A stretch of 64,000 nt of DNA from Demequina gelatinilytica (GTDB lineage: Bacteria; Actinomycetota; Actinomycetes; Actinomycetales; Demequinaceae): assembly GCF_000971115.1 (NCBI RefSeq), contig NZ_BBLV01000005.1, forward strand, positions 98,974 through 162,973. Direction: 5' to 3'. A program made the position numbers and the translations under genes. The first letter of the stretch is position 1. Every line of letters starts with the position of its first letter. The notes under the pieces were generated by a model. That model was not told the DNA's origin and did not search any database. It saw nothing but the letters and a program-made list of their open reading frames with translations. Below are positions 1 through 64,000 of the stretch, piece after piece.

Positions 1-3000
1 CGTTCGGACCCTGCTTCGACGTCACCTTGGCGCCGGCCTTCGTCAGTGCCTCCTGCAGCACGGCACGGAACGCCTGCTCGAGGTGGCTCTCGATGTCGAC
101 ATCGACGGGAGCCTTCTCGGTGATGTTCCACGCGCGCGCCGCCGGCGGCTCAGCGCCCTCCGAGGAGCCGGCGAACAGGATGTCGGCCAGATGCCGTGCG
201 GCGAGCGCACGCGACACGTGTGGCACCTCGTGGGCGCGGGCGAACGGAAGGAGGCAGCGGTGGCACGCGAGGCGCTCGCCGTCGCCTTCCTCCTGGCACG
301 GGCATGATGCGAGCACGGCCCACGCGCGGCGGAGCAGGCTCCACACCTTGTCGGGGTCGGTGAGGTCGGCCAAGTACCCCGTGCCGCCGGGGACCACGTC
401 GTGAAGCAGCAGCGCCGGCGCCGGGGAGCCGTCGGAGTCGCCAGGCTGCGGGTCCACGGAGACGGTGACGTCGATGTGGTCCGGCGCCCCGCCGAACTCC
501 TCGCGCAGGCCCAGCAGCACCGCGGCCTTGAGGCTGGGGACCGCGAAGGTGTCGCCGACGGTGACCGCGAGCGGCAGGCGCAGCAGCACGCCCTGGGTGG
601 TGAGCGTGCGCGACAGCGCGACCTTGCGGCTGCGCTCCTTGGCCGCGTTGCGGTGGCGGCACCACGTGCGGTGCTCCCACGGATTGTTGGCGCCCGCGGT
701 GGTGTCCTGCTTGCCGCAGCCCTCGCACAGCGCGAACAGCGGCGCCGCGCGCTCCTCGCCGGCGATCATCTTGGTGTTCGCCTGGACGTCGGCCTTGCCC
801 AGGTTGAGCCACGTGATCGACAGCTTCGAGAAGTACCGGGCGCCGAAGTCGTAATTCTGCACGTACCAGGAGCCGCGCTCGAAAGCCGGGTCGATGTCCG
901 GCGCGGTGACCACGTGGAAGCGGGCGCGGTCGCGCTCGTCGCGGCGGTCGGAGATGCGCTGCTCGTCGCGACGCACCTCGGCCGAGGCGCGCGTGAACTC
1001 GAGCACCTCGAGCCGCTGGTTGACGTCCGCGATCTCCTTGTCGCCGCAGCGGGGACACACGGTGACCCCGGACCCTCCGGTGACGTCCTTGGTGTACCCG
1101 CATGCCCCGCACAGAGCCAGCTCGCGGATGCCGGTGCCGTCGACGCCCAGGTCGACCGCGTCGATGACGATCTCCAGGCCGTTGGCGTAGAACGTCGCAC
1201 CGGGCGCGAACTCGCTCAGCGCCTGCCGCGAGCCACGGGTGTAGCCCACGGGCTCGGACTGGTACTCGCCCTCGTCGTCGACCCAGTTGAGCGCGATGTC
1301 GAGCTCCACCGAGTCGTCGAGCAGCGTGTAGTTGGGGAGGATCCCGTACTCCTCGAGCACGGCCACCCACCACTTCGACTTCATGTCCGCGATCTGCGCC
1401 TTGACCAGCTTGAGGGAGCCGCCGGCGCTGCGCGCGTCGCGCTTCTCGTCCTCGGTCGCGGCCGGCATCTCGGCCTTGCGGCGCAGCTCGGGGATCTCCT
1501 CCTCGATCGCCTTGAGGCGGTACTGGAGGCCCTCCAACGTGATCGCCCAGCGACGAGAGGCGCCGTGCACCAGAGCAGCGAGCCCGCTCGAGCCCTCGCC
1601 CGCGGCGGGGACCGCCCACGAGGTCAGGGCCTCGACGGTCGACGGCGCCAGCGTCTCGAACGTGGCGAGGAACCGTGCGACGTGGCCCCGTGCATCGTCC
1701 TCCGCGAACGCGATGAGCGAGCCGAGGAAGGTGCCCGGCTCGGACGAGTGCATGACCTTCGAAGCCTGGTCCGGGTGGAACAGCTCGGTGTCGCGCGCGA
1801 GTGAGTCGACCAGGTGCGCGATGTACTGGCGCTGGAGGATCTCCTCGGCGTCGAGGTACGTCGCGGGCGGGCGGACCTCGCCGTTGATGACGGACAGCGG
1901 ATCTTGCAGGCGCGGGAGCTGCTCGCCGCGTCCGGTGATGAACGCGAGGTTCAGCGCATTGCCGGTGAGGCGGCCCGCGCGGCCCACGCGCTGCAGGTAC
2001 GAGGCGACGGACCGGGGGAGCGAGGACAGGAACACCGTCGACAGGTCACCGATGTCGATGCCCATCTCGAGGGTGGGCGTAGCGACCAGCACGTTCGGCG
2101 CCTCGGGGCGCTCGCCGGACTCCTTGAAGCCCGTCTCGAACTCGAGACGGAGCTTGTCCTCGAGCAGCGACGTGTGCTCCCGGGCGACGATGCGGCGCAT
2201 GGCGGCGTCGCCGTAGAACCGGCGGTAGAAGTTCGTCGTCCCGGATTGGCGCGCCAGATAGCCAGGGCAGCGGACCACGAGGCACGGGGCGCCGTCGAGC
2301 TGGTCGACGGCCTCGCGGCCGCCGGGGACCACGTTGGCGCACACGTTGCAGGCGAGCAGCGTGCCGCCGGCGGCGAGGTCCTCGTCGGACACACGGGTGA
2401 GCATGACGATGCCCGGGTCCAGCGAGTACACCGTCGAGCCGGAGTCCTTGACCGCGTGCTCGAGCACCAGGCCGGCCTTCGCGAGCTCGACGAACAGCGC
2501 GCGGGCGAACGATGCGGCCGCCTGGTTCGGCACGCCCAGTGCCCGCTGCGCCCAGCGGGCGTACCAGCTCTGCGGGTTGGTGACGTTGACGAACTCGGAG
2601 TTGCGCGTCGCGGCGCGGCTGTGGCCCACGCGCGGCAGTTCGGGCGCGGGACGGCCGCGGGGGAAGGCGGGCATGCCGACGTTCTTGGGGCGCCCGCCCC
2701 AGATCTTCCAACGGTTGCCGTCCTCGGCGATGTAGCCGTCGAGCCAGCGGTGATACAGGCCGCCCTGCTGGCGCAGGTAGACGAGCACGCCGCGCACCCA
2801 CGCGGCGAGCGCGGCGTCGGACTCGGCGCCGAGCACCTGGATGTCGGCGCCCTCGACGGCCTTGCGGGCGATGCGCGCGAGCCGGTCCACGCCGCCGGCG
2901 TCCACGTGCGCGGCGACGGAGCCCGTGAGCTCCAGCGTGCGACCGACCCGGGACTGAAGACCGAACTCGAGGATCGCGTCGAACAGCAGTCGGTTCTGCA

Positions 3001-5272
3001 CCCGGTCGCGGACACGCTTGGTCACAGTCGCCGAGGTCTTCTCCTTCCAGAACGGCTGGAAGCCCTCGTTGTCCACCAGGTCGGGCGGCAGGATGCGATA
3101 CCGGGCCACGGCATCGTCCCCCGCGTCGCGGATGATGCGCTCGGCGAGCTCGTCGAGGCTGACCGAGCCCGTCGAGGGGACGGCATCCATGAGGAGCGAG
3201 CGGACGGTGAGGGAGTGGGAGCGCGTCTCGACGAAGCCGGCGCGGTGCGCGGCGTCCTGGACGGAGTCGGTGAAGACCAGCGCCTTCTTCTCGTTCTGGT
3301 CGAGCCCGGCGCTGCCGAAGAGCGTCGACAGCGACACGGAGAGCATGGTCGCGATCGCGGAGCCGAGGAAGCGGATCGCGTCCTTGGTGCCGCAGGAGGG
3401 GCAGGTGTCGGCGCGCGAGGCGTCGTCCGCATCGTCCCCGGTCTGGGTGAGGATGGGCAGGACGTAGCCGTCGCGCAGGTCCTCATCGTCGGCGTCGGGC
3501 GCTGCCCACGAGAGCTCGCGGTCCTTGATGCGCCAGTACGCGAGGCCCTGGATGGGGGCGGCGGCGAGCTCTGCGGCGTCGGCCTCGGCGGGTGCGTACA
3601 GCAGCGCGCGGAAGCGCGACTCCTTGGTCATGTGCTTGCGACGGATCGACGCGGTGTCGTCGTCGATCGCGGTGCCCGTGGGGCTGAGGGTGACGCCCCA
3701 GCCGGAGCGGCCGCAGTGGCGGCAGAAGACGGCGGGGAAGGCGTCGCGGTGGAAGGACTCGTCGAGGGCGGCGTCCTCGGTGGGGACGATGGCGCCGTCG
3801 TCGCTCCACAAGAAGCTCGGAGTGGCGCCGGCGCGGCGGTCGATGCGCGTGAGCTCGCGGACCCACAGGTGCATGTCGAGGTTGAGCATGGGGATGCGCT
3901 CGGGCCCGCAGGCCGCGCGCACGTGGCTGAGCGCGGCGAGCACGTAGAGGAGGAACTCCTCGCGGGTGGCCTGCCACTGCTCGGCGGTGTGGTCGGCGGC
4001 AGGGGCGCGGGGGAGCACACGGTCGGCGAGGTCGGTCAGCGAGACGGCGTCCGCGGCGGCTGCGGCCAGGTCGCGCACCAGCGGGAGGGACGATGCGGCG
4101 CTGACCAGGGTGCGTGCCTCGTCGGGCACCTCGCTGTGCATGCCAGTCAGATGGAAGAGGACAGAGGTCGCGGCCTCCGCGACGGTCGTCTCCTCGAAGG
4201 CGAACCGCCAGTGGTTGACGGCGCCGGCGATCCAGTCGGGATCGAGCTCGGTGGGGCGGCCGGCGGTCTCGAACGCGCCGGCATCAACCCTGGTCGCCCA
4301 CTCGTCGTAGGTCATGCGCGACTCGGTGACCACCGCATCGTCGCCGAACCGCTCGCCGAACACGGTGTGCGCGAAGTCGAGCATGACGCCGGGGTCGCCC
4401 TTGTCGCCGAGCGTCGCAGAGGTGGCGATGGGGGTGATCCTGCCGAGCGGGCGCGCGAGGTCGTCGTCCGAGAGGCCGTCGCCCTGGTGACTGCGGAGCG
4501 TCAGGCCCAGGCGGCGCAGGAGCATGGCGACGTCGGTGCCCTGGGCGCCGTCGTAGGTGTGGAACTCGTCGAGCACCAGGTACTGGAGGCTGTCGGCGCT
4601 CGCGGACCAGAGGGGCTGGTCGGCGGCGCGCAGCAGCAGCTGGTCGAGCATCTTGTAGTTGGTGAGGAGGATGTCCGGCGGCGACGAGCGGATGACGTCG
4701 CGGTCGGTGATAAGGCCCTTCTCCGAGACGATGGTGCGGCGGCCGGAGTCCTCGCCGGTGTAGATCGCGGCAGTAAGGCCCGCGAGTCGGGTGTCGCTGG
4801 TGAGGAGCTTGGTGAGGCGCTTGGCCTGATCGTTGGCGAGCGCGTTCATCGGGTAGAGGATCAGCGCCTTGATGCCGGTCTGGCCGGCGGCTCGCATGCG
4901 GCGTGCGTGATCCAGGAGTGGGAAGAGGAACGCCTCGGTCTTGCCGGAGCCGGTGCCGGTCGTGACGAGTGTGGGGAGCGGGCGCTCGTAGAGCGAGTTC
5001 GACAGGCGCCCGAACGCCGCCGCCTGGTGGCCGTAGGGAACGAACCCGTCGGGGACCCACCGGAGCGCGTCCTTCCAGCCCGGCTCGGCCGGGCGGAAGG
5101 GCAGGCGCAGGCGCACGAACGGTCCCTTGAAGATGCCGGACGATGCGTCCTCGAGGAAGTCCTTGAGCGCCGCCTGCGCGTCGCCGTCGGTGAGCGCGAA
5201 GGTGGTCGCGAGGTACTCGAGCAGGCCCGAGCGGATCTCCTTGGCCTGCAGGGACGGCAGAAGCTCGCTCAC
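1..5272 (-). CDS. DEAD-box helicase with C-terminal DUF1998 zinc region, DISARM DrmA/DrmB-like (partial, runs off left edge)
   Basis: Reading from GTG at 5272, which overlaps the methylase stop by 4 bp, the frame is open to base 1, so at least 1,757 residues are present and the C-terminus is missing. Visible motifs: Walker A GTGSGKT (Lys about 111), DEFH motif II (Asp about 235), TSATL motif III (about 285), motif V with EMGIDIGDL and motif VI QRVGRAGR (Gln about 1094). The long insert between lobes carries FCRHCGRSGWG (about 517) and CPSC (624-627). The C-terminal part has CGAC (1388), CPRC (1406), CEGC (1516), then VPGGTGYL, CPC and CHRC, typical of DUF1998. Known: class 1 DISARM encodes a helicase (DrmA) and a DUF1998 protein (DrmB) separately after drmD and drmMI. 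Inferred: here both functions sit in one chain. A DruE-like or MrfA-like long helicase is the alternative. The ATPase assignment is firm; the system assignment is moderate. Confidence 0.85.
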   Translation of the reverse strand, partial: MSELLPSLQAKEIRSGLLEYLATTFALTDGDAQAALKDFLEDASSGIFKGPFVRLRLPFRPAEPGWKDALRWVPDGFVPYGHQAAAFGRLSNSLYERPLPTLVTTGTGSGKTEAFLFPLLDHARRMRAAGQTGIKALILYPMNALANDQAKRLTKLLTSDTRLAGLTAAIYTGEDSGRRTIVSEKGLITDRDVIRSSPPDILLTNYKMLDQLLLRAADQPLWSASADSLQYLVLDEFHTYDGAQGTDVAMLLRRLGLTLRSHQGDGLSDDDLARPLGRITPIATSATLGDKGDPGVMLDFAHTVFGERFGDDAVVTESRMTYDEWATRVDAGAFETAGRPTELDPDWIAGAVNHWRFAFEETTVAEAATSVLFHLTGMHSEVPDEARTLVSAASSLPLVRDLAAAAADAVSLTDLADRVLPRAPAADHTAEQWQATREEFLLYVLAALSHVRAACGPERIPMLNLDMHLWVRELTRIDRRAGATPSFLWSDDGAIVPTEDAALDESFHRDAFPAVFCRHCGRSGWGVTLSPTGTAIDDDTASIRRKHMTKESRFRALLYAPAEADAAELAAAPIQGLAYWRIKDRELSWAAPDADDEDLRDGYVLPILTQTGDDADDASRADTCPSCGTKDAIRFLGSAIATMLSVSLSTLFGSAGLDQNEKKALVFTDSVQDAAHRAGFVETRSHSLTVRSLLMDAVPSTGSVSLDELAERIIRDAGDDAVARYRILPPDLVDNEGFQPFWKEKTSATVTKRVRDRVQNRLLFDAILEFGLQSRVGRTLELTGSVAAHVDAGGVDRLARIARKAVEGADIQVLGAESDAALAAWVRGVLVYLRQQGGLYHRWLDGYIAEDGNRWKIWGGRPKNVGMPAFPRGRPAPELPRVGHSRAATRNSEFVNVTNPQSWYARWAQRALGVPNQAAASFARALFVELAKAGLVLEHAVKDSGSTVYSLDPGIVMLTRVSDEDLAAGGTLLACNVCANVVPGGREAVDQLDGAPCLVVRCPGYLARQSGTTNFYRRFYGDAAMRRIVAREHTSLLEDKLRLEFETGFKESGERPEAPNVLVATPTLEMGIDIGDLSTVFLSSLPRSVASYLQRVGRAGRLTGNALNLAFITGRGEQLPRLQDPLSVINGEVRPPATYLDAEEILQRQYIAHLVDSLARDTELFHPDQASKVMHSSEPGTFLGSLIAFAEDDARGHVARFLATFETLAPSTVEALTSWAVPAAGEGSSGLAALVHGASRRWAITLEGLQYRLKAIEEEIPELRRKAEMPAATEDEKRDARSAGGSLKLVKAQIADMKSKWWVAVLEEYGILPNYTLLDDSVELDIALNWVDDEGEYQSEPVGYTRGSRQALSEFAPGATFYANGLEIVIDAVDLGVDGTGIRELALCGACGYTKDVTGGSGVTVCPRCGDKEIADVNQRLEVLEFTRASAEVRRDEQRISDRRDERDRARFHVVTAPDIDPAFERGSWYVQNYDFGARYFSKLSITWLNLGKADVQANTKMIAGEERAAPLFALCEGCGKQDTTAGANNPWEHRTWCRHRNAAKERSRKVALSRTLTTQGVLLRLPLAVTVGDTFAVPSLKAAVLLGLREEFGGAPDHIDVTVSVDPQPGDSDGSPAPALLLHDVVPGGTGYLADLTDPDKVWSLLRRAWAVLASCPCQEEGDGERLACHRCLLPFARAHEVPHVSRALAARHLADILFAGSSEGAEPPAARAWNITEKAPVDVDIESHLEQAFRAVLQEALTKAGAKVTSKQGPN

Positions 5273-8200
5273 AGATCGTCTCCGAACTCGGCCTCGAACC
5301 GGGCGTAGGCCTCGCGCATGTCCTTCTCACGGTCGAGGACCACGAAGGGGAACTCATAGGTGTAGTCGATGCCGCTGCCGGGGTGAGTCGCGGTGCGCTC
5401 GTCGACGGTCAGGTTCTCGCCCTTGGCCTTGTAGAGCTTCAAGACCTCGTTGGGCACGAGGCGCCCGTTCGCGTCGTAATGGTTCTCCTGGTCGTATCTC
5501 CGCAGTACCGCGAATTGCGTGCGGTACACGGTGCAAAGCTCGTCCGCGGTGACGCCGAGCCCGAGGGCGACGAGGGCGTCGATTTCTACCTGGATTTGGC
5601 GGCGGACTCGAGGAATTCGAGCCGCCACGGTCGGTGTCCATGGCGAGCCCTTCCCTGCCGTTGCCAGCCAGAAAGGTGCGAATGCGTCGGTCAGGCAGAA
5701 TAGGCGTGCGGCGCGGTCAGCGATCATGGCTGCGAGGGCTTGATCCGTGATCCACGCAATTCGCGAAATCGTACTCAGCGGTATGTCCGATTTCGGCGAC
5801 GAGCGGACTTGAAAGTCGGAAAGGAGCGAGCACAAAGTCCCGACGACCGACGCAAGTTCACGGGCGCTCAGATTCGCGCTACCCGCTGCAGATACCGGGT
5901 GCACATGCGCCGTACCAGGTGGAATCACGGCGGCGATGAGCGTGCGTTCTCCCGTGTTGTTCGCCATTCTGCGCCATGCAAGACGGAAGTGCGCTCGAGC
6001 CGGGGAACGCCCAGCTGCCTGTCCCCAGTGGGTGTAGCTCGCGTCGTACCTTTCAGTACCAACCGATGGCTTGTAGGAAGTGATCGGAACGTAGTCGTGC
6101 GGCAGGGCTTCGAGGTCGACCGGTGTCCAGTCAAGCTTGTGCAGCATGGTCTCGTTCGGGTACTTATACGCTGGATTGGCTACGTAGAGGTGGGGGCCCT
6201 GGAGAATCACCTCGTTCCAACTCTCGGCTGGTCCCCAGTCCTTCCTGAAAATGCCCTTCTTTCGGTCAATCGATTCGTCCCAGCCGCGTGAGAACTCGAG
6301 ATCCAACTCACTGATCCTTGGTGAGGCTGCAATCTTGTCGAGCACGCGTGACTCAGATCGATTCACTGTGTAGAGCATCCGTGACTGCAGCACCGGTACA
6401 GGCTCGGCTGACAGCAACTCATGCCACGTGCGCAGGGTCGCGTCCGTCACCTCGGTAATGCGCGCCAAATGGGGTCGGACTTCCCATTTCCCTTCTTGGT
6501 CTTTCACCCCAGGTTCGGCACCTGACCCGTCGTGGTCGAATGAACGCTCAACCGTCGTCGGATGGTAGAGGCTCGACGCGCTGGAGAATTGAACAAGATC
6601 GGTCGCGGATCCATACACATGGACGCCGAAACTGGCGTGGTGGTGGACTTCCTCGAAGAGTTGCAGTTCGTTCAGGAACTGCCAATGGCGTCGGAGTCTC
6701 CGGTAGGTGGATGCCCGCAACAACCCGGCCTTCTCGTCGGTGAAGTGGGACTCGGGATGGATAAGGCCGACGGACGCGCGCGCCGATAGATTGGCCCAAG
6801 TCCGCATCATGAAACAGCGGTAGAGATCGGGCTGGAGTCCCGCCAATTCAGGGTAGTTGGCGCCTGAACCCAAGTACTCCGCCGAACAGGCGCTGTCCGT
6901 CGAACCGTCGAGCACCAGCATTTTGATTCCGGCGAGTTGAAGCGTGAGAGCGCGTCGCGCCGCGCGTTCAGATTCGGAGGGCTTGTTGGCGAGTTGCCAC
7001 CAGGGGTCGCCCTCCGCTAGCAGCGCGTCAACGTCAGAACGAGGTCGCACCCACGGAGGATTTCCGATCTGCAGATCGAACCCGCCGTGACCAAGCACCG
7101 GAGCGAACTCGATTTGCCAATGGAAGAACCCGTGTCGTGAGGCGATTTGCCCGGCAACTGAGAGCCAGCCGTGGACTGCGTTGGCGTCAGCCGTGCGGAG
7201 CGCTCCTGCAAGGCCGAGGTCAGTCGCCTCGGCATCGTTCAGCTCTTCCCACGAGTCCGCGCTCGCGAGAGTGTCGGTCCCAAGCCGGCTCCGGCTCCGC
7301 GCCTCAGGGGCGCGGCCGAGAAGCGCGAAGCAGGTGGCGATCCACTCGTCGAGAGTCGGCGGGGCGACGTCGGTGGTGAGCGGCCAGAACCACAGCGCGC
7401 ACCAGGCGTCCATGACGGCCCGCACGCGGCGGTAGGCGCCGTTCGCGTCGGCGAGCGACTCCTCGATCTGCTCGCGCGTCACGATCCCGGCCGGCGTATC
7501 GTCCTCTCGGCCCCACACGGGGATCGGGCGTCGAGCCTGCTCGTTCGCGATCTCCAGCCTCCGCGCGGCCATCTTCCAGAGTGTGTCGACGCGGTAGCTC
7601 AGTTCCATTAGGTCGTCGAGCTGCTTGCGGGTGGGCTTCGCCTTGATGGACTTGCGCCACGCCTTGAGCGACGCGACCGCCTCGGGGGCGAGCTCCTTGG
7701 CCTCCTTGGCGTCGGCGGCTGCGCCCCACCCCTCGGCCGGGAGCAGGAAGTGCCAGATCTGGTGGGACTCGCGATCCCCGAGCGTGATGTCGGTGGGCGG
7801 GGTGGTGAGCCACGCCTTCGCGTTGATGGTGTCGCGCGTGTAGACCGCGCTGCGAGCGCCGATGAGCGAGTTGCCGCGGCGCAGGTGCAGGCCGAACCAC
7901 GGCGCCTCGAGACCCTCGACCATGGTGTCGAGCCACAGCGAGATCTCCGCGAGTTCGACCGCCGTCGCGTTGAGGTCGACGCCGTAGACGTTGTGCAGCG
8001 CGATGTACGCCTTCACCCGCTGGAGCTCCCTTTGGTACTCCTCCGGGGCGATCCTGTCGCCAAGTTCGGCCTGGCGCCTCTTGAGGTACTCGGAGGCGAG
8101 CTGACGCGTCGCCTCGATGGCGAACGCACCCGAGCCGAGCGCCGGCTCGCACACCGTCAGACTCAGGACCTCCTCGGCGGTGGTGGTCTTGCCGTCTTGA

Positions 8201-9813
8201 TCGAGCAGCTCGGCGAGCGCCTGGGACACCGTGAAGCGGGTGAGCACCTCGGGCGTGTAGAAGGACGCCGACTGCTGGCGCTCGCGACCCGCGAGGCGGA
8301 ACACGAACGTGCCCTTCTCGTGGATGACGGGCTTCTTCTCGCCGGTCTCGGGGTCCTCGGTGGTGACGAAGTCGGTCGCGGCGATGCCCTCGGCGCGGGT
8401 GGTCGGCACCACCCACGAGCCCTTGGACGAGTCGCCGTTCTTCGCGACCTCGAACAGGTCCTCCTCGGCGAAGAAGCCGGTGTACGACATCAGGCCCTCG
8501 TACACGGCGCCCAGTTGGTTGATGCCCAGCTCCGCGTAGGAGATGAAGCCGCGGTCGCGCTTGGACTTCTCCTTGCTCAGCAGCAGGTGCTCGAGCACCT
8601 GCTGGAGCGCGCCGTTGCCCAGTTTGACCTCGTCGAGGTAGGCGACGGCGCGGGGTAGGAACAGGTCCGCACGGAGGCTGTGGAACGTGAGCGAATCGGT
8701 GACGGCGTCCTCGCTGCGAGACGATGCGGGGGAGTGGCCCCGGTCGACGAGCCGGAAGAGCACGTCGAGGGACGCGTACAGGTGCGTGCCGTGCTGCGCC
8801 TGCTCCGTGGTGATCTCCTGGAGCACCAGCTCGCGGAGGCGGTCGAGGCTATAGCCCGCGTCGTACTCCGGTGCGCCGACGGGCAGCACGCCCAGTTCTG
8901 GCGATGCCTCCGCGTACAGGAGGAAGAGGATCCGGTAGATGTAGCGCAGCGACTGCTTGGCAAGCACCTGCGCCTCCGCCTGCGGCAGCGGCTCGAGTCC
9001 CTGGGCTGCGCGGCGGGCGACCACCTCGTTCGCGAGGATCTCGATGGAACGGCGCACGCCATCGCGGAGGTCCTTGCTCACGCCGACCGTGTGCTTGACC
9101 GACTCCTCGAGCACCTGCTCCCACCAGATGCGCCCCTCGGCGTCCGGCGCGAGCGACTCTGCGGAAAGGATCGTCAGGGCGGTGACGATCTCGCCGCCGT
9201 TCTTGGCGTCGTTGCGCTCGGCGACGAGTTGGAGGTCGACGGCCAGGTAGCGTCCCTCGGCCCAGCGGGCCGCCTCGGCGACCAGCGCCCACCTGCCGGC
9301 CAGGACGAGGACGAAGCGCGGCGCATCGTCCCCCGCGAAGAGGCTGCTGACGCGGCCGGGGAGCGACCAGGACGGCTTGCCGTCGACGCCCTCGAAGGGA
9401 TCCCACAGGCCCATGCGTTCCTTGTCGCGGAGATCTTCGACCGCATCGGCCGGGCGCGCGGAGACGATCGCCAGCGGTGCCGCGCCAGAAAGCCCGGGCA
9501 CGCCGACCGTGGTGACGTGCGCATCGTCCTTGATCACGTAGCCGGCGCCGCGGAAGCCGAGCACACGCAGATACTCCTCGTGGAGGGCGTCGACCTCGTC
9601 CTGCGCGGGGTGGTCGTTCTGCCCGATGCCGACGAGCGCCTTCTCGAGCGCGCCGCGCGCGGCGGTGAAGCGGGAGAGCGGGGAGTCCTCGGCGTCCTTC
9701 CACTCCTTGGCGCGGGCGGTCACCTGCGCGGCGAAGGAGGCCTTGCCGTCGGAGGTGAGGAAGTGCTCGCCGATCCAGTCGCCCTCGTTGACGATCGAGT
9801 CGAAGACGGCCAT
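5269..9813 (-). CDS. drmMI: Large N6-adenine DNA methyltransferase, DISARM DrmMI-like
   Basis: A 1,514-residue Eco57I/type IIL-style adenine methylase. An alpha-helical N-terminal third precedes the catalytic core: motif X SASFYTPEVL (about 518), SAM-binding motif I CEPALGSGAFAIEATRQL (about 556), YGVDLNATAVELAEISL (motif II/III) and catalytic NPPWV (about 918). The remaining 600 residues should hold target recognition. ATG at 9813 lies 1 nt after the drmD-like stop behind GAGGGGGAC, and its stop overlaps the next helicase by 4 bp, so the three genes are probably coupled. In class 1 DISARM, DrmMI marks host DNA. No PD-(D/E)xK nuclease motif is evident, so restriction probably needs the helicases. 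Oddity: roughly 5.7-7.25 kb, the recognition region, is clearly more A/T-rich than the rest. A PglX-like BREX methylase is the alternative, but the neighbours favour DISARM. Confidence 0.85.
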   Translation of the reverse strand: MAVFDSIVNEGDWIGEHFLTSDGKASFAAQVTARAKEWKDAEDSPLSRFTAARGALEKALVGIGQNDHPAQDEVDALHEEYLRVLGFRGAGYVIKDDAHVTTVGVPGLSGAAPLAIVSARPADAVEDLRDKERMGLWDPFEGVDGKPSWSLPGRVSSLFAGDDAPRFVLVLAGRWALVAEAARWAEGRYLAVDLQLVAERNDAKNGGEIVTALTILSAESLAPDAEGRIWWEQVLEESVKHTVGVSKDLRDGVRRSIEILANEVVARRAAQGLEPLPQAEAQVLAKQSLRYIYRILFLLYAEASPELGVLPVGAPEYDAGYSLDRLRELVLQEITTEQAQHGTHLYASLDVLFRLVDRGHSPASSRSEDAVTDSLTFHSLRADLFLPRAVAYLDEVKLGNGALQQVLEHLLLSKEKSKRDRGFISYAELGINQLGAVYEGLMSYTGFFAEEDLFEVAKNGDSSKGSWVVPTTRAEGIAATDFVTTEDPETGEKKPVIHEKGTFVFRLAGRERQQSASFYTPEVLTRFTVSQALAELLDQDGKTTTAEEVLSLTVCEPALGSGAFAIEATRQLASEYLKRRQAELGDRIAPEEYQRELQRVKAYIALHNVYGVDLNATAVELAEISLWLDTMVEGLEAPWFGLHLRRGNSLIGARSAVYTRDTINAKAWLTTPPTDITLGDRESHQIWHFLLPAEGWGAAADAKEAKELAPEAVASLKAWRKSIKAKPTRKQLDDLMELSYRVDTLWKMAARRLEIANEQARRPIPVWGREDDTPAGIVTREQIEESLADANGAYRRVRAVMDAWCALWFWPLTTDVAPPTLDEWIATCFALLGRAPEARSRSRLGTDTLASADSWEELNDAEATDLGLAGALRTADANAVHGWLSVAGQIASRHGFFHWQIEFAPVLGHGGFDLQIGNPPWVRPRSDVDALLAEGDPWWQLANKPSESERAARRALTLQLAGIKMLVLDGSTDSACSAEYLGSGANYPELAGLQPDLYRCFMMRTWANLSARASVGLIHPESHFTDEKAGLLRASTYRRLRRHWQFLNELQLFEEVHHHASFGVHVYGSATDLVQFSSASSLYHPTTVERSFDHDGSGAEPGVKDQEGKWEVRPHLARITEVTDATLRTWHELLSAEPVPVLQSRMLYTVNRSESRVLDKIAASPRISELDLEFSRGWDESIDRKKGIFRKDWGPAESWNEVILQGPHLYVANPAYKYPNETMLHKLDWTPVDLEALPHDYVPITSYKPSVGTERYDASYTHWGQAAGRSPARAHFRLAWRRMANNTGERTLIAAVIPPGTAHVHPVSAAGSANLSARELASVVGTLCSLLSDFQVRSSPKSDIPLSTISRIAWITDQALAAMIADRAARLFCLTDAFAPFWLATAGKGSPWTPTVAARIPRVRRQIQVEIDALVALGLGVTADELCTVYRTQFAVLRRYDQENHYDANGRLVPNEVLKLYKAKGENLTVDERTATHPGSGIDYTYEFPFVVLDREKDMREAYARFEAEFGDDL

Positions 9814-9814
9814 G

Positions 9815-12706
9815 TCAGATGTCCCCCTCGGAGAAGTCCTGCGGCACCACCACGAGCAGCGGGCGGACCAGGTAGCGGTCGGGCCGCATCTCCTCGATCA
9901 TCCGCTCGACGTCCTTGACGGTGGTGCGTGAAGTCCTGATGTCGCTGCGCTGGATCAGCGCGTCCGCCTCCAGCTCCCAGGCGGTGGCGCGGCCGGCCCA
10001 GCGCTCGACACGCGCGGTGGTGGCCTGGCGGGCGGCGTCGAGGTGGTGCTCGAGGTTGGCGTGCGCGTCGCGGACGGCCATCCTCACGAGCGGCTGGAGG
10101 GCCTCGGCGCCCCTGATGGCGCCCGGGTTGGCCCGGGCGGCGGTGACCCCCGCATCGTCCAGCATCTCCAGCGCGGTGGCGTAGGCCGTGACGATGCACT
10201 GGGGCGCGCTCGGGCTCAGGCGGCGGGCCGCGATGTGGCTGGCGGCGACCACATGGCCGCGCTTGTTGGTGAGCGTGCCGACCAGGAGGACGGTGGGGGA
10301 GTCGACGTCGCCGCGCATGGCGTAGACGTGGTTGCGCTCGAGGCTGGCGAGCGCGCGGTCGGTCGCCCAGTCCACCACGGGGTGCTGCGGGCCGAGGAAG
10401 TGCGCAGCGGGCCAGCTGGAGCCCTTCGAGTCGGCGAGGGCGGCGGCGAGCTCGCTCTTGCCCTTGGCATCGGTGACGGCGAGCTTGAAGGTGGCCTTGA
10501 CGTCGCGGTCGCTCAGGTAGGTCTGGGGTAAGGCGTCGAGGCGCTGGCGCAGGTCGCGCGGCGGGGAGAACTCGACGATGCCGTCGGCCGCGTGCTCGCG
10601 CCACCTCACGCCGCCCTCGTTCGGGCGGTCCGTGAGGTCGGCAGACTTGTCGGGGAAGGCCGCGTCGAGGGCGTCACGGAGGTAGTCCAGCGTGGTCGCG
10701 TAGAGGTGCGAGCCGTTGGTCGTGGTGGCTGGTGCGGGCGGTGCCGCCGCCGTTCCCGGGAGGCCGAGGTTGAGGATCTGGCTGATGAGGTCGACCTCGA
10801 CGGCCGCCTCGGGGGTGCGCACCGCATCATCGAAGTCCCGCTTGCCGGCGAGGATGTCGCGGACCGCGTCCTCTTCGTCGCCGATGCTGAACTTGTCCAT
10901 GAGCGAGGCGACGTCGCCGAGCGCCTTGTGCGCCGCGTGCTCGCGCTCGAGGAGCCTCGTCAGCACCTTGAGGTCGCCCTTGAAGCGCGCGGATGCGGGG
11001 TCGAGGATCAGCGTGGTGATCTGCGGCGAGTGACGCTGGCCGTAGCGGTCGATGCGGCCGTTGCGCTGCTCGATGCGGATGAGGGACCACGGGACGTCGT
11101 AGTGGATGAGCTCGTGGCACTGGGCGTGGAGGTTGACGCCCTCGGAGGCGACGTCGCCGGTGACGAGGACGCGGATGGGCGAGGACGCCTGCTTGAAGGA
11201 TTCGATGAGGCGCATCTGCTCCTCGTCGGAGAGGCCGCCGTGCATGACCTGGACAGCCTCCGGCCTGAGGCCGAGGCTCTTGGGGAGGTGCTCGGTGAGC
11301 CAGTTGAGGGTCGCGACGCGCTCGGCGAAGACGACGGCGCGCATCGGGCTGGTCTTGGAGACGCCGATGCCCTTGAGGTAGGCGACCAGGGCGTCGTACT
11401 TGGCGCTCGTGGCCTTGCTCGGCTCGTTGAGGTCCTTGAGGCGGTGGAGCGCGGCCTCCTCGGTTGCGGCGGCGTCGCCATCTTGGGTGCCGAGCGACTT
11501 GAGGCGGTTCTGGATCGACTCGTGGAGCGCGTCCGGGCTGGAGAGGAACGCCTTGGCGAGGGTCCAGCCGAAGAGGGTGTCGGTCTTGCCGGAGTAGGGG
11601 CTCTTGCCGCCGACCGGGTGGAGCCAGGTGTCCTGGAGCTCCTGGGCGACGGCGTTCTCGGCGTTCGAGGCGGGGATGAGTTTGTGCTGGGGGTCCTTGC
11701 GCGGCGCCCACTGGGCTCCGACCACGCCGGCGACCTCGTCGCTGTTGCGGTGGCGGCGGATGATCAACCGCTTGGTCTCCTCGGGGTCCGGGGTGCCGTC
11801 GGGGCGGACGGCCGTGGGCTCGAGGAGGCGGATGAGGTTGGCGAAGGACTCCATCTTGCCGTTGTGGGGTGTCGCGGAGGCGAGGATGAGCGCATCGGCC
11901 GTGGGCGCGAGCGTGCGCGCGAGGCGGTTGTTGAGCGTGCCGGAGTTGGTGAGGTTGTGGGACTCGTCGATGACGACCGCGTCCCACTTCTGGTTACGCA
12001 GGTGTGCGAGGTAGCGGTCGGACTTCAGGGTGTCGATCGAGATGATCGCGCGCTTGTAGTACGTGAAGGGGTTGCGCGTGGCGGGCAGCTTCTGGCGCAC
12101 GCGCTGGATGCCGGCGCTGTCGAGGCGCACGAACGGGAGGGCGAAGCGGGTCCACATCTCGTGCTGCATCTGCTCGAGCACATGGCGCGGCGTGACGATG
12201 AGGATGCGCTCGCCGCGGCCGCGCCTGACGAGCTCGGAGAGGATCATGCCGATCTCGATGGTCTTGCCCAAGCCGACCGCGTCGGCGAGCAGGATCCGCG
12301 GACGGAGGTTGTCGGGGTCGAGCGCCTGACGGATTGCGGTCGCCTGGTAGGGCAGCTGGTCCGCGAGCATGTGTGGCGAAACGGTGAGCGTCGTGTCCGT
12401 GATGGGGACGGGCGTCTTGCGGAGCATCGCCTCGACCCACAGGCGCGAGTCTCGGTACTTGGGGCTGTTGTCCGCGGTGACCTTGGCCTCCGCCGGGTCG
12501 AGCGGCTCGATATGGTCGAGGCTCGCGAAGAACTGAGCGGTGGTGCCGCGGACGAGCTCGCTCAGGCCCTGGACGTGGACCAGGGGGCCGTCGGAGGTCT
12601 CGGTAACGTTGCTGACGAGCCACTCCTCGTCCCGCACCACGACTGTGGAGCCGGGAGCGACGTTCAGGTCGTGTGTTGTCTGCTGATTCGTTGCGGCACT
12701 GCTCAC
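9815..12706 (-). CDS. drmD: SNF2-family helicase, DISARM DrmD-like
   Basis: A 963-residue SF2/SNF2 ATPase from GTG 12706. ATG 12769 would add 21 unlikely residues. The N-terminal domain is short. The first RecA lobe has LLADAVGLGKTIEIGMIL (Walker A), VVIDESHNL (DESH, motif II) and ASATPHNG (motif III). The second lobe has VTGDVASEGVNLHAQC and IRIEQRNGRIDRYGQ (motifs V and VI). The C-terminal 350 residues are not recognisable to me. This arrangement (DESH, RNGRIDRYGQ, near 1,000 aa) matches DrmD and RapA-like translocases. It is first in the transcription unit, followed after 1 nt by the methylase. Inference: it translocates on duplex DNA and helps discriminate or block unmodified phage DNA. 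The assignment as a SNF2 helicase is near certain; DrmD rests on gene order and domain type. Confidence 0.85.
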   Translation of the reverse strand: MSSAATNQQTTHDLNVAPGSTVVVRDEEWLVSNVTETSDGPLVHVQGLSELVRGTTAQFFASLDHIEPLDPAEAKVTADNSPKYRDSRLWVEAMLRKTPVPITDTTLTVSPHMLADQLPYQATAIRQALDPDNLRPRILLADAVGLGKTIEIGMILSELVRRGRGERILIVTPRHVLEQMQHEMWTRFALPFVRLDSAGIQRVRQKLPATRNPFTYYKRAIISIDTLKSDRYLAHLRNQKWDAVVIDESHNLTNSGTLNNRLARTLAPTADALILASATPHNGKMESFANLIRLLEPTAVRPDGTPDPEETKRLIIRRHRNSDEVAGVVGAQWAPRKDPQHKLIPASNAENAVAQELQDTWLHPVGGKSPYSGKTDTLFGWTLAKAFLSSPDALHESIQNRLKSLGTQDGDAAATEEAALHRLKDLNEPSKATSAKYDALVAYLKGIGVSKTSPMRAVVFAERVATLNWLTEHLPKSLGLRPEAVQVMHGGLSDEEQMRLIESFKQASSPIRVLVTGDVASEGVNLHAQCHELIHYDVPWSLIRIEQRNGRIDRYGQRHSPQITTLILDPASARFKGDLKVLTRLLEREHAAHKALGDVASLMDKFSIGDEEDAVRDILAGKRDFDDAVRTPEAAVEVDLISQILNLGLPGTAAAPPAPATTTNGSHLYATTLDYLRDALDAAFPDKSADLTDRPNEGGVRWREHAADGIVEFSPPRDLRQRLDALPQTYLSDRDVKATFKLAVTDAKGKSELAAALADSKGSSWPAAHFLGPQHPVVDWATDRALASLERNHVYAMRGDVDSPTVLLVGTLTNKRGHVVAASHIAARRLSPSAPQCIVTAYATALEMLDDAGVTAARANPGAIRGAEALQPLVRMAVRDAHANLEHHLDAARQATTARVERWAGRATAWELEADALIQRSDIRTSRTTVKDVERMIEEMRPDRYLVRPLLVVVPQDFSEGDI

Positions 12707-13046
12707 GGTAGTCACCCTACTTACTGTTCCCCTCAGCGTTGCGGGGCTCGGTGCCCGCGTGTGGCACATGGTGTCAGATGACTCTGACGCCGTTCCGATG
12801 CGTGGACATCGCGCCTGCTTCCTAGGTTGGCAGCGCTGACCAGCGTGCCCGGAAGCCCAAGCGAGCGAAGTTCACCGCCAGAGACGGGTCGCTCGGCGCG
12901 GGACTCCCTCGTTTCCTAGCGATCACGTTGACTAGGCGTAGCGCTCACTGGGGCAGACCCGTTGGAGTCAAGGTTCAACTCCCGAAGGCCTTGGACGCTG
13001 CGCGTGGGACCCGACCGGTGCCGTTGGGGTGGTGCATGATGCGGCC
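12707..13046. other. Divergent intergenic region
   Basis: No convincing gene. It separates the minus-strand antiphage operon from a plus-strand orphan gene and must hold both promoters. The only distinct element is the palindrome at 12762-12776. A GGTTCAACTCC string near 12970 recalls a tRNA T-loop but has no pairing stem. Confidence 0.6.
12762..12776. promoter_or_regulatory. Candidate operator, inverted repeat TGGCAC-ATG-GTGTCA
   Basis: Near-perfect inverted repeat (one mismatch in six) upstream of the DrmD-like gene. A perfect version, TGACAC-ATG-GTGTCA, occurs at 14318-14332 upstream of the chaperone cassette. CACATGGTGTCAG is identical at the two sites. A shared repressor site is inferred; no cognate regulator is seen in the window. 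Confidence 0.4.
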
Positions 13047-13970
13047 ATGGCAGGCTTCATCTCCGCTGCGCAGCTGCGCTCCATGGCAATGCAGGACTAT
13101 CCAGACTGGGCGGGCGACGTCGAGTACAGCAACGCGGTCGCTACGGCCCGCACCGAGTTGAAGAACGGTAAGCAGCGGAGATACACCGAGTACACCGTGA
13201 GCCTCCGCCACCGAGGGCTTTCCGATAGCCGGACGATCGTCGCGCGCACGCCCACCGGGTTCGGCAACAAGCTGGACAGGCTCTTCGAGGCGTGGGACAA
13301 GCAGTGGCGAGTTGCCAAGCGTGTCGGCGGAGTGGGCCGCGTGAGCACCCATCAGCAGGGCACGAAGCGGGGAGGGATGTACGTCCAGGTGGTGTACCTG
13401 AGCGATCCCGATGACGCCGCAGAAATCGACATCGTCGAGACCATTCGCCACAACGGACTTCGCAAGCCGCAGCGCGGCGCGAAGAACTTGCAGCACGCTT
13501 ACATATACCGTTGGCCATTCGCGCAGAAGCCGCAGCGCGGCCACCTGGTGATCGGGTCCGGGGCGCTCGCGGTGGTGACGAGGCTCAGTAGGTCGGGGTC
13601 CGACTACCACGGATGCATCGCTGACCTCGATGCATTCATCGGCGGTGACGCAGCGACCTACTCGCGCGAGCAACTGGTCGACCTGGTGGGGAAGGTCCCA
13701 AGAGGGTCGCTCGACGAAGAGCGCTTTGCCATATCGCAGCCGACCGCGCACGTTGTGCCCGTCGGAGGCAATGCCACGGGCGGCTACCGAGCGGCCGCGC
13801 ACAACTTTCCGCCGGGTGTCCACAGTTACGAGTCCGCTGCTCCGTACCTACCGGAACCCGCGTTCGTCAGAGACCGGAATGTCGAGCCGGCTCGCGGTGG
13901 CGGCGCGAACGGGAAGTCAGTTCTACGAAGTCCGCTCGACACGCTGCGGCGCCGCTTCAGGGGAAACTAG
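13047..13970 (+). CDS. Hypothetical protein, orphan between defence and chaperone loci
   Basis: 307 residues from ATG 13047 with G/C-rich third positions, so probably a genuine gene. A competing minus-strand frame of 282 residues looks random. I recognise no family. It is soluble and basic, with a Tyr/Arg-rich first third (RRYTEYTVSLRHRG), a central YVQVVYLSDPDDAAEIDIVE stretch that looks beta-strand rich, and a low-complexity Pro/Gly/Ala C-terminus ending in basic residues. No signal peptide or membrane helix. It stands alone, with 620 bp before the next gene. Its position between two acquired-looking loci makes a defence or cargo role conceivable, but nothing in the sequence shows one. Confidence 0.65.
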   Translation: MAGFISAAQLRSMAMQDYPDWAGDVEYSNAVATARTELKNGKQRRYTEYTVSLRHRGLSDSRTIVARTPTGFGNKLDRLFEAWDKQWRVAKRVGGVGRVSTHQQGTKRGGMYVQVVYLSDPDDAAEIDIVETIRHNGLRKPQRGAKNLQHAYIYRWPFAQKPQRGHLVIGSGALAVVTRLSRSGSDYHGCIADLDAFIGGDAATYSREQLVDLVGKVPRGSLDEERFAISQPTAHVVPVGGNATGGYRAAAHNFPPGVHSYESAAPYLPEPAFVRDRNVEPARGGGANGKSVLRSPLDTLRRRFRGN

Positions 13971-14590
13971 ATCGAAACGAGAGCGCCCCGGTGACTCTGT
14001 TTACGGCATGCACAACGAGACAAAGCAGGCGCTGCATGCCTGGATCAGCGCGGTCCGTAACCGAATCCAAGAACTCCAGAACCGGATGCCGTTCCGTGGA
14101 TACCTCGATTCAGCCGCGGCGACGAGGACTTGCCGACCCTCGCGGGCAGCAAACCCTGGGACCCGCCGTCCTGAGATAGCGGTTACACGACGCCGGGTGG
14201 CTCCCCAGACTCCATTGTTGGCTTGGCGGCGTGCGTTGGTTTGCCTCTTCCGTCGGTACCTGGCCGGCGTAGAAGCTGGGCGGAAGAAACTCTGGCCAAC
14301 GCATTTCTCACTCTGCGTGACACATGGTGTCAGCGAGGGGTGAGGACCGTCGTGGCGGTCGAATGTTCAGTTGGTCACAGCGGTTCCCGCGCAATCGAGG
14401 TTGTTGTACTCTCCAGCCAGCACCCGCTATTGGGTGCCACTGCCGAGGTCTCAACGCTGGGCCCGACGGTCAACCGGACCATGGGGGGGAGGGCCGGCGT
14501 GGCTTCACCGGTAAATGTCACAACCGATGCTGGGCGCGAGTCGCATTTCTTGCGCACGGGGGTCCGCTGGCCGATCTGGGAAAACCGAGC
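13971..14590. other. 620-bp intergenic region upstream of the chaperone cassette
   Basis: Short frames are present but have cysteine-rich, random-looking translations, and none has a good ribosome-binding site. The stretch contains the perfect palindrome at 14318-14332. A promoter for the following operon is expected here; I cannot place it with confidence. Confidence 0.5.
14318..14332. promoter_or_regulatory. Candidate operator, perfect inverted repeat TGACAC-ATG-GTGTCA
   Basis: Six-base arms, perfectly complementary, 3-nt centre, about 260 bp upstream of the first chaperone-cassette gene. Near-identical to the site at 12762-12776 in front of the DrmD-like gene. The centre happens to be ATG, and the longest frame of the downstream gene starts there. 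I think that is fortuitous, because the roughly 90 residues that follow look non-coding. Confidence 0.45.
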
Positions 14591-17098
14591 GTGAGCGGCG
14601 CGCCAGAAACGCCAATCGGCGTACAGGCGGTGGTGCGGGTCGATGCCGCGCCACTCGAGGTGGGATGTCTCGTCGAACTCTGGCGGGGCATCAGGCGTCA
14701 TCGGGCCGTCGTGATGGAGTTCGACGAACGGGCCGAGGTCCTGTGGGAGTCCGGCGCGATCGCCTCGATCCCGGTCAGGCGACTCCAGGGCCTTGGCTCC
14801 ACCGACCGGTACCCGGGCGTCAGGTCGAACGCGGGGCGGCTGACGGCTGCTTACCGTGCGATCGCGAAACACGGCTGGCTGTCACCGGCTGTTGACGAGC
14901 AGCTCCGCAAACGTCTCGCGACTCTGGTCGCGCGCCCGCAAGAAGGATTGGGCCTGCTGCTGGATCACGCGCAACTGGAGCTGTGTACGGACGATTTCGC
15001 GACGGTTGCCGTCGAGATGTGGCGCGTGAACTACGAGTACCTGAGGTGGGAGCCCAACACCGCCCGAGCGCTGGGCCTGGCCGAGAAGATCGTGGCAGAC
15101 GGGGAGACGCCGGACGGAGTGCGAATCGTTGTCGCCACGAAATTCGGCATCCCATTGGATGGTGCGACTAGTGACTTGTTCGGCGGTCGTGAAGATCCGC
15201 ATGGCTATTCCCTCGCCAGTTTGCAGGATCTGGCGTCCATCGCGAGCAGCGCCCTCGGTCCGATCATCGGTGCTCCCGCACGCGACCTCGGCGTGGTGGC
15301 TGTAGATCCAGGTGAACTGCCCGGTTTCGGCTCTGCTGGTCGGTTGCTTGCGGCACACGCGCGTGCGGAAAACCGTGGGCCCAAGATTCACGTAGAAGAC
15401 AGCTGGGCCCCGTGCATGGTCGACGACCTGATCGACCGCGGAGTGCAACTCGAGGTGAGGGAGTATGCCGAGCTCGAAGCTCACCGAGAGGCCGCTGCAG
15501 TCGCGAGCTATGTCAGGGCGCGCACTGAGCCGGAGCAGTTGACCAGCGAAGAGGTCGTGTCGCTCGGGTTTCATGCCGAAGCGCTCCGGCGATACCTCGA
15601 TGGGGACGCAACGGTGGAAGCCGCGTTGGCTCCTGGAGCGGCCGAGGCGGCAGACGACATTCGGACTCTCGCTGCAGGGGGCTCGCTTGAACGGCTGAGC
15701 ACCGACGCTGTTGTGAGGGAGATCCAGGAACTCATGGCGGCTGCGTCCGCTGGCGTGCACCCCAGCTCCGAGCTGCTCGCTGACAGGTCGCTATGGCCGG
15801 TTCTGATCGGTCGAGGCATCGCCGGCGGCACCACACACCGCGGAGCCGAGGCGATTCAGATCGAGTACGCGGAGCATTCTGCCCTCGCCCGTGCCTCCAC
15901 GGCCCTCTATGAGTGGCGGTGGGACGATGCACGGCAGATAGCCCGCTCGGGGCTCGCCGTGGCGCAACGTGAATCGGTGAGGGACGAGCTTCTCAACATC
16001 ACTGCCTGCTCGCTGTGGCTTCAGAACGAACCCGAGTCGGCCCTTGAGGCCCTCAACAACGCGCTCGAAGGTGCCTATACCGACGCCTTGGTAGTGAACG
16101 CCGCGGTGGTGGCGACTGAGCTTGAGCACGAATCAGCGGCTCGCCATCTGGTGAGGCTCGCAACGGAGGCGCCCTCGGTCCATCAACGGGCGGTCGCGGC
16201 CGAGCGCGCCCTCATGCTGTGGTTCCACGATGACGGGAAGATCTGGGACGAAGACGACCAAGAGCACCTCCCGCGAGAGATCGCTGGCGCGCTCCGTCCC
16301 CTGCTCCGCGAGAAGCTGCCCGCTGAGCGCTATCGGCAGATCCTCAGCGTCCTTGCAGCCCAGGACGACGCGTGGTTAGCCTCGCAGCCCGATGCTGCGT
16401 TTGGCGAGAGCGCCGGCACGCCAGCGGTCCGCGTGTACCGTGCGCGGGCGCGCGGGCCCGAGGAATTTCTCAAAGCCCTGGGACGAGAGCTCAAGAGCGG
16501 CGAGGCGGATGACTGGATGCGCCATGAGCGCGACCAGGTGGTCGACGCGGCGATCCAGGTGCTCCTCGCCGACACTACGGAGTTGCGCGCGGCGGCATTC
16601 GGTCTGACGGTGATCGACTCTGGACTCACGCTAGAGCTGCACCAGAGGATCGCCCTGAAGTGCCTGACCGCCGCGTCCATCGCGATGGGACTTGACGACG
16701 GCGAGCCGAACTTGCGCTTCATCGACTTCGTCGAGCAGTCGAGATCGGAACTGACTTCTGTCTCGCCGGGCGAGCGCCCGCGACTCGAGGGCATCGTGCA
16801 CGTCGCTGGCGATTGCCTGGCGCAGTCGTACCTCCTAAGCCGCAGCGCGCAGCTCGACGAGGTCGGTTCCGCCTACCGCATGCTCATCGCAACGGTGCGT
16901 AGCATCCCCCGAGCGAACCTGAACTGGCCGGCGGTCGCGCAGGTGCGAGATCCGCTCCTGGCCTTCGTCCTGGACACGCGCAGGCTGCTCCGACGACTCA
17001 AGCCACTGGTTGCTGACGCTTCGCTCGAGCACCAGTTGACCCGATTGCTCGGGCAGGTCGACGAAATGAAGGGTCAACTCGAGAGGATCAAGCGGTGA
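14591..17098 (+). CDS. Large alpha-helical/TPR-like protein heading a chaperone cassette
   Basis: 835 residues from GTG 14591. The frame opens further upstream, but those residues look non-coding. The N-terminal 70 residues, with VGCLVELWRGIRRHRAVVME then short strands, resemble a small SH3/KOW-like barrel. The rest is helical and acidic. Around residues 430-560 repeats such as LARASTALYEWRWDDARQIA, LNITACSLWLQNEPESALEA and ALVVNAAVVATELEHESAAR look like TPR units. No catalytic, nuclease or membrane motif was found. Its stop overlaps the J-like gene start by 4 bp, so it is probably co-translated with the co-chaperones. Plausible roles are client, scaffold or effector of the Hsp70 encoded downstream. 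I do not recognise a named family. Confidence 0.8.
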   Translation: MSGAPETPIGVQAVVRVDAAPLEVGCLVELWRGIRRHRAVVMEFDERAEVLWESGAIASIPVRRLQGLGSTDRYPGVRSNAGRLTAAYRAIAKHGWLSPAVDEQLRKRLATLVARPQEGLGLLLDHAQLELCTDDFATVAVEMWRVNYEYLRWEPNTARALGLAEKIVADGETPDGVRIVVATKFGIPLDGATSDLFGGREDPHGYSLASLQDLASIASSALGPIIGAPARDLGVVAVDPGELPGFGSAGRLLAAHARAENRGPKIHVEDSWAPCMVDDLIDRGVQLEVREYAELEAHREAAAVASYVRARTEPEQLTSEEVVSLGFHAEALRRYLDGDATVEAALAPGAAEAADDIRTLAAGGSLERLSTDAVVREIQELMAAASAGVHPSSELLADRSLWPVLIGRGIAGGTTHRGAEAIQIEYAEHSALARASTALYEWRWDDARQIARSGLAVAQRESVRDELLNITACSLWLQNEPESALEALNNALEGAYTDALVVNAAVVATELEHESAARHLVRLATEAPSVHQRAVAAERALMLWFHDDGKIWDEDDQEHLPREIAGALRPLLREKLPAERYRQILSVLAAQDDAWLASQPDAAFGESAGTPAVRVYRARARGPEEFLKALGRELKSGEADDWMRHERDQVVDAAIQVLLADTTELRAAAFGLTVIDSGLTLELHQRIALKCLTAASIAMGLDDGEPNLRFIDFVEQSRSELTSVSPGERPRLEGIVHVAGDCLAQSYLLSRSAQLDEVGSAYRMLIATVRSIPRANLNWPAVAQVRDPLLAFVLDTRRLLRRLKPLVADASLEHQLTRLLGQVDEMKGQLERIKR

Positions 17099-17514
17099 GC
17101 AATCGCAGGCACAGCCCGTACCTGGTGCTGGGCGTTCCGTACGGAGTCTCCAAGGCCGAGGCGTCTCGTGCCTTCGCACAGGCAACTCGGCGGCTGCGGC
17201 GCATGGCTGACGCTCCATACGAACTCGAGGATCTCAACGCCGCGCTGCATCAGGTTGAGCACGAGATCGCTGACGCGGAACAGTCCATCGACCACTACCG
17301 AATGCCCGCGGATGCTGGAGTCTACGTCCTTCCCGCGGGGCCGGGACGCTTGAACCTGGTCGTGGAGCCGCTGGCTCGACAGACCCCTCCCACCCAGCAG
17401 AGCGATGTCGACGCGGTCCATGCCCGAGCCATCCTCGAGGCCGCGGCACGGCTGCGGCACTCCATCGAGAGCAGCCCCCTGCCCGCCATCCATAGTTTCG
17501 ACACGAAAGGCTGA
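17095..17514 (+). CDS. J-like co-chaperone lacking HPD
   Basis: 139 residues from GTG 17095, overlapping the previous stop (GTGA). The opening HSPYLVLGVPYGVSKAEASR followed by AFAQATRRLRR aligns with helix I, loop and helix II of a DnaJ domain (DYYEVLGV...AYRKLA). Where the invariant His-Pro-Asp should lie after helix II, the sequence reads RRMADAPYELEDLNAALHQV, so HPD is absent. In canonical J-proteins HPD is required to stimulate Hsp70 ATPase. The C-terminal 70 residues are unrelated to known DnaJ zinc or CTD domains. Its place just upstream of GrpE-like and Hsp70 genes supports the J-like reading. It may bind the dedicated Hsp70 without activating it, or act as an adaptor. Confidence 0.65.
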   Translation: MSNRRHSPYLVLGVPYGVSKAEASRAFAQATRRLRRMADAPYELEDLNAALHQVEHEIADAEQSIDHYRMPADAGVYVLPAGPGRLNLVVEPLARQTPPTQQSDVDAVHARAILEAAARLRHSIESSPLPAIHSFDTKG

Positions 17515-17516
17515 CG

Positions 17517-18149
17517 ATGTTCTCACGAAGGGCACGAGAGACCCACGAGATTGTGAAGGGTCTCGAGCGCGAGGTGGACCGGATCTACACGGCTCTGGTC
17601 GTGCGAGACCCGGGCACGACGTTGTCCACTGGCGCCTACGAGGGACTGCGCAAGCAGGTTGTGGCTGCCGCGTCAGAGCGCCAGGCGCATGTCGCTCAGC
17701 TCGCCGAGATGGATGTGGCGCTCCAGCGCGGTGCCACGACTGATGACCTGCGTAACCTCGTTACGCAATGGCTTGCGCAGGCAGGTGTTGAGCGAGTGAC
17801 CGACCCTTCGGAACCGCACGCGTTCGACTCGGCAAGCACCCCCGGCCCGGGGATGGAGGTCGAGGTGCCTGCGTACCGGGTCGCGGTCACCGGTCAACTC
17901 GTGCGCCAGGGTCGCTTACGCCCAGTGCCGCGAGCCGAGGCGCCCGTCGCGCCCGATGGTGCCGACGGCGTCGACAAGGGTGGACTTGATCGGCCGAATG
18001 CCGTGCAGGTCGAGGGCCCGACCGCATCCGCCGCTGTGCTGGTCGTGCAGGAGCCGCCAACGACGTCGTGCGAGGACGAGACGCAGCCGTCGGAGCAGAC
18101 GGCCGTCGCGTCGTCTGCGCCGCGCGACGCGGCAATTGAGGAGAAGTGA
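17517..18149 (+). CDS. GrpE-like nucleotide exchange factor (putative)
   Basis: 210 residues, starting 2 nt after the J-like stop. The N-terminal half is a helical/coiled-coil stretch (ETHEIVKGLEREVDRIYTAL through VTQWLAQAGVERV). It is followed by VEVPAYRVAVTGQLVRQGRL and RPVPRAEAP, which parallels the GrpE head (GxERI...P..G....V...GY..GDR.LRPA.V.V). The last 60 residues are low-complexity, Pro/Thr/Ser/acidic. GrpE accelerates ADP release from Hsp70, which fits the Hsp70 gene immediately downstream (stop and start overlap). The resemblance is structural rather than a strong sequence match, so the family call is moderate. Confidence 0.6.
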   Translation: MFSRRARETHEIVKGLEREVDRIYTALVVRDPGTTLSTGAYEGLRKQVVAAASERQAHVAQLAEMDVALQRGATTDDLRNLVTQWLAQAGVERVTDPSEPHAFDSASTPGPGMEVEVPAYRVAVTGQLVRQGRLRPVPRAEAPVAPDGADGVDKGGLDRPNAVQVEGPTASAAVLVVQEPPTTSCEDETQPSEQTAVASSAPRDAAIEEK

Positions 18150-19834
18150 TGGCAGGCATCGGCATCGACTTCGGCACCACGAACTCAGTGGTGTCGCAGT
18201 TCGCAGGCGGCGGGACGGAGGTGCTTGCGATCGATGAGCCACCGGCGGATTGGGCGGCGCTTGGTTTCGACCGCGTACTCCCGACGGTGTTCGGCCGAGG
18301 CGACTCTGACGAGCCGATTTTCGGGTGGGCCGCCAAGCAGCGGCCGGGATCGTTGGCTGCGGTCAAGCGTCTGTTGAGGGCTGAGGAGGTGGCCGACGTG
18401 GACGGCGTCGAGTACGTGGTCGAGGAGATCGCCACCATGATCTTCGGCCACCTCAAGCGCGCGAGCGCGGGTCAAGGCGTCGGCTTCGACCAGGCGGTGG
18501 TGACGATCCCCGCGAACAGCCGCGGGGTGGCTCGGCATCGGACCAAGCTTGCCGCAGGCATGGCGGGGATCCAGGTCAAGGCGCTGATCAATGAGCCCAC
18601 GGCGGCGGCGATGGCGTACAGCATGAAGTCAGCCACGGAGGAGACCCTGATGGTGGTGGACTGGGGCGGCGGAACGCTCGACGTCACCGTGCTCCGCAAC
18701 ATCGACGGCGTGTTCATGGAGCAGGCGTCCAAGGGCATCCAACAGCTGGGCGGCTTGGACTTCGACTCGACGCTCTCGAGGCTGGTGCTCGAGACAGTCG
18801 CTGACCCCTCGCGCTGGACTTCAGGGGATCGTGCAGGCTTCCGCCTCGACATTGAGCGCGCGAAGATTCTGCTGTCTCAGGTGGAGCAGGTGAGCGTCCC
18901 GATTCCGGGCGGCGAGTACCGGCACGTGACACGCGCGATGTTCGAGAAGGCGGTCCGTCAGCAGATCGAGCGCGTGCGCGAGCCGATCGACCAGTGCCTG
19001 AGCGACCTCGGTGTCCGAAACTCGGACATCGATGCGCTCGTCCTCGTCGGCGGTACCTGCAAGATCCCTGCTGTACGCACGCTGGTGTCCGAGTTGCTGG
19101 ACCGCGGCCCAGCGGCCGGTGTGGACCCGATGACGGCAGTGGCCGAAGGGGCCGCCGTCGCGTCCGCGATCCTTTCGGGCGAGCTCGACGACCGCGATTT
19201 CTTCGTGTCTACCGAGCACGCCCTAGGAACCGTCAGCCTCGACCCCCGCACGGGCCTCGTGTTCTCAGAGCTGATTCCTCGGAACCACAAGTTGCCGGCA
19301 CGCGTCAGCGAGAGCTTCTCCCCGGTGGTGGACTATCAGGAGACGCTCGCTCTCAAGGTGATCGAGGGAGATCCTGCCAAACCGCTCGACGACCACGACA
19401 ACGTGGTGCTCAAGGAGTGGGAGCTCGCGTTGCCCGAGCCTCAGCCGATGGGCGAGCTCTCGATCGATCTCACCTACAGTTACGACGTCGACGGGATCCT
19501 GCACGTCGCGGCGGCAGACAGTCGCGGCAATATTCTGCTCGACGACGTCGTGTCGTATGGCGTCGCAATCGACCGGAAGAAACTCGCCACCATCGCGCGA
19601 CGGTCTGCGGAAGCGCTCGACACGGGCAAGCTTGAGGCGCCGGAGCCCCGTGCGCACACGCTGGATCCCGAGACGCAGAAGGCGATATCCGAGTTGCAGT
19701 CGAAGGTGGTGCCCTTCATTGCCGATGCCGAGGTCGCAGAAGTCAAGGAGGCCATCGATCGCGTCCGGCTCGACGGCCACGACGGGGGCGGGACGCTCGG
19801 CACTTTCACTCGCAAGTACAGTTACCTCCTGTAG
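18149..19834 (+). CDS. Compact Hsp70 (DnaK-like) ATPase
   Basis: 561 residues from ATG 18149, preceded by GAGGAGAAG; GTG 18146 is an alternative. The nucleotide-binding domain is complete: phosphate 1 GIGIDFGTTNSVV (about 4), NEPTAAAMAYS (connect 1), MVVDWGGGTLDVTVL (phosphate 2) and VLVGGTCKIPAVRTLV (adenosine). A substrate-binding beta domain follows (YDVDGILHVAAADSRGN). The C-terminal lid is much shorter than the 640-residue housekeeping DnaK, and there is no acidic EEVD-like tail. It therefore looks like a specialised Hsp70 rather than the cell's main DnaK. It is fourth in the overlapping cassette, after J-like and GrpE-like genes, so the module has its own cycle partners. ATP-dependent folding or conformational control of the large first protein is inferred. 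Confidence 0.93.
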   Translation: MAGIGIDFGTTNSVVSQFAGGGTEVLAIDEPPADWAALGFDRVLPTVFGRGDSDEPIFGWAAKQRPGSLAAVKRLLRAEEVADVDGVEYVVEEIATMIFGHLKRASAGQGVGFDQAVVTIPANSRGVARHRTKLAAGMAGIQVKALINEPTAAAMAYSMKSATEETLMVVDWGGGTLDVTVLRNIDGVFMEQASKGIQQLGGLDFDSTLSRLVLETVADPSRWTSGDRAGFRLDIERAKILLSQVEQVSVPIPGGEYRHVTRAMFEKAVRQQIERVREPIDQCLSDLGVRNSDIDALVLVGGTCKIPAVRTLVSELLDRGPAAGVDPMTAVAEGAAVASAILSGELDDRDFFVSTEHALGTVSLDPRTGLVFSELIPRNHKLPARVSESFSPVVDYQETLALKVIEGDPAKPLDDHDNVVLKEWELALPEPQPMGELSIDLTYSYDVDGILHVAAADSRGNILLDDVVSYGVAIDRKKLATIARRSAEALDTGKLEAPEPRAHTLDPETQKAISELQSKVVPFIADAEVAEVKEAIDRVRLDGHDGGGTLGTFTRKYSYLL

Positions 19835-20171
19835 TCCACTTCGGGATTGGTCACGGCGGGCGTGGTCTGGAGTCGTCGAGACAGAACCTGAACAGGCGCG
19901 CTGCAAGCCGTAGCCAAGCTCTGGTGCATGTGACCCGGGCACCCGTCGCTGGGCGAGTTGCGTAGATGGCAGTCCTTGTGCCGCGCTTTGGTCGGCGGAA
20001 CTTGCCGCACGTGGCGCACCGCGCTTGCGACTGCGATTTGACCGGTTGGTCGGCTATTGGCAGATCTCGCCCGTCGTGGGAGCATCGTCGCGTCGAGGGT
20101 GCGCCGTTGCGCCCCGAGGGTGCTTCCAGTTGTGCACATTACGGCTGGTGGCCTGGCGGCTGGGGGCGGCG
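19835..20171. other. Intergenic region inside the chaperone cassette
   Basis: 337 bp after the Hsp70 gene with no supported gene, repeat or clear terminator. The following FKBP/SHOCT gene may have its own promoter or be reached by read-through. Confidence 0.5.
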
Positions 20172-20873
20172 GTGGGTTTCTTGAGTGACTTCGCGAACGG
20201 CGCGTTCAAGAGTCTGGGGATTGACGAGTCTGTTGGTGAGTTCTTCGGCCGACGCGTCGTCCCATTCGCGCAGGACTTCGTCTCGGGATGGATGGACGCG
20301 AGCGCAGGGATCAGCACAGAGCCGACGGACGAGGACTGGAGAGCCCTTGACGAACTCGACGTTGTCGAGGTCGAGGGTGAGTCTCCTGGGCTCGCATTTG
20401 GACTGCCGTTCGCGGTGTCGAGCAGCGTTTATCGGGTGCTGGACCCGGGCGGTGGAGCGAAGCTCGAACGGGGCGATGAACTCATCGCGCACTTCGTCCA
20501 ATACCGCGGGGACGGGGATCTCGTCGCGTCGTCCTGGGAGGACGGCGCGCCGGAGCGGTTCGTGCTAGGGGACCCCAACTCGGGATTGCTCAACGAACTC
20601 GCCGGAGCGGCGGTCGGCGCACGCGTGGTCATGGCAGTACCCGTCCGGGAAGGCGCACGCGTTCTCACCATCGTGACCCTGGTGGACGTAGTCGGGACGG
20701 GTCAGCCGAATTCGTCTGCGCGCGCCATCTTGTCGGGCCACGAGGAGTCAAGCGTCGGCGCGCCATCGTTGGTCGACCAGATCAAGGAGTTGAGCCGATT
20801 GCGCGAAGCTGGAGTCCTGGACGACGAGGAGTTCTCGGCGGCCAAGAAGCGGCTTCTCGAGAGCAGCGGCTGA
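20172..20873 (+). CDS. FKBP-like domain protein with C-terminal SHOCT domain
   Basis: 233 residues from GTG 20172, in frame and preceded by a G-rich stretch; TTG 20180 is another choice. Residues 70-185 read like an FKBP peptidyl-prolyl isomerase fold: YRVLDPGGGAKLERGDELIA, HFVQYRGDGDLVASSW, FVLGDPNSGLLNELAGAAVG and ARVVMAVPV follow the order of strands in FKBP (VxxGxGxxxxxGDxVxVHY, F.SS, VIPG...L.GM..G..R.L.IP). The active-site Phe/Tyr set is not obvious, so isomerase activity is doubtful. The last 32 residues (LVDQIKELSRLREAGVLDDE) form a SHOCT domain, a short helical module often on oligomerising or membrane-associated proteins. It follows the Hsp70 gene on the same strand and is probably a further folding factor of the cassette. 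Confidence 0.7.
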   Translation: MGFLSDFANGAFKSLGIDESVGEFFGRRVVPFAQDFVSGWMDASAGISTEPTDEDWRALDELDVVEVEGESPGLAFGLPFAVSSSVYRVLDPGGGAKLERGDELIAHFVQYRGDGDLVASSWEDGAPERFVLGDPNSGLLNELAGAAVGARVVMAVPVREGARVLTIVTLVDVVGTGQPNSSARAILSGHEESSVGAPSLVDQIKELSRLREAGVLDDEEFSAAKKRLLESSG

Positions 20874-20995
20874 CTGGAATGAACCTTGGACACCGGCCCA
20901 TCTAGGCATGGCGTTGTGTTTTCGCGATGCTCGCCGAGCTGTCTCTCGACGAACCCGCTTGACGTGCGTGTTCGTTGAACGAGCCCGCTCCTTGC

Positions 20996-21009
20996 CGGAC
21001 CAAGGTCCC
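20996..21009. promoter_or_regulatory. DosR/DevR-like box upstream of hydB
   Basis: On the minus strand the site reads GGGACCTTGGTCCG, matching the 14-bp architecture of the mycobacterial DosR box GGGACTWWAGTCCC. It lies 46 bp before the hydB start, and an identical core sits 46 bp before hydG at 24772-24785. DosR controls the homologous Hyd3 hydrogenase in mycobacteria. Regulation here is inferred. Confidence 0.55.
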
Positions 21010-21055
21010 TAGCATCCCCGAACAACACGCCTACCGTCGCAAGAGGAGGCGTGTC

Positions 21056-22201
21056 ATGGACGACATCCGAATCCTCGAGCCGAAAGGTCTCGACGCACTC
21101 ATCGCGGCACTACACGAGCGCGGCTACCGCGTCGTCGGGCCGACCGCCCGGGGCGATGCGATCGTCACCGGCGACATCCACGCGGCCGCCGACCTGCCGC
21201 AGGGTGTCGGCGACACGCAGGAGGCAGGCACGTACCGGCTCAGACAGCGCGACGACGATGCCTACTTCGGCTTCGCCGACCCCGCCCAGTCCACCAAGCC
21301 GGTGTTCTTCCCGGCCGAGGAGGTCGTCTGGCGCGGCCGCCGCGAGGAGGGCCACTTCACCGTCGAGCGTGACGCCCCCGAGAACCAGCCCGTCGCGCTG
21401 CTCGGCGTCCGTAGCTGCGACCTCCGCGCCGTCCAGATCCACGACGCCGTCCTCGCCGACCGGCCCTTCCACGACGCCCACTACGTCGCCCGCCGCGACG
21501 GCACCTTCACCGTCGCCGTCGCCTGCGGCGAGCCGGCCGCCACCTGCTTCTGCGCCTCGATGGGCACCGGCCCACGCCCCGCCGCGACCGACCCCCAGAC
21601 CCTGGAGCCCTCCTACGACCTCCTCCTCACCGAGGTCATGACGCCCGAACATCACTTCGTCCTTGAGGTCGGCACCGAGGCGGGCATGGAGGTGGCCGAC
21701 GCCATCGAGACCACGAAGGCCGGCGAGGCCGCACAAGCGGAGGCGATAGCGGTCACCGACCAAGCAGCAGCCCGGCAAGTGAGAAGCATCAACACCGACA
21801 CCATCCACGATGTCCTCCGCGCATCCGCGGAATCCCCGCGCTGGGACGACGTCGCCTCCCGCTGCCTCGCCTGCACCAACTGCACCCTCGTGTGCCCGAC
21901 GTGCTTCTGCACCACCATCCAGGACACCAGCGACCTCGCCGGCGACAACGCCGAGCGCCACCGCGTCTGGGACTCCTGCTTCTCCGAGAACTTCAGCTAC
22001 ATCCACGGCGGCCCGCTCCGAGGCGACGTCAAGGCCCGCTACCGCCAATGGATCACCCACAAGCTCTCCAGCTGGCAGGACCAGTTCGGGATGCTCGGCT
22101 GCGTCGGGTGCGGACGCTGCATCGCCTGGTGCCCTGTCGGCATCGACATCACCGAGGAGGCCGCGGCGCTCGGCCGTATGGCGACCGCCGCATCGTCCTG
22201 A
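21056..22201 (+). CDS. hydB: Group 3b [NiFe] hydrogenase (sulfhydrogenase) beta subunit, Fe-S protein
   Basis: 381 residues from ATG 21056 behind GAGGAGGCGTGTC. The N-terminal two thirds carry the HydB-type domain, with [14 protein letters not shown] (about 120) and the cysteine string [12 protein letters not shown]. The C-terminus has two [4Fe-4S] ferredoxin motifs, [16 protein letters not shown] (about 280) and [18 protein letters not shown] (about 345). In group 3b enzymes this subunit relays electrons between the HydG flavoprotein and the hydrogenase small subunit. Normally hydB is directly followed by hydG; here three unrelated genes intervene. Its first residues, [14 protein letters not shown], recur almost unchanged at the start of HydG, apparently by duplication. 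The longer upstream frame (from 20975) is rejected because this start has the good ribosome-binding site. Confidence 0.93.
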
Positions 22202-22266
22202 CGAGTGCCAGACGATGCTCGGCGCGCCAGCCAGATGCCAGCAGCGTGCCTGGTATCTTCGCCCGC

Positions 22267-22944
22267 ATGGACGCTCACGATGCTGTCGCAACCTTCCTCG
22301 CGCAGGTCCACCATGACTTCCCGGACGGGGTCCGCTCGCTGACCAGTTACGGGTATCCCGACTCACTCGCACTGTGCGCCCTCGACTCGGTCTTCTCACT
22401 GACTGCGCACTACTCGAGCACCCGCAGGGTGGTCGAGCGTTACCGCACCGCCCGCGTGGCGGCCGGTGCTGATCCCGAGCTTGACGGTCTCGGAGACCTC
22501 GTCGCGGCGATCGACGCTGCGGGAGGTGCGAGCGCTGCGGCTACTGGCATTTTCGACAACCGGCAGCACGCGCCAGGTGCCAAGCGTCTCAAGGCCGAGG
22601 CGCTCTACGGTGCCGCCGTGCGTCTTGCGGACGCCGGCATCGTGACGTCCATCGATCTCCGCGAAGCGGCCGCAGACCCCATCCGCCTCGCGGTCGTCGA
22701 GCGCGCTTGGCGAGCCGAGCGCGGCCTCGGCCACGCCTCGTGGCGGTATCTCCTCATGCTCGCGGGTGTGCCGGGCGTGAAGATCGACCGCATGATCTCG
22801 CGTTACGTCACGCGCGCTCTTGGCGGGAACATCCCCAAGGCCCAGATCGAGAAGGTCTTTGCCGAAGCCTCCGAGACGCTCGGCGTCGAGATCCACGAGC
22901 TCGATCACGCAATATGGCGTATGGAGTCCGGGCGCGCCGACTAG
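22267..22944 (+). CDS. Hypothetical protein (first of three genes interrupting the hydrogenase cluster)
   Basis: 225 residues from ATG 22267. Mostly helical, no membrane segment or signal. The segment [20 protein letters not shown] followed by [11 protein letters not shown] resembles a helix-hairpin-helix as in HhH-GPD or related DNA-binding folds, and a C-terminal helix follows. I cannot name the family. It has no obvious link to hydrogenase biology and sits between hydB and the duplicated promoter in front of hydG, so it may be inserted material. A GGGCCC-AA-GGGCCC inverted repeat directly follows the stop. Confidence 0.75.
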
Positions 22945-23021
22945 GGCCCAAGGGCCCGAGAGGGCTGCTGGCGCGCTGTCGGCGAGGTCCGGCTGTCACA
23001 CCTCGCGCGTACCGTCCACCC

Positions 23022-23648
23022 ATGATCGTCGCCGACGGACCGGGCTTCGCCACCCTCGACAAGCTTCGCGCCCTGGGCGCCGCCGACCCGACCGCGCACG
23101 CGCTGACATTCGCCCGAGCCCTCAACAGCATGGCGCTCGACTTCGACCCGTTGCCACGCGCGATCGACTACCTCGACGAGGCCGCGTTCGCCCTGACCCG
23201 CCTCATCGACGCCGATGGTGCGACCCCGGAGCGGCTGCACCACCTCGTCATGGTCCTTGCGAACCAGGCGCAGTGCGCGGCGTTCAGCGGCGCCACCGGA
23301 TGGTCCGACCTGCCTCGCGCTCTCGACGCATCGGCCCAAGCGGTGGCCTGGCAGCGGGAGCAATTCGCGCATGTTGCCCAGGCGGCGGACGCTCGCGGAG
23401 CGCACGAGGTACTCGCCGAGGTCCTCCTGATCAGTGCCCGCATCCACGCAGCCTGCGCGCAGCTGGACGAGGCCGAAGACGCGTACCGCGAGGCGGAGGA
23501 GATCATCCGACGGGACAACCTCCATGAGCAGTGGGGCGATGCGCTCCGCACCGTTGGCGCGGAACTCGGCGTCGACCTCGGAGAGTGGGGTGGCCCGCTC
23601 GCGCCCGAGCATCGGGTGCACCGCTGGTACTGGTACCAGCCCGTGTGA
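23022..23648 (+). CDS. Hypothetical TPR-like helical protein
   Basis: 208 residues from ATG 23022. All-helical: two to three helix pairs such as LMVLANQAQCAAFSG and VLLISARIHAACAQLDEAED followed by AYREAEEII resemble TPR units; the C-terminus ends HRVHRWYWYQPV. Cytoplasmic, no catalytic motif. Second of three unrelated genes between hydB and hydG. No strong upstream ribosome-binding site. Function unknown. Confidence 0.75.
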   Translation: MIVADGPGFATLDKLRALGAADPTAHALTFARALNSMALDFDPLPRAIDYLDEAAFALTRLIDADGATPERLHHLVMVLANQAQCAAFSGATGWSDLPRALDASAQAVAWQREQFAHVAQAADARGAHEVLAEVLLISARIHAACAQLDEAEDAYREAEEIIRRDNLHEQWGDALRTVGAELGVDLGEWGGPLAPEHRVHRWYWYQPV

Positions 23649-23904
23649 TCCGGCCGTGCCGCGATGTACCCGGCAGCTGCGCAGCCGAAGTCATCCACGT
23701 GCGCCGCCCGAGCATCGTTCGCGACGTTGGGCGCCCCGGGATACCGCTGGGCGCCGCCGTTGGCAGCGGGCGATGCCACGCGCGTCGCGATCCGCAGACG
23801 TTGACCCCGCGGTTCGCCGAATCGCCTCACCGCTCGCGGCCCTGTGGACAACCGGCCGGATTTCGGTCGCCGTGAGTACGGTGCGAGAGGTCGAGGAGGT
23901 GCAC

Positions 23905-24645
23905 ATGCGTAGCGGAGACCACGTCGAGATCCACCTTGCCTACGTCAAGGACGTGGGGATAGCGGGAGAGTGGCCATGGGCGACGGCGGTGGACGCGGAC
24001 GAGGGCGGCGACACCTTCTGTCTCGAGAACTTCCTCACGATGACGCCCCTGGTCGTGGGCGATCTCGTCAGATGCCAGCTGGGCGCGGATTCGAAGCTCC
24101 ACGTGGCGGAGATCGTGGCACTCCTGCCCGGGGTGCTACTCGGACTGACCCATCCGCGGGACACCGAGGCGACGGTCAGGCCCATCGCGCAGGAGCTGAG
24201 TGACGCGGGCTTCGCCGTGAATCGTCCGGGCGACGGCTTCCTGCAGGTCTGGGCCGGTGCGTCGCCTCCGCACCTTGTGCAGGCACTGCTGCGACACGAC
24301 TGGCCGGATGGCTGGGAGGTCGCGGAGAGGCTCGATGCTGTCGGCCGCATCACGCAGATCGACCGAGACATCGACCTCGCACCCGCGTCGAGCGTGAGCG
24401 CGCCGGAAGGCGATACAGGCTACTGGGCGGCCGAGGACCCCGCCTGGCAGCGGCATGGCGTGAGCGACCCGGACACGCTGAGCCGCCTTCAGCTGCTTGC
24501 CGTCGAGGACCCGCGTGTCCTCGCAACCATCCGTGCCGGCAGGCACGCCGACGTGCTGACATACATGTCCCGCATCGCCGTACGCGATCCGCGACTGCTC
24601 CCACCCCTGACTCGCCCGTTGCTGGTGGATCCGCCGGGAGAGTGA
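23905..24645 (+). CDS. Hypothetical protein, possibly DUF4265-like
   Basis: 246 residues from ATG 23905, preceded by GAGGAGGTGCAC. Residues 1-75 alternate strands (VEIHLAYVKDV, WPWATAVDADEGGDTFCLEN, VGDLVRCQLG), recalling DUF4265 proteins, which handle 'value plus time' style small alpha/beta folds. The match is by pattern only. The C-terminal half contains a leucine-rich helical region (DTLSRLQLLAVEDPRVLATI). Third of the genes between hydB and hydG, ending 187 bp before hydG and just upstream of the duplicated promoter. Function unknown. Confidence 0.7.
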   Translation: MRSGDHVEIHLAYVKDVGIAGEWPWATAVDADEGGDTFCLENFLTMTPLVVGDLVRCQLGADSKLHVAEIVALLPGVLLGLTHPRDTEATVRPIAQELSDAGFAVNRPGDGFLQVWAGASPPHLVQALLRHDWPDGWEVAERLDAVGRITQIDRDIDLAPASSVSAPEGDTGYWAAEDPAWQRHGVSDPDTLSRLQLLAVEDPRVLATIRAGRHADVLTYMSRIAVRDPRLLPPLTRPLLVDPPGE

Positions 24646-24771
24646 CGTAGCCGCGAGCACATCGCCCGCAACGGAACGCAACCGTCATGCAGGAAATGCG
24701 CGAGGAACGCGGCACGAACATGCTGATCCCGCGCGCGCAGCCTCACGCCCGGCGAACCCCCAGACCCCACC

Positions 24772-24785
24772 CGGACCAAGGTCCC
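24772..24785. promoter_or_regulatory. DosR/DevR-like box upstream of hydG operon
   Basis: Same CCGGACCAAGGTCCCT as at 20995, with the same 46-bp distance to the start codon. Minus strand reads GGGACCTTGGTCCG. Part of a roughly 100-bp duplication that includes the ribosome-binding site and first codons of hydB. Confidence 0.55.
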
Positions 24786-24831
24786 TGGAATCGCCTCAGG
24801 ACGCGCCTAGCGTCGAATGCGGAGGCGTGTC

Positions 24832-25755
24832 ATGGACGACATCCGCATTCCCGAGCCCCTCGGTCTCGACGCGAGAGTCGCGCCAGGCTCGACTGCGGCC
24901 TCCGACCAGGCAGCGACCGCCGTCCTCGACCCCGACCCGATGGTCCCGCGCCGCTACGTCATCACCCACGTGCGCCAGGACACGCGCGACACCTTCACGC
25001 TCCTGCTGGACCCGACGGATGACCAAGCGCCGATCGCCTTCAAAGCCGGCCAGTTCACCATGCTCCACGCCTTCGGCGTAGGTGAGGTCCCCATCAGCAT
25101 CAGCGGCGACCCCTCCGACCCCGCCCCGCTCGAGCACACCATCAGGAATGTCGGCGCCGTCACGCGCGCCCTTGTCGAGGCCGCCCCCGGCACGGAAGTC
25201 GGCGTCCGCGGCCCCTTCGGCACGTCATGGGACGTGGACGATGCGCGAGGACACGACGTCGTCTTCGTCACCGGCGGCATCGGCCTCGCGCCCCTGCGCC
25301 CCGCGATCCTCGACGTGCTCCACCACCGCGACGACTACGGCAAGGTCCTCCTGCTCTACGGCTCGCGGACCCCCGACGACATCCTCTACGGCCACGAGAT
25401 GCACCGTTGGGGCGACCTCAACGACGTCAACGTCCAGATGACCGTCGACAACGCGCCCTACGGGTACAAGGGCAAGGTCGGGTTCGTGACGGAGCTCGTC
25501 GCGCGCGCCGGCTTCAACCCCCGCAACGCCTTCGCCTTCGTGTGCGGGCCCGAGGTGATGATGCGCTCCGCCGCCAGCGCCCTCAATGGCAGGGGCGTCC
25601 CCAAGCACAAGATCCGCCTCAGCATGGAGCGCTCGATGAAGTGCGGCGTGGGCCTGTGTGGGCACTGCCAGCTGCGCGAGCTGTTCGTCTGCGTCGACGG
25701 GCCCGTGCTCGACTTCGCGCGCCTCGAGCCGCTCATGAACGTGAGGGAGCTCTGA
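24832..25755 (+). CDS. hydG: Group 3b [NiFe] hydrogenase gamma subunit, FAD/NAD(P)-binding
   Basis: 307 residues. From residue about 37 it is a ferredoxin-NADP reductase-like flavoprotein: FAD-contact [12 protein letters not shown] and VPISIS, pyridine-nucleotide loop [14 protein letters not shown] (about 145), and C-terminal [2Fe-2S] cysteines in [18 protein letters not shown]. It passes electrons between NAD(P)H and HydB. The first 36 residues ([14 protein letters not shown] and a disordered Ala/Ser/Thr linker) are foreign to the family and mirror HydB's N-terminus. The ancestral start was probably Met 37 (MVPRRYVIT). It opens an eight-gene operon, with hydD beginning 1 nt after its stop. 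Confidence 0.93.
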
Positions 25756-25756
25756 C

Positions 25757-26635
25757 ATGACCGAGCACACCCACACCCACACCCACGATGCGCCGGCCGG
25801 CCAGGTCGCGGCGGCCCCGGACACCCGCCCCAAGCTCGCGGTGTGGAAGTTCGCGTCCTGCGACGGCTGCCAGCTCAGCATCCTCAACTGCGAGGACGAG
25901 CTCCTCGAGATCGCCTCCACCATCCACATCGCGTACTTCCCCGAGGCCACGCGCGCGATCGTCGAGGGTCCCTACGAGCTCTCACTGGTCGAAGGCAGCA
26001 TCACCACCCCCGAGGACGTCAAGCGCATCCACGAGATCCGCGCGCAGTCCGGCACCGTGGTGACCATCGGCGCCTGCGCGACCGCCGGCGGCATCCAGGC
26101 GCTGCGCAACTGGGCCGACGTCGACGAGTTCCGCAGCATCGTTTACGCCCACCCCGAGTACCTCAAGACGCTCGACACCAGCACCCCGATCGCGAGCCAT
26201 ATCGACGTCGACTACGAGCTCCGCGGCTGCCCGGTGGACAAGGTTCAGCTTGTCGAGGTCCTCGCGGCGTTCCTCAACGGCCGCAAGCCGCGCATCCCCA
26301 CCTACTCGGTGTGCGTCGAGTGCAAGCTCAAGGGCAACGTCTGCGTGCCCGTCGCGACCGGCACGCCCTGCCTCGGCCCCGTGACCCAGGCGGGATGCGG
26401 CGCGCTCTGCCCGTCATTTGGCCGCGGCTGCTACGGCTGCTTCGGTCCGCAGGACAGCGCCAACACCGACGCGATGACGCGCCAGCTCACGGAGCTCGGG
26501 ATGTCCGACGCCGACATCGTCCGCGTCTACCGGACCTTTAACGCCGGCGCCCCGGAGTTCGCGGCGGCCTCCGACAAGATCGCCGCCGCGGCCGGCTTCA
26601 GCGCTGGCGGAAGCGGGGGAGGAGGCGCGCCATGA
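25757..26635 (+). CDS. hydD: Group 3b [NiFe] hydrogenase delta (small) subunit
   Basis: 292 residues. A His/Thr-rich N-terminus ([10 protein letters not shown]) may bind metal. It is followed by the small-subunit proximal cluster motif [16 protein letters not shown] (about 33), IGACATAGG (about 108), RGCPVDK and a cysteine-dense C-terminal part ([30 protein letters not shown]) that binds further Fe-S clusters. It has no Tat signal, as expected for a cytoplasmic group 3 enzyme. It pairs with HydA, whose start overlaps its stop by 4 bp, and relays electrons from the Ni-Fe site to HydB/HydG. Confidence 0.95.
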
Positions 26636-27939
26636 CCCACCAGCTCAAGGACGGCGGGCAGGTGATGCACGTCGGCATGCTCGCGCGCGTCGAGGGCGAA
26701 GGCGGCATGCACATCGAGTTCAAGGACGGCAAGGTCGACAGCGTCAAGCTCAACATCTTCGAGCCACCCCGCTTCTACGAAGGCTTCCTGCGCGGCCGCA
26801 AGTTCACCGAGCCGCCGGACATCACCGCGCGCATCTGCGGGATCTGCCCCGTGGCCTACCAGTCAGCCTCCACGGAGGCGATGGAGAGCATCTGCGGCGC
26901 GACCACCACCCCCGAGATCCAGGAGATGCGCCGCCTGCTGTACTGCGGCGAGTGGATCGAGTCCCACGCGCTCCACATCTTCATGCTCCATGCCCCCGAC
27001 TTCCTGGGCTACGAGAGCTCCCTCGAGATGGCCAAGGACCTGCCCGACGTGGTCCACATGGCGCTGCGCCTCAAGAAGGCGGGCAACGACCTCATGACCG
27101 CCGTGGGAGGCCGCGCGATCCACCCGGTCAACGTCAAGGTCGGCGGCTTCTACCGGATGCCCACGGTCGAGGAGCTCAAGCGGCTCCGCCCCGACCTCGA
27201 GCGCGGCGTCGAGGAGGCCTACTCGGCGATCGCACTGGTCGCGGGCTTCGACTTCCCCGAGTTCCACCAGGACTACACCTACGTCGCGCTGCGTCACCCC
27301 GACCGGTACCCGCTCGAGCGCGGCACCCAGGTGGTCACCTCGACCGGCCTGAGCTTCCCCATCGCCGAGATCCCCGACCACATCACCGAGTTCCACGTCG
27401 AGCACTCGAACGCCCTCCACGCGAGCTTCGACGGCCAGCCGTACTTCGTCGGCCCCCTCGCGCGCTACGCCCTCAACTTCGACCAGCTCAGCCCCCGCGC
27501 GCAGGAGGCCGCGCTCGCGACCGGCATCGGTCGGGAGTGCCGCAACCCCTTCAAGTCGATCATCGTCCGCGCGGTCGAGCTCGCCTACGCCTTCGAGGAG
27601 GCCCTGCGCATCATCGACGGCTGGGTCGACGGCCACGCACCGAGCGTCCCCGTGACGCCTCGAGAGGGCGAGGCCATCGGCGCCTCGGAGGCGCCGCGCG
27701 GCATGATCTGGCATCGGTATCGCATCGACGCGGACGGCATCATCACGGACGCGCAGATCGTGCCGCCCACGTCCCAGAACCAGGCCAGCATCGAGGCGGA
27801 CCTGCGCAAGGCCGCCGAGCAGTGGACCGACCTCGACGACCACATGCTCACGCACCGCTGCGAGGAGGCCATCCGCAACTACGACCCGTGCATCTCGTGC
27901 GCGACCCACTTCCTCGACCTGAGGGTGAAGCGATCATGA
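26632..27939 (+). CDS. hydA: Group 3b [NiFe] hydrogenase alpha (large, catalytic) subunit
   Basis: 435 residues carrying the [NiFe] site. Motif L1 [10 protein letters not shown] (about 65) and C-terminal L2 [13 protein letters not shown] supply the four cysteine ligands. Residues after the His of CATH form the peptide normally removed by a maturation protease, encoded next. The L1 tyrosine instead of histidine after CGICPVA is normal for group 3b. It oxidises H2 or evolves it using NAD(P)(H) through HydDBG, in the cytoplasm. All key ligands are present, so the enzyme should be active. Stop overlaps the protease start by 4 bp (ATGA). Confidence 0.96.
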
Positions 27940-28433
27940 GCGACGGACGCGTGCTGGTGGTCGGGCTGGGCAGCCCCGACCGAGGGGACGATGCGGTCGG
28001 CGGCGCCGTCGCCGAGCGGCTGGCCGGGCTGCACATCGAGGGCGTCGACATCGTCACGCGCGAGGACCCCACCCAGCTGGTGCAGCTGTGGTCGGGCCAT
28101 GGCGCGGCGCTGGTGATCGACGCGGTCACGTCGGGCAACAAGCCCGGGATGCTGCACATCCGCGAGGTCGGGGATGCGGGTGAGCCGCTGCCCACGCATG
28201 CCTTCACGGCGGCGGGCCGCGGCGGGAGCCACGCCTTCGGGCTGGCCGGCGCGGTCGAGCTCGCGCGCACGCTGGGCACGCTGCCCACGCATGTCACGGT
28301 CGTCGGGGTCGAGGCCAAGACCTTCGACTTCGGTCCGATGTCCCCGGAGATCACCCAAGCGCTCGACGCCGCGGTCGCGACCGCGGCGGCCGAGCTCATC
28401 GCACTCAAAGAGGAGATGCAGTCATGTGCCTAG
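27936..28433 (+). CDS. Hydrogenase maturation protease (HycI/HyaD/HoxW family)
   Basis: 165 residues from ATG 27936. The family hallmark GLGSPDRGDDAVGGAVAERL is at residues 10-29; Asp in RGDDAVG and a later DAV and H (HAFG) correspond to the nickel-sensing residues of this endopeptidase family. It clips the C-terminal peptide of HydA once nickel is inserted. It sits immediately after hydA with a 4-bp overlap and overlaps hypC by 10 bp, so it is dedicated to this enzyme. Confidence 0.92.
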   Translation: MSDGRVLVVGLGSPDRGDDAVGGAVAERLAGLHIEGVDIVTREDPTQLVQLWSGHGAALVIDAVTSGNKPGMLHIREVGDAGEPLPTHAFTAAGRGGSHAFGLAGAVELARTLGTLPTHVTVVGVEAKTFDFGPMSPEITQALDAAVATAAAELIALKEEMQSCA

Positions 28434-28666
28434 GAACCATCGCCAAGGTCGTCGAGGTCCACAAGGACGGCCGCGCCGTCGTCGAGGACCACGGCAAGCG
28501 CCAGCTGGTGCTCGAGATGACGGTCAGCGATGACGACATCACCCCCGGTGACTGGGTGGTGGTCCAGTCCGGCTTCGCGCTCGAGCGCATCTCCGAGCAG
28601 GAGGCGCTCGAGGCCATGGCGATCCGCGAGACCGCGCCCCCGGACGAGGCAGGGCAGCCGACATGA
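28424..28666 (+). CDS. hypC: Hydrogenase assembly chaperone HypC/HybG
   Basis: 80 residues beginning MCLGTIAKVVEV; Cys2 is the family's conserved ligand that carries the Fe(CN)2CO intermediate with HypD. Length is typical. An AAAGAGGAG ribosome-binding site lies inside the 3' end of the protease gene. HypA, B, D, E and F are not encoded in the window, so the rest of maturation must be elsewhere. Confidence 0.93.
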   Translation: MCLGTIAKVVEVHKDGRAVVEDHGKRQLVLEMTVSDDDITPGDWVVVQSGFALERISEQEALEAMAIRETAPPDEAGQPT

Positions 28667-29580
28667 CGTCGCGCCGCTCCCGGGGGCTCGCATTGGCGGG
28701 CTGCACGGCGCTGATCAGCGGCGTCGCGGTCTACGTCAACGGGTTCGGCGTCGCCGCCTACGGCGACGCGACCGCCTACACGACTGCCAAGAACGGCGCG
28801 GCGGCGCTGGTCCTGGCACTCGTGTTCGCGGTAGGTCGCCGGTCTGCTGGGGCCGGGTCGGTCGCACTGTCGCGACCCACCCGCCCCGGCCACCGGTGGG
28901 GGCTTCTCTACGTGGCGATCATGGGCGGCGCTGTCCCCTTCGTGCTGTTCTTCGAGGGGCTCGCCACGACCGCGTCGACCCAGGCGGCCTTCGTCCACAA
29001 GACGCTGGTCGTCTGGGTCGCGGCGCTCGCCGTGGTGCTCCTCAAGGAACGTCTCACGTGGTGGCATATGGGCGCGATCGCGCTGCTGATCGTCGCGCAA
29101 TGGGGGCTTGCCGGGGGCGGCGTCAGCCTGGTCGCCGACCCCGGCACCGCCATGATCGCCGCGGCCACGCTCCTGTGGGCCGTCGAGGTGATCGTGACCA
29201 AGCGGCTGCTCGCCGACCTCACCCCGTGGACCCTCTCGCTCACGCGCATGGGCGGCGGCACGCTCGCGCTCCTCGCCTGGTGCGGGGCGACGGGCCGGCT
29301 CGGCGCGGTCGTGCCGAGCACCGCCGCCCAGTGGGGCTGGGTGGCTCTCACCGGCGTGCTGCTCGCCGGTTATGTCGCGACGTGGCATCAGGCGCTCGCA
29401 CGCGCCCAGGCCGTCGACGTCACCGCGGTCCTCGTGCTGGGGGCGCTGGTCACCGCGATCCTGGCCGGAGCCCTCGACGCCGCCCCGCTCGCGGCGCAGG
29501 TGCCCTGGCTCCTCCTTCTCGCCTCCGGCGGGCTGCTCGTCTGGCTCGCCCCCCGACTGCCCGGGAGGGCCGTCACATGA
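28663..29580 (+). CDS. EamA-family (DMT) transporter
   Basis: 305 residues with about ten hydrophobic segments in two similar halves, for example GLALAGCTALISGVAVYVNG and AAALVLALVFAVG in the first half and VPWLLLLASGGLLVWLAP at the end, typical of the EamA drug/metabolite exporters. Start overlaps hypC by 4 bp and its stop overlaps the next gene by 4 bp, so it belongs to the hydrogenase operon. Substrate unknown. A role in metal or metabolite flux linked to hydrogenase is inferred only from position. Confidence 0.88.
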   Translation: MTSRRSRGLALAGCTALISGVAVYVNGFGVAAYGDATAYTTAKNGAAALVLALVFAVGRRSAGAGSVALSRPTRPGHRWGLLYVAIMGGAVPFVLFFEGLATTASTQAAFVHKTLVVWVAALAVVLLKERLTWWHMGAIALLIVAQWGLAGGGVSLVADPGTAMIAAATLLWAVEVIVTKRLLADLTPWTLSLTRMGGGTLALLAWCGATGRLGAVVPSTAAQWGWVALTGVLLAGYVATWHQALARAQAVDVTAVLVLGALVTAILAGALDAAPLAAQVPWLLLLASGGLLVWLAPRLPGRAVT

Positions 29581-30389
29581 CCGACACCGTGCATCGTCCC
29601 CCGTCCGCGCACCCCGAGGCTCTCCCGCCCGAGGATGGAGCGCTCCTGTTCGGCCGCTACGCGTTCCCGCCGAACGACCTGGGCTACTGCGGCCCGGACC
29701 GCGCCGACGAGCTCCTCGACAGGGTGAGCGCGGGCGCGTCCGGGCCCGGTCTGGAGGAGGTCGCCCGGGCCTTCGAGGGTGCGTGGCCGTACCTCGAGCT
29801 CATCGGGGAGTGCCTGGGCCGCGCGCCGCTCGACCCGCGCGTGGTCGAGGCGTACTGGCTCGGCGGTCCCGAGCTGGGACGATGCGGGGGAGCGGCCTTC
29901 GCGCGCAGCCTCGAGGAGCGCTTCCGGCCCCGCCTGACGCGGCTCGAGTTCGAACGCCTGGTAGCCGCCGTCGCTGCCGGAGGCACGCCGCATCACAACT
30001 TCCACGTGTTCGCGGTGTACCCCTGGGTGGGGCTCATCCGGATCGGCCACGTCGACGGCCCGCTCACCGTGCTCGACAGATGCCGCATCCGTTGCGGCCA
30101 GGTGCTGTCGATCGAAGGCGACACGGCGCTGGTGGAGAGCCGCCACCTGTCCTGGGACGGGCGCACGCTATCGCTCGCCCCGCCCACCGCGGAGACCGCG
30201 CACTTCCGTCGCGACGGGCGCTCGCTCGCGCCCACGATCAAGCCGGGCGACTTCGTCACGCTGCACTGGGACTGGATCTGCGACTGGATCGGGCCCATGA
30301 GGCTGACGCGGCTGCGCAACGCCACCGCTCACGAGCTCGCCGCCGTCAACGCGTGCACCTACTCCGCGCCCGCCGCGGTGCTCTCGTAG
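29577..30389 (+). CDS. DUF6390-like hydrogenase-associated protein
   Basis: 270 residues, soluble. It opens with a flexible Pro/Ala stretch followed by LLFGRYAFPPNDLGYCGPDR. Later come HHNFHVFAVYPWVGLIR and PGDFVTLHWDWICDWIG, features I associate with DUF6390 proteins found next to actinobacterial hydrogenase genes. Several His and Cys residues (GYCGPD, HHNFHVF) could bind a metal. Start overlaps the EamA gene by 4 bp. Function is not established; accessory maturation or metal handling is a guess from context. Confidence 0.75.
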   Translation: MTDTVHRPPSAHPEALPPEDGALLFGRYAFPPNDLGYCGPDRADELLDRVSAGASGPGLEEVARAFEGAWPYLELIGECLGRAPLDPRVVEAYWLGGPELGRCGGAAFARSLEERFRPRLTRLEFERLVAAVAAGGTPHHNFHVFAVYPWVGLIRIGHVDGPLTVLDRCRIRCGQVLSIEGDTALVESRHLSWDGRTLSLAPPTAETAHFRRDGRSLAPTIKPGDFVTLHWDWICDWIGPMRLTRLRNATAHELAAVNACTYSAPAAVLS

Positions 30390-30408
30390 CCCCCGAGAGG
30401 AGACGATC

Positions 30409-31092
30409 ATGCACATCCAGGACGGGGTCCTCGACCCTGCAACAGTCCTCGGCGCCGGCGTGGCCGCCATCGGCGCGGTCACGTACGCCGGGTGGACGAT
30501 GCGCCACGGCCATCCGCGTCTCGGTTGGGCCCTCGCGGGGGCGGGCGGGGTCCTCATCGCGCATCTGCTCGACGTGCCGCTGGGTGCGGGCGGCGCACTC
30601 ACCGGCCACGTCATCGGCGGCACGCTGCTGGCGATCGCGCTCGGCCCGGCGCTGGCTCTGGTGACCATGTCCGCGGCGCTCGCGGCCGAGGCCCTGTTCT
30701 GGGGCGACGGGGGAGTGCTCGCGCTGGGCGTCAACGTGCTGGTGATGGGAGTCGCGGGCGTGGGGGTCGGCTGGGCCGTATGGCGCCGGCTGAGCGTGCG
30801 CGGCGACCCGTGGCGCGTGCCCGCGGCGGGACTGGCTGGCTTCGCGAGCGTGCTCGCCTCCTCGCTGATGCTGTGGGGCGTGTACGCGCTGGGCGCGCCG
30901 GGCATGGCTTCGGTGACGCTGGCGCATCACCTCGCGTGGGCGGTGCTCGAGGGGGCCGCCACGGCGCTGGCGGTGGCGCTCGCGCTCGGCTGGGAGGCGC
31001 ATCGCGTGCACCTGCGTGACCACGCCGACGCGTTCGGGGTCGGCCATCGCCACCAGGCGGTGGTCGACGGAGAGCTGGAGGCGCTCGGCTAG
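30409..31092 (+). CDS. cbiM: CbiM/NikM-like nickel/cobalt ECF permease (S component), orphan
   Basis: 227 residues. It begins MHIQDGVLDP, corresponding to the MHIPDG start of CbiM/NikM in which the N-terminal Met-His chelates Ni or Co. Six or seven hydrophobic segments follow, and the C-terminus has a His-rich tail (VGHRHQAVVD). The usual partners CbiN/NikL, CbiQ and the ATPase CbiO are absent from the window. GAGAGGAGACG precedes the ATG by a good distance. As last gene of the hydrogenase operon it presumably feeds nickel to HydA maturation, borrowing an energising module or acting alone. Confidence 0.85.
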   Translation: MHIQDGVLDPATVLGAGVAAIGAVTYAGWTMRHGHPRLGWALAGAGGVLIAHLLDVPLGAGGALTGHVIGGTLLAIALGPALALVTMSAALAAEALFWGDGGVLALGVNVLVMGVAGVGVGWAVWRRLSVRGDPWRVPAAGLAGFASVLASSLMLWGVYALGAPGMASVTLAHHLAWAVLEGAATALAVALALGWEAHRVHLRDHADAFGVGHRHQAVVDGELEALG

Positions 31093-31447
31093 CCGGCGCT
31101 CTGTTCCGTGCGCCTGGCATGCACGAACGGATGAGCGTGCCGGGGTGCGGTGCAGCGTGCTCGCGCCTCGTATGCACAAGGAAGGGGCATGCGTTGCGTC
31201 CGCTCGTGCATGACAGGCGCGAGCACCGCCGCATGGCCTCGCCTCTACCCGTCCGTTCGCGCATGAAAGGCGCGAGCACCGCCGCACGACCTTGCCTCTA
31301 CCCGTCCGTTCGCGCATGAGAGGCGCGACGACCATGGCCCCCGCGCGCCCGTGGTGAGATAATGGAGGTGACGAAGGGCAGTAGCCCTGAGGAGCGAGCC
31401 CGGCAGCCTCCCGGATGGTTGGTCAGCCGGGCTTCGCGCTGTCCCGA
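31093..31447. repeat. Intergenic repeat cluster, about 53-bp units in both orientations
   Basis: Two full tandem units (31208-31260 and 31261-31313) and a third partial (31314-31330) share GCATGA-AGGCGCGAGCAC...CCCGTCCGTTCG with a 53-bp period. A diverged copy in reverse orientation lies at about 31118-31177 (ACGAACGG...TGCTCGCGCCTCGTATGC). No gene is supported in this interval. Origin may be a REP/MITE-like element expanded downstream of cbiM. The 31331-31447 part holds nothing recognisable. Confidence 0.7.
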
Positions 31448-32005
31448 TCAGGCAGCGGCCTCGTCGGCGTCCGACGTCACCACCTCGTGGTACACGATGA
31501 GCGGGCTCAGCGCCGCACGATGCTCGCCCCCGCGCGTCCACAGCCACGCGGCCAGGTCGGCGATCCACAGCAGCGGCTCCGAGACCCCTGGGGCATGGCC
31601 GTACTTGAGCCGGGGGATCACACCGAGCGAGATGAGCGCGGCAATGGTCTGGCGGTCGCGGTACTCGGATGGTCCGTCGCGCTCGAGCAGCCAGTGCGTC
31701 ACGCCTGCGGAGCCGGCCCACAGCGCCATGCCCGCGACGCAGGCCTCGCGCGCCACGAACTCCGGATGCGTCTTCGCGTGCTCCACCACCACGATCTCGA
31801 CCGTCCCGACCATCCGCAGCAGCGAGGCGAGCGCGCGGTCGCGCGCCTCGGGACGCTCATGCGAGGTGTGGAACCGATGCGACTCGCCCACGCGCCAGGT
31901 CAGCACGTCGCGGCGCACGCGGCGCACATCCTCGGCAGCGACAAGCGCGCCGGCGAAGCGGTAGCCGTCCACCTTGGACTCGTCGCTGAAGAGATGCCCG
32001 TCCAC
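31448..32005 (-). CDS. DUF3800-like protein
   Basis: 185 residues beginning MDGHLFSDESKVDGYRFAGA. The DES near the N-terminus, a central acidic strand (VEIVVVEH) and a C-terminal WIADLAAWLWTR follow the DUF3800 layout (DESG...D...QxAD), a family with a predicted RNase H-like fold, often near mobile or defence genes. Here it is monocistronic, facing the repeat cluster. Catalytic function is unproven. The match is by pattern and I hold it at moderate confidence. Confidence 0.7.
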   Translation of the reverse strand: MDGHLFSDESKVDGYRFAGALVAAEDVRRVRRDVLTWRVGESHRFHTSHERPEARDRALASLLRMVGTVEIVVVEHAKTHPEFVAREACVAGMALWAGSAGVTHWLLERDGPSEYRDRQTIAALISLGVIPRLKYGHAPGVSEPLLWIADLAAWLWTRGGEHRAALSPLIVYHEVVTSDADEAAA

Positions 32006-32073
32006 GTGCCGCCTCCCTCACCTCGAGTCTTCCAGGCGAGGCGGTCCGGCGCTCAGCTCAGCCGTGGCCCAGC

Positions 32074-35025
32074 TCAGCCGTCGCCGAGCGACACGCTGAC
32101 GCGGCTCGAGCCGTCTCCGGCCTTCACCACCTCGAGCTTGGCCGGGATCTGCTCCTTCATGGTCTCCACGTGGGAGATGAGGCCGATGGTGCGGCCCGCA
32201 TCCCGGAGGTCGTCGAGCGTCGACATCGCGATCTCGAGCGTCTCCGCGTCGAGCGACCCGAAGCCCTCGTCGATGAAGATCGTGTCGAGCTGGATGCCGC
32301 CCGCCGCCGCCGTCACCGTCTCCGCGAGGCCCAGCGCGAGCGCGAGCGAGGCCAGGAACGTCTCGCCGCCGCTCAGGGACCTGGTCGAGCGCGAACGGCC
32401 TGTATGAGCGTCCGCGATGCGCAGCTCGAGCCCGGTCTGCCTGTTGCGGAACTGCGCCGAGTCGTCGTACTCGAGCAGGTACTGGCCGTTCGACATCACT
32501 CCCAGGCGGGCGTTCGCCGCCGCGACGATCTCCTCGAGCCGCGCCGCGAGCACAAAGCTCTCGAGCCGCATCCGCCGCTCGTTCGGCGGGCTGCCCTCGA
32601 GCGTGCTCGCCAACGTCTCGACCACCGCATGGCGCTCGCGCGCCTCCGCCGTCTGCGCGGCCTTCTCGCGGTAGCGCACCGCGAGCGCCGCGAACTGCGC
32701 CGCGCGGCTCTCCGCCTCGGCGAGCGCTCGCGCGGCATCCTTGGCGACACGCTCGGCCTCCGCCGACGCCGTCTCGAGCGCCGCGAGATCCGCGACCTCC
32801 GCGGGTAGCGCAACCGTCGCGAGCTCGGCCACCACGGCCCTCGCCCCGGCGAGCTCGGCGTCGTAGGCGACGATGCGCGACTCGAGCGCGGCGAGCTCGG
32901 CGCCGGGAAGCGCTCCGTCCCGCGCCTCCGCGGCGTCCGCGAACCCCGCCTCTGCCAGCGCGCTCGTCAGCGCCGCCTGCGCCTCCGATGCGGCCCGCTC
33001 GGCGGATCCGAGCGTCTCCGTGGCGGTCGCCAGCGCCTCCGCACGGCCGCGCTCCTGCTCGACCTCGGCCGCACGCGCGGCCACGGAGGCGTGCTCGCCG
33101 CGCCCGCGTTCCGCCGTGCTCCGCGCCGTTGCGAGCGCCGTCGCCGCCTCGGTCGCGGCCGTCTGGGCGGTCTCCAGTGCTGCGGCCGCCTCGGCGAGCC
33201 GCTCCTTCAGTGCCGCGGCCTCGGCCTCGAGCGCGGCCAGCTGCCGCGCGAGAGCGTCCGCGGCCTCCGCGGCCTGGGCGGCGGAGTCCCGCTCCGTGCG
33301 AGCCGCGCCGAGCACCGCTGCGGCCTCCTCGCGCGTCCCGTCCCCGGCCTCGGCCCGCGCGACCTGCGTCGCGGTGTGGGCCTCGGTCGCGGACGCCTGC
33401 GCGCGTTCGAACGCGGCGGTCGCCACGGCAGCGCGTTCGGCGGCGGCGTCGACCTCCTCGTCGGTCGCGTGCTCGTCCGTGGGCTGCGCGGGGGAGGGGT
33501 GCGCGGTCGCGCCGCAGACCGCGCAGGGCTCGCCGTCCACCAGGGTTGCCGCAAGGTGCGCGGCCTGGGAGCGCAGGCGCCGCTGCAGCAGCGCGTCATG
33601 CGCATCGACCGCCACGCGCCGCGCGCCCGAGGCCGTGGCCTCCCGCTCGCGCGCCTCGGCGAGCGCCGACTCGAGCGCGATCAGCCGTTCGTGGGCTGCG
33701 ACCGACCGCTCGGCGCGCGTCACTGCCGCGTCCAGGTCATCGAGCCGCACGGCGGTCGCAGCGAGCTCGTCCCGGCGAGCGCGCAGCTCCTGCTCGCGTG
33801 CGGGCACGGCATCGATCCCCGCCTGATGCGCGTCCCGCGCCTCCCGGGCGGCCTCCACCCGGGCAGCCGCGGTCCCGGCAGCCAGCTCGAGCCCGGCGAG
33901 CGAGCGCTCGGCCTCGAGCGCACCGTCCAGGGCACCGCGCGCGGCATCGAGCTCTCCGACGCGGCCGCGCAGGCTCTCCAGCGAGGACCCGGCGAGCGCC
34001 TCGGACCCCACGAGCGCCGTCTCCCTCGCCTCCCGCGCCGCGGCCAGGGCGGCCGACGCACGCGCGGCGACCCCGAGCGCACCCGCCACGGGCGCCGCCC
34101 TGCGCGCGAGATCGCGTCGCGCGACGTCCGTTGCATGCGCGTCGGCGCCTTCCTCCAGCGCGACCACGCGCTCCCGGGCCGTGGCGAGCCGCGCTCGCTC
34201 CGACTCGATCCGTCGCGCCTCCGCGAAGGTCTCGCGCGCCGCGGTTGCGGCATCGCCCGCCGCAGCCGATGCGATGCCGAGCTCGGACGCCGCGGCGCGC
34301 AGCGCATCGTCCACGCTCGCGAGCCACTCCTCGCGCGAGCCCGCACCCGGCGCCTCGACTCCCGCGACGGTCGCGGCGTTGCGCGCGATGACCTCGAGCT
34401 CCGCGTCCGCCGCCTCGATCGCGCGGTAACGCGTGCGTGCGAGGTCACGGATGGATGCGGTGAGGTCCTCGAAGCGCTGCGTCCCGAACAGCGAGCGCAG
34501 CAGCTTGAGGCGGCTGTCCGTGCCCGACTGGAGGAACTCCGCGAAGCGGCCCTGCGCGAGCAGGATCACCTGGAGGAACTGGTCGGAGGTGAGCTGCATG
34601 ATCGCGCCGACCTCGTGACCCACCTCCCGCGGCGCCATGGCGACCGCCTCCCAGTCGCCGCCGGCCCAGCGCCACAGCTTGGCCGAGGGCTTCTCGGTGG
34701 TGGTGCCGGTGCCGCGCGACTTGGGACGCTCGTACTCGGGGGTGCGGGTGATCCGGTACCGCTGCGTCCCGACCTCGAAGACGAGCGTGACCTCGGTCGG
34801 GTCGGACGGCGTGCAGAAGTGGCTGCGCGCGGTGGCCTTGGTGCCGTCGTAGCGCGGCACGTCCCCGTAGAGCGCGAACGTGATGGCGTCGAGGATGGTC
34901 GACTTACCCGCGCCCGTCTTCCCGGTGATGACGAACAGCCGGTCCGTGTCGAACGCCGTGAAGTCGACCTCCTGGCGAGCGAGGTAGGGCCCGAAGCCCT
35001 CGAGGGTGAGGCTGATCGCCTTCAT
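32074..35025 (-). CDS. sbcC: SbcC-like exonuclease subunit (Rad50-type ATPase)
   Basis: 983 residues from ATG 35025, overlapping sbcD by 4 bp. The frame extends upstream but that part is SbcD's shadow. N-terminal MKAISLTLEGFGPYLARQEV is diagnostic. Walker A is GKTGAGKST (about 35). Two long Ala/Glu/Arg-rich coiled coils flank the zinc hook GEPCAVCGA (about 500). The C-terminus has signature LSGGETFLASLALALGLAE and Walker B LDTIFIDEGFGSLDAETLE. With SbcD it forms the ATP-dependent nuclease that opens hairpins and protein-blocked ends. The inverted repeats in this window would be substrates. Confidence 0.95.
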   Translation of the reverse strand: MKAISLTLEGFGPYLARQEVDFTAFDTDRLFVITGKTGAGKSTILDAITFALYGDVPRYDGTKATARSHFCTPSDPTEVTLVFEVGTQRYRITRTPEYERPKSRGTGTTTEKPSAKLWRWAGGDWEAVAMAPREVGHEVGAIMQLTSDQFLQVILLAQGRFAEFLQSGTDSRLKLLRSLFGTQRFEDLTASIRDLARTRYRAIEAADAELEVIARNAATVAGVEAPGAGSREEWLASVDDALRAAASELGIASAAAGDAATAARETFAEARRIESERARLATARERVVALEEGADAHATDVARRDLARRAAPVAGALGVAARASAALAAAREARETALVGSEALAGSSLESLRGRVGELDAARGALDGALEAERSLAGLELAAGTAAARVEAAREARDAHQAGIDAVPAREQELRARRDELAATAVRLDDLDAAVTRAERSVAAHERLIALESALAEAREREATASGARRVAVDAHDALLQRRLRSQAAHLAATLVDGEPCAVCGATAHPSPAQPTDEHATDEEVDAAAERAAVATAAFERAQASATEAHTATQVARAEAGDGTREEAAAVLGAARTERDSAAQAAEAADALARQLAALEAEAAALKERLAEAAAALETAQTAATEAATALATARSTAERGRGEHASVAARAAEVEQERGRAEALATATETLGSAERAASEAQAALTSALAEAGFADAAEARDGALPGAELAALESRIVAYDAELAGARAVVAELATVALPAEVADLAALETASAEAERVAKDAARALAEAESRAAQFAALAVRYREKAAQTAEARERHAVVETLASTLEGSPPNERRMRLESFVLAARLEEIVAAANARLGVMSNGQYLLEYDDSAQFRNRQTGLELRIADAHTGRSRSTRSLSGGETFLASLALALGLAETVTAAAGGIQLDTIFIDEGFGSLDAETLEIAMSTLDDLRDAGRTIGLISHVETMKEQIPAKLEVVKAGDGSSRVSVSLGDG

Positions 35026-36218
35026 CGCGAGGCCTCCTTCGCGGCGAGCGCTCCGAGCGCGTCCGCGATCAGCGCGTCCTCGTCCGCGGTGGCGCCGTGG
35101 CCGTTGCGCGTGAACTCGAGGAAGGCCTCCACCAGCTCGGTGTCGGTCTTCCCGCGGGTCCGCTCCGAGTAGCTGGCCTCGCCGTGGTCGGCGACCGTCG
35201 CGGGACGATGCGTGAGGGTCACCGCGTGCGGGTAGCGCTCCTGGATGCGGCGCATCGCATCGCGCGGGCGGAGGTCGTCGGTGAGCACCACGTCCACCCA
35301 GGCGTCGACCGCATCCGGGTGCGCGTCGGGAGCGAGGAGCTCCTCGAGCGTGCCCTCGAGGCGCACGGCCGCGCGCGGGGTCGGGAGCTCGATGTGCTCG
35401 ACCTCCGGCTCTGATCCCGGAGCCCCGAGGTCGACCAGCCACGCGCCCTTCGCGGAGCTGATCTCCCCGAAGCTGAACCGCAGCGGCGCGCCGGAGTAGC
35501 GCACGCGCGGCGACAGCGTCACGCGCGAGTGGATGTGCCCGAGCGCGACGTACGCGGCGCCGTCGAATGTGGACGGCGGGACGATGTCGAGCCCGCCACG
35601 CGTGATGTCCCGCTCCTCGGCGCGGCCGGACTCCTCCGTGGTCTCATGCACGGCGTCGCCCGCCTCGCCCGAGCTGAACGTGTGGGCCGCGACCACGTAG
35701 CGGGCATCCAAGCCCGCCCGTGCCACGGCATCGTCCCTGATGAGGTCCATGGCGAAGGCGTGCGCCGCCGCCTGCGTGGTGCCCTCGAACGCCGGGAAGG
35801 CGGAGCGCAGGAACTCCGGGTGCGGGTAGGGGATGCCGTAGACCAGCACCTCGCCGTGCTCGTCCTCGAACGCCACGGGCGTCGCGAGCGCGCCCAGGTC
35901 CGCGAGCACGTGCACCCCGCCGAAGGCCGCGAACTGCGCCATGTGGCCCAGCCGCGCGGGTCCGTCATGGTTGCCCGAGGTGAGGATCATGCTCGCGCCC
36001 GCCGCGCGGATCGCCGCGACCGCGGCGTTGAGCATGGTGAAGGCCTCGGCCTTGGGGGTCGAGCTGTCGAACACGTCGCCCGCGACCACCACGGCGTCGA
36101 CGCGCCGCTCGGCGACCACGGACGCGATGGCACCGAGCACCTCCGCCAGGTGCTCGTCCGTCGAATGCCCGTGGAACGTGCGCCCGATGTGCCAGTCGCT
36201 CGTGTGTAGGAACCGCAT
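35022..36218 (-). CDS. sbcD: SbcD-like exonuclease subunit (Mre11-type nuclease)
   Basis: 398 residues starting MRFLHTSDWHIGRTFHG. Metallophosphoesterase motifs are intact: DWHIG, VVVAGDVFD, ILTSGNHDGPARL, VAAHTF and ALGHIHSR supply the two-metal nuclease site. Length and capping domain are normal. First gene of the sbcDC pair, with sbcC overlapping its stop by 4 bp. Confidence 0.95.
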   Translation of the reverse strand: MRFLHTSDWHIGRTFHGHSTDEHLAEVLGAIASVVAERRVDAVVVAGDVFDSSTPKAEAFTMLNAAVAAIRAAGASMILTSGNHDGPARLGHMAQFAAFGGVHVLADLGALATPVAFEDEHGEVLVYGIPYPHPEFLRSAFPAFEGTTQAAAHAFAMDLIRDDAVARAGLDARYVVAAHTFSSGEAGDAVHETTEESGRAEERDITRGGLDIVPPSTFDGAAYVALGHIHSRVTLSPRVRYSGAPLRFSFGEISSAKGAWLVDLGAPGSEPEVEHIELPTPRAAVRLEGTLEELLAPDAHPDAVDAWVDVVLTDDLRPRDAMRRIQERYPHAVTLTHRPATVADHGEASYSERTRGKTDTELVEAFLEFTRNGHGATADEDALIADALGALAAKEASR

Positions 36219-36264
36219 GCCGCGAGGCTAGCGGCACGCGCCGACACCCACCGCGATGCGGGGC

Positions 36265-36558
36265 TCAGCCGGCGTCGGTCTCCTGCTCGTCCAGCAGCGC
36301 CCGCGTCTGACGCGTGGTGACGCCCACGAAGGTGAGGATGCGCGCGGCCATGGAGAACAGCACGAAGGCGGGGACCGTCGAGATCGCGCCCACCAGGGCG
36401 CCGATCCCGAACGACCCCCAGGAGAAGCCGTCGCCGTCGCCCTCGAAGACGAAGCCCGCGATGATCGCGATCGCGAGGGTCTGCGCGAGCCCCCACAGCC
36501 ACATGACCGCGGACTCGTCGGCGAGGTCGAGGTTCACGTCCGGCTTCGCTGCGCTCAT
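36265..36558 (-). CDS. Small membrane protein
   Basis: 97 residues from ATG 36558. Two hydrophobic segments, WLWGLAQTLAIAIIAGFVF and IGALVGAISTVPAFVLFSMA, with an acidic linker between (EGDGDGFSWGSFG) and a charged C-terminal tail. No family recognised. Monocistronic between sbcD and a CoA-binding protein gene. Confidence 0.7.
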   Translation of the reverse strand: MSAAKPDVNLDLADESAVMWLWGLAQTLAIAIIAGFVFEGDGDGFSWGSFGIGALVGAISTVPAFVLFSMAARILTFVGVTTRQTRALLDEQETDAG

Positions 36559-36616
36559 GATGCGAACCTAGCGGCGCGCACGATGCGCCACACGCCCCCA
36601 CTTCTGGGGACGCGGC

Positions 36617-37093
36617 TCACACGTTCCGTGGGACGTTCCCCGAGAGCTTGAGCATCGCGCACATGAACTTGTGGCCGCCGTCCGCGGTGGGGCCGAACAT
36701 GCACGGGCAGCCGCCGTCGATGACGCGGATCCCGTGCTCCCGACCCCAGGCCGCCGCGGCATCGTCCACGCTGCCGCCGCCCGGCCCGCGGTGCATCCAC
36801 ACGTCCTTGATCCCGAGCGATGCCGCCTCCTTCATGGTGTCGAGGGCGCGCTCGGGGCGCGTCCCGATGACCACCGCCTCGACGCCGCCAGGCACGGCGG
36901 CGAGCGACGGGTACGCGGGCTCGCCCTCGATGGACTCGGCATGCGGGTTGATGGGGAAGGCCTGGTAGCCGCGCTCGCGCAGGCGCAGGTAGACGGCGTT
37001 GGATCCGTGCGATCCGGGTGTGCGGGACACGCCCGTGACGGCGATCCGCTGATGGGTGAGGAAGGCCTCCGCGGCCTCCTTGATGGCAGGCAT
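36617..37093 (-). CDS. CoA-binding domain protein (YccU-like)
   Basis: 158 residues from ATG 37093. Rossmann-like CoA-binding fold: IAVTGVSRTPGSHGSNAVYL near the N-terminus, YQAFPINPHAESIEGEPAYP, VEAVVIGTRPERALDT, VWMHRGPGGGS and a final CPCMFGP. The WMHRG and CPCMFGP signatures are typical of YccU/CoA_binding_2 proteins. Cytosolic; biochemical role not settled for the family. An upstream in-frame extension is not supported because the start follows a good purine-rich site. Confidence 0.85.
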   Translation of the reverse strand: MPAIKEAAEAFLTHQRIAVTGVSRTPGSHGSNAVYLRLRERGYQAFPINPHAESIEGEPAYPSLAAVPGGVEAVVIGTRPERALDTMKEAASLGIKDVWMHRGPGGGSVDDAAAAWGREHGIRVIDGGCPCMFGPTADGGHKFMCAMLKLSGNVPRNV

Positions 37094-37182
37094 GATCGAC
37101 TCCTTCGGAGCTTCGGCGGGGACTGTTCTTCTATGGTCCGCCCGCGTCGCTCTCGCGACAACGGGAACGATGCGCGCCGTCC

Positions 37183-37296
37183 TTACAGCACGAGCGCGGC
37201 CAGTGCGGCGAGCCCGACGCCCACGAGGCCGCACCAGGCCCACACCAGGATGGCGTAGGTGGGCACAGAGGTGCGCGGCGTGGTGGTCGGAGTCAT
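37183..37296 (-). CDS. 37-residue single-pass membrane protein
   Basis: ATG 37296 to TAA 37183. A Thr/Pro-rich N-terminus (MTPTTTPRTSVP) precedes one hydrophobic helix, TYAILVWAWCGLVGVGLAAL, running almost to the end. The clean start-TM-stop layout and G/C third positions argue that it is expressed. No homologue known to me. Confidence 0.5.
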   Translation of the reverse strand: MTPTTTPRTSVPTYAILVWAWCGLVGVGLAALAALVL

Positions 37297-37476
37297 GCGA
37301 GCATCGTGGGCCCCGGCACGCCGGCCCGCCAGACCCCATTTGTGGGGGTTCGTCCCCGCATGCCCCCAGAAGAGGGGGCTTTGCCCTCCGCGGCGTCCGC
37401 GCCAGGGTGGAACCGGAGCGGCAGATGCGTGCCGCAGCTCGTGGGGGATGCAACGCAGGGGGATGCAGTGAAGGGG

Positions 37477-37674
37477 ATGAAGGAGACCACCCGGTCCGCG
37501 ATCGACGCGACGCTCGCCGCGGCGGTCGCGATCGCGGTGGTCGCGTACTTCGTGTGGATGTTCCGCGACGGCTCGGGGTGGACCGCGTCCGCGGTCCAGG
37601 TGCTCATCGCGCTCGGCGTGATCGTGCCCCTCTGGGCTGTCGCGGTCTACCGCGCGTACCGCCCCGTGCGCTGA
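37477..37674 (+). CDS. Small two-helix membrane protein
   Basis: 65 residues from ATG 37477; GTG 37468 would add three. Two hydrophobic helices, AAAVAIAVVAYFVWMF and AVQVLIALGVIVPLWAVAVY, separated by a short RDGSGW loop, with a basic C-terminus. Typical of small actinobacterial inner-membrane proteins. No function recognised. Confidence 0.6.
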   Translation: MKETTRSAIDATLAAAVAIAVVAYFVWMFRDGSGWTASAVQVLIALGVIVPLWAVAVYRAYRPVR

Positions 37675-37683
37675 GGGGTGCCT

Positions 37684-37704
37684 CGCTGAGCGTGGGGCTC
37701 AGCG
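37684..37704. terminator. Hairpin between convergent genes
   Basis: CGCTGAG-CGTGGGG-CTCAGCG, 7-bp stem and 7-nt loop, between the small membrane gene and the VOC gene that face each other. No T tract, as usual in high-G+C actinomycetes. Confidence 0.45.
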
Positions 37705-38067
37705 CTCGATGTCGGTCACCCCTTCGTAGAGCCCGATCGCGTTGCCGTCGGGGTCGGTGAAGGCCGCCCACCATGACGTGGGGGTGATCTCCATCTTCGG
37801 CATGGTCACCGTGCCGCCATGCTCCGCGACGAGTGCGAGAGCGGCGTCGATCGAGTCGACCTCGACGTACGAGCGCGGCTGGGTGAAGCCCTCGTCCCGC
37901 GGGGCGAGCCCGCCGCCGCTGATCTCGTTGGGTGCCTGCCACATCGGGTAGTCCTCGAAGCCCGGCGGGGCCGCGATCTGCCACCCGAAGAGCGCTGCGT
38001 AGAAGCCCTTGGCCGCCTCCAGATCGGAGACGGGGATGTCGATGTGCGTGATGTCGCCGTGAGCCAT
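37699..38067 (-). CDS. VOC/glyoxalase-family protein
   Basis: 122 residues from ATG 38067. Paired beta-alpha-beta-beta-beta modules: [58 protein letters not shown] and [17 protein letters not shown]. The last block is the classic FxDPDGN(x)xxLxE signature. Substrate unknown. The very long frame in which it lies covers glpK antisense and is not real beyond this domain. Confidence 0.85.
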
Positions 38068-38196
38068 GACGCCTCCTCCGAGGTCCACCGGGAACGGGCT
38101 CGTCTCCGAGTGTGCGGCGATGTCGCCCGCGGGGCAAGCGCTGACGATGTCATGCCTGGACGGGCCCCGATGGTGCTCCCTCGCTACCGTGAGGGC

Positions 38197-39714
38197 ATGA
38201 CCCGCTACGTCCTCGCCATCGATCAGGGCACCACGTCGACGCGCGCGATCGTGTTCGACCACGATGCTCGGGCGGTAGCCCAGGCCCAGCGCGAGCATCG
38301 CCAGCTGCTGCCGCGAGCGGGCTGGGTCGAGCATGATCCTCTGGAGATCTGGGCGCACACCCGTCTGGTGGTCGCGGAGGCGTTCGCGCAGGCGAACATC
38401 ACGCGGCTCGACCTCGCGGCGGTGGGCATCGCCAACCAGCGCGAGACCACCATCGTCTGGGACCGCCGCACCGGCGAGCCGGTGCATCCCGCGATCGTGT
38501 GGCAGGACACGCGCACGCAGGACCGCGTCGACGCGCTCGCGGACGGCAGCGGCGTCGACCGCTTCCGCGGGATCACGGGCCTGCCGCTCGCGACGTACTT
38601 CAGCGCCAGCAAGATCGCGTGGATCCTCGACAACGTCCCGGGCGCACGCGCCGATGCCGAGGCCGGCCACCTCGCGTTCGGCACCCCCGACACGTGGCTC
38701 GCCTGGAACCTCACGGGCGGCGTGGAGGGCGGCATCCACGTCACGGACGTCACCAACGCGTCGCGCACGCTGCTCATGGACATCGCGACCCTCGAGTGGA
38801 GCGAGCCGATGCTCGAGGCCTTCGACATCCCGCGCGCGATGCTGCCCCGGATCCGGTCGAGCTCCGAGGTCTACGGGCATGGCTACATGAACTCGCTGCT
38901 GCGGGATGTGCCGCTCGCGGGGATCCTGGGCGATCAGCAGGCGGCGATGTTCGGCCAGGCCGCCTTCTATCCCGGCGAGTCGAAGGGCACCTACGGGTCG
39001 GGGGCGTTCCTGCTGGTCAACACCGGCACGGACGTGGTCCACAGCGAGAACGGGCTCCTCACCACGGTGGCGTACCGCCTGGGGGAGGAGCCGCCGTCCT
39101 ACGCGCTCGAGGGGTCGATCGCGGTCACCGGGGCCCTGGTGCAGTGGATGCGGGACAACCTGGGGATCATCGCGGAGTCCGGGGAGATCGAGCGGCTTGC
39201 GGCGACCGTCGCCGACAACGGCGGGGCGTACATCGTCCCCGCGTTCTCGGGGCTGTTCGCGCCCATGTGGCGGCCCGACGCCCGAGGCGCCATCGTGGGG
39301 CTCACGCAGTTCGTGACCAAGGCGCACCTGGCCCGGGCGGTGCTCGAGGCCACCGCCTACCAGACGCGTGATGTGGTGGTCGCGGGCGAGGCGGACGCCG
39401 GTGTGCCGATGCGTGCCCTCAACGTCGACGGCGGCATGGCCGTGGACGGCCTCCTCATGCAGTTCATGGCGGACATCCTCGGTTGCGACGTCATCCGGCC
39501 TGAGGTGACCGAGGCGACCGCGCTCGGCGCCGCGCATGCCGCAGGACTGGCCGTCGGCTACTGGTCGGACCTCGACGAGCTGCGCGACCACTGGCACGAG
39601 GACCGCCGCTGGGGTCCGCTCATGCCGCGCCCCGAGGCCGAGCGGCTCTACCGCAACTGGCGCAAGGCCGTCGCGCGCTCGCTCGACTGGGTCGACGCGG
39701 ACGTCGACGAGTAG
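38197..39714 (+). CDS. glpK: Glycerol kinase
   Basis: 505 residues from ATG 38197, the usual GlpK length. FGGY kinase: [20 protein letters not shown] at the N-terminus, [41 protein letters not shown], and C-terminal [20 protein letters not shown]. Phosphorylates glycerol to sn-glycerol-3-phosphate. No glpF or glpD beside it. Confidence 0.97.
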
Positions 39715-39730
39715 AGGGGCTTCACCCCTC
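39714..39730. terminator. Hairpin between convergent glpK and acetyltransferase genes
   Basis: GAGGGG-CTTCA-CCCCTC, 6-bp stem, 5-nt loop, overlapping both stop codons. Positioned to serve both directions. Confidence 0.5.
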
Positions 39731-40297
39731 GGGGAACCGCGGTCCCGCGTCCTGTGCCGGGTTGCCGGCGACGATGCGCCCCGCAGGCACGTCGCGCATG
39801 ACGACGGTGGCGGGGGAGACCAGGCATGACCGGCCGAGCGTGACGCCGCCCGTGACGATGCACCGCGAGGTCACCCACACGCCGGGCTCGATCACGAGCG
39901 GCCGCGTGATGAGCGCCATGTCGCGCCGGTGCGCGTGGCTGCCGGTGGTGAGGAGCGTCTCCTGCGACACCACCGCATCGTGCCCGATGGTCACCTGATC
40001 CTGGTTGTGGATCCACACGCCCTCGCCGATCCAGCAGTGGTCTCCCACCTCGAGCTTCCAGGGCAGCTTGACGCGCGTGCGCTGACGGAAGATCACGCCG
40101 TCGCCGATCCGCGCGCCGAAGGCCCGCAGCGCCGCGACCCGCAGCCGCGACGAGGGCTGGAGCGCATTGGTCACCACGAGCCACTCGACCGCCATCCAGG
40201 CGGCGACCACCAGGGGGGAGCGGCCCCATGCGGCACGCTCGCCCGGCGCCTCGCTCAACGGGATCACCGGCGGTCCGGTGCGCACGTCCTCGTCCAT
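39722..40297 (-). CDS. WcaF-like hexapeptide acetyltransferase
   Basis: 191 residues. Left-handed beta-helix repeats with isoleucine/valine every six residues: IGDGVIFRQRTRVKLPWKLE, VGDHCWIGEGVWIHNQDQVT, IGHDAVVSQETLLTTGSHAH, ITRPLVIEPGVWVTSRCIVT and LGRSCLVSPATVVM. The CWIGEGVWIHN and TGSHAH blocks match the colanic-acid WcaF/LbH acyltransferases, which acetylate sugars in surface polysaccharides. A single gene with no other polysaccharide genes nearby. Confidence 0.85.
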   Translation of the reverse strand: MDEDVRTGPPVIPLSEAPGERAAWGRSPLVVAAWMAVEWLVVTNALQPSSRLRVAALRAFGARIGDGVIFRQRTRVKLPWKLEVGDHCWIGEGVWIHNQDQVTIGHDAVVSQETLLTTGSHAHRRDMALITRPLVIEPGVWVTSRCIVTGGVTLGRSCLVSPATVVMRDVPAGRIVAGNPAQDAGPRFPEG

Positions 40298-40497
40298 CCC
40301 TGGGCCCCCTCCGCGTCGCCTTCTCCGATCATGCCGTCACGGGCGGCGTCACGGGAAGGGGGTGCGGGCGCCGCCGGCGAACTTCGCCCCAACGATCAGG
40401 GTGTTGGCTACGTCTTTACCTGAGATTGGAATAACCGTAACCGCGTTCCGGTTGCGGGAAGCAGGCCGAGGGACTGGACTGTGAAAAGGGGTGAATC

Positions 40498-40908
40498 GTG
40501 ACTGTTCCGCACATTTCCGTCAGCACCTGGAGCGCGCGTCGCGGCCGGGAGCTCTTCTCGGACGTGCGGCTCAGCGGGCTCCTGGCGCGGCCCACGCGGA
40601 CCCGGACCGCCGTCGCGTCGGGCGCGGGCATCGCATGGGTGGACGTCATGATCCAGGTGGTCGTGGGCACCGCGATGCTGTACGCGCTGTGGTGGGTGCT
40701 CGCTTCGGGCGTGTTCGCTCACGCGGTCCAGGGTGCGGCGGGCTGGTACGTCGACACGATCATCCCGGCCTTCAACACGGGCACCCCTGCGGTCCTCACC
40801 GGCACCGACTTCACCGAGGGCTTCTTCGTCCCGGCGCCCGAGCCGCCGGCCATGCTCCAGTACGACGGCCCCGCCACGGTGCAGTTCGAGCAGGCGATGG
40901 GGCTCTGA
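40498..40908 (+). CDS. Single-pass membrane protein, unknown
   Basis: 136 residues from GTG 40498, preceded by AAAAGGGG. About 50 soluble residues, a hydrophobic helix (VDVMIQVVVGTAMLYALWWV and LASGVFA), then an acidic, Pro-rich extracytoplasmic tail. No family recognised. The A/T-richer upstream stretch has a possible TTGGCT (40403) and TGGAAT promoter with 17-bp spacing. Confidence 0.6.
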   Translation: MTVPHISVSTWSARRGRELFSDVRLSGLLARPTRTRTAVASGAGIAWVDVMIQVVVGTAMLYALWWVLASGVFAHAVQGAAGWYVDTIIPAFNTGTPAVLTGTDFTEGFFVPAPEPPAMLQYDGPATVQFEQAMGL

Positions 40909-40963
40909 GCCCCGCCCGAGCCACGCACCGCTAGCGTGGGAGCACCGTCGGAGGGAGCACCCC

Positions 40964-41425
40964 ATGTTCATCGGACTGACGCCCGAGCTGTGCGCGCAGG
41001 CCTGGGAGATCGTGAAGCCGTCGATCGAGCGCGCGGCCGCGCACGGCGCCATCCGCGGCGCCGTGGGCGACCTGGTGGTGATGGACCCGGCGCGGCCCGG
41101 CACGATGCTGTGGGCGGGGTCGATCGGCGACACCGAGGACAAGACCTACGGCTACGCCGTCGCGAAGGCCAAGGTCGCGGAGCGCACGGGTCTCGACACG
41201 TCGCGCGTGCGCATGGAGGCTCCGCATCTCTACACGGCGGGCGACATCGTCTACCCGGGAGGCGTGGTGCGCCACGGGATGGTCGTCGCGTTCTCGGGGG
41301 TCGAGGGCGAGGCGGACGAGATGATCGCGGAGTGGTTCATCGCGACGGTCCGCGGCCTCGCGCGGCTCGCATTCGTCTCCGCGCACGGCCCGGACGCGAC
41401 CGGCACGCGCTACCTGGGGGAGTGA
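40964..41425 (+). CDS. GlcG/HbpS-family protein (putative heme-binding)
   Basis: 153 residues from ATG 40964, behind CGGAGGGAGCA. The fold order fits GlcG/HbpS: an N-terminal helix LTPELCAQAWEIVKPSIERA, the ligand-pocket strand GDLVVMDPARPGTMLWAGS, DKTYGYAVAKAKVAERTG, then a beta strand VVRHGMVVAFSGVEGEADEM. HbpS-type proteins bind or degrade heme. No heme-ligand His can be assigned confidently. The next gene starts on the last base of its stop. Confidence 0.65.
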   Translation: MFIGLTPELCAQAWEIVKPSIERAAAHGAIRGAVGDLVVMDPARPGTMLWAGSIGDTEDKTYGYAVAKAKVAERTGLDTSRVRMEAPHLYTAGDIVYPGGVVRHGMVVAFSGVEGEADEMIAEWFIATVRGLARLAFVSAHGPDATGTRYLGE

Positions 41426-41934
41426 TGGACGCGCCGGACACCCCCGCGCTGCGGGCGCTCGCGGACACGGGCATCGACGTCGAGGTCACGGTCCACGGGC
41501 CCGTGCGCTCGCTCGAGGAGGCCGCCGAGGCCCGCGGGTTGGACCCGCGCCAGATCCTCAAGACCCTGGTGGTGCGCCGGGCCGCGGGGGAGTACCTCTT
41601 CGTGCTCGTCCCCGGCGACCGCGAGATCAGCTGGCCCAAGCTGCGCGCGCTCCTGGGCGTCAACCGCATCTCGATGCCCGACAAGGACGTCGCGCGCGAG
41701 GTGACCGGCTACGAGCGCGGCACCATCACGCCGTTCGGCGCCCGACCCGACCCTGCGACCGGCCTGGCCTGGCCCGTCATCGCCGACGCGCTCATCGTCT
41801 CGCGCGAGGGGCCCGTGTCGATCGGCGGGGGCGCGCACGGCGTCGCGGCGACAGTGGACACGCAGCAGCTTGTCGAGGTGCTCGAGGCGCGAATCGCCGA
41901 CGTGACCGAGCCGCTCGCCCCACGACAGGGCTGA
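41425..41934 (+). CDS. YbaK/prolyl-tRNA-editing-domain protein
   Basis: 169 residues from ATG 41425 (TGATG overlap with the previous gene). EbsC/YbaK fold: VEVTVHGPVRSLEEAAEARG, LDPRQILKTLVVR, YLFVLVPGDREISWPKLRAL, GYERGTITPFGA and VIADALIVSREGPVSIGGGA. The catalytic lysine of the family corresponds to Lys in QILKTLVV. Hydrolyses Cys- or other misacylated-tRNA in relatives. Confidence 0.88.
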   Translation: MDAPDTPALRALADTGIDVEVTVHGPVRSLEEAAEARGLDPRQILKTLVVRRAAGEYLFVLVPGDREISWPKLRALLGVNRISMPDKDVAREVTGYERGTITPFGARPDPATGLAWPVIADALIVSREGPVSIGGGAHGVAATVDTQQLVEVLEARIADVTEPLAPRQG

Positions 41935-41954
41935 GCCCTTGTAGGGTGTCGCAC

Positions 41955-42725
41955 GTGTACGAGAGGCCTGCGCTGCCGGAGCTCGTCTTCACCGACGCGG
42001 ACGGCGAACCGATCCCGTACGGATCCCGATGGGGTGACGACGGGCCGCCGGAGCGTACCTACTCGCGCACGCGCCACCCCGAGCGCTTCGCACCCCTCGT
42101 GGAGGTCGCGGACGCCCTGATCTCGCACCTCGAGGCCACCTACGACGTCGACGTGCGCCGCACCGACGGCCTGCCCGAGGACGCGCCCGAGGCGCTGCGG
42201 CGATTCGAGCATGGCGACCTGCGCATCGTGCGTGCGACCACGCTGCTGCCGCGGCACGATGCCTCGGCGCCGCTCGTGATCGCCGAGACCAGCTTCCCGA
42301 GCATCGTGGTGTCCATGGGCGCCGCGGGCCTCGAGCGCGCGCCCGACTGCGGCTGCGACGCGTGCGACGAGTCGCTCGAGGCGAGCGCCGACGAGCTCGA
42401 GCGCCTGGTGTTCTCGGTGGTGGAGGGCCACTACCAGGAGCGTTACACCTGGACCGACGGCATCGAGATCATCATCGGCGGGGCGGACGGCGCGAGCTAC
42501 AACCGCCAGCCGCGGCACGCCGCCGACAAGGAGCGCGTCGACGCGCTCAAGCAGAGCCAGCGCGAACGTCACGGCGAGCGCTGGCTCCCGTGGCCCCCTC
42601 GGCGCGACGACGACGATGCGCCCGCATGGGACGAGCCGCCGCGGCGCATGCGCACGCGTGCCGAGCACGAGGCCGCCATCGAGGAGGCGCTGAGCCGCAT
42701 CAAGCGACGCCTGCGTACCGCGTAA
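41955..42725 (+). CDS. DUF6226-like protein
   Basis: 256 residues from GTG 41955; GTG 41946 adds three residues. Opens YERPALPELVFTDADGEPIP and YGSRWGDDGPPERTYSR, then HPERFAPLVEVADALI, which I recognise as the DUF6226 start. A middle segment has a Cys-rich CGCDACDESLE, followed by a helical acidic region and a basic C-terminus. Soluble. Function unknown. Confidence 0.75.
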   Translation: MYERPALPELVFTDADGEPIPYGSRWGDDGPPERTYSRTRHPERFAPLVEVADALISHLEATYDVDVRRTDGLPEDAPEALRRFEHGDLRIVRATTLLPRHDASAPLVIAETSFPSIVVSMGAAGLERAPDCGCDACDESLEASADELERLVFSVVEGHYQERYTWTDGIEIIIGGADGASYNRQPRHAADKERVDALKQSQRERHGERWLPWPPRRDDDDAPAWDEPPRRMRTRAEHEAAIEEALSRIKRRLRTA

Positions 42726-42726
42726 G

Positions 42727-42747
42727 GCCCGCTGCGCCGCGGCGGGC
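42727..42747. terminator. Hairpin between convergent genes
   Basis: GCCCGC (42727-42732) pairs with GCGGGC (42742-42747), loop of 9 nt, between the DUF6226-like and hydrolase genes. Confidence 0.4.
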
Positions 42748-43340
42748 TACGCCATCTGGCGCGAGCGCTGGTGCTCGTCGAGGTCCGCGAGCCATGCGGT
42801 CGCGCGCTCCTCGAACTGGTCCGCCGCATCGGCGTCGTAGTCCGGCAGCGACGCGTCCATGAACAGGTGCGCCTTGCCCGTGTAGCGATAGATGCGCGCG
42901 TGCGGAGCGTGATAGAGCAGCGCGTCGATCTCCGCGGGCTCGACCCACTCGTCGGGATCCGCGACGTGGATCTGCAGCGCGACCTCGTGGCGCCACACGC
43001 CGCCGAGCGCGGCCGGCGGCAGCGCTCCGCCGACCAGCAGGCATGCGCGGAACCGGCGGCGGTCCTGCGCGAGCAGCTGCGCCTGCATCGCGCCCAGCGA
43101 GTAGCCGATCACCACATCGGCCTCGCGGTGGCGGCGGGCGGCGGAGTGCGCGGCCTCCTGGAGCGCATCGTGGCCGATGCGCTGCGCGTAGGCGACGCCC
43201 TCGTCGATGTTGTCGAAGGTCGCGCCCGCGTAGCAGTCGGGGCAGTGGACCGTGTGGCCGTTCGCGCGGAGGCGGTCGGCGAAGGACAGGAGCCCCTCGG
43301 TGAGCCCCTTCGCATGGTGGAACAGCAGGATCTCGGCCAT
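42747..43340 (-). CDS. Dienelactone hydrolase-family alpha/beta hydrolase
   Basis: 197 residues. N-terminal AEILLFHHAKGLTEGLLSFA, DCYAGATFDNIDEGVAYAQR, nucleophile elbow VIGYSLGAMQAQ (Ser in GYSLG, where dienelactone hydrolases use Cys), VHVADPDEWV-like acid strand QIHVADPDEWV, and AHLFMD with the likely catalytic His. Cytosolic carboxylester hydrolase; substrate unknown. Confidence 0.85.
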   Translation of the reverse strand: MAEILLFHHAKGLTEGLLSFADRLRANGHTVHCPDCYAGATFDNIDEGVAYAQRIGHDALQEAAHSAARRHREADVVIGYSLGAMQAQLLAQDRRRFRACLLVGGALPPAALGGVWRHEVALQIHVADPDEWVEPAEIDALLYHAPHARIYRYTGKAHLFMDASLPDYDADAADQFEERATAWLADLDEHQRSRQMA

Positions 43341-43459
43341 GACTCATCCTCTCGCTGAGAGCGGTCCGGCGCGACCGCAGGCCGCGTCGGTCGCGCATCC
43401 GGGCCCGCAGGTGGTTGGCTGAGGGCGTCGGATGACGGTCCGTTCCAGGGAGGTCACGC

Positions 43460-45160
43460 GTGGGAATCGACGAGGTCCTGCTCATCGGGGTGGTCGCGGT
43501 CATCGCGATCGTCGCGGTCCACTCCATCGCGCCGCGCGTGGGCGTCGCCGCGCCCCTGCTGCTCGTGTCGCTCGGCGTGGCGGTGAGCTTCATCCCTGGC
43601 TTCCCCGAGATCGAGATCGAGTCCGAGTTCATCCTGCTGGGGATCATCCCGCCGCTGCTGTACTCCGCGGCGGTCAACCTGCCGTCGACGGAGTTCAGGC
43701 GCGACTTCCGCGCGATCTCGAGCCTGTCGGTGGTGCTGGTGCTCCTGAGCGCGGTCCTCATGGGCCTGTTCTTCATGACGGTGATCCCCGGCATCGGCTT
43801 CGCGCTGGGCGCGGCGCTGGGTGCCGTGGTGAGCCCCACCGACGCGGTCGCGGTGCAGATCATCCGCAAGATGGGGGTCTCCCCACGCATCGTCACGGTC
43901 CTCGAGGCCGAGTCGATGTTCAACGATGCGACCGCGCTGGTGACCATGCGCACGGCCGTGGCGGCCGCCGGCGCCTCGATGGGTCTCGCCGAGGCGACGT
44001 GGGACTTCGCGTCCGCGGTGGTGATCGCGGTGCTGGTCGGGCTGGTGACGGGCGAGCTCAACGTGCGCCTGCGGCGCTGGGTCCCGGGCGCCGCCAACAG
44101 CACCGCGATCAGCTTCGTGGCGCCGTTCGCGGCCGCGGTGCCGGCCGAGCTCCTGGGAGCCTCGGGCCTGGTCGCGGCGGTGGTCGCGGGCCTGGTGACG
44201 GGCTATCGCGCGCCGCTGTACCTGCGCCCTGCCGATCGCATCTCCGAACGCGCGAACTGGCGCACCGCCGAGCTCCTGCTCGAGGGCGTGGTGTTCCTGC
44301 TGCTCGGGCTCGAGCTGCTCACGCTGGTCGACGACGTCGAGGAGACGCACGGCTCGGTGTGGAAGGCCGTGGGGCTGGGCCTCGCGGCGCTCGCGCTGGT
44401 GCTGCTCATCCGCATCGCGTACGTGGCGCCGTTGGTGCTCGCCGCGGGTAGGCGAGCGCTGCGGGTACGCGCGCGGCATGAGCGCGTCGAGGGGCTCGGC
44501 CAGGAGGCCGAGTCGCACCCGGATCCCGCGCATCGTGAGGCGGTCGCGCGCCGCGTCGAGCAGCACTCGGCGTACGCGGACTACCTCGAGAACCGCCCGC
44601 TCGGCTGGCGCGAGGGCGGCGTCCTGGTGTGGGCGGGCATGCGCGGCGCGATCACCGTGGCCGCGGCACAGTCCCTGCCGTCGGACACCCCGTTGCGCTC
44701 GACCATGGTGCTCATCGCGTTCGTGGTCGCGGTCGGGTCGCTCATGGCGCAGGGCGCGACGCTTCCATGGGTGACGCAGCGGCTGGGGATCGCGGGGGAG
44801 TCGGTGCACGACGAGCGCGAGCGGGCCGAGCTGCGCGACCTGCTGGCCGGCGTGGCGGACACGGTGCTCGCGGAGATCGCGCTCCGGGGCGACGACGGCC
44901 GGCTCTACGACGCCTCCGTGGTCGACGCGGTGCGGCGCGCGATGGCCCACGCGCGCGCCGAGGACGAGGAGACCGTGCACCACGGCGAGCACTTCTACCG
45001 CCTGAGGCTCGCGATCATCGAGGCGCAACGCGCGCGGCTGCTCGAGGCGCGTGCCGTCGGCACCTTCGGCTCGGAGGCGCTGGGTGACGCGCTGCGCATC
45101 CTCGATGCCGAGCAGATCTCGCTCCAGCTGCGCTCCGACCACCCCGACGGGGACGACTGA
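43460..45160 (+). CDS. CPA1-family Na+/H+ antiporter
   Basis: 566 residues from GTG 43460 behind CAGGGAGGTCACGC. About twelve membrane helices including the ion-site pair GAVVSPTDAVAVQIIRKMG (SPTD motif) and ESMFNDATALVTMR (ND). A further RGAITVAAAQSLP motif is typical of NhaP/CPA1. The C-terminal 100 residues are cytoplasmic, acidic and helical. It exchanges Na+ or K+ for protons. No partner genes. Confidence 0.92.
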   Translation: MGIDEVLLIGVVAVIAIVAVHSIAPRVGVAAPLLLVSLGVAVSFIPGFPEIEIESEFILLGIIPPLLYSAAVNLPSTEFRRDFRAISSLSVVLVLLSAVLMGLFFMTVIPGIGFALGAALGAVVSPTDAVAVQIIRKMGVSPRIVTVLEAESMFNDATALVTMRTAVAAAGASMGLAEATWDFASAVVIAVLVGLVTGELNVRLRRWVPGAANSTAISFVAPFAAAVPAELLGASGLVAAVVAGLVTGYRAPLYLRPADRISERANWRTAELLLEGVVFLLLGLELLTLVDDVEETHGSVWKAVGLGLAALALVLLIRIAYVAPLVLAAGRRALRVRARHERVEGLGQEAESHPDPAHREAVARRVEQHSAYADYLENRPLGWREGGVLVWAGMRGAITVAAAQSLPSDTPLRSTMVLIAFVVAVGSLMAQGATLPWVTQRLGIAGESVHDERERAELRDLLAGVADTVLAEIALRGDDGRLYDASVVDAVRRAMAHARAEDEETVHHGEHFYRLRLAIIEAQRARLLEARAVGTFGSEALGDALRILDAEQISLQLRSDHPDGDD

Positions 45161-45173
45161 ACCGGCGGCGCCC

Positions 45174-45929
45174 CTACAGCTCGACCGACGCCACCATGTC
45201 GGTGGTGGGCTGCTCCGAGCCGCCCATGGGCTCCTCGGTCACCACGAAGCCGGTCGCGCCCTCCATGTCCATCTCCATGAGCGTCATGAAGCTGCCGTCG
45301 GAGTCGGGCATGAACGTCGGTCCGGCGTGCTTGGAACCGTCCGCCATCACCACCCAGAGCTGGTACTCCATGCCGTCCTCGGGCTCCGGGCAGTCCTCGC
45401 CCATGGCCACGACCGAGGACATCTTGTCGCTCATCACCAGGTGCGCCGCGCCGAGGCCCAGGTCCATCGAGTGAGCATCGGGCGCGCTCGTCACCATCAT
45501 GACGTCGTGCTCGAGCGCGAGCTCCTCGTCGCGGCTGTCGGACAGCGACGAGCCGACCAGGCCGCCCACCGCGAGCACCGCCGCCGCGGCTGCCGCGACC
45601 GCCGCCTTGGGCCACCAGGACCTGCGGGAGGACGATGCCGCGGGAGCCGTCGCAGCCGGTGCCCCCTCGGCGGGCACGGGTGCGTCGTCCGAGGTGATCG
45701 GCGCTGCTTGGGGGGTCCGGGCGATCTCGGCCATGACGCGCGCCTTGAGCGCGACCGGGGGCGCGACGGACTCCGCCTCGCCCAGCACCGCGGCCGCCTC
45801 GCGCAGGCCGGCGAGCTCGACCGTGCAGTCCTCGCATGCGTCGAGGTGCGTCTCGAAGTCCTGCCGTTCGGCGGGCGTGACGGCATCCACCGCGTACGCG
45901 CCGACCAGGGAGTGCACGTTCTGGTTCAT
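45174..45929 (-). CDS. rskA: RskA-like anti-sigma factor
   Basis: 251 residues from ATG 45929, overlapping the sigK stop by 4 bp. The N-terminal zinc anti-sigma domain has HSLVGAYAVDAVTPAERQDF and HLDACEDCTVELAGL (HxxxCxxC). One transmembrane helix WWPKAAVAAAAAAVLAVGGL (about 107). The external domain has LWVVMADGSKHAGPTFMPDS and ends with a Met/Asp-rich stretch. It should hold SigK at the membrane and release it by regulated proteolysis. External Met and Cys (AMGEDCPEPEDG) could sense redox or metals. Confidence 0.9.
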   Translation of the reverse strand: MNQNVHSLVGAYAVDAVTPAERQDFETHLDACEDCTVELAGLREAAAVLGEAESVAPPVALKARVMAEIARTPQAAPITSDDAPVPAEGAPAATAPAASSSRRSWWPKAAVAAAAAAVLAVGGLVGSSLSDSRDEELALEHDVMMVTSAPDAHSMDLGLGAAHLVMSDKMSSVVAMGEDCPEPEDGMEYQLWVVMADGSKHAGPTFMPDSDGSFMTLMEMDMEGATGFVVTEEPMGGSEQPTTDMVASVEL

Positions 45930-46564
45930 CGCGTCCCCTCCCAGGCATCCCGAAGCCGGATCATCGCATCCCTGATACGGGCCTTCGCCGTGCCGAGCGG
46001 GATGTCGAGCGACTCGGCGAGCTGCCGGTTCGTGTAGCCCTTGTAGTACGTGAGCTCGAGCGCCTCGCGCTGGAGCGGCGTGAGCGTCGCGAGCCCGCGG
46101 CGCACGCGTGCGGCGCGCCATTGCGCGTCCATCGCATCGACCACCTGCTCGGGGTGCTCGACGTCTGCGGAGTGGCGGGCGCCGTGTGTGAGGAGGCGGT
46201 CCGCGTGGGACTGCTCGGCGCGCACGCGGTCGACCGCGCGCCGGTGCGCGATGGTGAGCACCCACGAGCGTGCCGAGCCCTGGTCGGGGCGGTAGCGCGC
46301 CGCGACGCGCCACACCTCGACCAGGGCTTCCTGCGCGACGTCCTCCGCGAGGTGGGGGTCGCGGACGATGCGGAGGGCGAGGCCGTGGACCGCGCCGGCG
46401 AGCGCATCGTAGAGCTGCTCGAACGCCGACGCGTCGCCGCGTCCTGAGCGCACCAGCAGGTCGGCGAGCCGCTCGGCATCCCGCCCGGCGCGGGGCGCGG
46501 CGTCTGCGGGGCCGGTGCCGCCGGGCACCGCCCGGAGCCCACCCTCGCGCCGCTGCGCGCTCAT
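45926..46564 (-). CDS. sigK: ECF sigma factor SigK-like
   Basis: 212 residues from ATG 46564, chosen because GGAGG lies 5 nt upstream; GTG 46588 is an alternative. Region 2: SAFEQLYDALAGAVHGLALR, DPHLAEDVAQEALVEVWRVA and YRPDQGSARSWVLTIAHRRA. Region 4: TLTPLQREALELTYYKGYTN, RQLAESLDIPLGTAKARIRD. It pairs with RskA encoded next. Predicted targets are the two CCATCC-N15-CCGAAC promoters of the lipoprotein and dipZ genes just upstream, the same gene neighbourhood that SigK controls in mycobacteria. Confidence 0.92.
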   Translation of the reverse strand: MSAQRREGGLRAVPGGTGPADAAPRAGRDAERLADLLVRSGRGDASAFEQLYDALAGAVHGLALRIVRDPHLAEDVAQEALVEVWRVAARYRPDQGSARSWVLTIAHRRAVDRVRAEQSHADRLLTHGARHSADVEHPEQVVDAMDAQWRAARVRRGLATLTPLQREALELTYYKGYTNRQLAESLDIPLGTAKARIRDAMIRLRDAWEGTR

Positions 46565-46595
46565 GCCGTCCTCCGCATCGTCCGTCACGGGGGCG

Positions 46596-46907
46596 TCAGC
46601 CCTCGTCCTCCATCATCGCGTCCTCGGACTCCATGGCGTCCGGCGACTCCGACATCATCGAGTCGTCCTCCTCCATCATGGTGTCGTCCTCCGACATCGA
46701 CTCCTCGGGCTCCATGGTGGAGTCGTCCTCCATCATCGTGTCCTCGGACTCCATGGTGTCGGACTCCATGGTGTCGGGGTGCATCGTCTCCTCCATCATC
46801 GTGTCGTCCGAGGACGTCGACGCGGGCTCGGTGTCCCCGCACGCCGCGAGCGTGCCGCCCGCGAGCAGGATGAGGGCCGGGACGGCCAGGGTGCGCATTC
46901 GGTACAT
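46596..46907 (-). CDS. Met/Asp/Glu-rich repetitive lipoprotein
   Basis: 103 residues from ATG 46907 behind AGGGAGGAATC. Lipoprotein signal MRTLAVPALILLAGGTLAAC with lipobox Cys. The mature part is almost entirely repeats of the type (D/E)TMMEE, DTMES and SEDDTMMEEDD, with 16 methionines among acidic residues and one His. No folded domain. Acidic-Met clusters can bind Cu(I)/Ag(I) or scavenge oxidants. It lies between dipZ and sigK on the same strand and has its own SigK-type promoter, so it is probably part of a redox or metal stress regulon. Confidence 0.75.
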   Translation of the reverse strand: MYRMRTLAVPALILLAGGTLAACGDTEPASTSSDDTMMEETMHPDTMESDTMESEDTMMEDDSTMEPEESMSEDDTMMEEDDSMMSESPDAMESEDAMMEDEG

Positions 46908-46955
46908 GATTCCTCCCTGAGACGGGCCTCCCCGGGTGGGGGCCCGACGTTGCCT

Positions 46956-46982
46956 GTTCGGTGCGCCGGCGCGACCGGATGG
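46956..46982 (-). promoter_or_regulatory. SigK-type promoter of the lipoprotein gene
   Basis: Minus strand: CCATCC (46982-46977), 15-nt spacer, CCGAAC (46961-46956). Mycobacterial SigK recognises CCATCC-N16/17-CCGAAT. Start of transcription expected near 46949, leaving about 40 nt of leader with a Shine-Dalgarno before ATG 46907. Arrangement is identical to that in front of dipZ. Confidence 0.65.
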
Positions 46983-46990
46983 GTCGCGGC

Positions 46991-48688
46991 TCAACCGAAG
47001 GTGAAGGCGTAGGCCTCGACGCCGGGCGTGAACTCGAGGATCATCACGTCCTCGCGCGGATCGCCCTCCCAGAGGTCGTAGAGGTCCGCCGTGCCGTCGA
47101 CCTTCACGGTCCGCTCGTACGAGTCGTCGTCCAGCAGCGTGACGCGTACCTCGCCCTCGCCGGCCATCACCAGGTGGGCGTCGGAGGCGTAGAAGTTGAG
47201 CATGAGCATCGCGCCCTCGCCCGCGAGCGCGTACTCGTCCGTCACGGTCCATTCGCCCACGTAGGCGAAGTGGTCGGGCTGGGGGAAGGCGTCGTGGCCG
47301 TACGCGACGGGCTCGTCGTGGACCACCTGTCCGCCGTTGTCCGCGTACTGGAGGCGCCCGTAGCCCAGGTAGGTCTCCTGCGTGCGGTCGGTCGTGTGGC
47401 CGCCCGTGTCCATGTCGACCACGTCCTGCGGCGCGGCGTCGAGCAGCTGCTGGATGAGCTCCTCGGTCTCGGCATAGGCGCCCTCGCCGTAGTGGACCTG
47501 CCGCACGGTGCCGGTCTGGTCGATGAGGTAGTGCGCGGGCCAGAAGCGCTGGTCCCACTCGCGCCAGGTCTGGTACTCGTTGTCGATCGCGACGGGGTAG
47601 TCGATGCCGTAGCGCTCCGTCGCATCGGCGACGTTGCCCACCACCTTCTCGAAGGCGAACTCCGGCGTATGCACGCCGATGATGGTGAGCCCCTGGTCGC
47701 GGTACCGCTCGTCCCACGCGGTGAGGTACGGGAACGTGCGCTGGCAGTTGATGCAGCTGTACGTCCAGAAGTCGAGGAGGACCACCTGGCCCTCGAGATC
47801 CGCGAGGTCGAGCGCCTGGCCGTCCTCGGTGTTGAGCCACTCGTCGATGCCGGGCAGGTCGCGCGCGGGTCCGCAGTTCTGGAGCACCGCGGTGTTCGCC
47901 TCGCACTGGTCGAAGCTGAGCGCATCGCCGGTCACGGTCGTGTCGACATCCTCGCGTCCCGTCAGCGAGTCGAGCTCGTCGCGCACCGTGTCCGAGTCCT
48001 CGATCTGGTTCTGGATGCTCGCGAGCTGCTCGGGGACCAGGCGCTGGAGCGGCTCGGCGATGTTGGTCGCGATGACCAGCGCGGTCGCGACCAGCACGGC
48101 GCCGGAGATCGCGCGGATGAGCTGGAGGCGCTCCCGCACCAGCGTGATGCGCGAGAAGATCGCCTGCCCCGCGAAGCCGAAGCCGAGCAGGGGGATCGCG
48201 ATGCCGGCGCTGAACGCGAGCGTCAGCGCGACCAGGCCCCAGCTCACGCCGTTGGTGGCCGCGAGCACCGTGATGGACGCGAGGATCGGTCCCGCGCACG
48301 GCACGAACACGAGCCCGAGCGCGAGGCCCATGACGTAGCCGTTGCCGCCCCGGTCCATCTGCACCGGTCGCACACGCTCGAACGGGCGCTGGAGCAGCTC
48401 GCCCACCTTCGGGATCATGAGGCCGACGCCCACGATCGCGAGGACGGCGATCCCGGTCCACCGCAGGAGGTCGTCAGGAAGGCCCAGGCTCGACAGCAGG
48501 ATGCCGCCCAGGAGCGTGAAGACGGCGAAGCTGGTGACCAGGCCGGCGACCACCACGAGCGGCCGGCGGCGGTTGGCGCCGCCGTCCTGGATCGCGCTGG
48601 TGAGGATCGCGGGAAGCACGGGCAGCACGCAGGGGCTGATGGCGGTGATGATGCCGGAGATCAGTCCGACGAGCACGAGTGTGATCAT
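46991..48688 (-). CDS. dipZ: DipZ-like membrane thiol-disulfide protein (CcdA plus thioredoxin)
   Basis: 565 residues from ATG 48688. N-terminal CcdA domain: LISGIITAISPCVLPVLPAI and GLVFVPCAGPILASITVLAA carry the membrane redox cysteines in about six helices to residue 215. After a linker, an external thioredoxin/TlpA domain has DFWTYSCINCQRTFPYLTAW (CxxC, about 310), and the last 150 residues form the beta-rich DipZ C-terminal domain (YLGYGRLQYAD to YAFTFG). It transfers reducing power from cytoplasm to extracytoplasmic proteins. In mycobacteria dipZ sits with SigK targets, as here. Confidence 0.92.
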   Translation of the reverse strand: MITLVLVGLISGIITAISPCVLPVLPAILTSAIQDGGANRRRPLVVVAGLVTSFAVFTLLGGILLSSLGLPDDLLRWTGIAVLAIVGVGLMIPKVGELLQRPFERVRPVQMDRGGNGYVMGLALGLVFVPCAGPILASITVLAATNGVSWGLVALTLAFSAGIAIPLLGFGFAGQAIFSRITLVRERLQLIRAISGAVLVATALVIATNIAEPLQRLVPEQLASIQNQIEDSDTVRDELDSLTGREDVDTTVTGDALSFDQCEANTAVLQNCGPARDLPGIDEWLNTEDGQALDLADLEGQVVLLDFWTYSCINCQRTFPYLTAWDERYRDQGLTIIGVHTPEFAFEKVVGNVADATERYGIDYPVAIDNEYQTWREWDQRFWPAHYLIDQTGTVRQVHYGEGAYAETEELIQQLLDAAPQDVVDMDTGGHTTDRTQETYLGYGRLQYADNGGQVVHDEPVAYGHDAFPQPDHFAYVGEWTVTDEYALAGEGAMLMLNFYASDAHLVMAGEGEVRVTLLDDDSYERTVKVDGTADLYDLWEGDPREDVMILEFTPGVEAYAFTFG

Positions 48689-48695
48689 GACCGAG

Positions 48696-48722
48696 GTTCG
48701 GCGCGACGATGCGCGGGGATGG
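48696..48722 (-). promoter_or_regulatory. SigK-type promoter of dipZ, leaderless
   Basis: Minus strand: CCATCC (48722-48717), 15-nt spacer, CCGAAC (48701-48696), then only 7 nt to the ATG at 48688. No Shine-Dalgarno is visible, so the transcript probably starts at or within a base or two of the start codon. Confidence 0.65.
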
Positions 48723-48760
48723 GTGGGCGCGGTGCCATACCTGCAACCTAGGCTGGCACC

Positions 48761-49591
48761 ATGACCGTCGCATTCGTGCTGGGAGGTGGGGGCGTGCGCG
48801 GCGCCACCGAGGTCGGGATGCTGCGCGCCCTGCTCGAGGCGGGCATCGTCCCCGAGCTGGTCGTGGGGACCTCGATCGGGGCCATCAACGGCGCCGCCGT
48901 CGCGCAGGACCCCACGCTCGGCGTGGTCGAGCGGCTCGAGCATGCGTGGGCGTCGCCCACCGCGAACGCCGTCTACGGCGAGTCCGTGGCACGCCAGCTG
49001 CGTCGCCTCGCGCAGTCCCGCACCCACCTCAACGACCCCGACGCGCTCCGGGGGCTCATCGCGAACATGCTCGGAGCGGACACGCAGTTCGAGGACCTCA
49101 CGGTGCCGCTCGCGGTGTGCGCGGCGAGCATCGAGCGCGCGTCCGAGCACTGGTTCGACACCGGTCCGGTGGTCGACGCCGTGCTCGCGAGCGCATCGGT
49201 CCCGGCGGCCCTGCCGCCTATGCGCATCGGCGACGAGCACTTCATCGACGGGGGGATGGTCAACTCGATCCCGCTGGGCGAGGCCGTCAAGAGGGGGGCC
49301 ACCACCATCTACGTCCTCCAGGTGGGCCGCATCGAGGAGCCTTTGCATCCGCCGCGCCGCCCGACCGACGTGGCGCGTGTCGCGTTCGAGATCGCGCGAC
49401 GGCACCGCTTCCAGCGCGAGCGTGCCGACGTGCCGGCGGAGGTGGCGCTGCACATCCTCCCGTACGGCGGTCACCAGCCCGGCGACGAGCGGCTGAGCGC
49501 CTACCGCCGGCTGGACCGCACGCACGCGCGGATCGAGGCGGCCCGCGCCGCGACGGCCGAGTACCTCGACGGCCTCGAGGCGCGCGGGTGA
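48761..49591 (+). CDS. Patatin-like phospholipase (RssA/YchK type)
   Basis: 276 residues. Oxyanion loop FVLGGGGVRGATEVGMLRAL, nucleophile VVGTSIGAINGAAV (GTSIG) and catalytic aspartate in HFIDGGMVNSIPLGEAVKRG. All Ser-Asp dyad parts are present. Acts as a lipid acyl hydrolase in the cytoplasm or at the membrane. Its stop overlaps the acyltransferase start by 4 bp, suggesting joint lipid remodelling. Confidence 0.92.
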   Translation: MTVAFVLGGGGVRGATEVGMLRALLEAGIVPELVVGTSIGAINGAAVAQDPTLGVVERLEHAWASPTANAVYGESVARQLRRLAQSRTHLNDPDALRGLIANMLGADTQFEDLTVPLAVCAASIERASEHWFDTGPVVDAVLASASVPAALPPMRIGDEHFIDGGMVNSIPLGEAVKRGATTIYVLQVGRIEEPLHPPRRPTDVARVAFEIARRHRFQRERADVPAEVALHILPYGGHQPGDERLSAYRRLDRTHARIEAARAATAEYLDGLEARG

Positions 49592-50718
49592 GCGCGGACC
49601 GCAGCGGCGAGGCTCGGCGCTCGCCGCGACGCATGCGATGGTGGCGGCTGCCTCCCCGGTGGGTGCGAAGAGCGCTGCTCGCGCCGGCGCTGGTGCTGCT
49701 CGCGTTCGTGTGGCTGCCCATCGCGGTCTGGTACGTGGTGGTCGTGGCGGCCGTGGTGAGCTTCGCGCTGCCCGGGCGCATGCGGATCACGCGCGTCGTC
49801 TGGCTGGCGGGCTTCTACCTCCTGTGGGACGCCGCGTGCGTGGTCGCGCTCGCGGGGCTATGGGTGTGGCAGGGCTTCGGGACCAGGCTGGACACGGAGG
49901 CGTCGCAGCGGCGCCACCTCGCGCTCGCGAGCACGATGCTGCGGCTCCTGTTCTCGCAGGCGCGATGGACCCTGCGGCTCGAGGTGGACCTCGAGGATGC
50001 GGACCTCGACGCGATCGGGCGCGGGCATCCGCTCATCGTGGTGAGCCGCCATGCCGGCCCCGGGGACTCGTTCATCATCGTCGATGCGCTGCTCAACACC
50101 TTCGGGCGAGCACCTGCCATCGTGCTCAAGGACACCCTGCAATGGGACCCGGCCATCGACATCCTGCTCCACCGGATCCCGTCGCAGTTCCTCACCCCGC
50201 GCCGGCATCGTGCCGTGGGCGCGCCGGGCGGCACCGAGGCGATCGCGGCGCTCGCGGGCGAGCTGGGCGAGACGGGCGCGCTGCTGATCTTCCCCGAGGG
50301 GGCGAACGTGACGCCCGGCCGGCGCGCGAAGCGGATCGCAGCGCTGCGCGAGGCGGGGCACGTCGAGCTCGCCGAGCGCGCCGAGGCGATGCCGCACGTG
50401 ATGCCGCCCCATGCCGGGGGAGTGCTCGCGGCGATGGACGCGCGGCCCGACGCGGTCGTGGTGGTGGTGGGGCACACCGGCCTCGAGCGGCTCTCCACCG
50501 TGGCCGATGTGTGGCGTGAGCTGCCGGTCGACAAGCGCATCGTCCTCAAGGGCTGGAGCGCGGACCCGGCGGACGTCCCGGAGGGCCGGGAGGCGCGAGA
50601 GGCGTGGCTCTTCGAGTGGTGGGAGACCGTCGACGCGTGGATCGAGTCGCACCAGCCGGAGGTGTCGCCCTCGGCGGAGGCGCGCGAGCCGCGCGTCGAG
50701 CGTGGAGGCGCCAGGTAA
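49588..50718 (+). CDS. PlsC-like 1-acyl-glycerol-phosphate acyltransferase
   Basis: 376 residues from GTG 49588. Two or three N-terminal membrane helices (LLAPALVLLAFVWLPIAVWY, VWLAGFYLLWDAACVVALAG) precede the acyltransferase core with VVSRHAGPGDSF (HX4D, about 150), IPSQFLTPRRHRAVG and ALLIFPEGANVTPGRR (FPEG). Coupled to the patatin gene, so deacylation and reacylation of phospholipids may be linked. Confidence 0.88.
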   Translation: MSADRSGEARRSPRRMRWWRLPPRWVRRALLAPALVLLAFVWLPIAVWYVVVVAAVVSFALPGRMRITRVVWLAGFYLLWDAACVVALAGLWVWQGFGTRLDTEASQRRHLALASTMLRLLFSQARWTLRLEVDLEDADLDAIGRGHPLIVVSRHAGPGDSFIIVDALLNTFGRAPAIVLKDTLQWDPAIDILLHRIPSQFLTPRRHRAVGAPGGTEAIAALAGELGETGALLIFPEGANVTPGRRAKRIAALREAGHVELAERAEAMPHVMPPHAGGVLAAMDARPDAVVVVVGHTGLERLSTVADVWRELPVDKRIVLKGWSADPADVPEGREAREAWLFEWWETVDAWIESHQPEVSPSAEAREPRVERGGAR

Positions 50719-50727
50719 CCTGACGCG

Positions 50728-51204
50728 ATGTCACCGCCACGGAAGGGATCGTTCATGGGGCTGCTGCTCGTCGGGCTGCAGGGCCTCATCTTCCTCGCCG
50801 TGGGCACCACGGCCTTCCTCACGGACCCCTGGATCGAGGGCTCGCTGTGGGCGGGCACCACCCTGATCCTGCTGGGGCTGCTGGGCATGTTCTGGTCGGG
50901 CAAGGACCTGGGCCGCGCCCTCACTCCCATGCCTATGCCGAACGGTGAGGGCCTGGCCGCGGGCGGCATCTACGGGTACGTGCGCCACCCGATGTACTCG
51001 GGGATCATCCTGATCGCGCTCGGCCTCGCGGTCGGGTCCGGGCGGCTGTGGACGTTCGCAAGCGCGGTGGTGCTGGTCGGGTTCTTCGAGGTGAAGACCA
51101 GGCTCGAGGAGCGGTACCTCGTCGAGGCCTACCCCGGCTACGGCACGTACGCCGCCCGTACCGGCAAGTTCCTGCCCGGGCTGGGCAAGCGCCGTCAGGG
51201 CTGA
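50728..51204 (+). CDS. Isoprenylcysteine carboxyl methyltransferase-family membrane protein
   Basis: 158 residues with four hydrophobic helices. C-terminal ICMT/PEMT signature: LAAGGIYGYVRHPMYSGIIL (RHPMYSG), then FFEVKTRLEERYLVEAYPGY and YAARTGKFLPGL. The Glu pair in EER and YxxY motif bind SAM in relatives. Substrate not predictable. Follows the acyltransferase by 9 nt. Confidence 0.88.
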   Translation: MSPPRKGSFMGLLLVGLQGLIFLAVGTTAFLTDPWIEGSLWAGTTLILLGLLGMFWSGKDLGRALTPMPMPNGEGLAAGGIYGYVRHPMYSGIILIALGLAVGSGRLWTFASAVVLVGFFEVKTRLEERYLVEAYPGYGTYAARTGKFLPGLGKRRQG

Positions 51205-51208
51205 GCAG

Positions 51209-51227
51209 GCGGGCGTGCCTTGCCCGC
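51209..51227 (+). terminator. Hairpin after the methyltransferase gene
   Basis: GCGGGC-GTGCCTT-GCCCGC immediately downstream of the stop; 6-bp G/C stem, followed by TTC. Confidence 0.4.
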
Positions 51228-51245
51228 TTCGCATCGCCGCTCCCG

Positions 51246-51395
51246 CAACATGAGTGGATCGTGTCGCTTCCGTGCTCTCTTGGCGGTCAACCTGTGCGAA
51301 TCGTGTCGCTCGCGCTGCTGCCCGCCTCCGCGCGACACGATTCCCCCACATTGACCGTTCCCGCGGTGCTGTGACGACACGATCCGCACATGTTG
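51246..51395. repeat. 150-bp inverted-repeat element with 64-nt arms
   Basis: Left arm 51246-51309 and right arm 51332-51395 are diverged reverse complements of equal length, both beginning (outside in) CAACATG and ending GAATCGTGTCGC, separated by 22 bp. Each arm contains two copies of a (G/A)ATCGTGTCG core, giving four symmetric cores. No gene inside. Could be a MITE/REP-like element or a cluster of operators for the lipoprotein gene downstream. Confidence 0.7.
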
Positions 51396-51482
51396 ATGGC
51401 GCTGGCACGATTCCGGGCCGTGATTCCCCAGATGTGCGACCAGGTCTTCTGCCAGGGCGGTTTGACCGTTACGGTCTGTTTC

Positions 51483-52097
51483 ATGCGGATCGGGGGGCTG
51501 GTTGCGGCGGCAGGCGTGCTGCTGCTCTCCGGATGCTTCGGCGAGCCCGGACCGATCGTCTCCGAGACGCCTTCGGTGGCCGGGACGGTCGCGGCGGCCG
51601 TCTCCCCGACGCCGACGCCCAGCGCGTCCGCCGTGTCGGAGGCGCTCACGGACGAGGAGCTGACGGCGTTGCTGCCCGAGCGTGCCCTCATCCCCGATGT
51701 CCGCGGCGCGATGGCGACAGCGGAGTTCTTCCTGGAGCAGTACGCGCCCATGTTCCACACGGGCGACACCCGCGTCTGGGAGGCGCTCTCGGCCGAGGGG
51801 TGCGAGTACTGCGCGAGCGCGCTGGAGAACGCAGAGCGAGTCCGCGACGAGGGTTGGACCGCGCGGGGTGGGCAAATTGCCGTTGTCAGGAACACGCAAG
51901 ACGGCGCGCTTACCTCGCCAACCACCGCGTATTACTCGATCGAGGCCGACCGCGAGGCCGCGTTCCTCGCCCCGGCCGAGGGCCCGGAAACGCGGTCCGC
52001 CAAGGCTTCCCGAACGCACTTTGAGTTCGCGCTCGAGTTGGTGGATGATCGCTGGCTCGTCGCAGGCGTGACATCGGAGCTGGTGTCGGAGTCATGA
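51483..52097 (+). CDS. DUF6318-like lipoprotein
   Basis: 204 residues from ATG 51483. Signal MRIGGLVAAAGVLLLSGCFG with lipobox LLSGC. Pro/Ser/Thr spacer, then a nuclear-transport-factor-2-like domain: ATAEFFLEQYAPMFHTGDTR, WEALSAEGCEYCASALENAE (paired Cys) and FEFALELVDDRWLVAGVTSE. This matches the DUF6318 family of Micrococcales. Its stop overlaps the next gene by 4 bp, and the two probably work together at the cell surface. Confidence 0.8.
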   Translation: MRIGGLVAAAGVLLLSGCFGEPGPIVSETPSVAGTVAAAVSPTPTPSASAVSEALTDEELTALLPERALIPDVRGAMATAEFFLEQYAPMFHTGDTRVWEALSAEGCEYCASALENAERVRDEGWTARGGQIAVVRNTQDGALTSPTTAYYSIEADREAAFLAPAEGPETRSAKASRTHFEFALELVDDRWLVAGVTSELVSES

Positions 52098-52933
52098 GCG
52101 CGCTCGCCGCGATTGTCATTGCTGGAGTCCTCGCCGTGACTCAGATGCCGCAATACTCCGAGCCGAGTTTTGGGGATACAACCAACGAATCGAACGACAC
52201 GCTTCGTGTTGACGGCGAGGCCGACAAGGCAGGAGCCGAGGGCAGCTCCACCACGTCCACATCATCCACGGCACCCGTCGTCGAGTACCTGCGCATGGCC
52301 GAGTGCACCAACGGCTCGCCGCTCGAGTCCGAGGGGGCGTGCAGCACCACGGCCGGCGACTCCGTCACCTGTGCCGACGGCATGGATCCGCTCCTGCCGC
52401 TGTGGTCCCGTACCCTCCAGGCCGACGGCACCTGGGGCGCCTGGACCATGGAGACCGGCCTCGGCTGCCCGTCCCAGTCCGATCTGCTCGAGCTCATCCG
52501 CCACGAGTGGACCCAGCTCCACATCACCGCGCCGCCGGTGAGCATCCAGCCGGGCACGGGCACCGTGGTCGCGACGCTGCCCACCGTCGCCTTCGCCGAC
52601 GCGGCGCCGCTGACGCACGGCGCCACCCTGCTCGGCGCCGACGTGACCATCCGCGCCACGCCCACCACCTATCTGTGGGACTGGGGCGACGGCGACACCA
52701 CCACCACGACCGACCCCGGCGCCCCCTACCCGGACGACACCGTCAGCCACGCCTACACCCGTGCCGCCGACGCCGCCACGATCACGCTCCACACCACGTG
52801 GACCGGCCACTACCGCATCGGTGCCGGCGCGTGGACCGCGTTCGAGACCACCCTCACCACGGACTCCACCCCCATCCCGCTCACCGTCACGCACCCCCGC
52901 ACGCGGCTCGTCGACGGACCGCTCGCCGGCTGA
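52094..52933 (+). CDS. Secreted PKD-like protein paired with DUF6318
   Basis: 279 residues with N-terminal hydrophobic segment MSALAAIVIAGVLAVTQM (signal or anchor), a Ser/Thr-rich linker and a Cys-containing domain (MAECTNGSPLESEGACSTTA). A C-terminal PKD-type beta domain carries TTYLWDWGDGDTTTTTD and SHAYTRAADAATITL. WDWGDG plus HxYxxA is the PKD signature. Probably extracytoplasmic; partner of the overlapping lipoprotein. Confidence 0.75.
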   Translation: MSALAAIVIAGVLAVTQMPQYSEPSFGDTTNESNDTLRVDGEADKAGAEGSSTTSTSSTAPVVEYLRMAECTNGSPLESEGACSTTAGDSVTCADGMDPLLPLWSRTLQADGTWGAWTMETGLGCPSQSDLLELIRHEWTQLHITAPPVSIQPGTGTVVATLPTVAFADAAPLTHGATLLGADVTIRATPTTYLWDWGDGDTTTTTDPGAPYPDDTVSHAYTRAADAATITLHTTWTGHYRIGAGAWTAFETTLTTDSTPIPLTVTHPRTRLVDGPLAG

Positions 52934-52984
52934 CAGCGGCCCGGAGCAGGTGACACGGCCTGGTCGCGGTGCCACGATGAGCAG

Positions 52985-53353
52985 ATGCTCGAGATTCCGC
53001 ATCTCTACCACCTCGCCGTCGCCGCCGAGTGGGATCCCGCATCGACCGCGGACTACACGACGTCGACGATTGGCCGCAGCCTCGCCGACGAGGGGTTCAT
53101 CCACCTCAGCCTCGCGCGCCAGGTCGAGGGCGTCGCCCAGGCGTTCTACGCGGACCGCGACGTGGTGCTGCTCGAGATCGACCCCGCGAAGGTGACCGCG
53201 CGCGTGCAGTTCGAGCGGGTCCCGGACGCGGACGATGCGTTCCCGCACCTGTACGGCCCCATCCCGCGGGCCGCGATCGTCGCGGCCACGCCGGTGCCGC
53301 GCGGCACCGGGGGAGCGCTCGACTTCGACGGGCTGCTGCCCGACCCGATCTGA
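52985..53353 (+). CDS. DUF952 family protein
   Basis: 122 residues. IYHLA-type opening PHLYHLAVAAEWDPAS, then EGFIHLSLARQVEGVAQAFY, VLLEIDPAKVTARVQFE and FPHLYGPIPRAAIV. FIHxS and FPHLYGPI are the family's hallmarks. Small cytosolic protein, proposed ADP-ribosyl-transferase-like fold in the family; role unknown. Confidence 0.9.
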   Translation: MLEIPHLYHLAVAAEWDPASTADYTTSTIGRSLADEGFIHLSLARQVEGVAQAFYADRDVVLLEIDPAKVTARVQFERVPDADDAFPHLYGPIPRAAIVAATPVPRGTGGALDFDGLLPDPI

Positions 53354-53381
53354 CGTGAGCTGATACGAGCAGCGGCGCCCG

Positions 53382-54572
53382 TCAGCCGACGGTGATGCGC
53401 ACGATGCGGTCGTCGCCCTTGGGAGCGTCCCCGTCCCCGGTGTTGCCGGTCATGACGTAGAGCATCCCGTCGGTGCCGGCGGCCACGCTGCGGATGTGGC
53501 CGAGCCCGTCGAGGAGCACGTGAGGCTCGCCCGTCGCGTCGGCGGTGAGGGGGATGCGCCACACCCGGTCGCCGGCCAGGGCCGACACGTAGATGCCCTC
53601 GTGCGTCGCCGCGATGCCGCCGGGTGTCGCATCCGCCGGGTCCCACACGGCCACAGGTGCGGTGACACCCTGCGCGGTCGCACCGAGCTCGGTGCCCTCC
53701 GGCATGCCGGTCAGCCCGTCCGCGCGGGGCCAGCCGTAGTCGCCGCCGGCCACGATGAGGTCGAGCTCGTCCGCGGTCGCGCCGCGGTCGCTCGCGTAGA
53801 GCCGCCCGTCGCTCACCCACGCGAGACCCTCGACATCGTGGTGGCCGAGCGACCAGACGCGGGACCCGAACGGGTTGTCCGGGGCCTTCCGGCCGTCCTC
53901 GTCGCCTCCGGTGGCCACCACGCGCAGGATCTTCCCCGCGAGCGAGCTCTGCTTCGCGGCGAGCGCGGGACGGCCCGAGTCCCCGGTGCCGATGTACAGG
54001 TAGCCGTCGGGCCCGAAGGCGAGGCGGCCGCCGTTGGCATCCTTACCGGACGGGATCCCGTCGACTACGACGGTGGGCTGGCTCAGGAGGTCGTCGTGGA
54101 GCTCCATGCGCAGCACCGCGTTGTCGTGCGCGCGGGTGACGTACGCGTACACGTAGGTCCGCTCGCCGGGCAGCACCTCGAGCCCCAGGAGTCCGCCCGA
54201 GCCCTCGGCGACAGTCGCGGCGCGCAGCGCCTCCGCGCCGGGACCGTTGAGCGGTGTCGCGACGCCCGCCCGGATCCGCTTCACCGCGCCGGTGACCCGC
54301 TCGCTCACCAGCAGCGAGCCGTCGGGCATCGTCACCAGTGCGGACGGTGTGGTGAGTCCCGTGGCGACCACCTCGTCCGTGAGGACGGTCGCGGTCACGG
54401 GTCCGCCGACCTCGGTGGGCACGGGCGCCGCCTCGGCGGTGGCCGCGCCGCCGTTCCCGGAGACGATGCGCGAGGGGCTCGGCGTGGAGTCGTCCGCCGC
54501 TCCCGTGGAGCATGCGGTGAGGACGAGCGGGAGCGCGCACGCGAGCGCGACGATGCGGGAGCGGGACGACAT
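53382..54572 (-). CDS. PQQ-dependent sugar dehydrogenase-like lipoprotein
   Basis: 396 residues from ATG 54572. Lipoprotein signal MSSRSRIVALACALPLVLTA with lipobox LTACS. A six-bladed beta propeller of the soluble glucose dehydrogenase/Hhip-like type follows: GLTTPSALVTMPDGSLLVSE, GLLGLEVLPGERTYVYAYVT, NGGRLAFGPDGYLYIGTGDS, SLGHHDVEGLAWVSDGRLYA, and YGWPRADG. Catalytic His in the GHRNxxG equivalent (GHHDVEG) is present. Whether PQQ is bound is uncertain. Confidence 0.88.
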   Translation of the reverse strand: MSSRSRIVALACALPLVLTACSTGAADDSTPSPSRIVSGNGGAATAEAAPVPTEVGGPVTATVLTDEVVATGLTTPSALVTMPDGSLLVSERVTGAVKRIRAGVATPLNGPGAEALRAATVAEGSGGLLGLEVLPGERTYVYAYVTRAHDNAVLRMELHDDLLSQPTVVVDGIPSGKDANGGRLAFGPDGYLYIGTGDSGRPALAAKQSSLAGKILRVVATGGDEDGRKAPDNPFGSRVWSLGHHDVEGLAWVSDGRLYASDRGATADELDLIVAGGDYGWPRADGLTGMPEGTELGATAQGVTAPVAVWDPADATPGGIAATHEGIYVSALAGDRVWRIPLTADATGEPHVLLDGLGHIRSVAAGTDGMLYVMTGNTGDGDAPKGDDRIVRITVG

Positions 54573-54668
54573 GATCGACCCAGGGTAGGCAGGCCTCACG
54601 TCGATGTAAAAGTTGACACCCGGCGAAGTGTCTGATTGCCCCGGGGGGTACGGCGCGGGCGCGCGCCG

Positions 54669-56306
54669 TCAGGCGAGCACGAGCCTGCGGAGCGTGGAGA
54701 GCGGCACGGCGCCGTAGCCGAGCACCGCGGCGTGGAAGTCGCGGATGTCGAAGCCTGCGCGCTGCTCCGCCTCCGCCCGGAGCGCGAGGATCTCGAGCCT
54801 GCCGACCATGTAGGCGAGCGCCTGGCCGGGCATCCCGATGTAGCGGTCCACCTCCTGCTCGATGTGGAAGCGGTCCAGCGGCGAGTGCTCGAGGCAGTAC
54901 TGGATCGCCTGCTCGCGGCTCCACCCGAGCGCATGGATGCCGGTGTCGACCACCAGGCGGCACGCACGCAGGGAGTCCGCGCTCAGCATGCCCACGCGCG
55001 AGAGGTCGGACGAGTACAGCCCCATCTCATCGGCCAGCCGCTCCGTGTAGAGCCCCCAGCCCTCGGCGTACGCGGTGCTGAACAGCTCGCGCTGCACCAC
55101 GTGGAGCGCCTCGTTCTCGGCGTGGAGCGCGAACTGGAGGTGATGCCCGGGGATCGCCTCGTGATACGCGATCGCCTCGAGCTCGTAGGTCGCCCACGCA
55201 TGGGGGTCGGCGGTCTTGAAGTAGAAGTCGCCCTCCTTGCCGGTCGACGGCACGGGCGCCGAGTAGTACGCCATCGCGCCGAAGTCCGTCGCGTGGCCCA
55301 GGCAACGTGCCTGGGGCATCGTCGAGAACCACGCGGGCGAGGCGGCCTCGGCACGCGCGAGGGCCGACTCGGCGTCGCGCACGATGTCCTCGGCGCGCGT
55401 GTAGCGCAGCGACTCGTCGTCGCGGAGCTTGGCGTAGATCTCACCGATGTCGTCCGTGCCGAGCAAGGGGCCGGCGACCTCGCGGTACTCGTCCTCGAGG
55501 GAGGCGACCTGGGCGAGCCCGAGGGCGTGCACCTCCTCCGGCGTGATGTCGAGCTGGAGGTGCGACCACATGCGGTCGCGGTAGACCGCGGCGCCGCCCG
55601 GGAGGTGCACAAGGCCGGGGCGCTCGTCGGGGAGCCCGCGCTCGGCAAGGCGGCGCAGCCGGTCGGCGAAGCGCGCGACGCCCGCATGCACCACCTCCGC
55701 GACCACACGGTCCCTTTCGCGCCGCCACTCGGCCTGCGCCGCATCGTCCACCGCGGTGGGCGGAGCCTGCGCGCACAGGCGGTCCTCGCCCGCATGCGCC
55801 TCGCGCAGGTAGGACTCGGCGGCACGCGCCGTGTCGAGCAGGTGGCGTTCGAGCGCGACACGGCCCTGGTCCGCCGCGTCCTCGGCCACGTCGAGGAGGT
55901 CGTCGAGGAAGCGGGGGAGGTGGCGGAGCTTGGTGAGGTAGTCGTCCCCGTGCGAGGCGGTGCGCAGAGGGAACGCGTCGATGAAGGACAGGATGTTCTC
56001 CCACGCGCCCATGGTGGGGTTGAGGTGGAGCAGCTCGGGCTCCCATGCGAGGTGGAGCGCGGTCGAGCGCGCGTGCGATGCGATGGTGTCGCGCAGCGCG
56101 AGCGCCTGGAGGTCGTCGCCCGTGTCGATGCCTTGGGCCGCCGCGGCGAACGCCATGAGGCGCTCGTGCGCGCGGGCACGTCCGTCGACGGAGACGTCGT
56201 TCCATTCGGCCAGGTGCTCGAGCCTTCCGTCCCACATGAGGTCGAGAGGGCTGAGCGACATGGCGTAGGCGTAGTACTCGTCGGCGAGCGCGCTGAGATC
56301 TGTCAT
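54669..56306 (-). CDS. DUF885 family protein (putative metallopeptidase)
   Basis: 545 residues. Helical throughout, with the family's zinc-type motif YHEAIPGHHLQFALHAENE (about 375) and MGLYSSDLSRVGMLSADSLR, ACRLVVDTGIHALGWSREQA and YIGMPGQALAYMVGRLEILA. DUF885 proteins are M32/M2-like predicted carboxypeptidases. No signal peptide, so cytosolic. Confidence 0.9.
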   Translation of the reverse strand: MTDLSALADEYYAYAMSLSPLDLMWDGRLEHLAEWNDVSVDGRARAHERLMAFAAAAQGIDTGDDLQALALRDTIASHARSTALHLAWEPELLHLNPTMGAWENILSFIDAFPLRTASHGDDYLTKLRHLPRFLDDLLDVAEDAADQGRVALERHLLDTARAAESYLREAHAGEDRLCAQAPPTAVDDAAQAEWRRERDRVVAEVVHAGVARFADRLRRLAERGLPDERPGLVHLPGGAAVYRDRMWSHLQLDITPEEVHALGLAQVASLEDEYREVAGPLLGTDDIGEIYAKLRDDESLRYTRAEDIVRDAESALARAEAASPAWFSTMPQARCLGHATDFGAMAYYSAPVPSTGKEGDFYFKTADPHAWATYELEAIAYHEAIPGHHLQFALHAENEALHVVQRELFSTAYAEGWGLYTERLADEMGLYSSDLSRVGMLSADSLRACRLVVDTGIHALGWSREQAIQYCLEHSPLDRFHIEQEVDRYIGMPGQALAYMVGRLEILALRAEAEQRAGFDIRDFHAAVLGYGAVPLSTLRRLVLA

Positions 56307-56330
56307 GCCTGCGACGGTACCGGCGTCCGG

Positions 56331-56729
56331 TCAGGCCTCGCCATCGCTCTCCATCACCGCGACCCAGTTGTCGCCCGGATCCTTGAACCACGCGATCGAG
56401 GGCATCATGCCGTCCACATCGCGCGCGATCCCGTCCTCGTCGGTCCATGGCAGCTGCGCGAACGCGACGCCCTTGCTGCGGAGCTCGGTGACCGTCGACT
56501 CGAAGTCGTCGGTCGCGAAGTTGAGGACGGTGTGCGTCGCCGGGACGTGGTCCTCCTTCTCGTAGACGAGCGTGGAGCCGCCGCCGGGGTGCTGGATGCG
56601 CAGCATCGGGCCCATGCCCTCGTCGTCGCGGTACTCGACCTCGAGCCCGAGCGTCCCGCCGTAGAAGTCCCGCGCCTTCGCCACGGAGTCCGTCGAGAAG
56701 CTCCCGAACGCCGTGCTGTCCTTGAACAT
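56331..56729 (-). CDS. VOC/glyoxalase-family protein
   Basis: 132 residues from ATG 56729. AFGSFSTDSVAKARDFYGGT, LGLEVEYRDDEGMG, TLVYEKEDHVPATHTVLNFA and IAWFKDPGDNWVAVME; the last is the FxDPxGNxxxL(M)E block. Monomeric metal-dependent or antibiotic-resistance-like fold; substrate unknown. Separate from the VOC gene at 37.7 kb and not closely similar. Confidence 0.85.
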   Translation of the reverse strand: MFKDSTAFGSFSTDSVAKARDFYGGTLGLEVEYRDDEGMGPMLRIQHPGGGSTLVYEKEDHVPATHTVLNFATDDFESTVTELRSKGVAFAQLPWTDEDGIARDVDGMMPSIAWFKDPGDNWVAVMESDGEA

Positions 56730-56908
56730 GGTTCCTCCCGCGCGCCTGAGGGGACGCGCGGCGCCCGACGCGCGGGGCGCCGCTCGCTCCAGTGTGCGCC
56801 GGGACGATGCGCGGTGCGCGACGAGAGCGCCACAACCCTCAGGGGTGCTCGGTTGTTGTGAGTGCAAGGCGCGGCAACGGGTGCCGTGCGGGACGGGGGG
56901 AGACCGTC

Positions 56909-58750
56909 ATGCGCCTGAACACCGATGCACGCCCTGGGGTCCGTCACACGGCCGCGCGAGCGAGGGTCGTCCTCGTGGTGCTCGTGCTCGTCACCGTGGG
57001 CGGAGCGGCAGCGGCGGGGCTTGCCGGCCCGGCGGCCGCCGCGTCCTGGCCCACGGTCGCCGCGGGTCCCGGTGCTCCGCCTCGCGGCATGCCGACCATC
57101 AACGGCGCGGTGTGCGCCGAGGTCGTGTTCGCCGCGCGGCATCAGGGTCCGGCCTACTTCAAGCCGCCCGACGGCATCGTCCCGGAGCCGTTCCGGGACC
57201 TCGAGGTGCGGTGCGCCACCCGGTTCACCGGTGACGGGCCGACGTACGTGCTCATCCTCGACGGCACGGCGGGCGTCGCGCCCGCGGACCTGGTCCGCGC
57301 CCTGGCGGAGGAGGGCTGGGGAGTCGTGTCCGCGAGCATGGACGGAGGCGTCGAGGCCTTCCTCGAGGACCCCGCGTGGACGACCCCGCTCGCGGACTAT
57401 CGGGGTGCCGACCTCGAGCAGGACATCCTCTTCGTGAATCCCGACGAGGCCTCGCCGATCTCGACGGTCGCGATCGAGTTCCCCCAGACCACCGCCTTCG
57501 CCGACGGCAGGGCGACCCTCGAGATCTGGGTCCACGCCGAGAGGGAGCTCGCGTTGTCGGCGCCGAGCTCGTTCACCGAGCTGCGTCCGATCGGCCAGGC
57601 GATCCACTCCGGCGGCCAGGTGGTGATGATCGCGTGCGCATCGGTGCTCCTCGCCGTGCTCGCCGGCTACCCGAGCGTGCTGCTCAACCGGGTGATCGGC
57701 GCCCGGTGGGACCGTCTCCGCACGGAGGTCGGACGTCGTTGGGTGCGCGTGCGCGATCGTGCGGCGAGGATCGCGCCCGTTGCGGCCGTCGCCTCCGCGG
57801 TCCGCGGGCTCGGCGTCGCGGTGGGCAGGTCCTTCGCGCGGATGGACGCGGCGATGCGGCGGCGCGCCGGCCACGCCGACGATGCGTCGGTCCGAGCGCC
57901 CGACGGTGCGGTGGTGGAGCCGGGCAGCCCGGCTCGGACGCCTACGTCGGTATGGGCCGGATACGTGGTCGCGGCGCTGATCGCGGGCTGCGTCGACCCC
58001 GCCTTCGGCTTCAACTGGATGTCCGTGCGCGTGCTGGTCTCGAGCCTCATGGCGTTCGTGGTCTTCACGGTCGCCGTGGCGTTGCTGGTGCGCCGGGTGA
58101 TGGCGCGGCGGCACCCGGGGATCGCGTCGGTCATCCGGTTCCGCTGGGGCACGCTGCCCATCGTGCTCGCGACCGTCGTCGTCGCGCGCCTCATCGGCAT
58201 GCACCCCGGCGTCGTGTTCGGCATGGTGGCGGGGCTGGTGCTCCTCGCGACGCTGCCGCTGCGCGACCGCGCGCTCCGTGTGTCGCTCACCGCGGGCTGG
58301 GCGCTGGGGATCGCCGCGATCGGGTGGATCGTCTACAGCCTCCTGTCGCTGGTGCCGAGCTCCGTGCTCGCGGTGCCGCTCGCCGGGGTCCCCCTGCAGT
58401 TCGCGACCGACTTCGCGGCGCTTCTCGCGATCCAGGGAGTCTCGACGCTTCCGCTCACGCTGCTGCCGGTGACGGGGCTGGACGGCGCGACGCTCGCCGA
58501 GTGGGCACGCGAGCAGGAAGGTGCACGGCGTGCGGCCTGGCTAGGCGCCTACGCCGCGGCGCTCGCCGTCTTCATGCTCGTGATCGTGACCGTGCCCGAC
58601 GGGCTGCAGTTCTACGGCGACTTCAGCCGATGGGCGATGCTGTTCGTGCTCTACGCGGCCGTGGCGGTCGCCGTGTTCGGGGTGCATGTGCTGCTGGTGA
58701 GGCGTGCCCGGGAGGCCGCGGCCTCCGAGGCGCCGCCGCCCGATCTCTAG
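56909..58750 (+). CDS. Large polytopic membrane protein, unknown
   Basis: 613 residues from ATG 56909 behind CGGGGGGAGACC. Signal-like helix VVLVVLVLVTVGGAAAAGLA, then an extracytoplasmic domain of about 180 residues with two cysteines (GAVCAEVVF, LEVRCATRFTGD). A single TM (VVMIACASVLLAVLAGYPSV), a basic cytoplasmic loop and six or seven further helices follow. It resembles actinobacterial proteins of unknown function with a C-terminal intramembrane block. No catalytic motif is evident. Confidence 0.8.
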   Translation: MRLNTDARPGVRHTAARARVVLVVLVLVTVGGAAAAGLAGPAAAASWPTVAAGPGAPPRGMPTINGAVCAEVVFAARHQGPAYFKPPDGIVPEPFRDLEVRCATRFTGDGPTYVLILDGTAGVAPADLVRALAEEGWGVVSASMDGGVEAFLEDPAWTTPLADYRGADLEQDILFVNPDEASPISTVAIEFPQTTAFADGRATLEIWVHAERELALSAPSSFTELRPIGQAIHSGGQVVMIACASVLLAVLAGYPSVLLNRVIGARWDRLRTEVGRRWVRVRDRAARIAPVAAVASAVRGLGVAVGRSFARMDAAMRRRAGHADDASVRAPDGAVVEPGSPARTPTSVWAGYVVAALIAGCVDPAFGFNWMSVRVLVSSLMAFVVFTVAVALLVRRVMARRHPGIASVIRFRWGTLPIVLATVVVARLIGMHPGVVFGMVAGLVLLATLPLRDRALRVSLTAGWALGIAAIGWIVYSLLSLVPSSVLAVPLAGVPLQFATDFAALLAIQGVSTLPLTLLPVTGLDGATLAEWAREQEGARRAAWLGAYAAALAVFMLVIVTVPDGLQFYGDFSRWAMLFVLYAAVAVAVFGVHVLLVRRAREAAASEAPPPDL

Positions 58751-58776
58751 ACGCGGGGGCGACCGGCTCCACCGCG

Positions 58777-59226
58777 TCACCCATAGAGCGTCGCGAGGCT
58801 GTCGAGGCTGCCTTCCCAGCCCGCGGCGTGGCGGTCGCGCTGGTCCTCGTCCCAGAGGCGCACGTGGGTGAGCACCACGTGGCAGCCCTCGTCGGTGGGT
58901 GAGATCTCGACGGTCACCTCGGTCGAGTCGGGGGTCGTGTCCTCCCAGCCCCACGTGAAGCGCACCAGCCGCGGAGGGTCGAGCTCGAGGTAGGTGCCGT
59001 ACGCGGTCATGTCGTCCTCGTCGGCGGTGACGCCGGGGATGGTGAGGCGGTACGTGCCGCCCACGCGGGCATCGGCCTCGCAGGTCGACGTCTTGTACCG
59101 GTCGATCGATGGCTTGAGCCACGCGGCGAGGTGCTCCGCGGTGGTCCAGAGCTCGAACATGCGGGCGGGGGAGATGCGGTAGTCCCGCTCGAGGGTGAGC
59201 GTGAGGCCGGTGTCGGCGATGGTCAT
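58777..59226 (-). CDS. SRPBCC/AHSA1-family protein
   Basis: 149 residues. START-like fold: LERDYRISPARMFELWTTAE, HLAAWLKPS, VGGTYRLTIPGV, YLELDPPRLVRFTWGWED and GCHVVLTHVRL, ending GWEGSLDSLATLYG. Binds hydrophobic ligands in relatives. Its start overlaps the arsR-like stop by 4 bp, a common pairing in which the regulator and AHSA1 protein form one operon. Confidence 0.92.
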   Translation of the reverse strand: MTIADTGLTLTLERDYRISPARMFELWTTAEHLAAWLKPSIDRYKTSTCEADARVGGTYRLTIPGVTADEDDMTAYGTYLELDPPRLVRFTWGWEDTTPDSTEVTVEISPTDEGCHVVLTHVRLWDEDQRDRHAAGWEGSLDSLATLYG

Positions 59227-59588
59227 GGCTGCTCCTTGTCGAGCGCCTCGGCGTAGGCGCCGAGGCTGTCGAGCGCGCCGCCCCAGAAGGCGCGTGCGCG
59301 GTTCATCCAGTCGAGCGCCTCGTCCATCGCGGACGCATCGACGGTGACGCGGCGCTCGCGGCCGCGTGCGACGCGGGACACGAGCCCCGCCTGCTCGAGC
59401 GCCGCGGCGTGCTTGTTCAGCAGCTGCGGCGACATGCCGGTCCCGTCGGCCAGCTCCGACATGGTGATCGGTGCCGGGCTCGTCGCCGCGACGCGGAGGA
59501 CCTCCCGGCGCGCCGGGTGGGCGAGGGCGGCGAAGACCCGGTCGAGGCGCTCGTCGAGCGGCTCCCGCTGGATCGATTGGTAAACCAT
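59223..59588 (-). CDS. ArsR-family transcriptional regulator
   Basis: 121 residues from ATG 59588. Winged helix: LDERLDRVFAALAHPARREV, ITMSELADGTGMSPQLLNKH and AAALEQAGLVSRVARGRERR. No metal-binding cysteine motif, consistent with the SRPBCC-linked ArsR subgroup. A palindrome covers its own start codon, so autorepression is likely. Confidence 0.92.
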   Translation of the reverse strand: MVYQSIQREPLDERLDRVFAALAHPARREVLRVAATSPAPITMSELADGTGMSPQLLNKHAAALEQAGLVSRVARGRERRVTVDASAMDEALDWMNRARAFWGGALDSLGAYAEALDKEQP

Positions 59589-59596
59589 AAGGTTTA
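59581..59596. promoter_or_regulatory. Palindromic operator over the arsR-like start codon
   Basis: TAAACC-ATAA-GGTTTA, perfect 6-bp arms in an otherwise G/C-rich region. The CAT within it is the start codon of the regulator on the minus strand. A second repeat with two TCCGGA units lies at about 59603-59618. Confidence 0.6.
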
Positions 59597-59696
59597 GTAT
59601 TTGTCCGGACCGTCCGGATGTCAACCGCACAACCTCACGGGTCCGCCGCCTGTTGTCGGGGCAGCGGTCGCGACCGGCCGCGCGGGGAGGTCCAAC

Positions 59697-60491
59697 GTGA
59701 GCCGAGACCTGGGAGACGCGCTCGCCGACGCGCTCGACGGGGCCGATGGGCGCGCGGACAAAGGTCCGCACGCGGGCGTCGACCTGTACGTCCGGGCGGT
59801 CGCGGCCACCCGCTCCGCGCGGCGTGCACGATGGCTCGCGGCGGCGGCCGGCCTCGCAGTCGCCGTCACCCTCGCGATGTCGCTGTCCGGCGACGATGGT
59901 CAGGGGCCCGCCGCCGCGCCGAGCGCCGCGCCGGCCGCTGCTCCGCGCGCCGTCGCGGACCCCGATGCGCGCCCGGGCGAGGCCGGCTGGACGGTCGCGG
60001 GCGTCACCATCGATCCCCGCGGCGCGGCGGAGCCGATCGGTCCCGACTCCGTCCTGCCGCACGCGCTGTCCCAGTACTGCCTCGCGCTCGATGCCTTCGC
60101 GAGGCTGGTCGGGGCGGTCGACGGGACCGAGGCGTGGCACCCCGGCGCTTTCGTCGGTGTGAGCGGCGCCGCGCTCGACCTCCACGTCCGCACCTTCGAC
60201 AACGCGCGCATCGCTGCGGAGTACGTGGATGAGGCACGCGTGATCGGCGGCCGCTGCGTCGCGGACCTCGACGCCCGGTGGGTCGACGCGACACTGACGC
60301 ACAGCGGTGGCAGCGATGCCGACGACGAGGCGCTGTGGCTCGCCGTGGCGACCGGCGAGGGCGCCGTCGATGCCTGGCGGCTGCGGATGCAACGGGAGGG
60401 CAGCACGGTCGTGGCGGCCGTCGCGGAGCCCGGTGCGACGGATCGCACCCTCGCGATCGTGCGCGCATGGCTGAGGGATGGTCCCAGGTGA
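59697..60491 (+). CDS. Membrane-anchored protein of the ECF sigma cluster (paralogue 1)
   Basis: 264 residues from GTG 59697 behind GGGGAGGTCCAAC. About 45 N-terminal residues, one membrane helix (WLAAAAGLAVAVTLAMSLSG), a Pro/Ala linker, then an external domain with a CLALDAFARLVGAV helix and FDNARIAAEYVDEARVIGGR followed by Cys. The last element recurs in the two sibling genes (FDDAAVAADLV..GC, and [14 protein letters not shown]...C). Cytoplasmic head plus TM plus sensor layout recalls an anti-sigma factor, but no zinc motif is present. Confidence 0.7.
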   Translation: MSRDLGDALADALDGADGRADKGPHAGVDLYVRAVAATRSARRARWLAAAAGLAVAVTLAMSLSGDDGQGPAAAPSAAPAAAPRAVADPDARPGEAGWTVAGVTIDPRGAAEPIGPDSVLPHALSQYCLALDAFARLVGAVDGTEAWHPGAFVGVSGAALDLHVRTFDNARIAAEYVDEARVIGGRCVADLDARWVDATLTHSGGSDADDEALWLAVATGEGAVDAWRLRMQREGSTVVAAVAEPGATDRTLAIVRAWLRDGPR

Positions 60492-60580
60492 GGCCGCCCG
60501 TCACCGATCAGGCACAACCGATCCGTGGTGCCGGCTGTTGGAAGAGGGAAGGGCCCCGGCGCAGGGCCCGGGGGAGGGCC

Positions 60581-61390
60581 ATGAGGGGACCGGCAGGGAT
60601 CTCGCTCGCCGGGACGGTCGGCGTCGTCGTCGCCGTCACGGCCGGGTGCGATCGGGCCGAGCCTTCCGTCGCCGACGGCACGCCCACGGCGACAACCGCC
60701 TCCGCGCAGGCCGTCGCGCCGGCGGACGATCCCGAGCTGCGAGCCCTTCTCGGCTCCTTCGGGCCCGAGATCGAAGGCTTCGAGGTGCCCGCCCGGTTCG
60801 CCCGTGGAGGTCCCGAGCCTGCCTCCGCCCTGGTGCTCGACGCGCCGGACGTGGTCGAGCCCGCCGAGTGCACCGGGTTCCATCAGGCGTCTGCGCTCGC
60901 GACCCCCGAGGACCTGGGGGCCGCCGCCGACGACCTCCTCTTCGCGGCCGGATGGTTCTTCCCGGGCGGGGCCATGCCCGACGAGCCGCCGTTCGTCCCC
61001 AGCATCGAGGTGGCCGCGCGCGTGTTCGACGATGCGGCGGTGGCGGCGGATCTTGTCGGCGCCCTCCTGGGGTCCGGCTGCGAGGCCTACGTGCGCACCG
61101 CGACCTGGGACGACGGCTCGAACACGCTCGAGCACGAGGTCGCGGAGGTGGGTGAGATCGACCTTCCGGGCCTCGAGGCGCGCACCGTGCTCATCGTCTG
61201 GGCCCGGGGCACCGCGACCCAGTACGACGCCGCGGGCGAGGTGGTCGGCGTCGATACCCGGGAGTCCTGGCGCCAGTACGTGCACGTCGACGGCGTGGAC
61301 GCGATCTCGATCGAGACCGCGGGCCTCGAGGACGAGCAGATGGTCGCGGATGTGATCGCCCAGTTCCTCGACCACATGGCGACCGGGTGA
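60581..61390 (+). CDS. Lipoprotein of the ECF sigma cluster (paralogue 2)
   Basis: 269 residues from ATG 60581. Signal GISLAGTVGVVVAVTAGCDR with lipobox TAGC. The mature part shares the cluster's domain: a Cys and FHQASALA helix, then VFDDAAVAADLVGALLGSGC and a C-terminal strand-helix with YVHVDGVDAISIETAGLEDE. Related to the proteins before and after it, lipid-anchored instead of membrane-spanning. Probably a surface ligand-binding sensor or partner. Confidence 0.7.
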   Translation: MRGPAGISLAGTVGVVVAVTAGCDRAEPSVADGTPTATTASAQAVAPADDPELRALLGSFGPEIEGFEVPARFARGGPEPASALVLDAPDVVEPAECTGFHQASALATPEDLGAAADDLLFAAGWFFPGGAMPDEPPFVPSIEVAARVFDDAAVAADLVGALLGSGCEAYVRTATWDDGSNTLEHEVAEVGEIDLPGLEARTVLIVWARGTATQYDAAGEVVGVDTRESWRQYVHVDGVDAISIETAGLEDEQMVADVIAQFLDHMATG

Positions 61391-61451
61391 CGAGGCGGGT
61401 GGAACGAGGGACCATGGACGGACGGTGCCGACGGCGGGGAGGCGGCTCACC

Positions 61452-61997
61452 ATGAGGGCGTGGAAGGGTGTGCTCGACACGCTCGTCCGCGAGCGCCGCA
61501 GCAGGCTTGTCGGGTACGCCTACCTGATCTCCGGCGACCGGCCCACAGCCGAGGACCTGGTGCACGACGCGATCATCCGCACGTTCTCGCGCGCCCGCCG
61601 GCTCGAGGACGTCGACCGCGCGGAGGCCTATGTGCGGCGGACCATCCTCACGCAGTACCTCAACCGGCGGAGCTCGCAGGAGGTCGCACGGGCGAAGCAG
61701 CATCTGCTGGTCGAGCGCGACGCCGCACCCGCGGATGAGCACGCGGGGGAGCACGATGCGGTGGTCAGCGCGCTGCGCGAGCTTCCCGCACGCCAGCGCG
61801 CATGCGTGGTCCTGCGCCACGTCGAGGAGCTGTCCACCGCCGAGACCGCGGAGCGCATGGGAGTGTCGGAGGGCGCCGTCAAGCGCTATCTGCACGATGC
61901 GGTGGCGCGCCTTCGGGACCTGCTGGGCGACCTGCGGTCGATGGACGACGAGCCGGAGAGCATCGCGGTGTCCGCGCCGAGGCGAGGCGCGCGATGA
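61452..61997 (+). CDS. ECF sigma factor, SigE-like family
   Basis: 181 residues from ATG 61452 behind GGGGAGGCGG. Region 2: [58 protein letters not shown]. Region 4: [40 protein letters not shown]. These are hallmarks of the 'SigE family' sigma-70 of actinomycetes. Followed with a 4-bp overlap by a membrane protein that may be its regulator. Confidence 0.9.
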
Positions 61998-62770
61998 CGG
62001 ACGACCTCAGGACCCTGCTGCTCGGTTCGCTCGCCGCCGAGGAGCGCCGCCGGGCCGCCGAGCCTTCTCAGCCGACGGCGACCGGGTACCGGAGCGAGGT
62101 CGGGCGCCGTCGAGCCCTGCGGCGTGCCGTCGAGGCGACGGGTGCGCTCATGGTGGCCGGGGTGATCGCGGTCGCCGTGCTCGTCGCGGGCCACTCCACC
62201 CGGGACCTCGCACCGGCGCCGCCCGCGGCCTCAGTGCCGGCCGACCCCGCAGAGCGCGAGTGGTCGCCGCCGGGGACGTTGCACCCCGATGGGGTGGTGA
62301 TGCCCTGGACCGAGTTCTGGGACGTCGCCTCGGAGCAGGTCCCCGGGTGCGCCGCGCTCGATGCGCTGGGCCGGCTCCGGGGTGCGAGCGAGCTGGGCGG
62401 CGAGCCCGTCACGCTCGGCACGGTCGAAGGCGAGGACGGAGGCTCGAACCAGGTGGTCGCACGCGTGTTCCCCTCGACGAGCGCGTCCTCGGCCTTCCTC
62501 GACGAGTACTCGGCGGCCGCGGTCGCGTGCCAGGACCAGGTGGCTGCGCTGGATGCGGGTGTCACGGTCGACGTCGCGGATGTGGGCGTCGGCGCCGTCG
62601 AGGGGACCGGTGTCCGCGTCGACATCGGCGCGGACGACGGCTACGGCGGGCGGTGGACCAGCTGGGTCCATGTGAGCGGCGAGGAGGCGCTCGCGGTCAT
62701 GGTCGAGCCCGGGGTCGACAACCTCGGATCGCAGATCATCGCCTCCTGGTTCGCCGCCGGGACCGGGTGA
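61994..62770 (+). CDS. Membrane-anchored protein coupled to the sigma gene (paralogue 3)
   Basis: 258 residues from ATG 61994, overlapping the sigma stop. About 50 cytoplasmic residues rich in Arg, a helix [20 protein letters not shown], Pro/Ala linker, then the cluster's external domain with [40 protein letters not shown] and VACQDQ, and [17 protein letters not shown]. Position suggests it modulates the sigma factor, though no ZAS motif is seen. It shares domain order with the two upstream paralogues. Confidence 0.75.
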
Positions 62771-62796
62771 CGGTCCTGGGATGGCCCCGGTACACT
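62767..62796 (+). promoter_or_regulatory. Probable promoter of ileS leader
   Basis: GTGACG (62767-62772), 18-bp spacer, TACACT (62791-62796), just ahead of the T-box leader. Confidence 0.4.
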
Positions 62797-62799
62797 GCT

Positions 62800-62965
62800 T
62801 CCCAGCAGCGTCGACCCGGCCATCACCGGCGAGCTTGCGGAAGAACGGGCTCCGGCCCCAGTAGAACCGCACGGGCAGCCCGTCACAGCGAAGACGAGCG
62901 GCGATCGCACCACCCGGGGCGGTCGCAAGCGGGGTGGTACCGCGCATCGTCCCTCGGGGCGGGGC
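62800..62965 (+). ncRNA. T-box riboswitch (tRNA-Ile), actinobacterial translational type
   Basis: Ultrashort stem I with specifier ATC (62822-62824) inside CCGGCCATCACCGG, as in the mycobacterial ileS T-box. The conserved T-box core GGTGGTACCGCG is at 62933-62944, followed by a G/C hairpin. No run of T residues follows, so control is probably at ribosome access. Uncharged tRNA-Ile should open ileS translation. Confidence 0.9.
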
Positions 62966-63009
62966 GTCCTCGCATCACAGAAGATCGCCTGGACCACCAA
63001 GAGGAACGC

Positions 63010-64000
63010 ATGACCGCGCGCTACCCCCTTCACCGCAGCTCCGAGCCCGGCTCCCACGCCGAGGTGCCGCCGTCGCCGCACTTCCCGTCGATCGAGACGG
63101 ACGTGCTCGCGTACTGGGAGGCCGACAGGACGTTCCAGGCGTCGATCGACAACCGCCCCGCGCGGACCGAGGACGGCAACAACGAGTTCGTCTTCTACGA
63201 CGGCCCGCCTTTCGCGAACGGCCTGCCCCACTACGGCCACCTGCTCACCGGGTACGCGAAGGACGTGGTCCCGCGCTTCGAGACGATGCGCGGCAAGCGT
63301 GTCGAGCGTCGCTTCGGCTGGGACACGCACGGCCTGCCCGCGGAGCTCGAGGCGGAGCGCATCCTCGGCATCACGGACAAGTCCCAGATCGAGGAGATGG
63401 GCATCGCGGCCTTCAACGACGCGTGCCAGCAGTCGGTGCTGAAGTACACCAAGGAGTGGGAGCAGTACGTCACCCGCCAGGCGCGCTGGGTGGACTTCGA
63501 GAACGACTACAAGACCCTCGACGTGACCTTCATGGAGTCCGTCATCTGGGCCTTCAAGGAGCTCTACGACAAGGGGCTGGCCTACGAGGGCTTCCGCGTC
63601 CTGCCGTACTGCTGGCGCGACGAGACCCCGCTGTCCAACCACGAGCTGCGCATGGACGACGACGTCTACGCGATGCGCCAGGACCCCGCGCTCACGGTGC
63701 TGATGCCGCTGATCGACGCGCCCGGCGAGCTCGCCGATGCATCCGTCATCATCTGGACCACCACGCCGTGGACGCTCCCGAGCAACCTCGCGGTCGCGGT
63801 CGGACCCGAGATCGAGTACTCGGTGGTGCGCCCCGTCGAGGGCGCCTTCGCGGGACGCAGGCTGGTCCTCGCCTCGGCGCGTGTGGGGGCGTACGCGCGC
63901 GAGCTGGGCGAGGGGGCCGAGACCCTCGCGACCATGTCGGGCGCCGAGCTCGCCGGCCTGCGGTACGTGGCGCCGTTCTCCACCTACGCGGACCGCGACA
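63010..64000 (+). CDS. ileS: Isoleucyl-tRNA synthetase (partial, runs off right edge)
   Basis: First 330 residues from ATG 63010, behind AAGAGGAAC. Class I synthetase: [20 protein letters not shown] contains the HxGH-type [37 protein letters not shown] and [16 protein letters not shown] follow, then the start of the CP1 editing domain ([20 protein letters not shown]). The C-terminal KMSKS half lies outside the window. The T-box in front confirms specificity for isoleucine. Confidence 0.97.

Follow-up and report, generated by a model that had tools for sequence, protein, structure and literature searches.

Putative SigK-type promoters and linked methionine enrichment at a sigK–rskA locus of Demequina

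A 64,000-nt stretch of the Demequina gelatinilytica genome, here called the window, contains two copies of a motif resembling the promoters of mycobacterial SigK, one before dipZ and one before a gene for a methionine-rich lipoprotein. It raises the question of whether these sites are promoters of the SigK-like sigma factor encoded beside them, which proteins they would serve, and to what signal the system would respond. In mycobacteria, the SigK–RskA regulon comprises mpt83, dipZ and mpt70, with one listing adding Rv2871, Rv2876 and mpt53, according to excerpts of PMC3078919; the accessible text of PMC9861118 likewise describes SigK-dependent promoters for mpt83, mpt70 and dipZ. Both sources agree with the statement in the original prediction that mycobacterial SigK also controls dipZ. 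The signal that activates SigK is described as unknown in the available part of PMC7509140. The reading favored here, with a probability of roughly 0.7, is that the SigK-like sigma factor encoded next to them uses both sites as promoters and that the products would form an extracytoplasmic redox module.

Gene content and promoter sites of the window

The gene order on the minus strand is dipZ, the methionine-rich lipoprotein gene, the sigK-like gene and rskA. The features are as follows:

48696..48722, minus strand: predicted SigK-type promoter of dipZ, CCATCC (−35), 15 nt, CCGAAC (−10)
46991..48688, minus strand: dipZ, 565 aa, with Pfam DsbD_TM, AhpC-TSA and Thioredoxin_10 above cut-off
46956..46982, minus strand: predicted SigK-type promoter of the lipoprotein gene, CCATCC-N15-CCGAAC, 48 nt to the ATG
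46596..46907, minus strand: methionine-rich acidic lipoprotein gene, 103 aa, 18 Met, lipobox LAAC
45926..46588, minus strand: gene for a cysteine-free SigK-like ECF sigma factor, with its start 7 nt downstream of the lipoprotein stop
45174..45929, minus strand: rskA, for an RskA-type membrane anti-sigma factor; overlaps sigK by 4 nt
45177..45542, minus strand: methionine-rich RskA ectodomain (122 residues, 15 of them Met), with the membrane span assigned from hydrophobicity

DipZ combines a DsbD/CcdA-type membrane domain, a TlpA-like thioredoxin domain and a C-terminal Thioredoxin_10 domain, a build that places it among DipZ proteins. The lipoprotein matched no family in the libraries searched. 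For the sigma factor, the NCBIfam model of SigK (NF007228) was the best of 75 matches at 206.7 bits; this score lies below the curated cut-off of 226, and the protein is therefore designated SigK-like. RskA carries an N-terminal HxxxCxxC motif and scored above cut-off with Pfam RskA_C (69.9 bits against 29.4) and NCBIfam NF052375 (165.5 against 100). RskA_N remained below its cut-off (23.2 bits against 27), and zf-HC2 exceeded its own over the same stretch.

Both sites were found where the original prediction had placed them, adjoining sigK and rskA, and the Pfam and NCBIfam matches agree with the gene content it described. The dipZ-side site (48722-48696, minus strand) reads CCATCCCCGCGCATCGTCGCGCCGAAC and the lipoprotein-side site (46982-46956, minus strand) reads CCATCCGGTCGCGCCGGCGCACCGAAC; the spacer is exactly 15 nt in both. 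Since only 7 nt separate the −10 element CCGAAC from the dipZ ATG, the dipZ transcript is probably leaderless or nearly so. The lipoprotein-side promoter may also serve sigK and rskA, because the stop of the lipoprotein gene lies just 7 nt from the GTG of sigK. With spacers of 12–20 nt allowed, the window contains two matches where 0.19 would be expected; two were also reached in 3 of 100 shuffled windows, so that a chance origin is unlikely, though not negligible, on window statistics alone.

Conservation, spacing and extent of the regulon

A SigK-like gene was detected in 40 of 44 genus genomes at E 1e-40. Across the same 44 genomes, the motif with a 15-nt spacer occurs 122 times, the backwards-pattern control never, and the N16 and N17 versions together 56 times, or approximately 28 per wrong spacer. 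Three of the four genomes without a SigK-like match at this threshold still have exact N15 sites, and some N15 sites are therefore due to chance. Within 39 fetched genus sigK/dipZ loci, where spacers of 8–24 nt were allowed, all 47 exact matches have N15.

The position of the sites is equally constrained. All 35 genus loci that could be scored, the window included, place the dipZ site 7 nt ahead of the ATG, with zero, one and two mismatches in 16, 11 and 8 of them, respectively (five of the 40 loci were dropped for lack of dipZ or of a start). In the dipZ–sigK interval, 29 of 38 loci contain an exact copy, and the best candidate of the remaining 9 deviates at a single position (two of 40 dropped). 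The background frequency of sites with at most two mismatches, true sites included, was 3.0e-4 per position over 375,661 positions. The suspicion of mere chance matching, which the 3 of 100 shuffles could feed, is refuted as exceedingly improbable by the fixed register (35/35), the presence in 38 of 38 loci and the restriction of the spacer to 15. The genus comparison thus supports the assignment in the original prediction, and strongly indicates SigK-type promoters.

The spacer had been predicted to be 1–2 bp shorter than the mycobacterial N16/17. This claim was rejected, as mycobacteria also use N15. A mycobacterial-group SigK query gave 88 sigK loci, and the best 80 of these, mainly mycobacterial, were compared. 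With spacers of 8–24 nt allowed, N15 accounts for 54 of their 64 exact matches and occurs in 53 of the 80; among 20 dipZ loci of mycobacteria, it accounts for 15 of 16. The N15 spacer here is thus the normal SigK spacer, and the promoters belong to an established type, with a target that was in part already known. Two mycobacterial dipZ loci (L125 and L126) have an exact site at the same 7-nt distance from the ATG. Counted by eye, 15 of the 20 have CGAAT at this distance from the start codon, the −35 element frequently being degenerate. The near-leaderless layout of the dipZ promoter would accordingly be common to the genus and mycobacteria. Record titles in the 80-locus set are mostly Mycobacterium or Mycolicibacterium, some giving only Mycobacteriaceae, Actinomycetes or Actinomycetota. 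Three loci (L148, L170 and L179) are titled Bifidobacterium breve MAG; their SigK proteins are 79–84% identical to the mycobacterial query, and the titles are probably mislabelled.

The original prediction spoke of a local regulon and suggested a genome scan for the motif. That scan returned eight matches to the N12–20 pattern in the same genome, three of them with N15: the two window sites and a third exact site, G000:C15:70983-71009, which lies 38 nt upstream of the gene for a redoxin-like lipoprotein (L061 4945-4319; Pfam AhpC-TSA). A convergent gene (L061 2440-3342), termed ccdA-like on motif and position as Pfam and NCBIfam gave no meaningful match, has CCGTCC-N15-CCGAAC upstream, a one-mismatch site read from the sequence. 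The comparison supports a regulon, and these two sites make the word local too narrow.

Similar targets recur in the genus. Sixty-one further stretches, one of them from the same genome and the other 60 from elsewhere in the genus, contain 65 exact sites, which comprise 22 before redoxin-type genes, six before ccdA-like, two before OpuAC-type and one before fasciclin-type genes, as classed by sequence motif, with Pfam run only on proteins of L061, L008, L084, L237, L020 and L015. The remaining 34 have no gene class, a number near the approximately 28 matches per wrong spacer. Seven of the 122 genus N15 sites fall outside the fetched stretches. An OpuAC-type lipoprotein gene lies downstream of an exact N15 site in three genus genomes (L086, L229 and L237); the call rests on Pfam for L237, and L086, OpuAC-like by eye, is among the 34 unclassed. 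Mpt53 is a thioredoxin-like protein, and the redoxin target found here resembles mpt53 of the M. tuberculosis SigK regulon. The accessible text of PMC3078919 lists mpt53 among the M. tuberculosis SigK targets. What is new is what these promoters would serve, namely extracytoplasmic thiol-redox proteins together with a methionine-rich acidic lipoprotein.

Methionine enrichment of RskA and the lipoprotein

The RskA ectodomain averages 10.7% Met (8.2–13.8%) across 38 genus loci, against 1.1% in the cytoplasmic part (two of 40 RskAs were dropped as too short). Seven paralogous RskA ectodomains of the same genus have 0–1.7% (one of eight dropped). Pooled values for other RskA ectodomains are 3.0% in six further loci of the same family, 2.1% in the order (six loci), 2.1% in the class (14 loci, those of 29 that passed the ORF rule), 2.0% in the phylum (23 loci) and 2.9% in mycobacteria (77 of the 80 loci; maximum 9.2%).

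An alignment of the 38 genus ectodomains with 61 others, thinned by a fixed rule, contains fourteen columns in which 40% or more of the genus proteins have Met, a share that reaches 80% or more in nine of them; two columns are Met in 38 of 38 proteins and four in 35–36 of 38. At the nine columns, polar or charged residues, Gly, Ala or Val are the most frequent in the 61 others, and Met is outside the five commonest. We read these columns as mainly surface positions.

The lipoprotein shows a corresponding enrichment. It is present in 37 of 40 genus sigK loci, some of which have two, and the 43 mature genus lipoproteins consist of 21% Asp, 20% Glu, 18% Met and 15% Ser, with 1.1% His. Met residues spaced 5 or 6 positions apart occur at twice the frequency seen in shuffled sequences, and Met-x-Met and Met-x-x-Met were seen once and not at all, respectively, against 74 and 73 in shuffles. 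The MXKDX model (TIGR02953; BcrX type) gave no match to the window lipoprotein at E 10, and matched the L007 counterpart (20.7 bits) and the linker of a fasciclin lipoprotein in L008 (22.2 bits) weakly, below the cut-off of 41. Fasciclin lipoproteins resembling MPT83, with a methionine-rich linker, lie beside dipZ paralogues in the genus (L008, L012–L014) and in family f9 (L016), the fasciclin identity resting on Pfam for L008. Several genus genomes also have a second SigK–RskA-like pair (L053–L060), with SigK about 50–54% identical; the seven RskA ectodomains readable there show no methionine enrichment.

Two sigK loci within the genus, L034 and L047, are without dipZ and the lipoprotein; the ectodomain of L047 has 5.5% Met (7/128), and that of L034, broken in frame, was left uncounted. 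A third, L042 of genome G151, has no lipoprotein at its sigK locus and an RskA with 9.8% Met. The same genome encodes, away from that locus (L258), a redoxin-type lipoprotein with a long methionine-rich linker, preceded by an exact site.

Outside the genus, the prediction that methionine-rich RskA and lipoprotein occur together was examined partly after the fact, and the genomes with such pairs are related and represent few independent events. Methionine-rich lipoproteins also lie beside dipZ in families f3 (L019, L020, L309, L310 and L311) and f7 (L015). The f3 ectodomains have 5.0–5.6% Met (L020, L310 and L311), and f3 genomes G052, G081 and G095 combine RskA ectodomains in this range with a Met-repeat lipoprotein beside dipZ and N15 sites at 0–2 mismatches. 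Genome G050 (f17) has 10 Met in 123 ectodomain residues (8.1%) and an exact N15 site followed by a lipoprotein-like frame with four Met in 36 mature residues and no ordinary start codon. L309 and L015 have the lipoprotein but no such promoter site, the best candidates having at least three mismatches. At L309 (4757, minus strand), the lipoprotein beside dipZ joins methionine-rich repeats to a CxxC thioredoxin-like part.

Some RskAs are richer in methionine without a detected partner. In L216–L218, the SigK loci of M. peregrinum, M. septicum and Mycobacterium sp. GA-1841, RskA has 6.7–9.2% Met and no methionine-rich lipoprotein was found in 16.5 kb; M. peregrinum also has the SigK locus L159. 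None was detected near L103, L131 (both of one genome) and L299, a group of two mycobacterial-type loci and one other with RskA at 5.8% Met, or near L219 (5.9%).

Candidate signals and related systems

The regulatory circuit that we propose from these comparisons would operate as follows. The SigK-like factor would drive dipZ from the near-leaderless promoter and, from the second promoter, the lipoprotein and through it sigK and rskA, so that the system is probably autoregulated; it probably also drives the redoxin lipoprotein and CcdA-like membrane protein genes of the same genome. DipZ and the CcdA-like protein would relay electrons through the membrane to thioredoxin-like domains, and the methionine-rich lipoprotein would act as an oxidizable sink. 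RskA would hold the sigma factor until an oxidant changes its ectodomain, the release cue probably being an oxidant that attacks methionine.

The last step can be stated more specifically, and more tentatively. SigK–RskA in this lineage could be a methionine-oxidation sensor, in which oxidation of ectodomain methionines by HOCl, singlet oxygen or similar oxidants would release the sigma factor, which in turn would supply the methionine-rich sink and the thiol redox chain; we place this proposal clearly below even odds. The proposal is plausible, and the interesting part of the system is that methionine is enriched in sensor and target together. With both the sensor ectodomain and a target lipoprotein loaded with methionine, it offers a direct, testable hypothesis for the SigK signal. 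If correct, it would describe an anti-sigma factor that senses through methionine, and would suggest extracytoplasmic oxidation as the SigK–RskA signal elsewhere too. The weak point is how oxidized methionine would be reduced. No methionine sulfoxide reductase tied to the regulon was found: the D. gelatinilytica genome has a single match each for MsrA and MsrB but none for PF00174 (MsrP-type), and MsrB, the only one of the three searched beyond this genome, matches once or twice in 40 of 44 genus genomes. Because PF00174 is absent and MsrA and MsrB are single genes, the lipoprotein may be sacrificial or otherwise reduced.

The strongest competitor, to which we give not quite an even chance, is an ordinary SigK regulon with the promoters and targets of mycobacteria but without methionine-based sensing, in which the methionines are a quirk of the lineage and the signal is, for example, disulfide state or proteolysis triggered by an unrelated cue. 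In M. tuberculosis, according to the available part of PMC7509140, a SigK disulfide and RskA proteolysis are involved, and the methionine-richer RskAs without a detected partner described above also fit this alternative. Against it, the cysteine pair that forms the redox disulfide in M. tuberculosis is absent from the window protein, which has no cysteine. Among 40 genus SigKs, counted from the aligned region to the stop, 34 have none, four have one and two have two, and the M. tuberculosis cysteine switch cannot operate in the 34 that lack cysteine. The same excerpts note that natural cysteine-less SigKs occur in Nocardia and that M. smegmatis has no sigK–rskA (PMC7509140). The nine ectodomain columns that are predominantly Met in 38 genus proteins, and at which Met ranks outside the top five in 61 others, as well as the seven paralogous RskAs without enrichment, also argue against a quirk.

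Methionine could instead serve metal binding. Copper biology offers known examples of both methionine-rich proteins outside the cytoplasm and TlpA/CcdA-like proteins, and in such a scheme the lipoprotein and the RskA ectodomain would bind Cu(I), with DipZ, the CcdA-like protein and the redoxin serving copper delivery or oxidase assembly. Cu(I) sites usually have Met-x-Met and Met-x-x-Met spacings, however, and the near absence of both from the lipoproteins, with their low His content, weakens this explanation, which we consider unlikely.

The proposed redox module shares with the mycobacterial SigK–RskA regulon the −35 and −10 words, the N15 spacer and the DipZ target, and differs in the short methionine-rich lipoprotein beside dipZ and sigK, the cysteine-less SigK and the methionine-rich RskA ectodomain. 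Other bacteria provide a second comparison. In BcrS–AbcS with BcrXQP of Brucella and MrpX of Azospira, a methionine-rich repeat protein adjoining ECF sigma and anti-sigma genes is a proposed oxidant sink, as excerpts of PMC8315932 describe. The likeness lies in the sigma/anti-sigma pair with a methionine-rich neighbor, the Met spacing being about five residues here. In contrast, those systems belong to ECF16, use other promoter words and have an MsrPQ partner, whereas the window genome has no PF00174 match; BcrX-type MXKDX proteins are approached only by the sub-threshold matches in L007 and L008, and not by the window lipoprotein. HprS of E. coli senses HOCl via periplasmic methionines (accessible text of the review PMC10151825), in the manner proposed here, although HprS is a histidine kinase and RskA an anti-sigma factor. 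Among the matches listed in the PMC literature, which covers a minority of subscription papers, we found no report of RskA sensing through methionine or of a SigK regulon that includes a methionine-rich lipoprotein.

Two reports fit an oxidation signal loosely. In a soil actinobacterium, RskA declines during UV exposure and comes back during recovery (excerpts of PMC8965627), and in M. kansasii, mpk83 and mpk70 are light-induced but dipZ is not (accessible text of PMC9861118).

Elsewhere in the window, positions 51239-51402 contain four related repeats of approximately 22 nt, two direct (51246 and 51288) and two inverted (51333 and 51375). The members of each pair are 42 nt apart, and the arms are 77–91% complementary.
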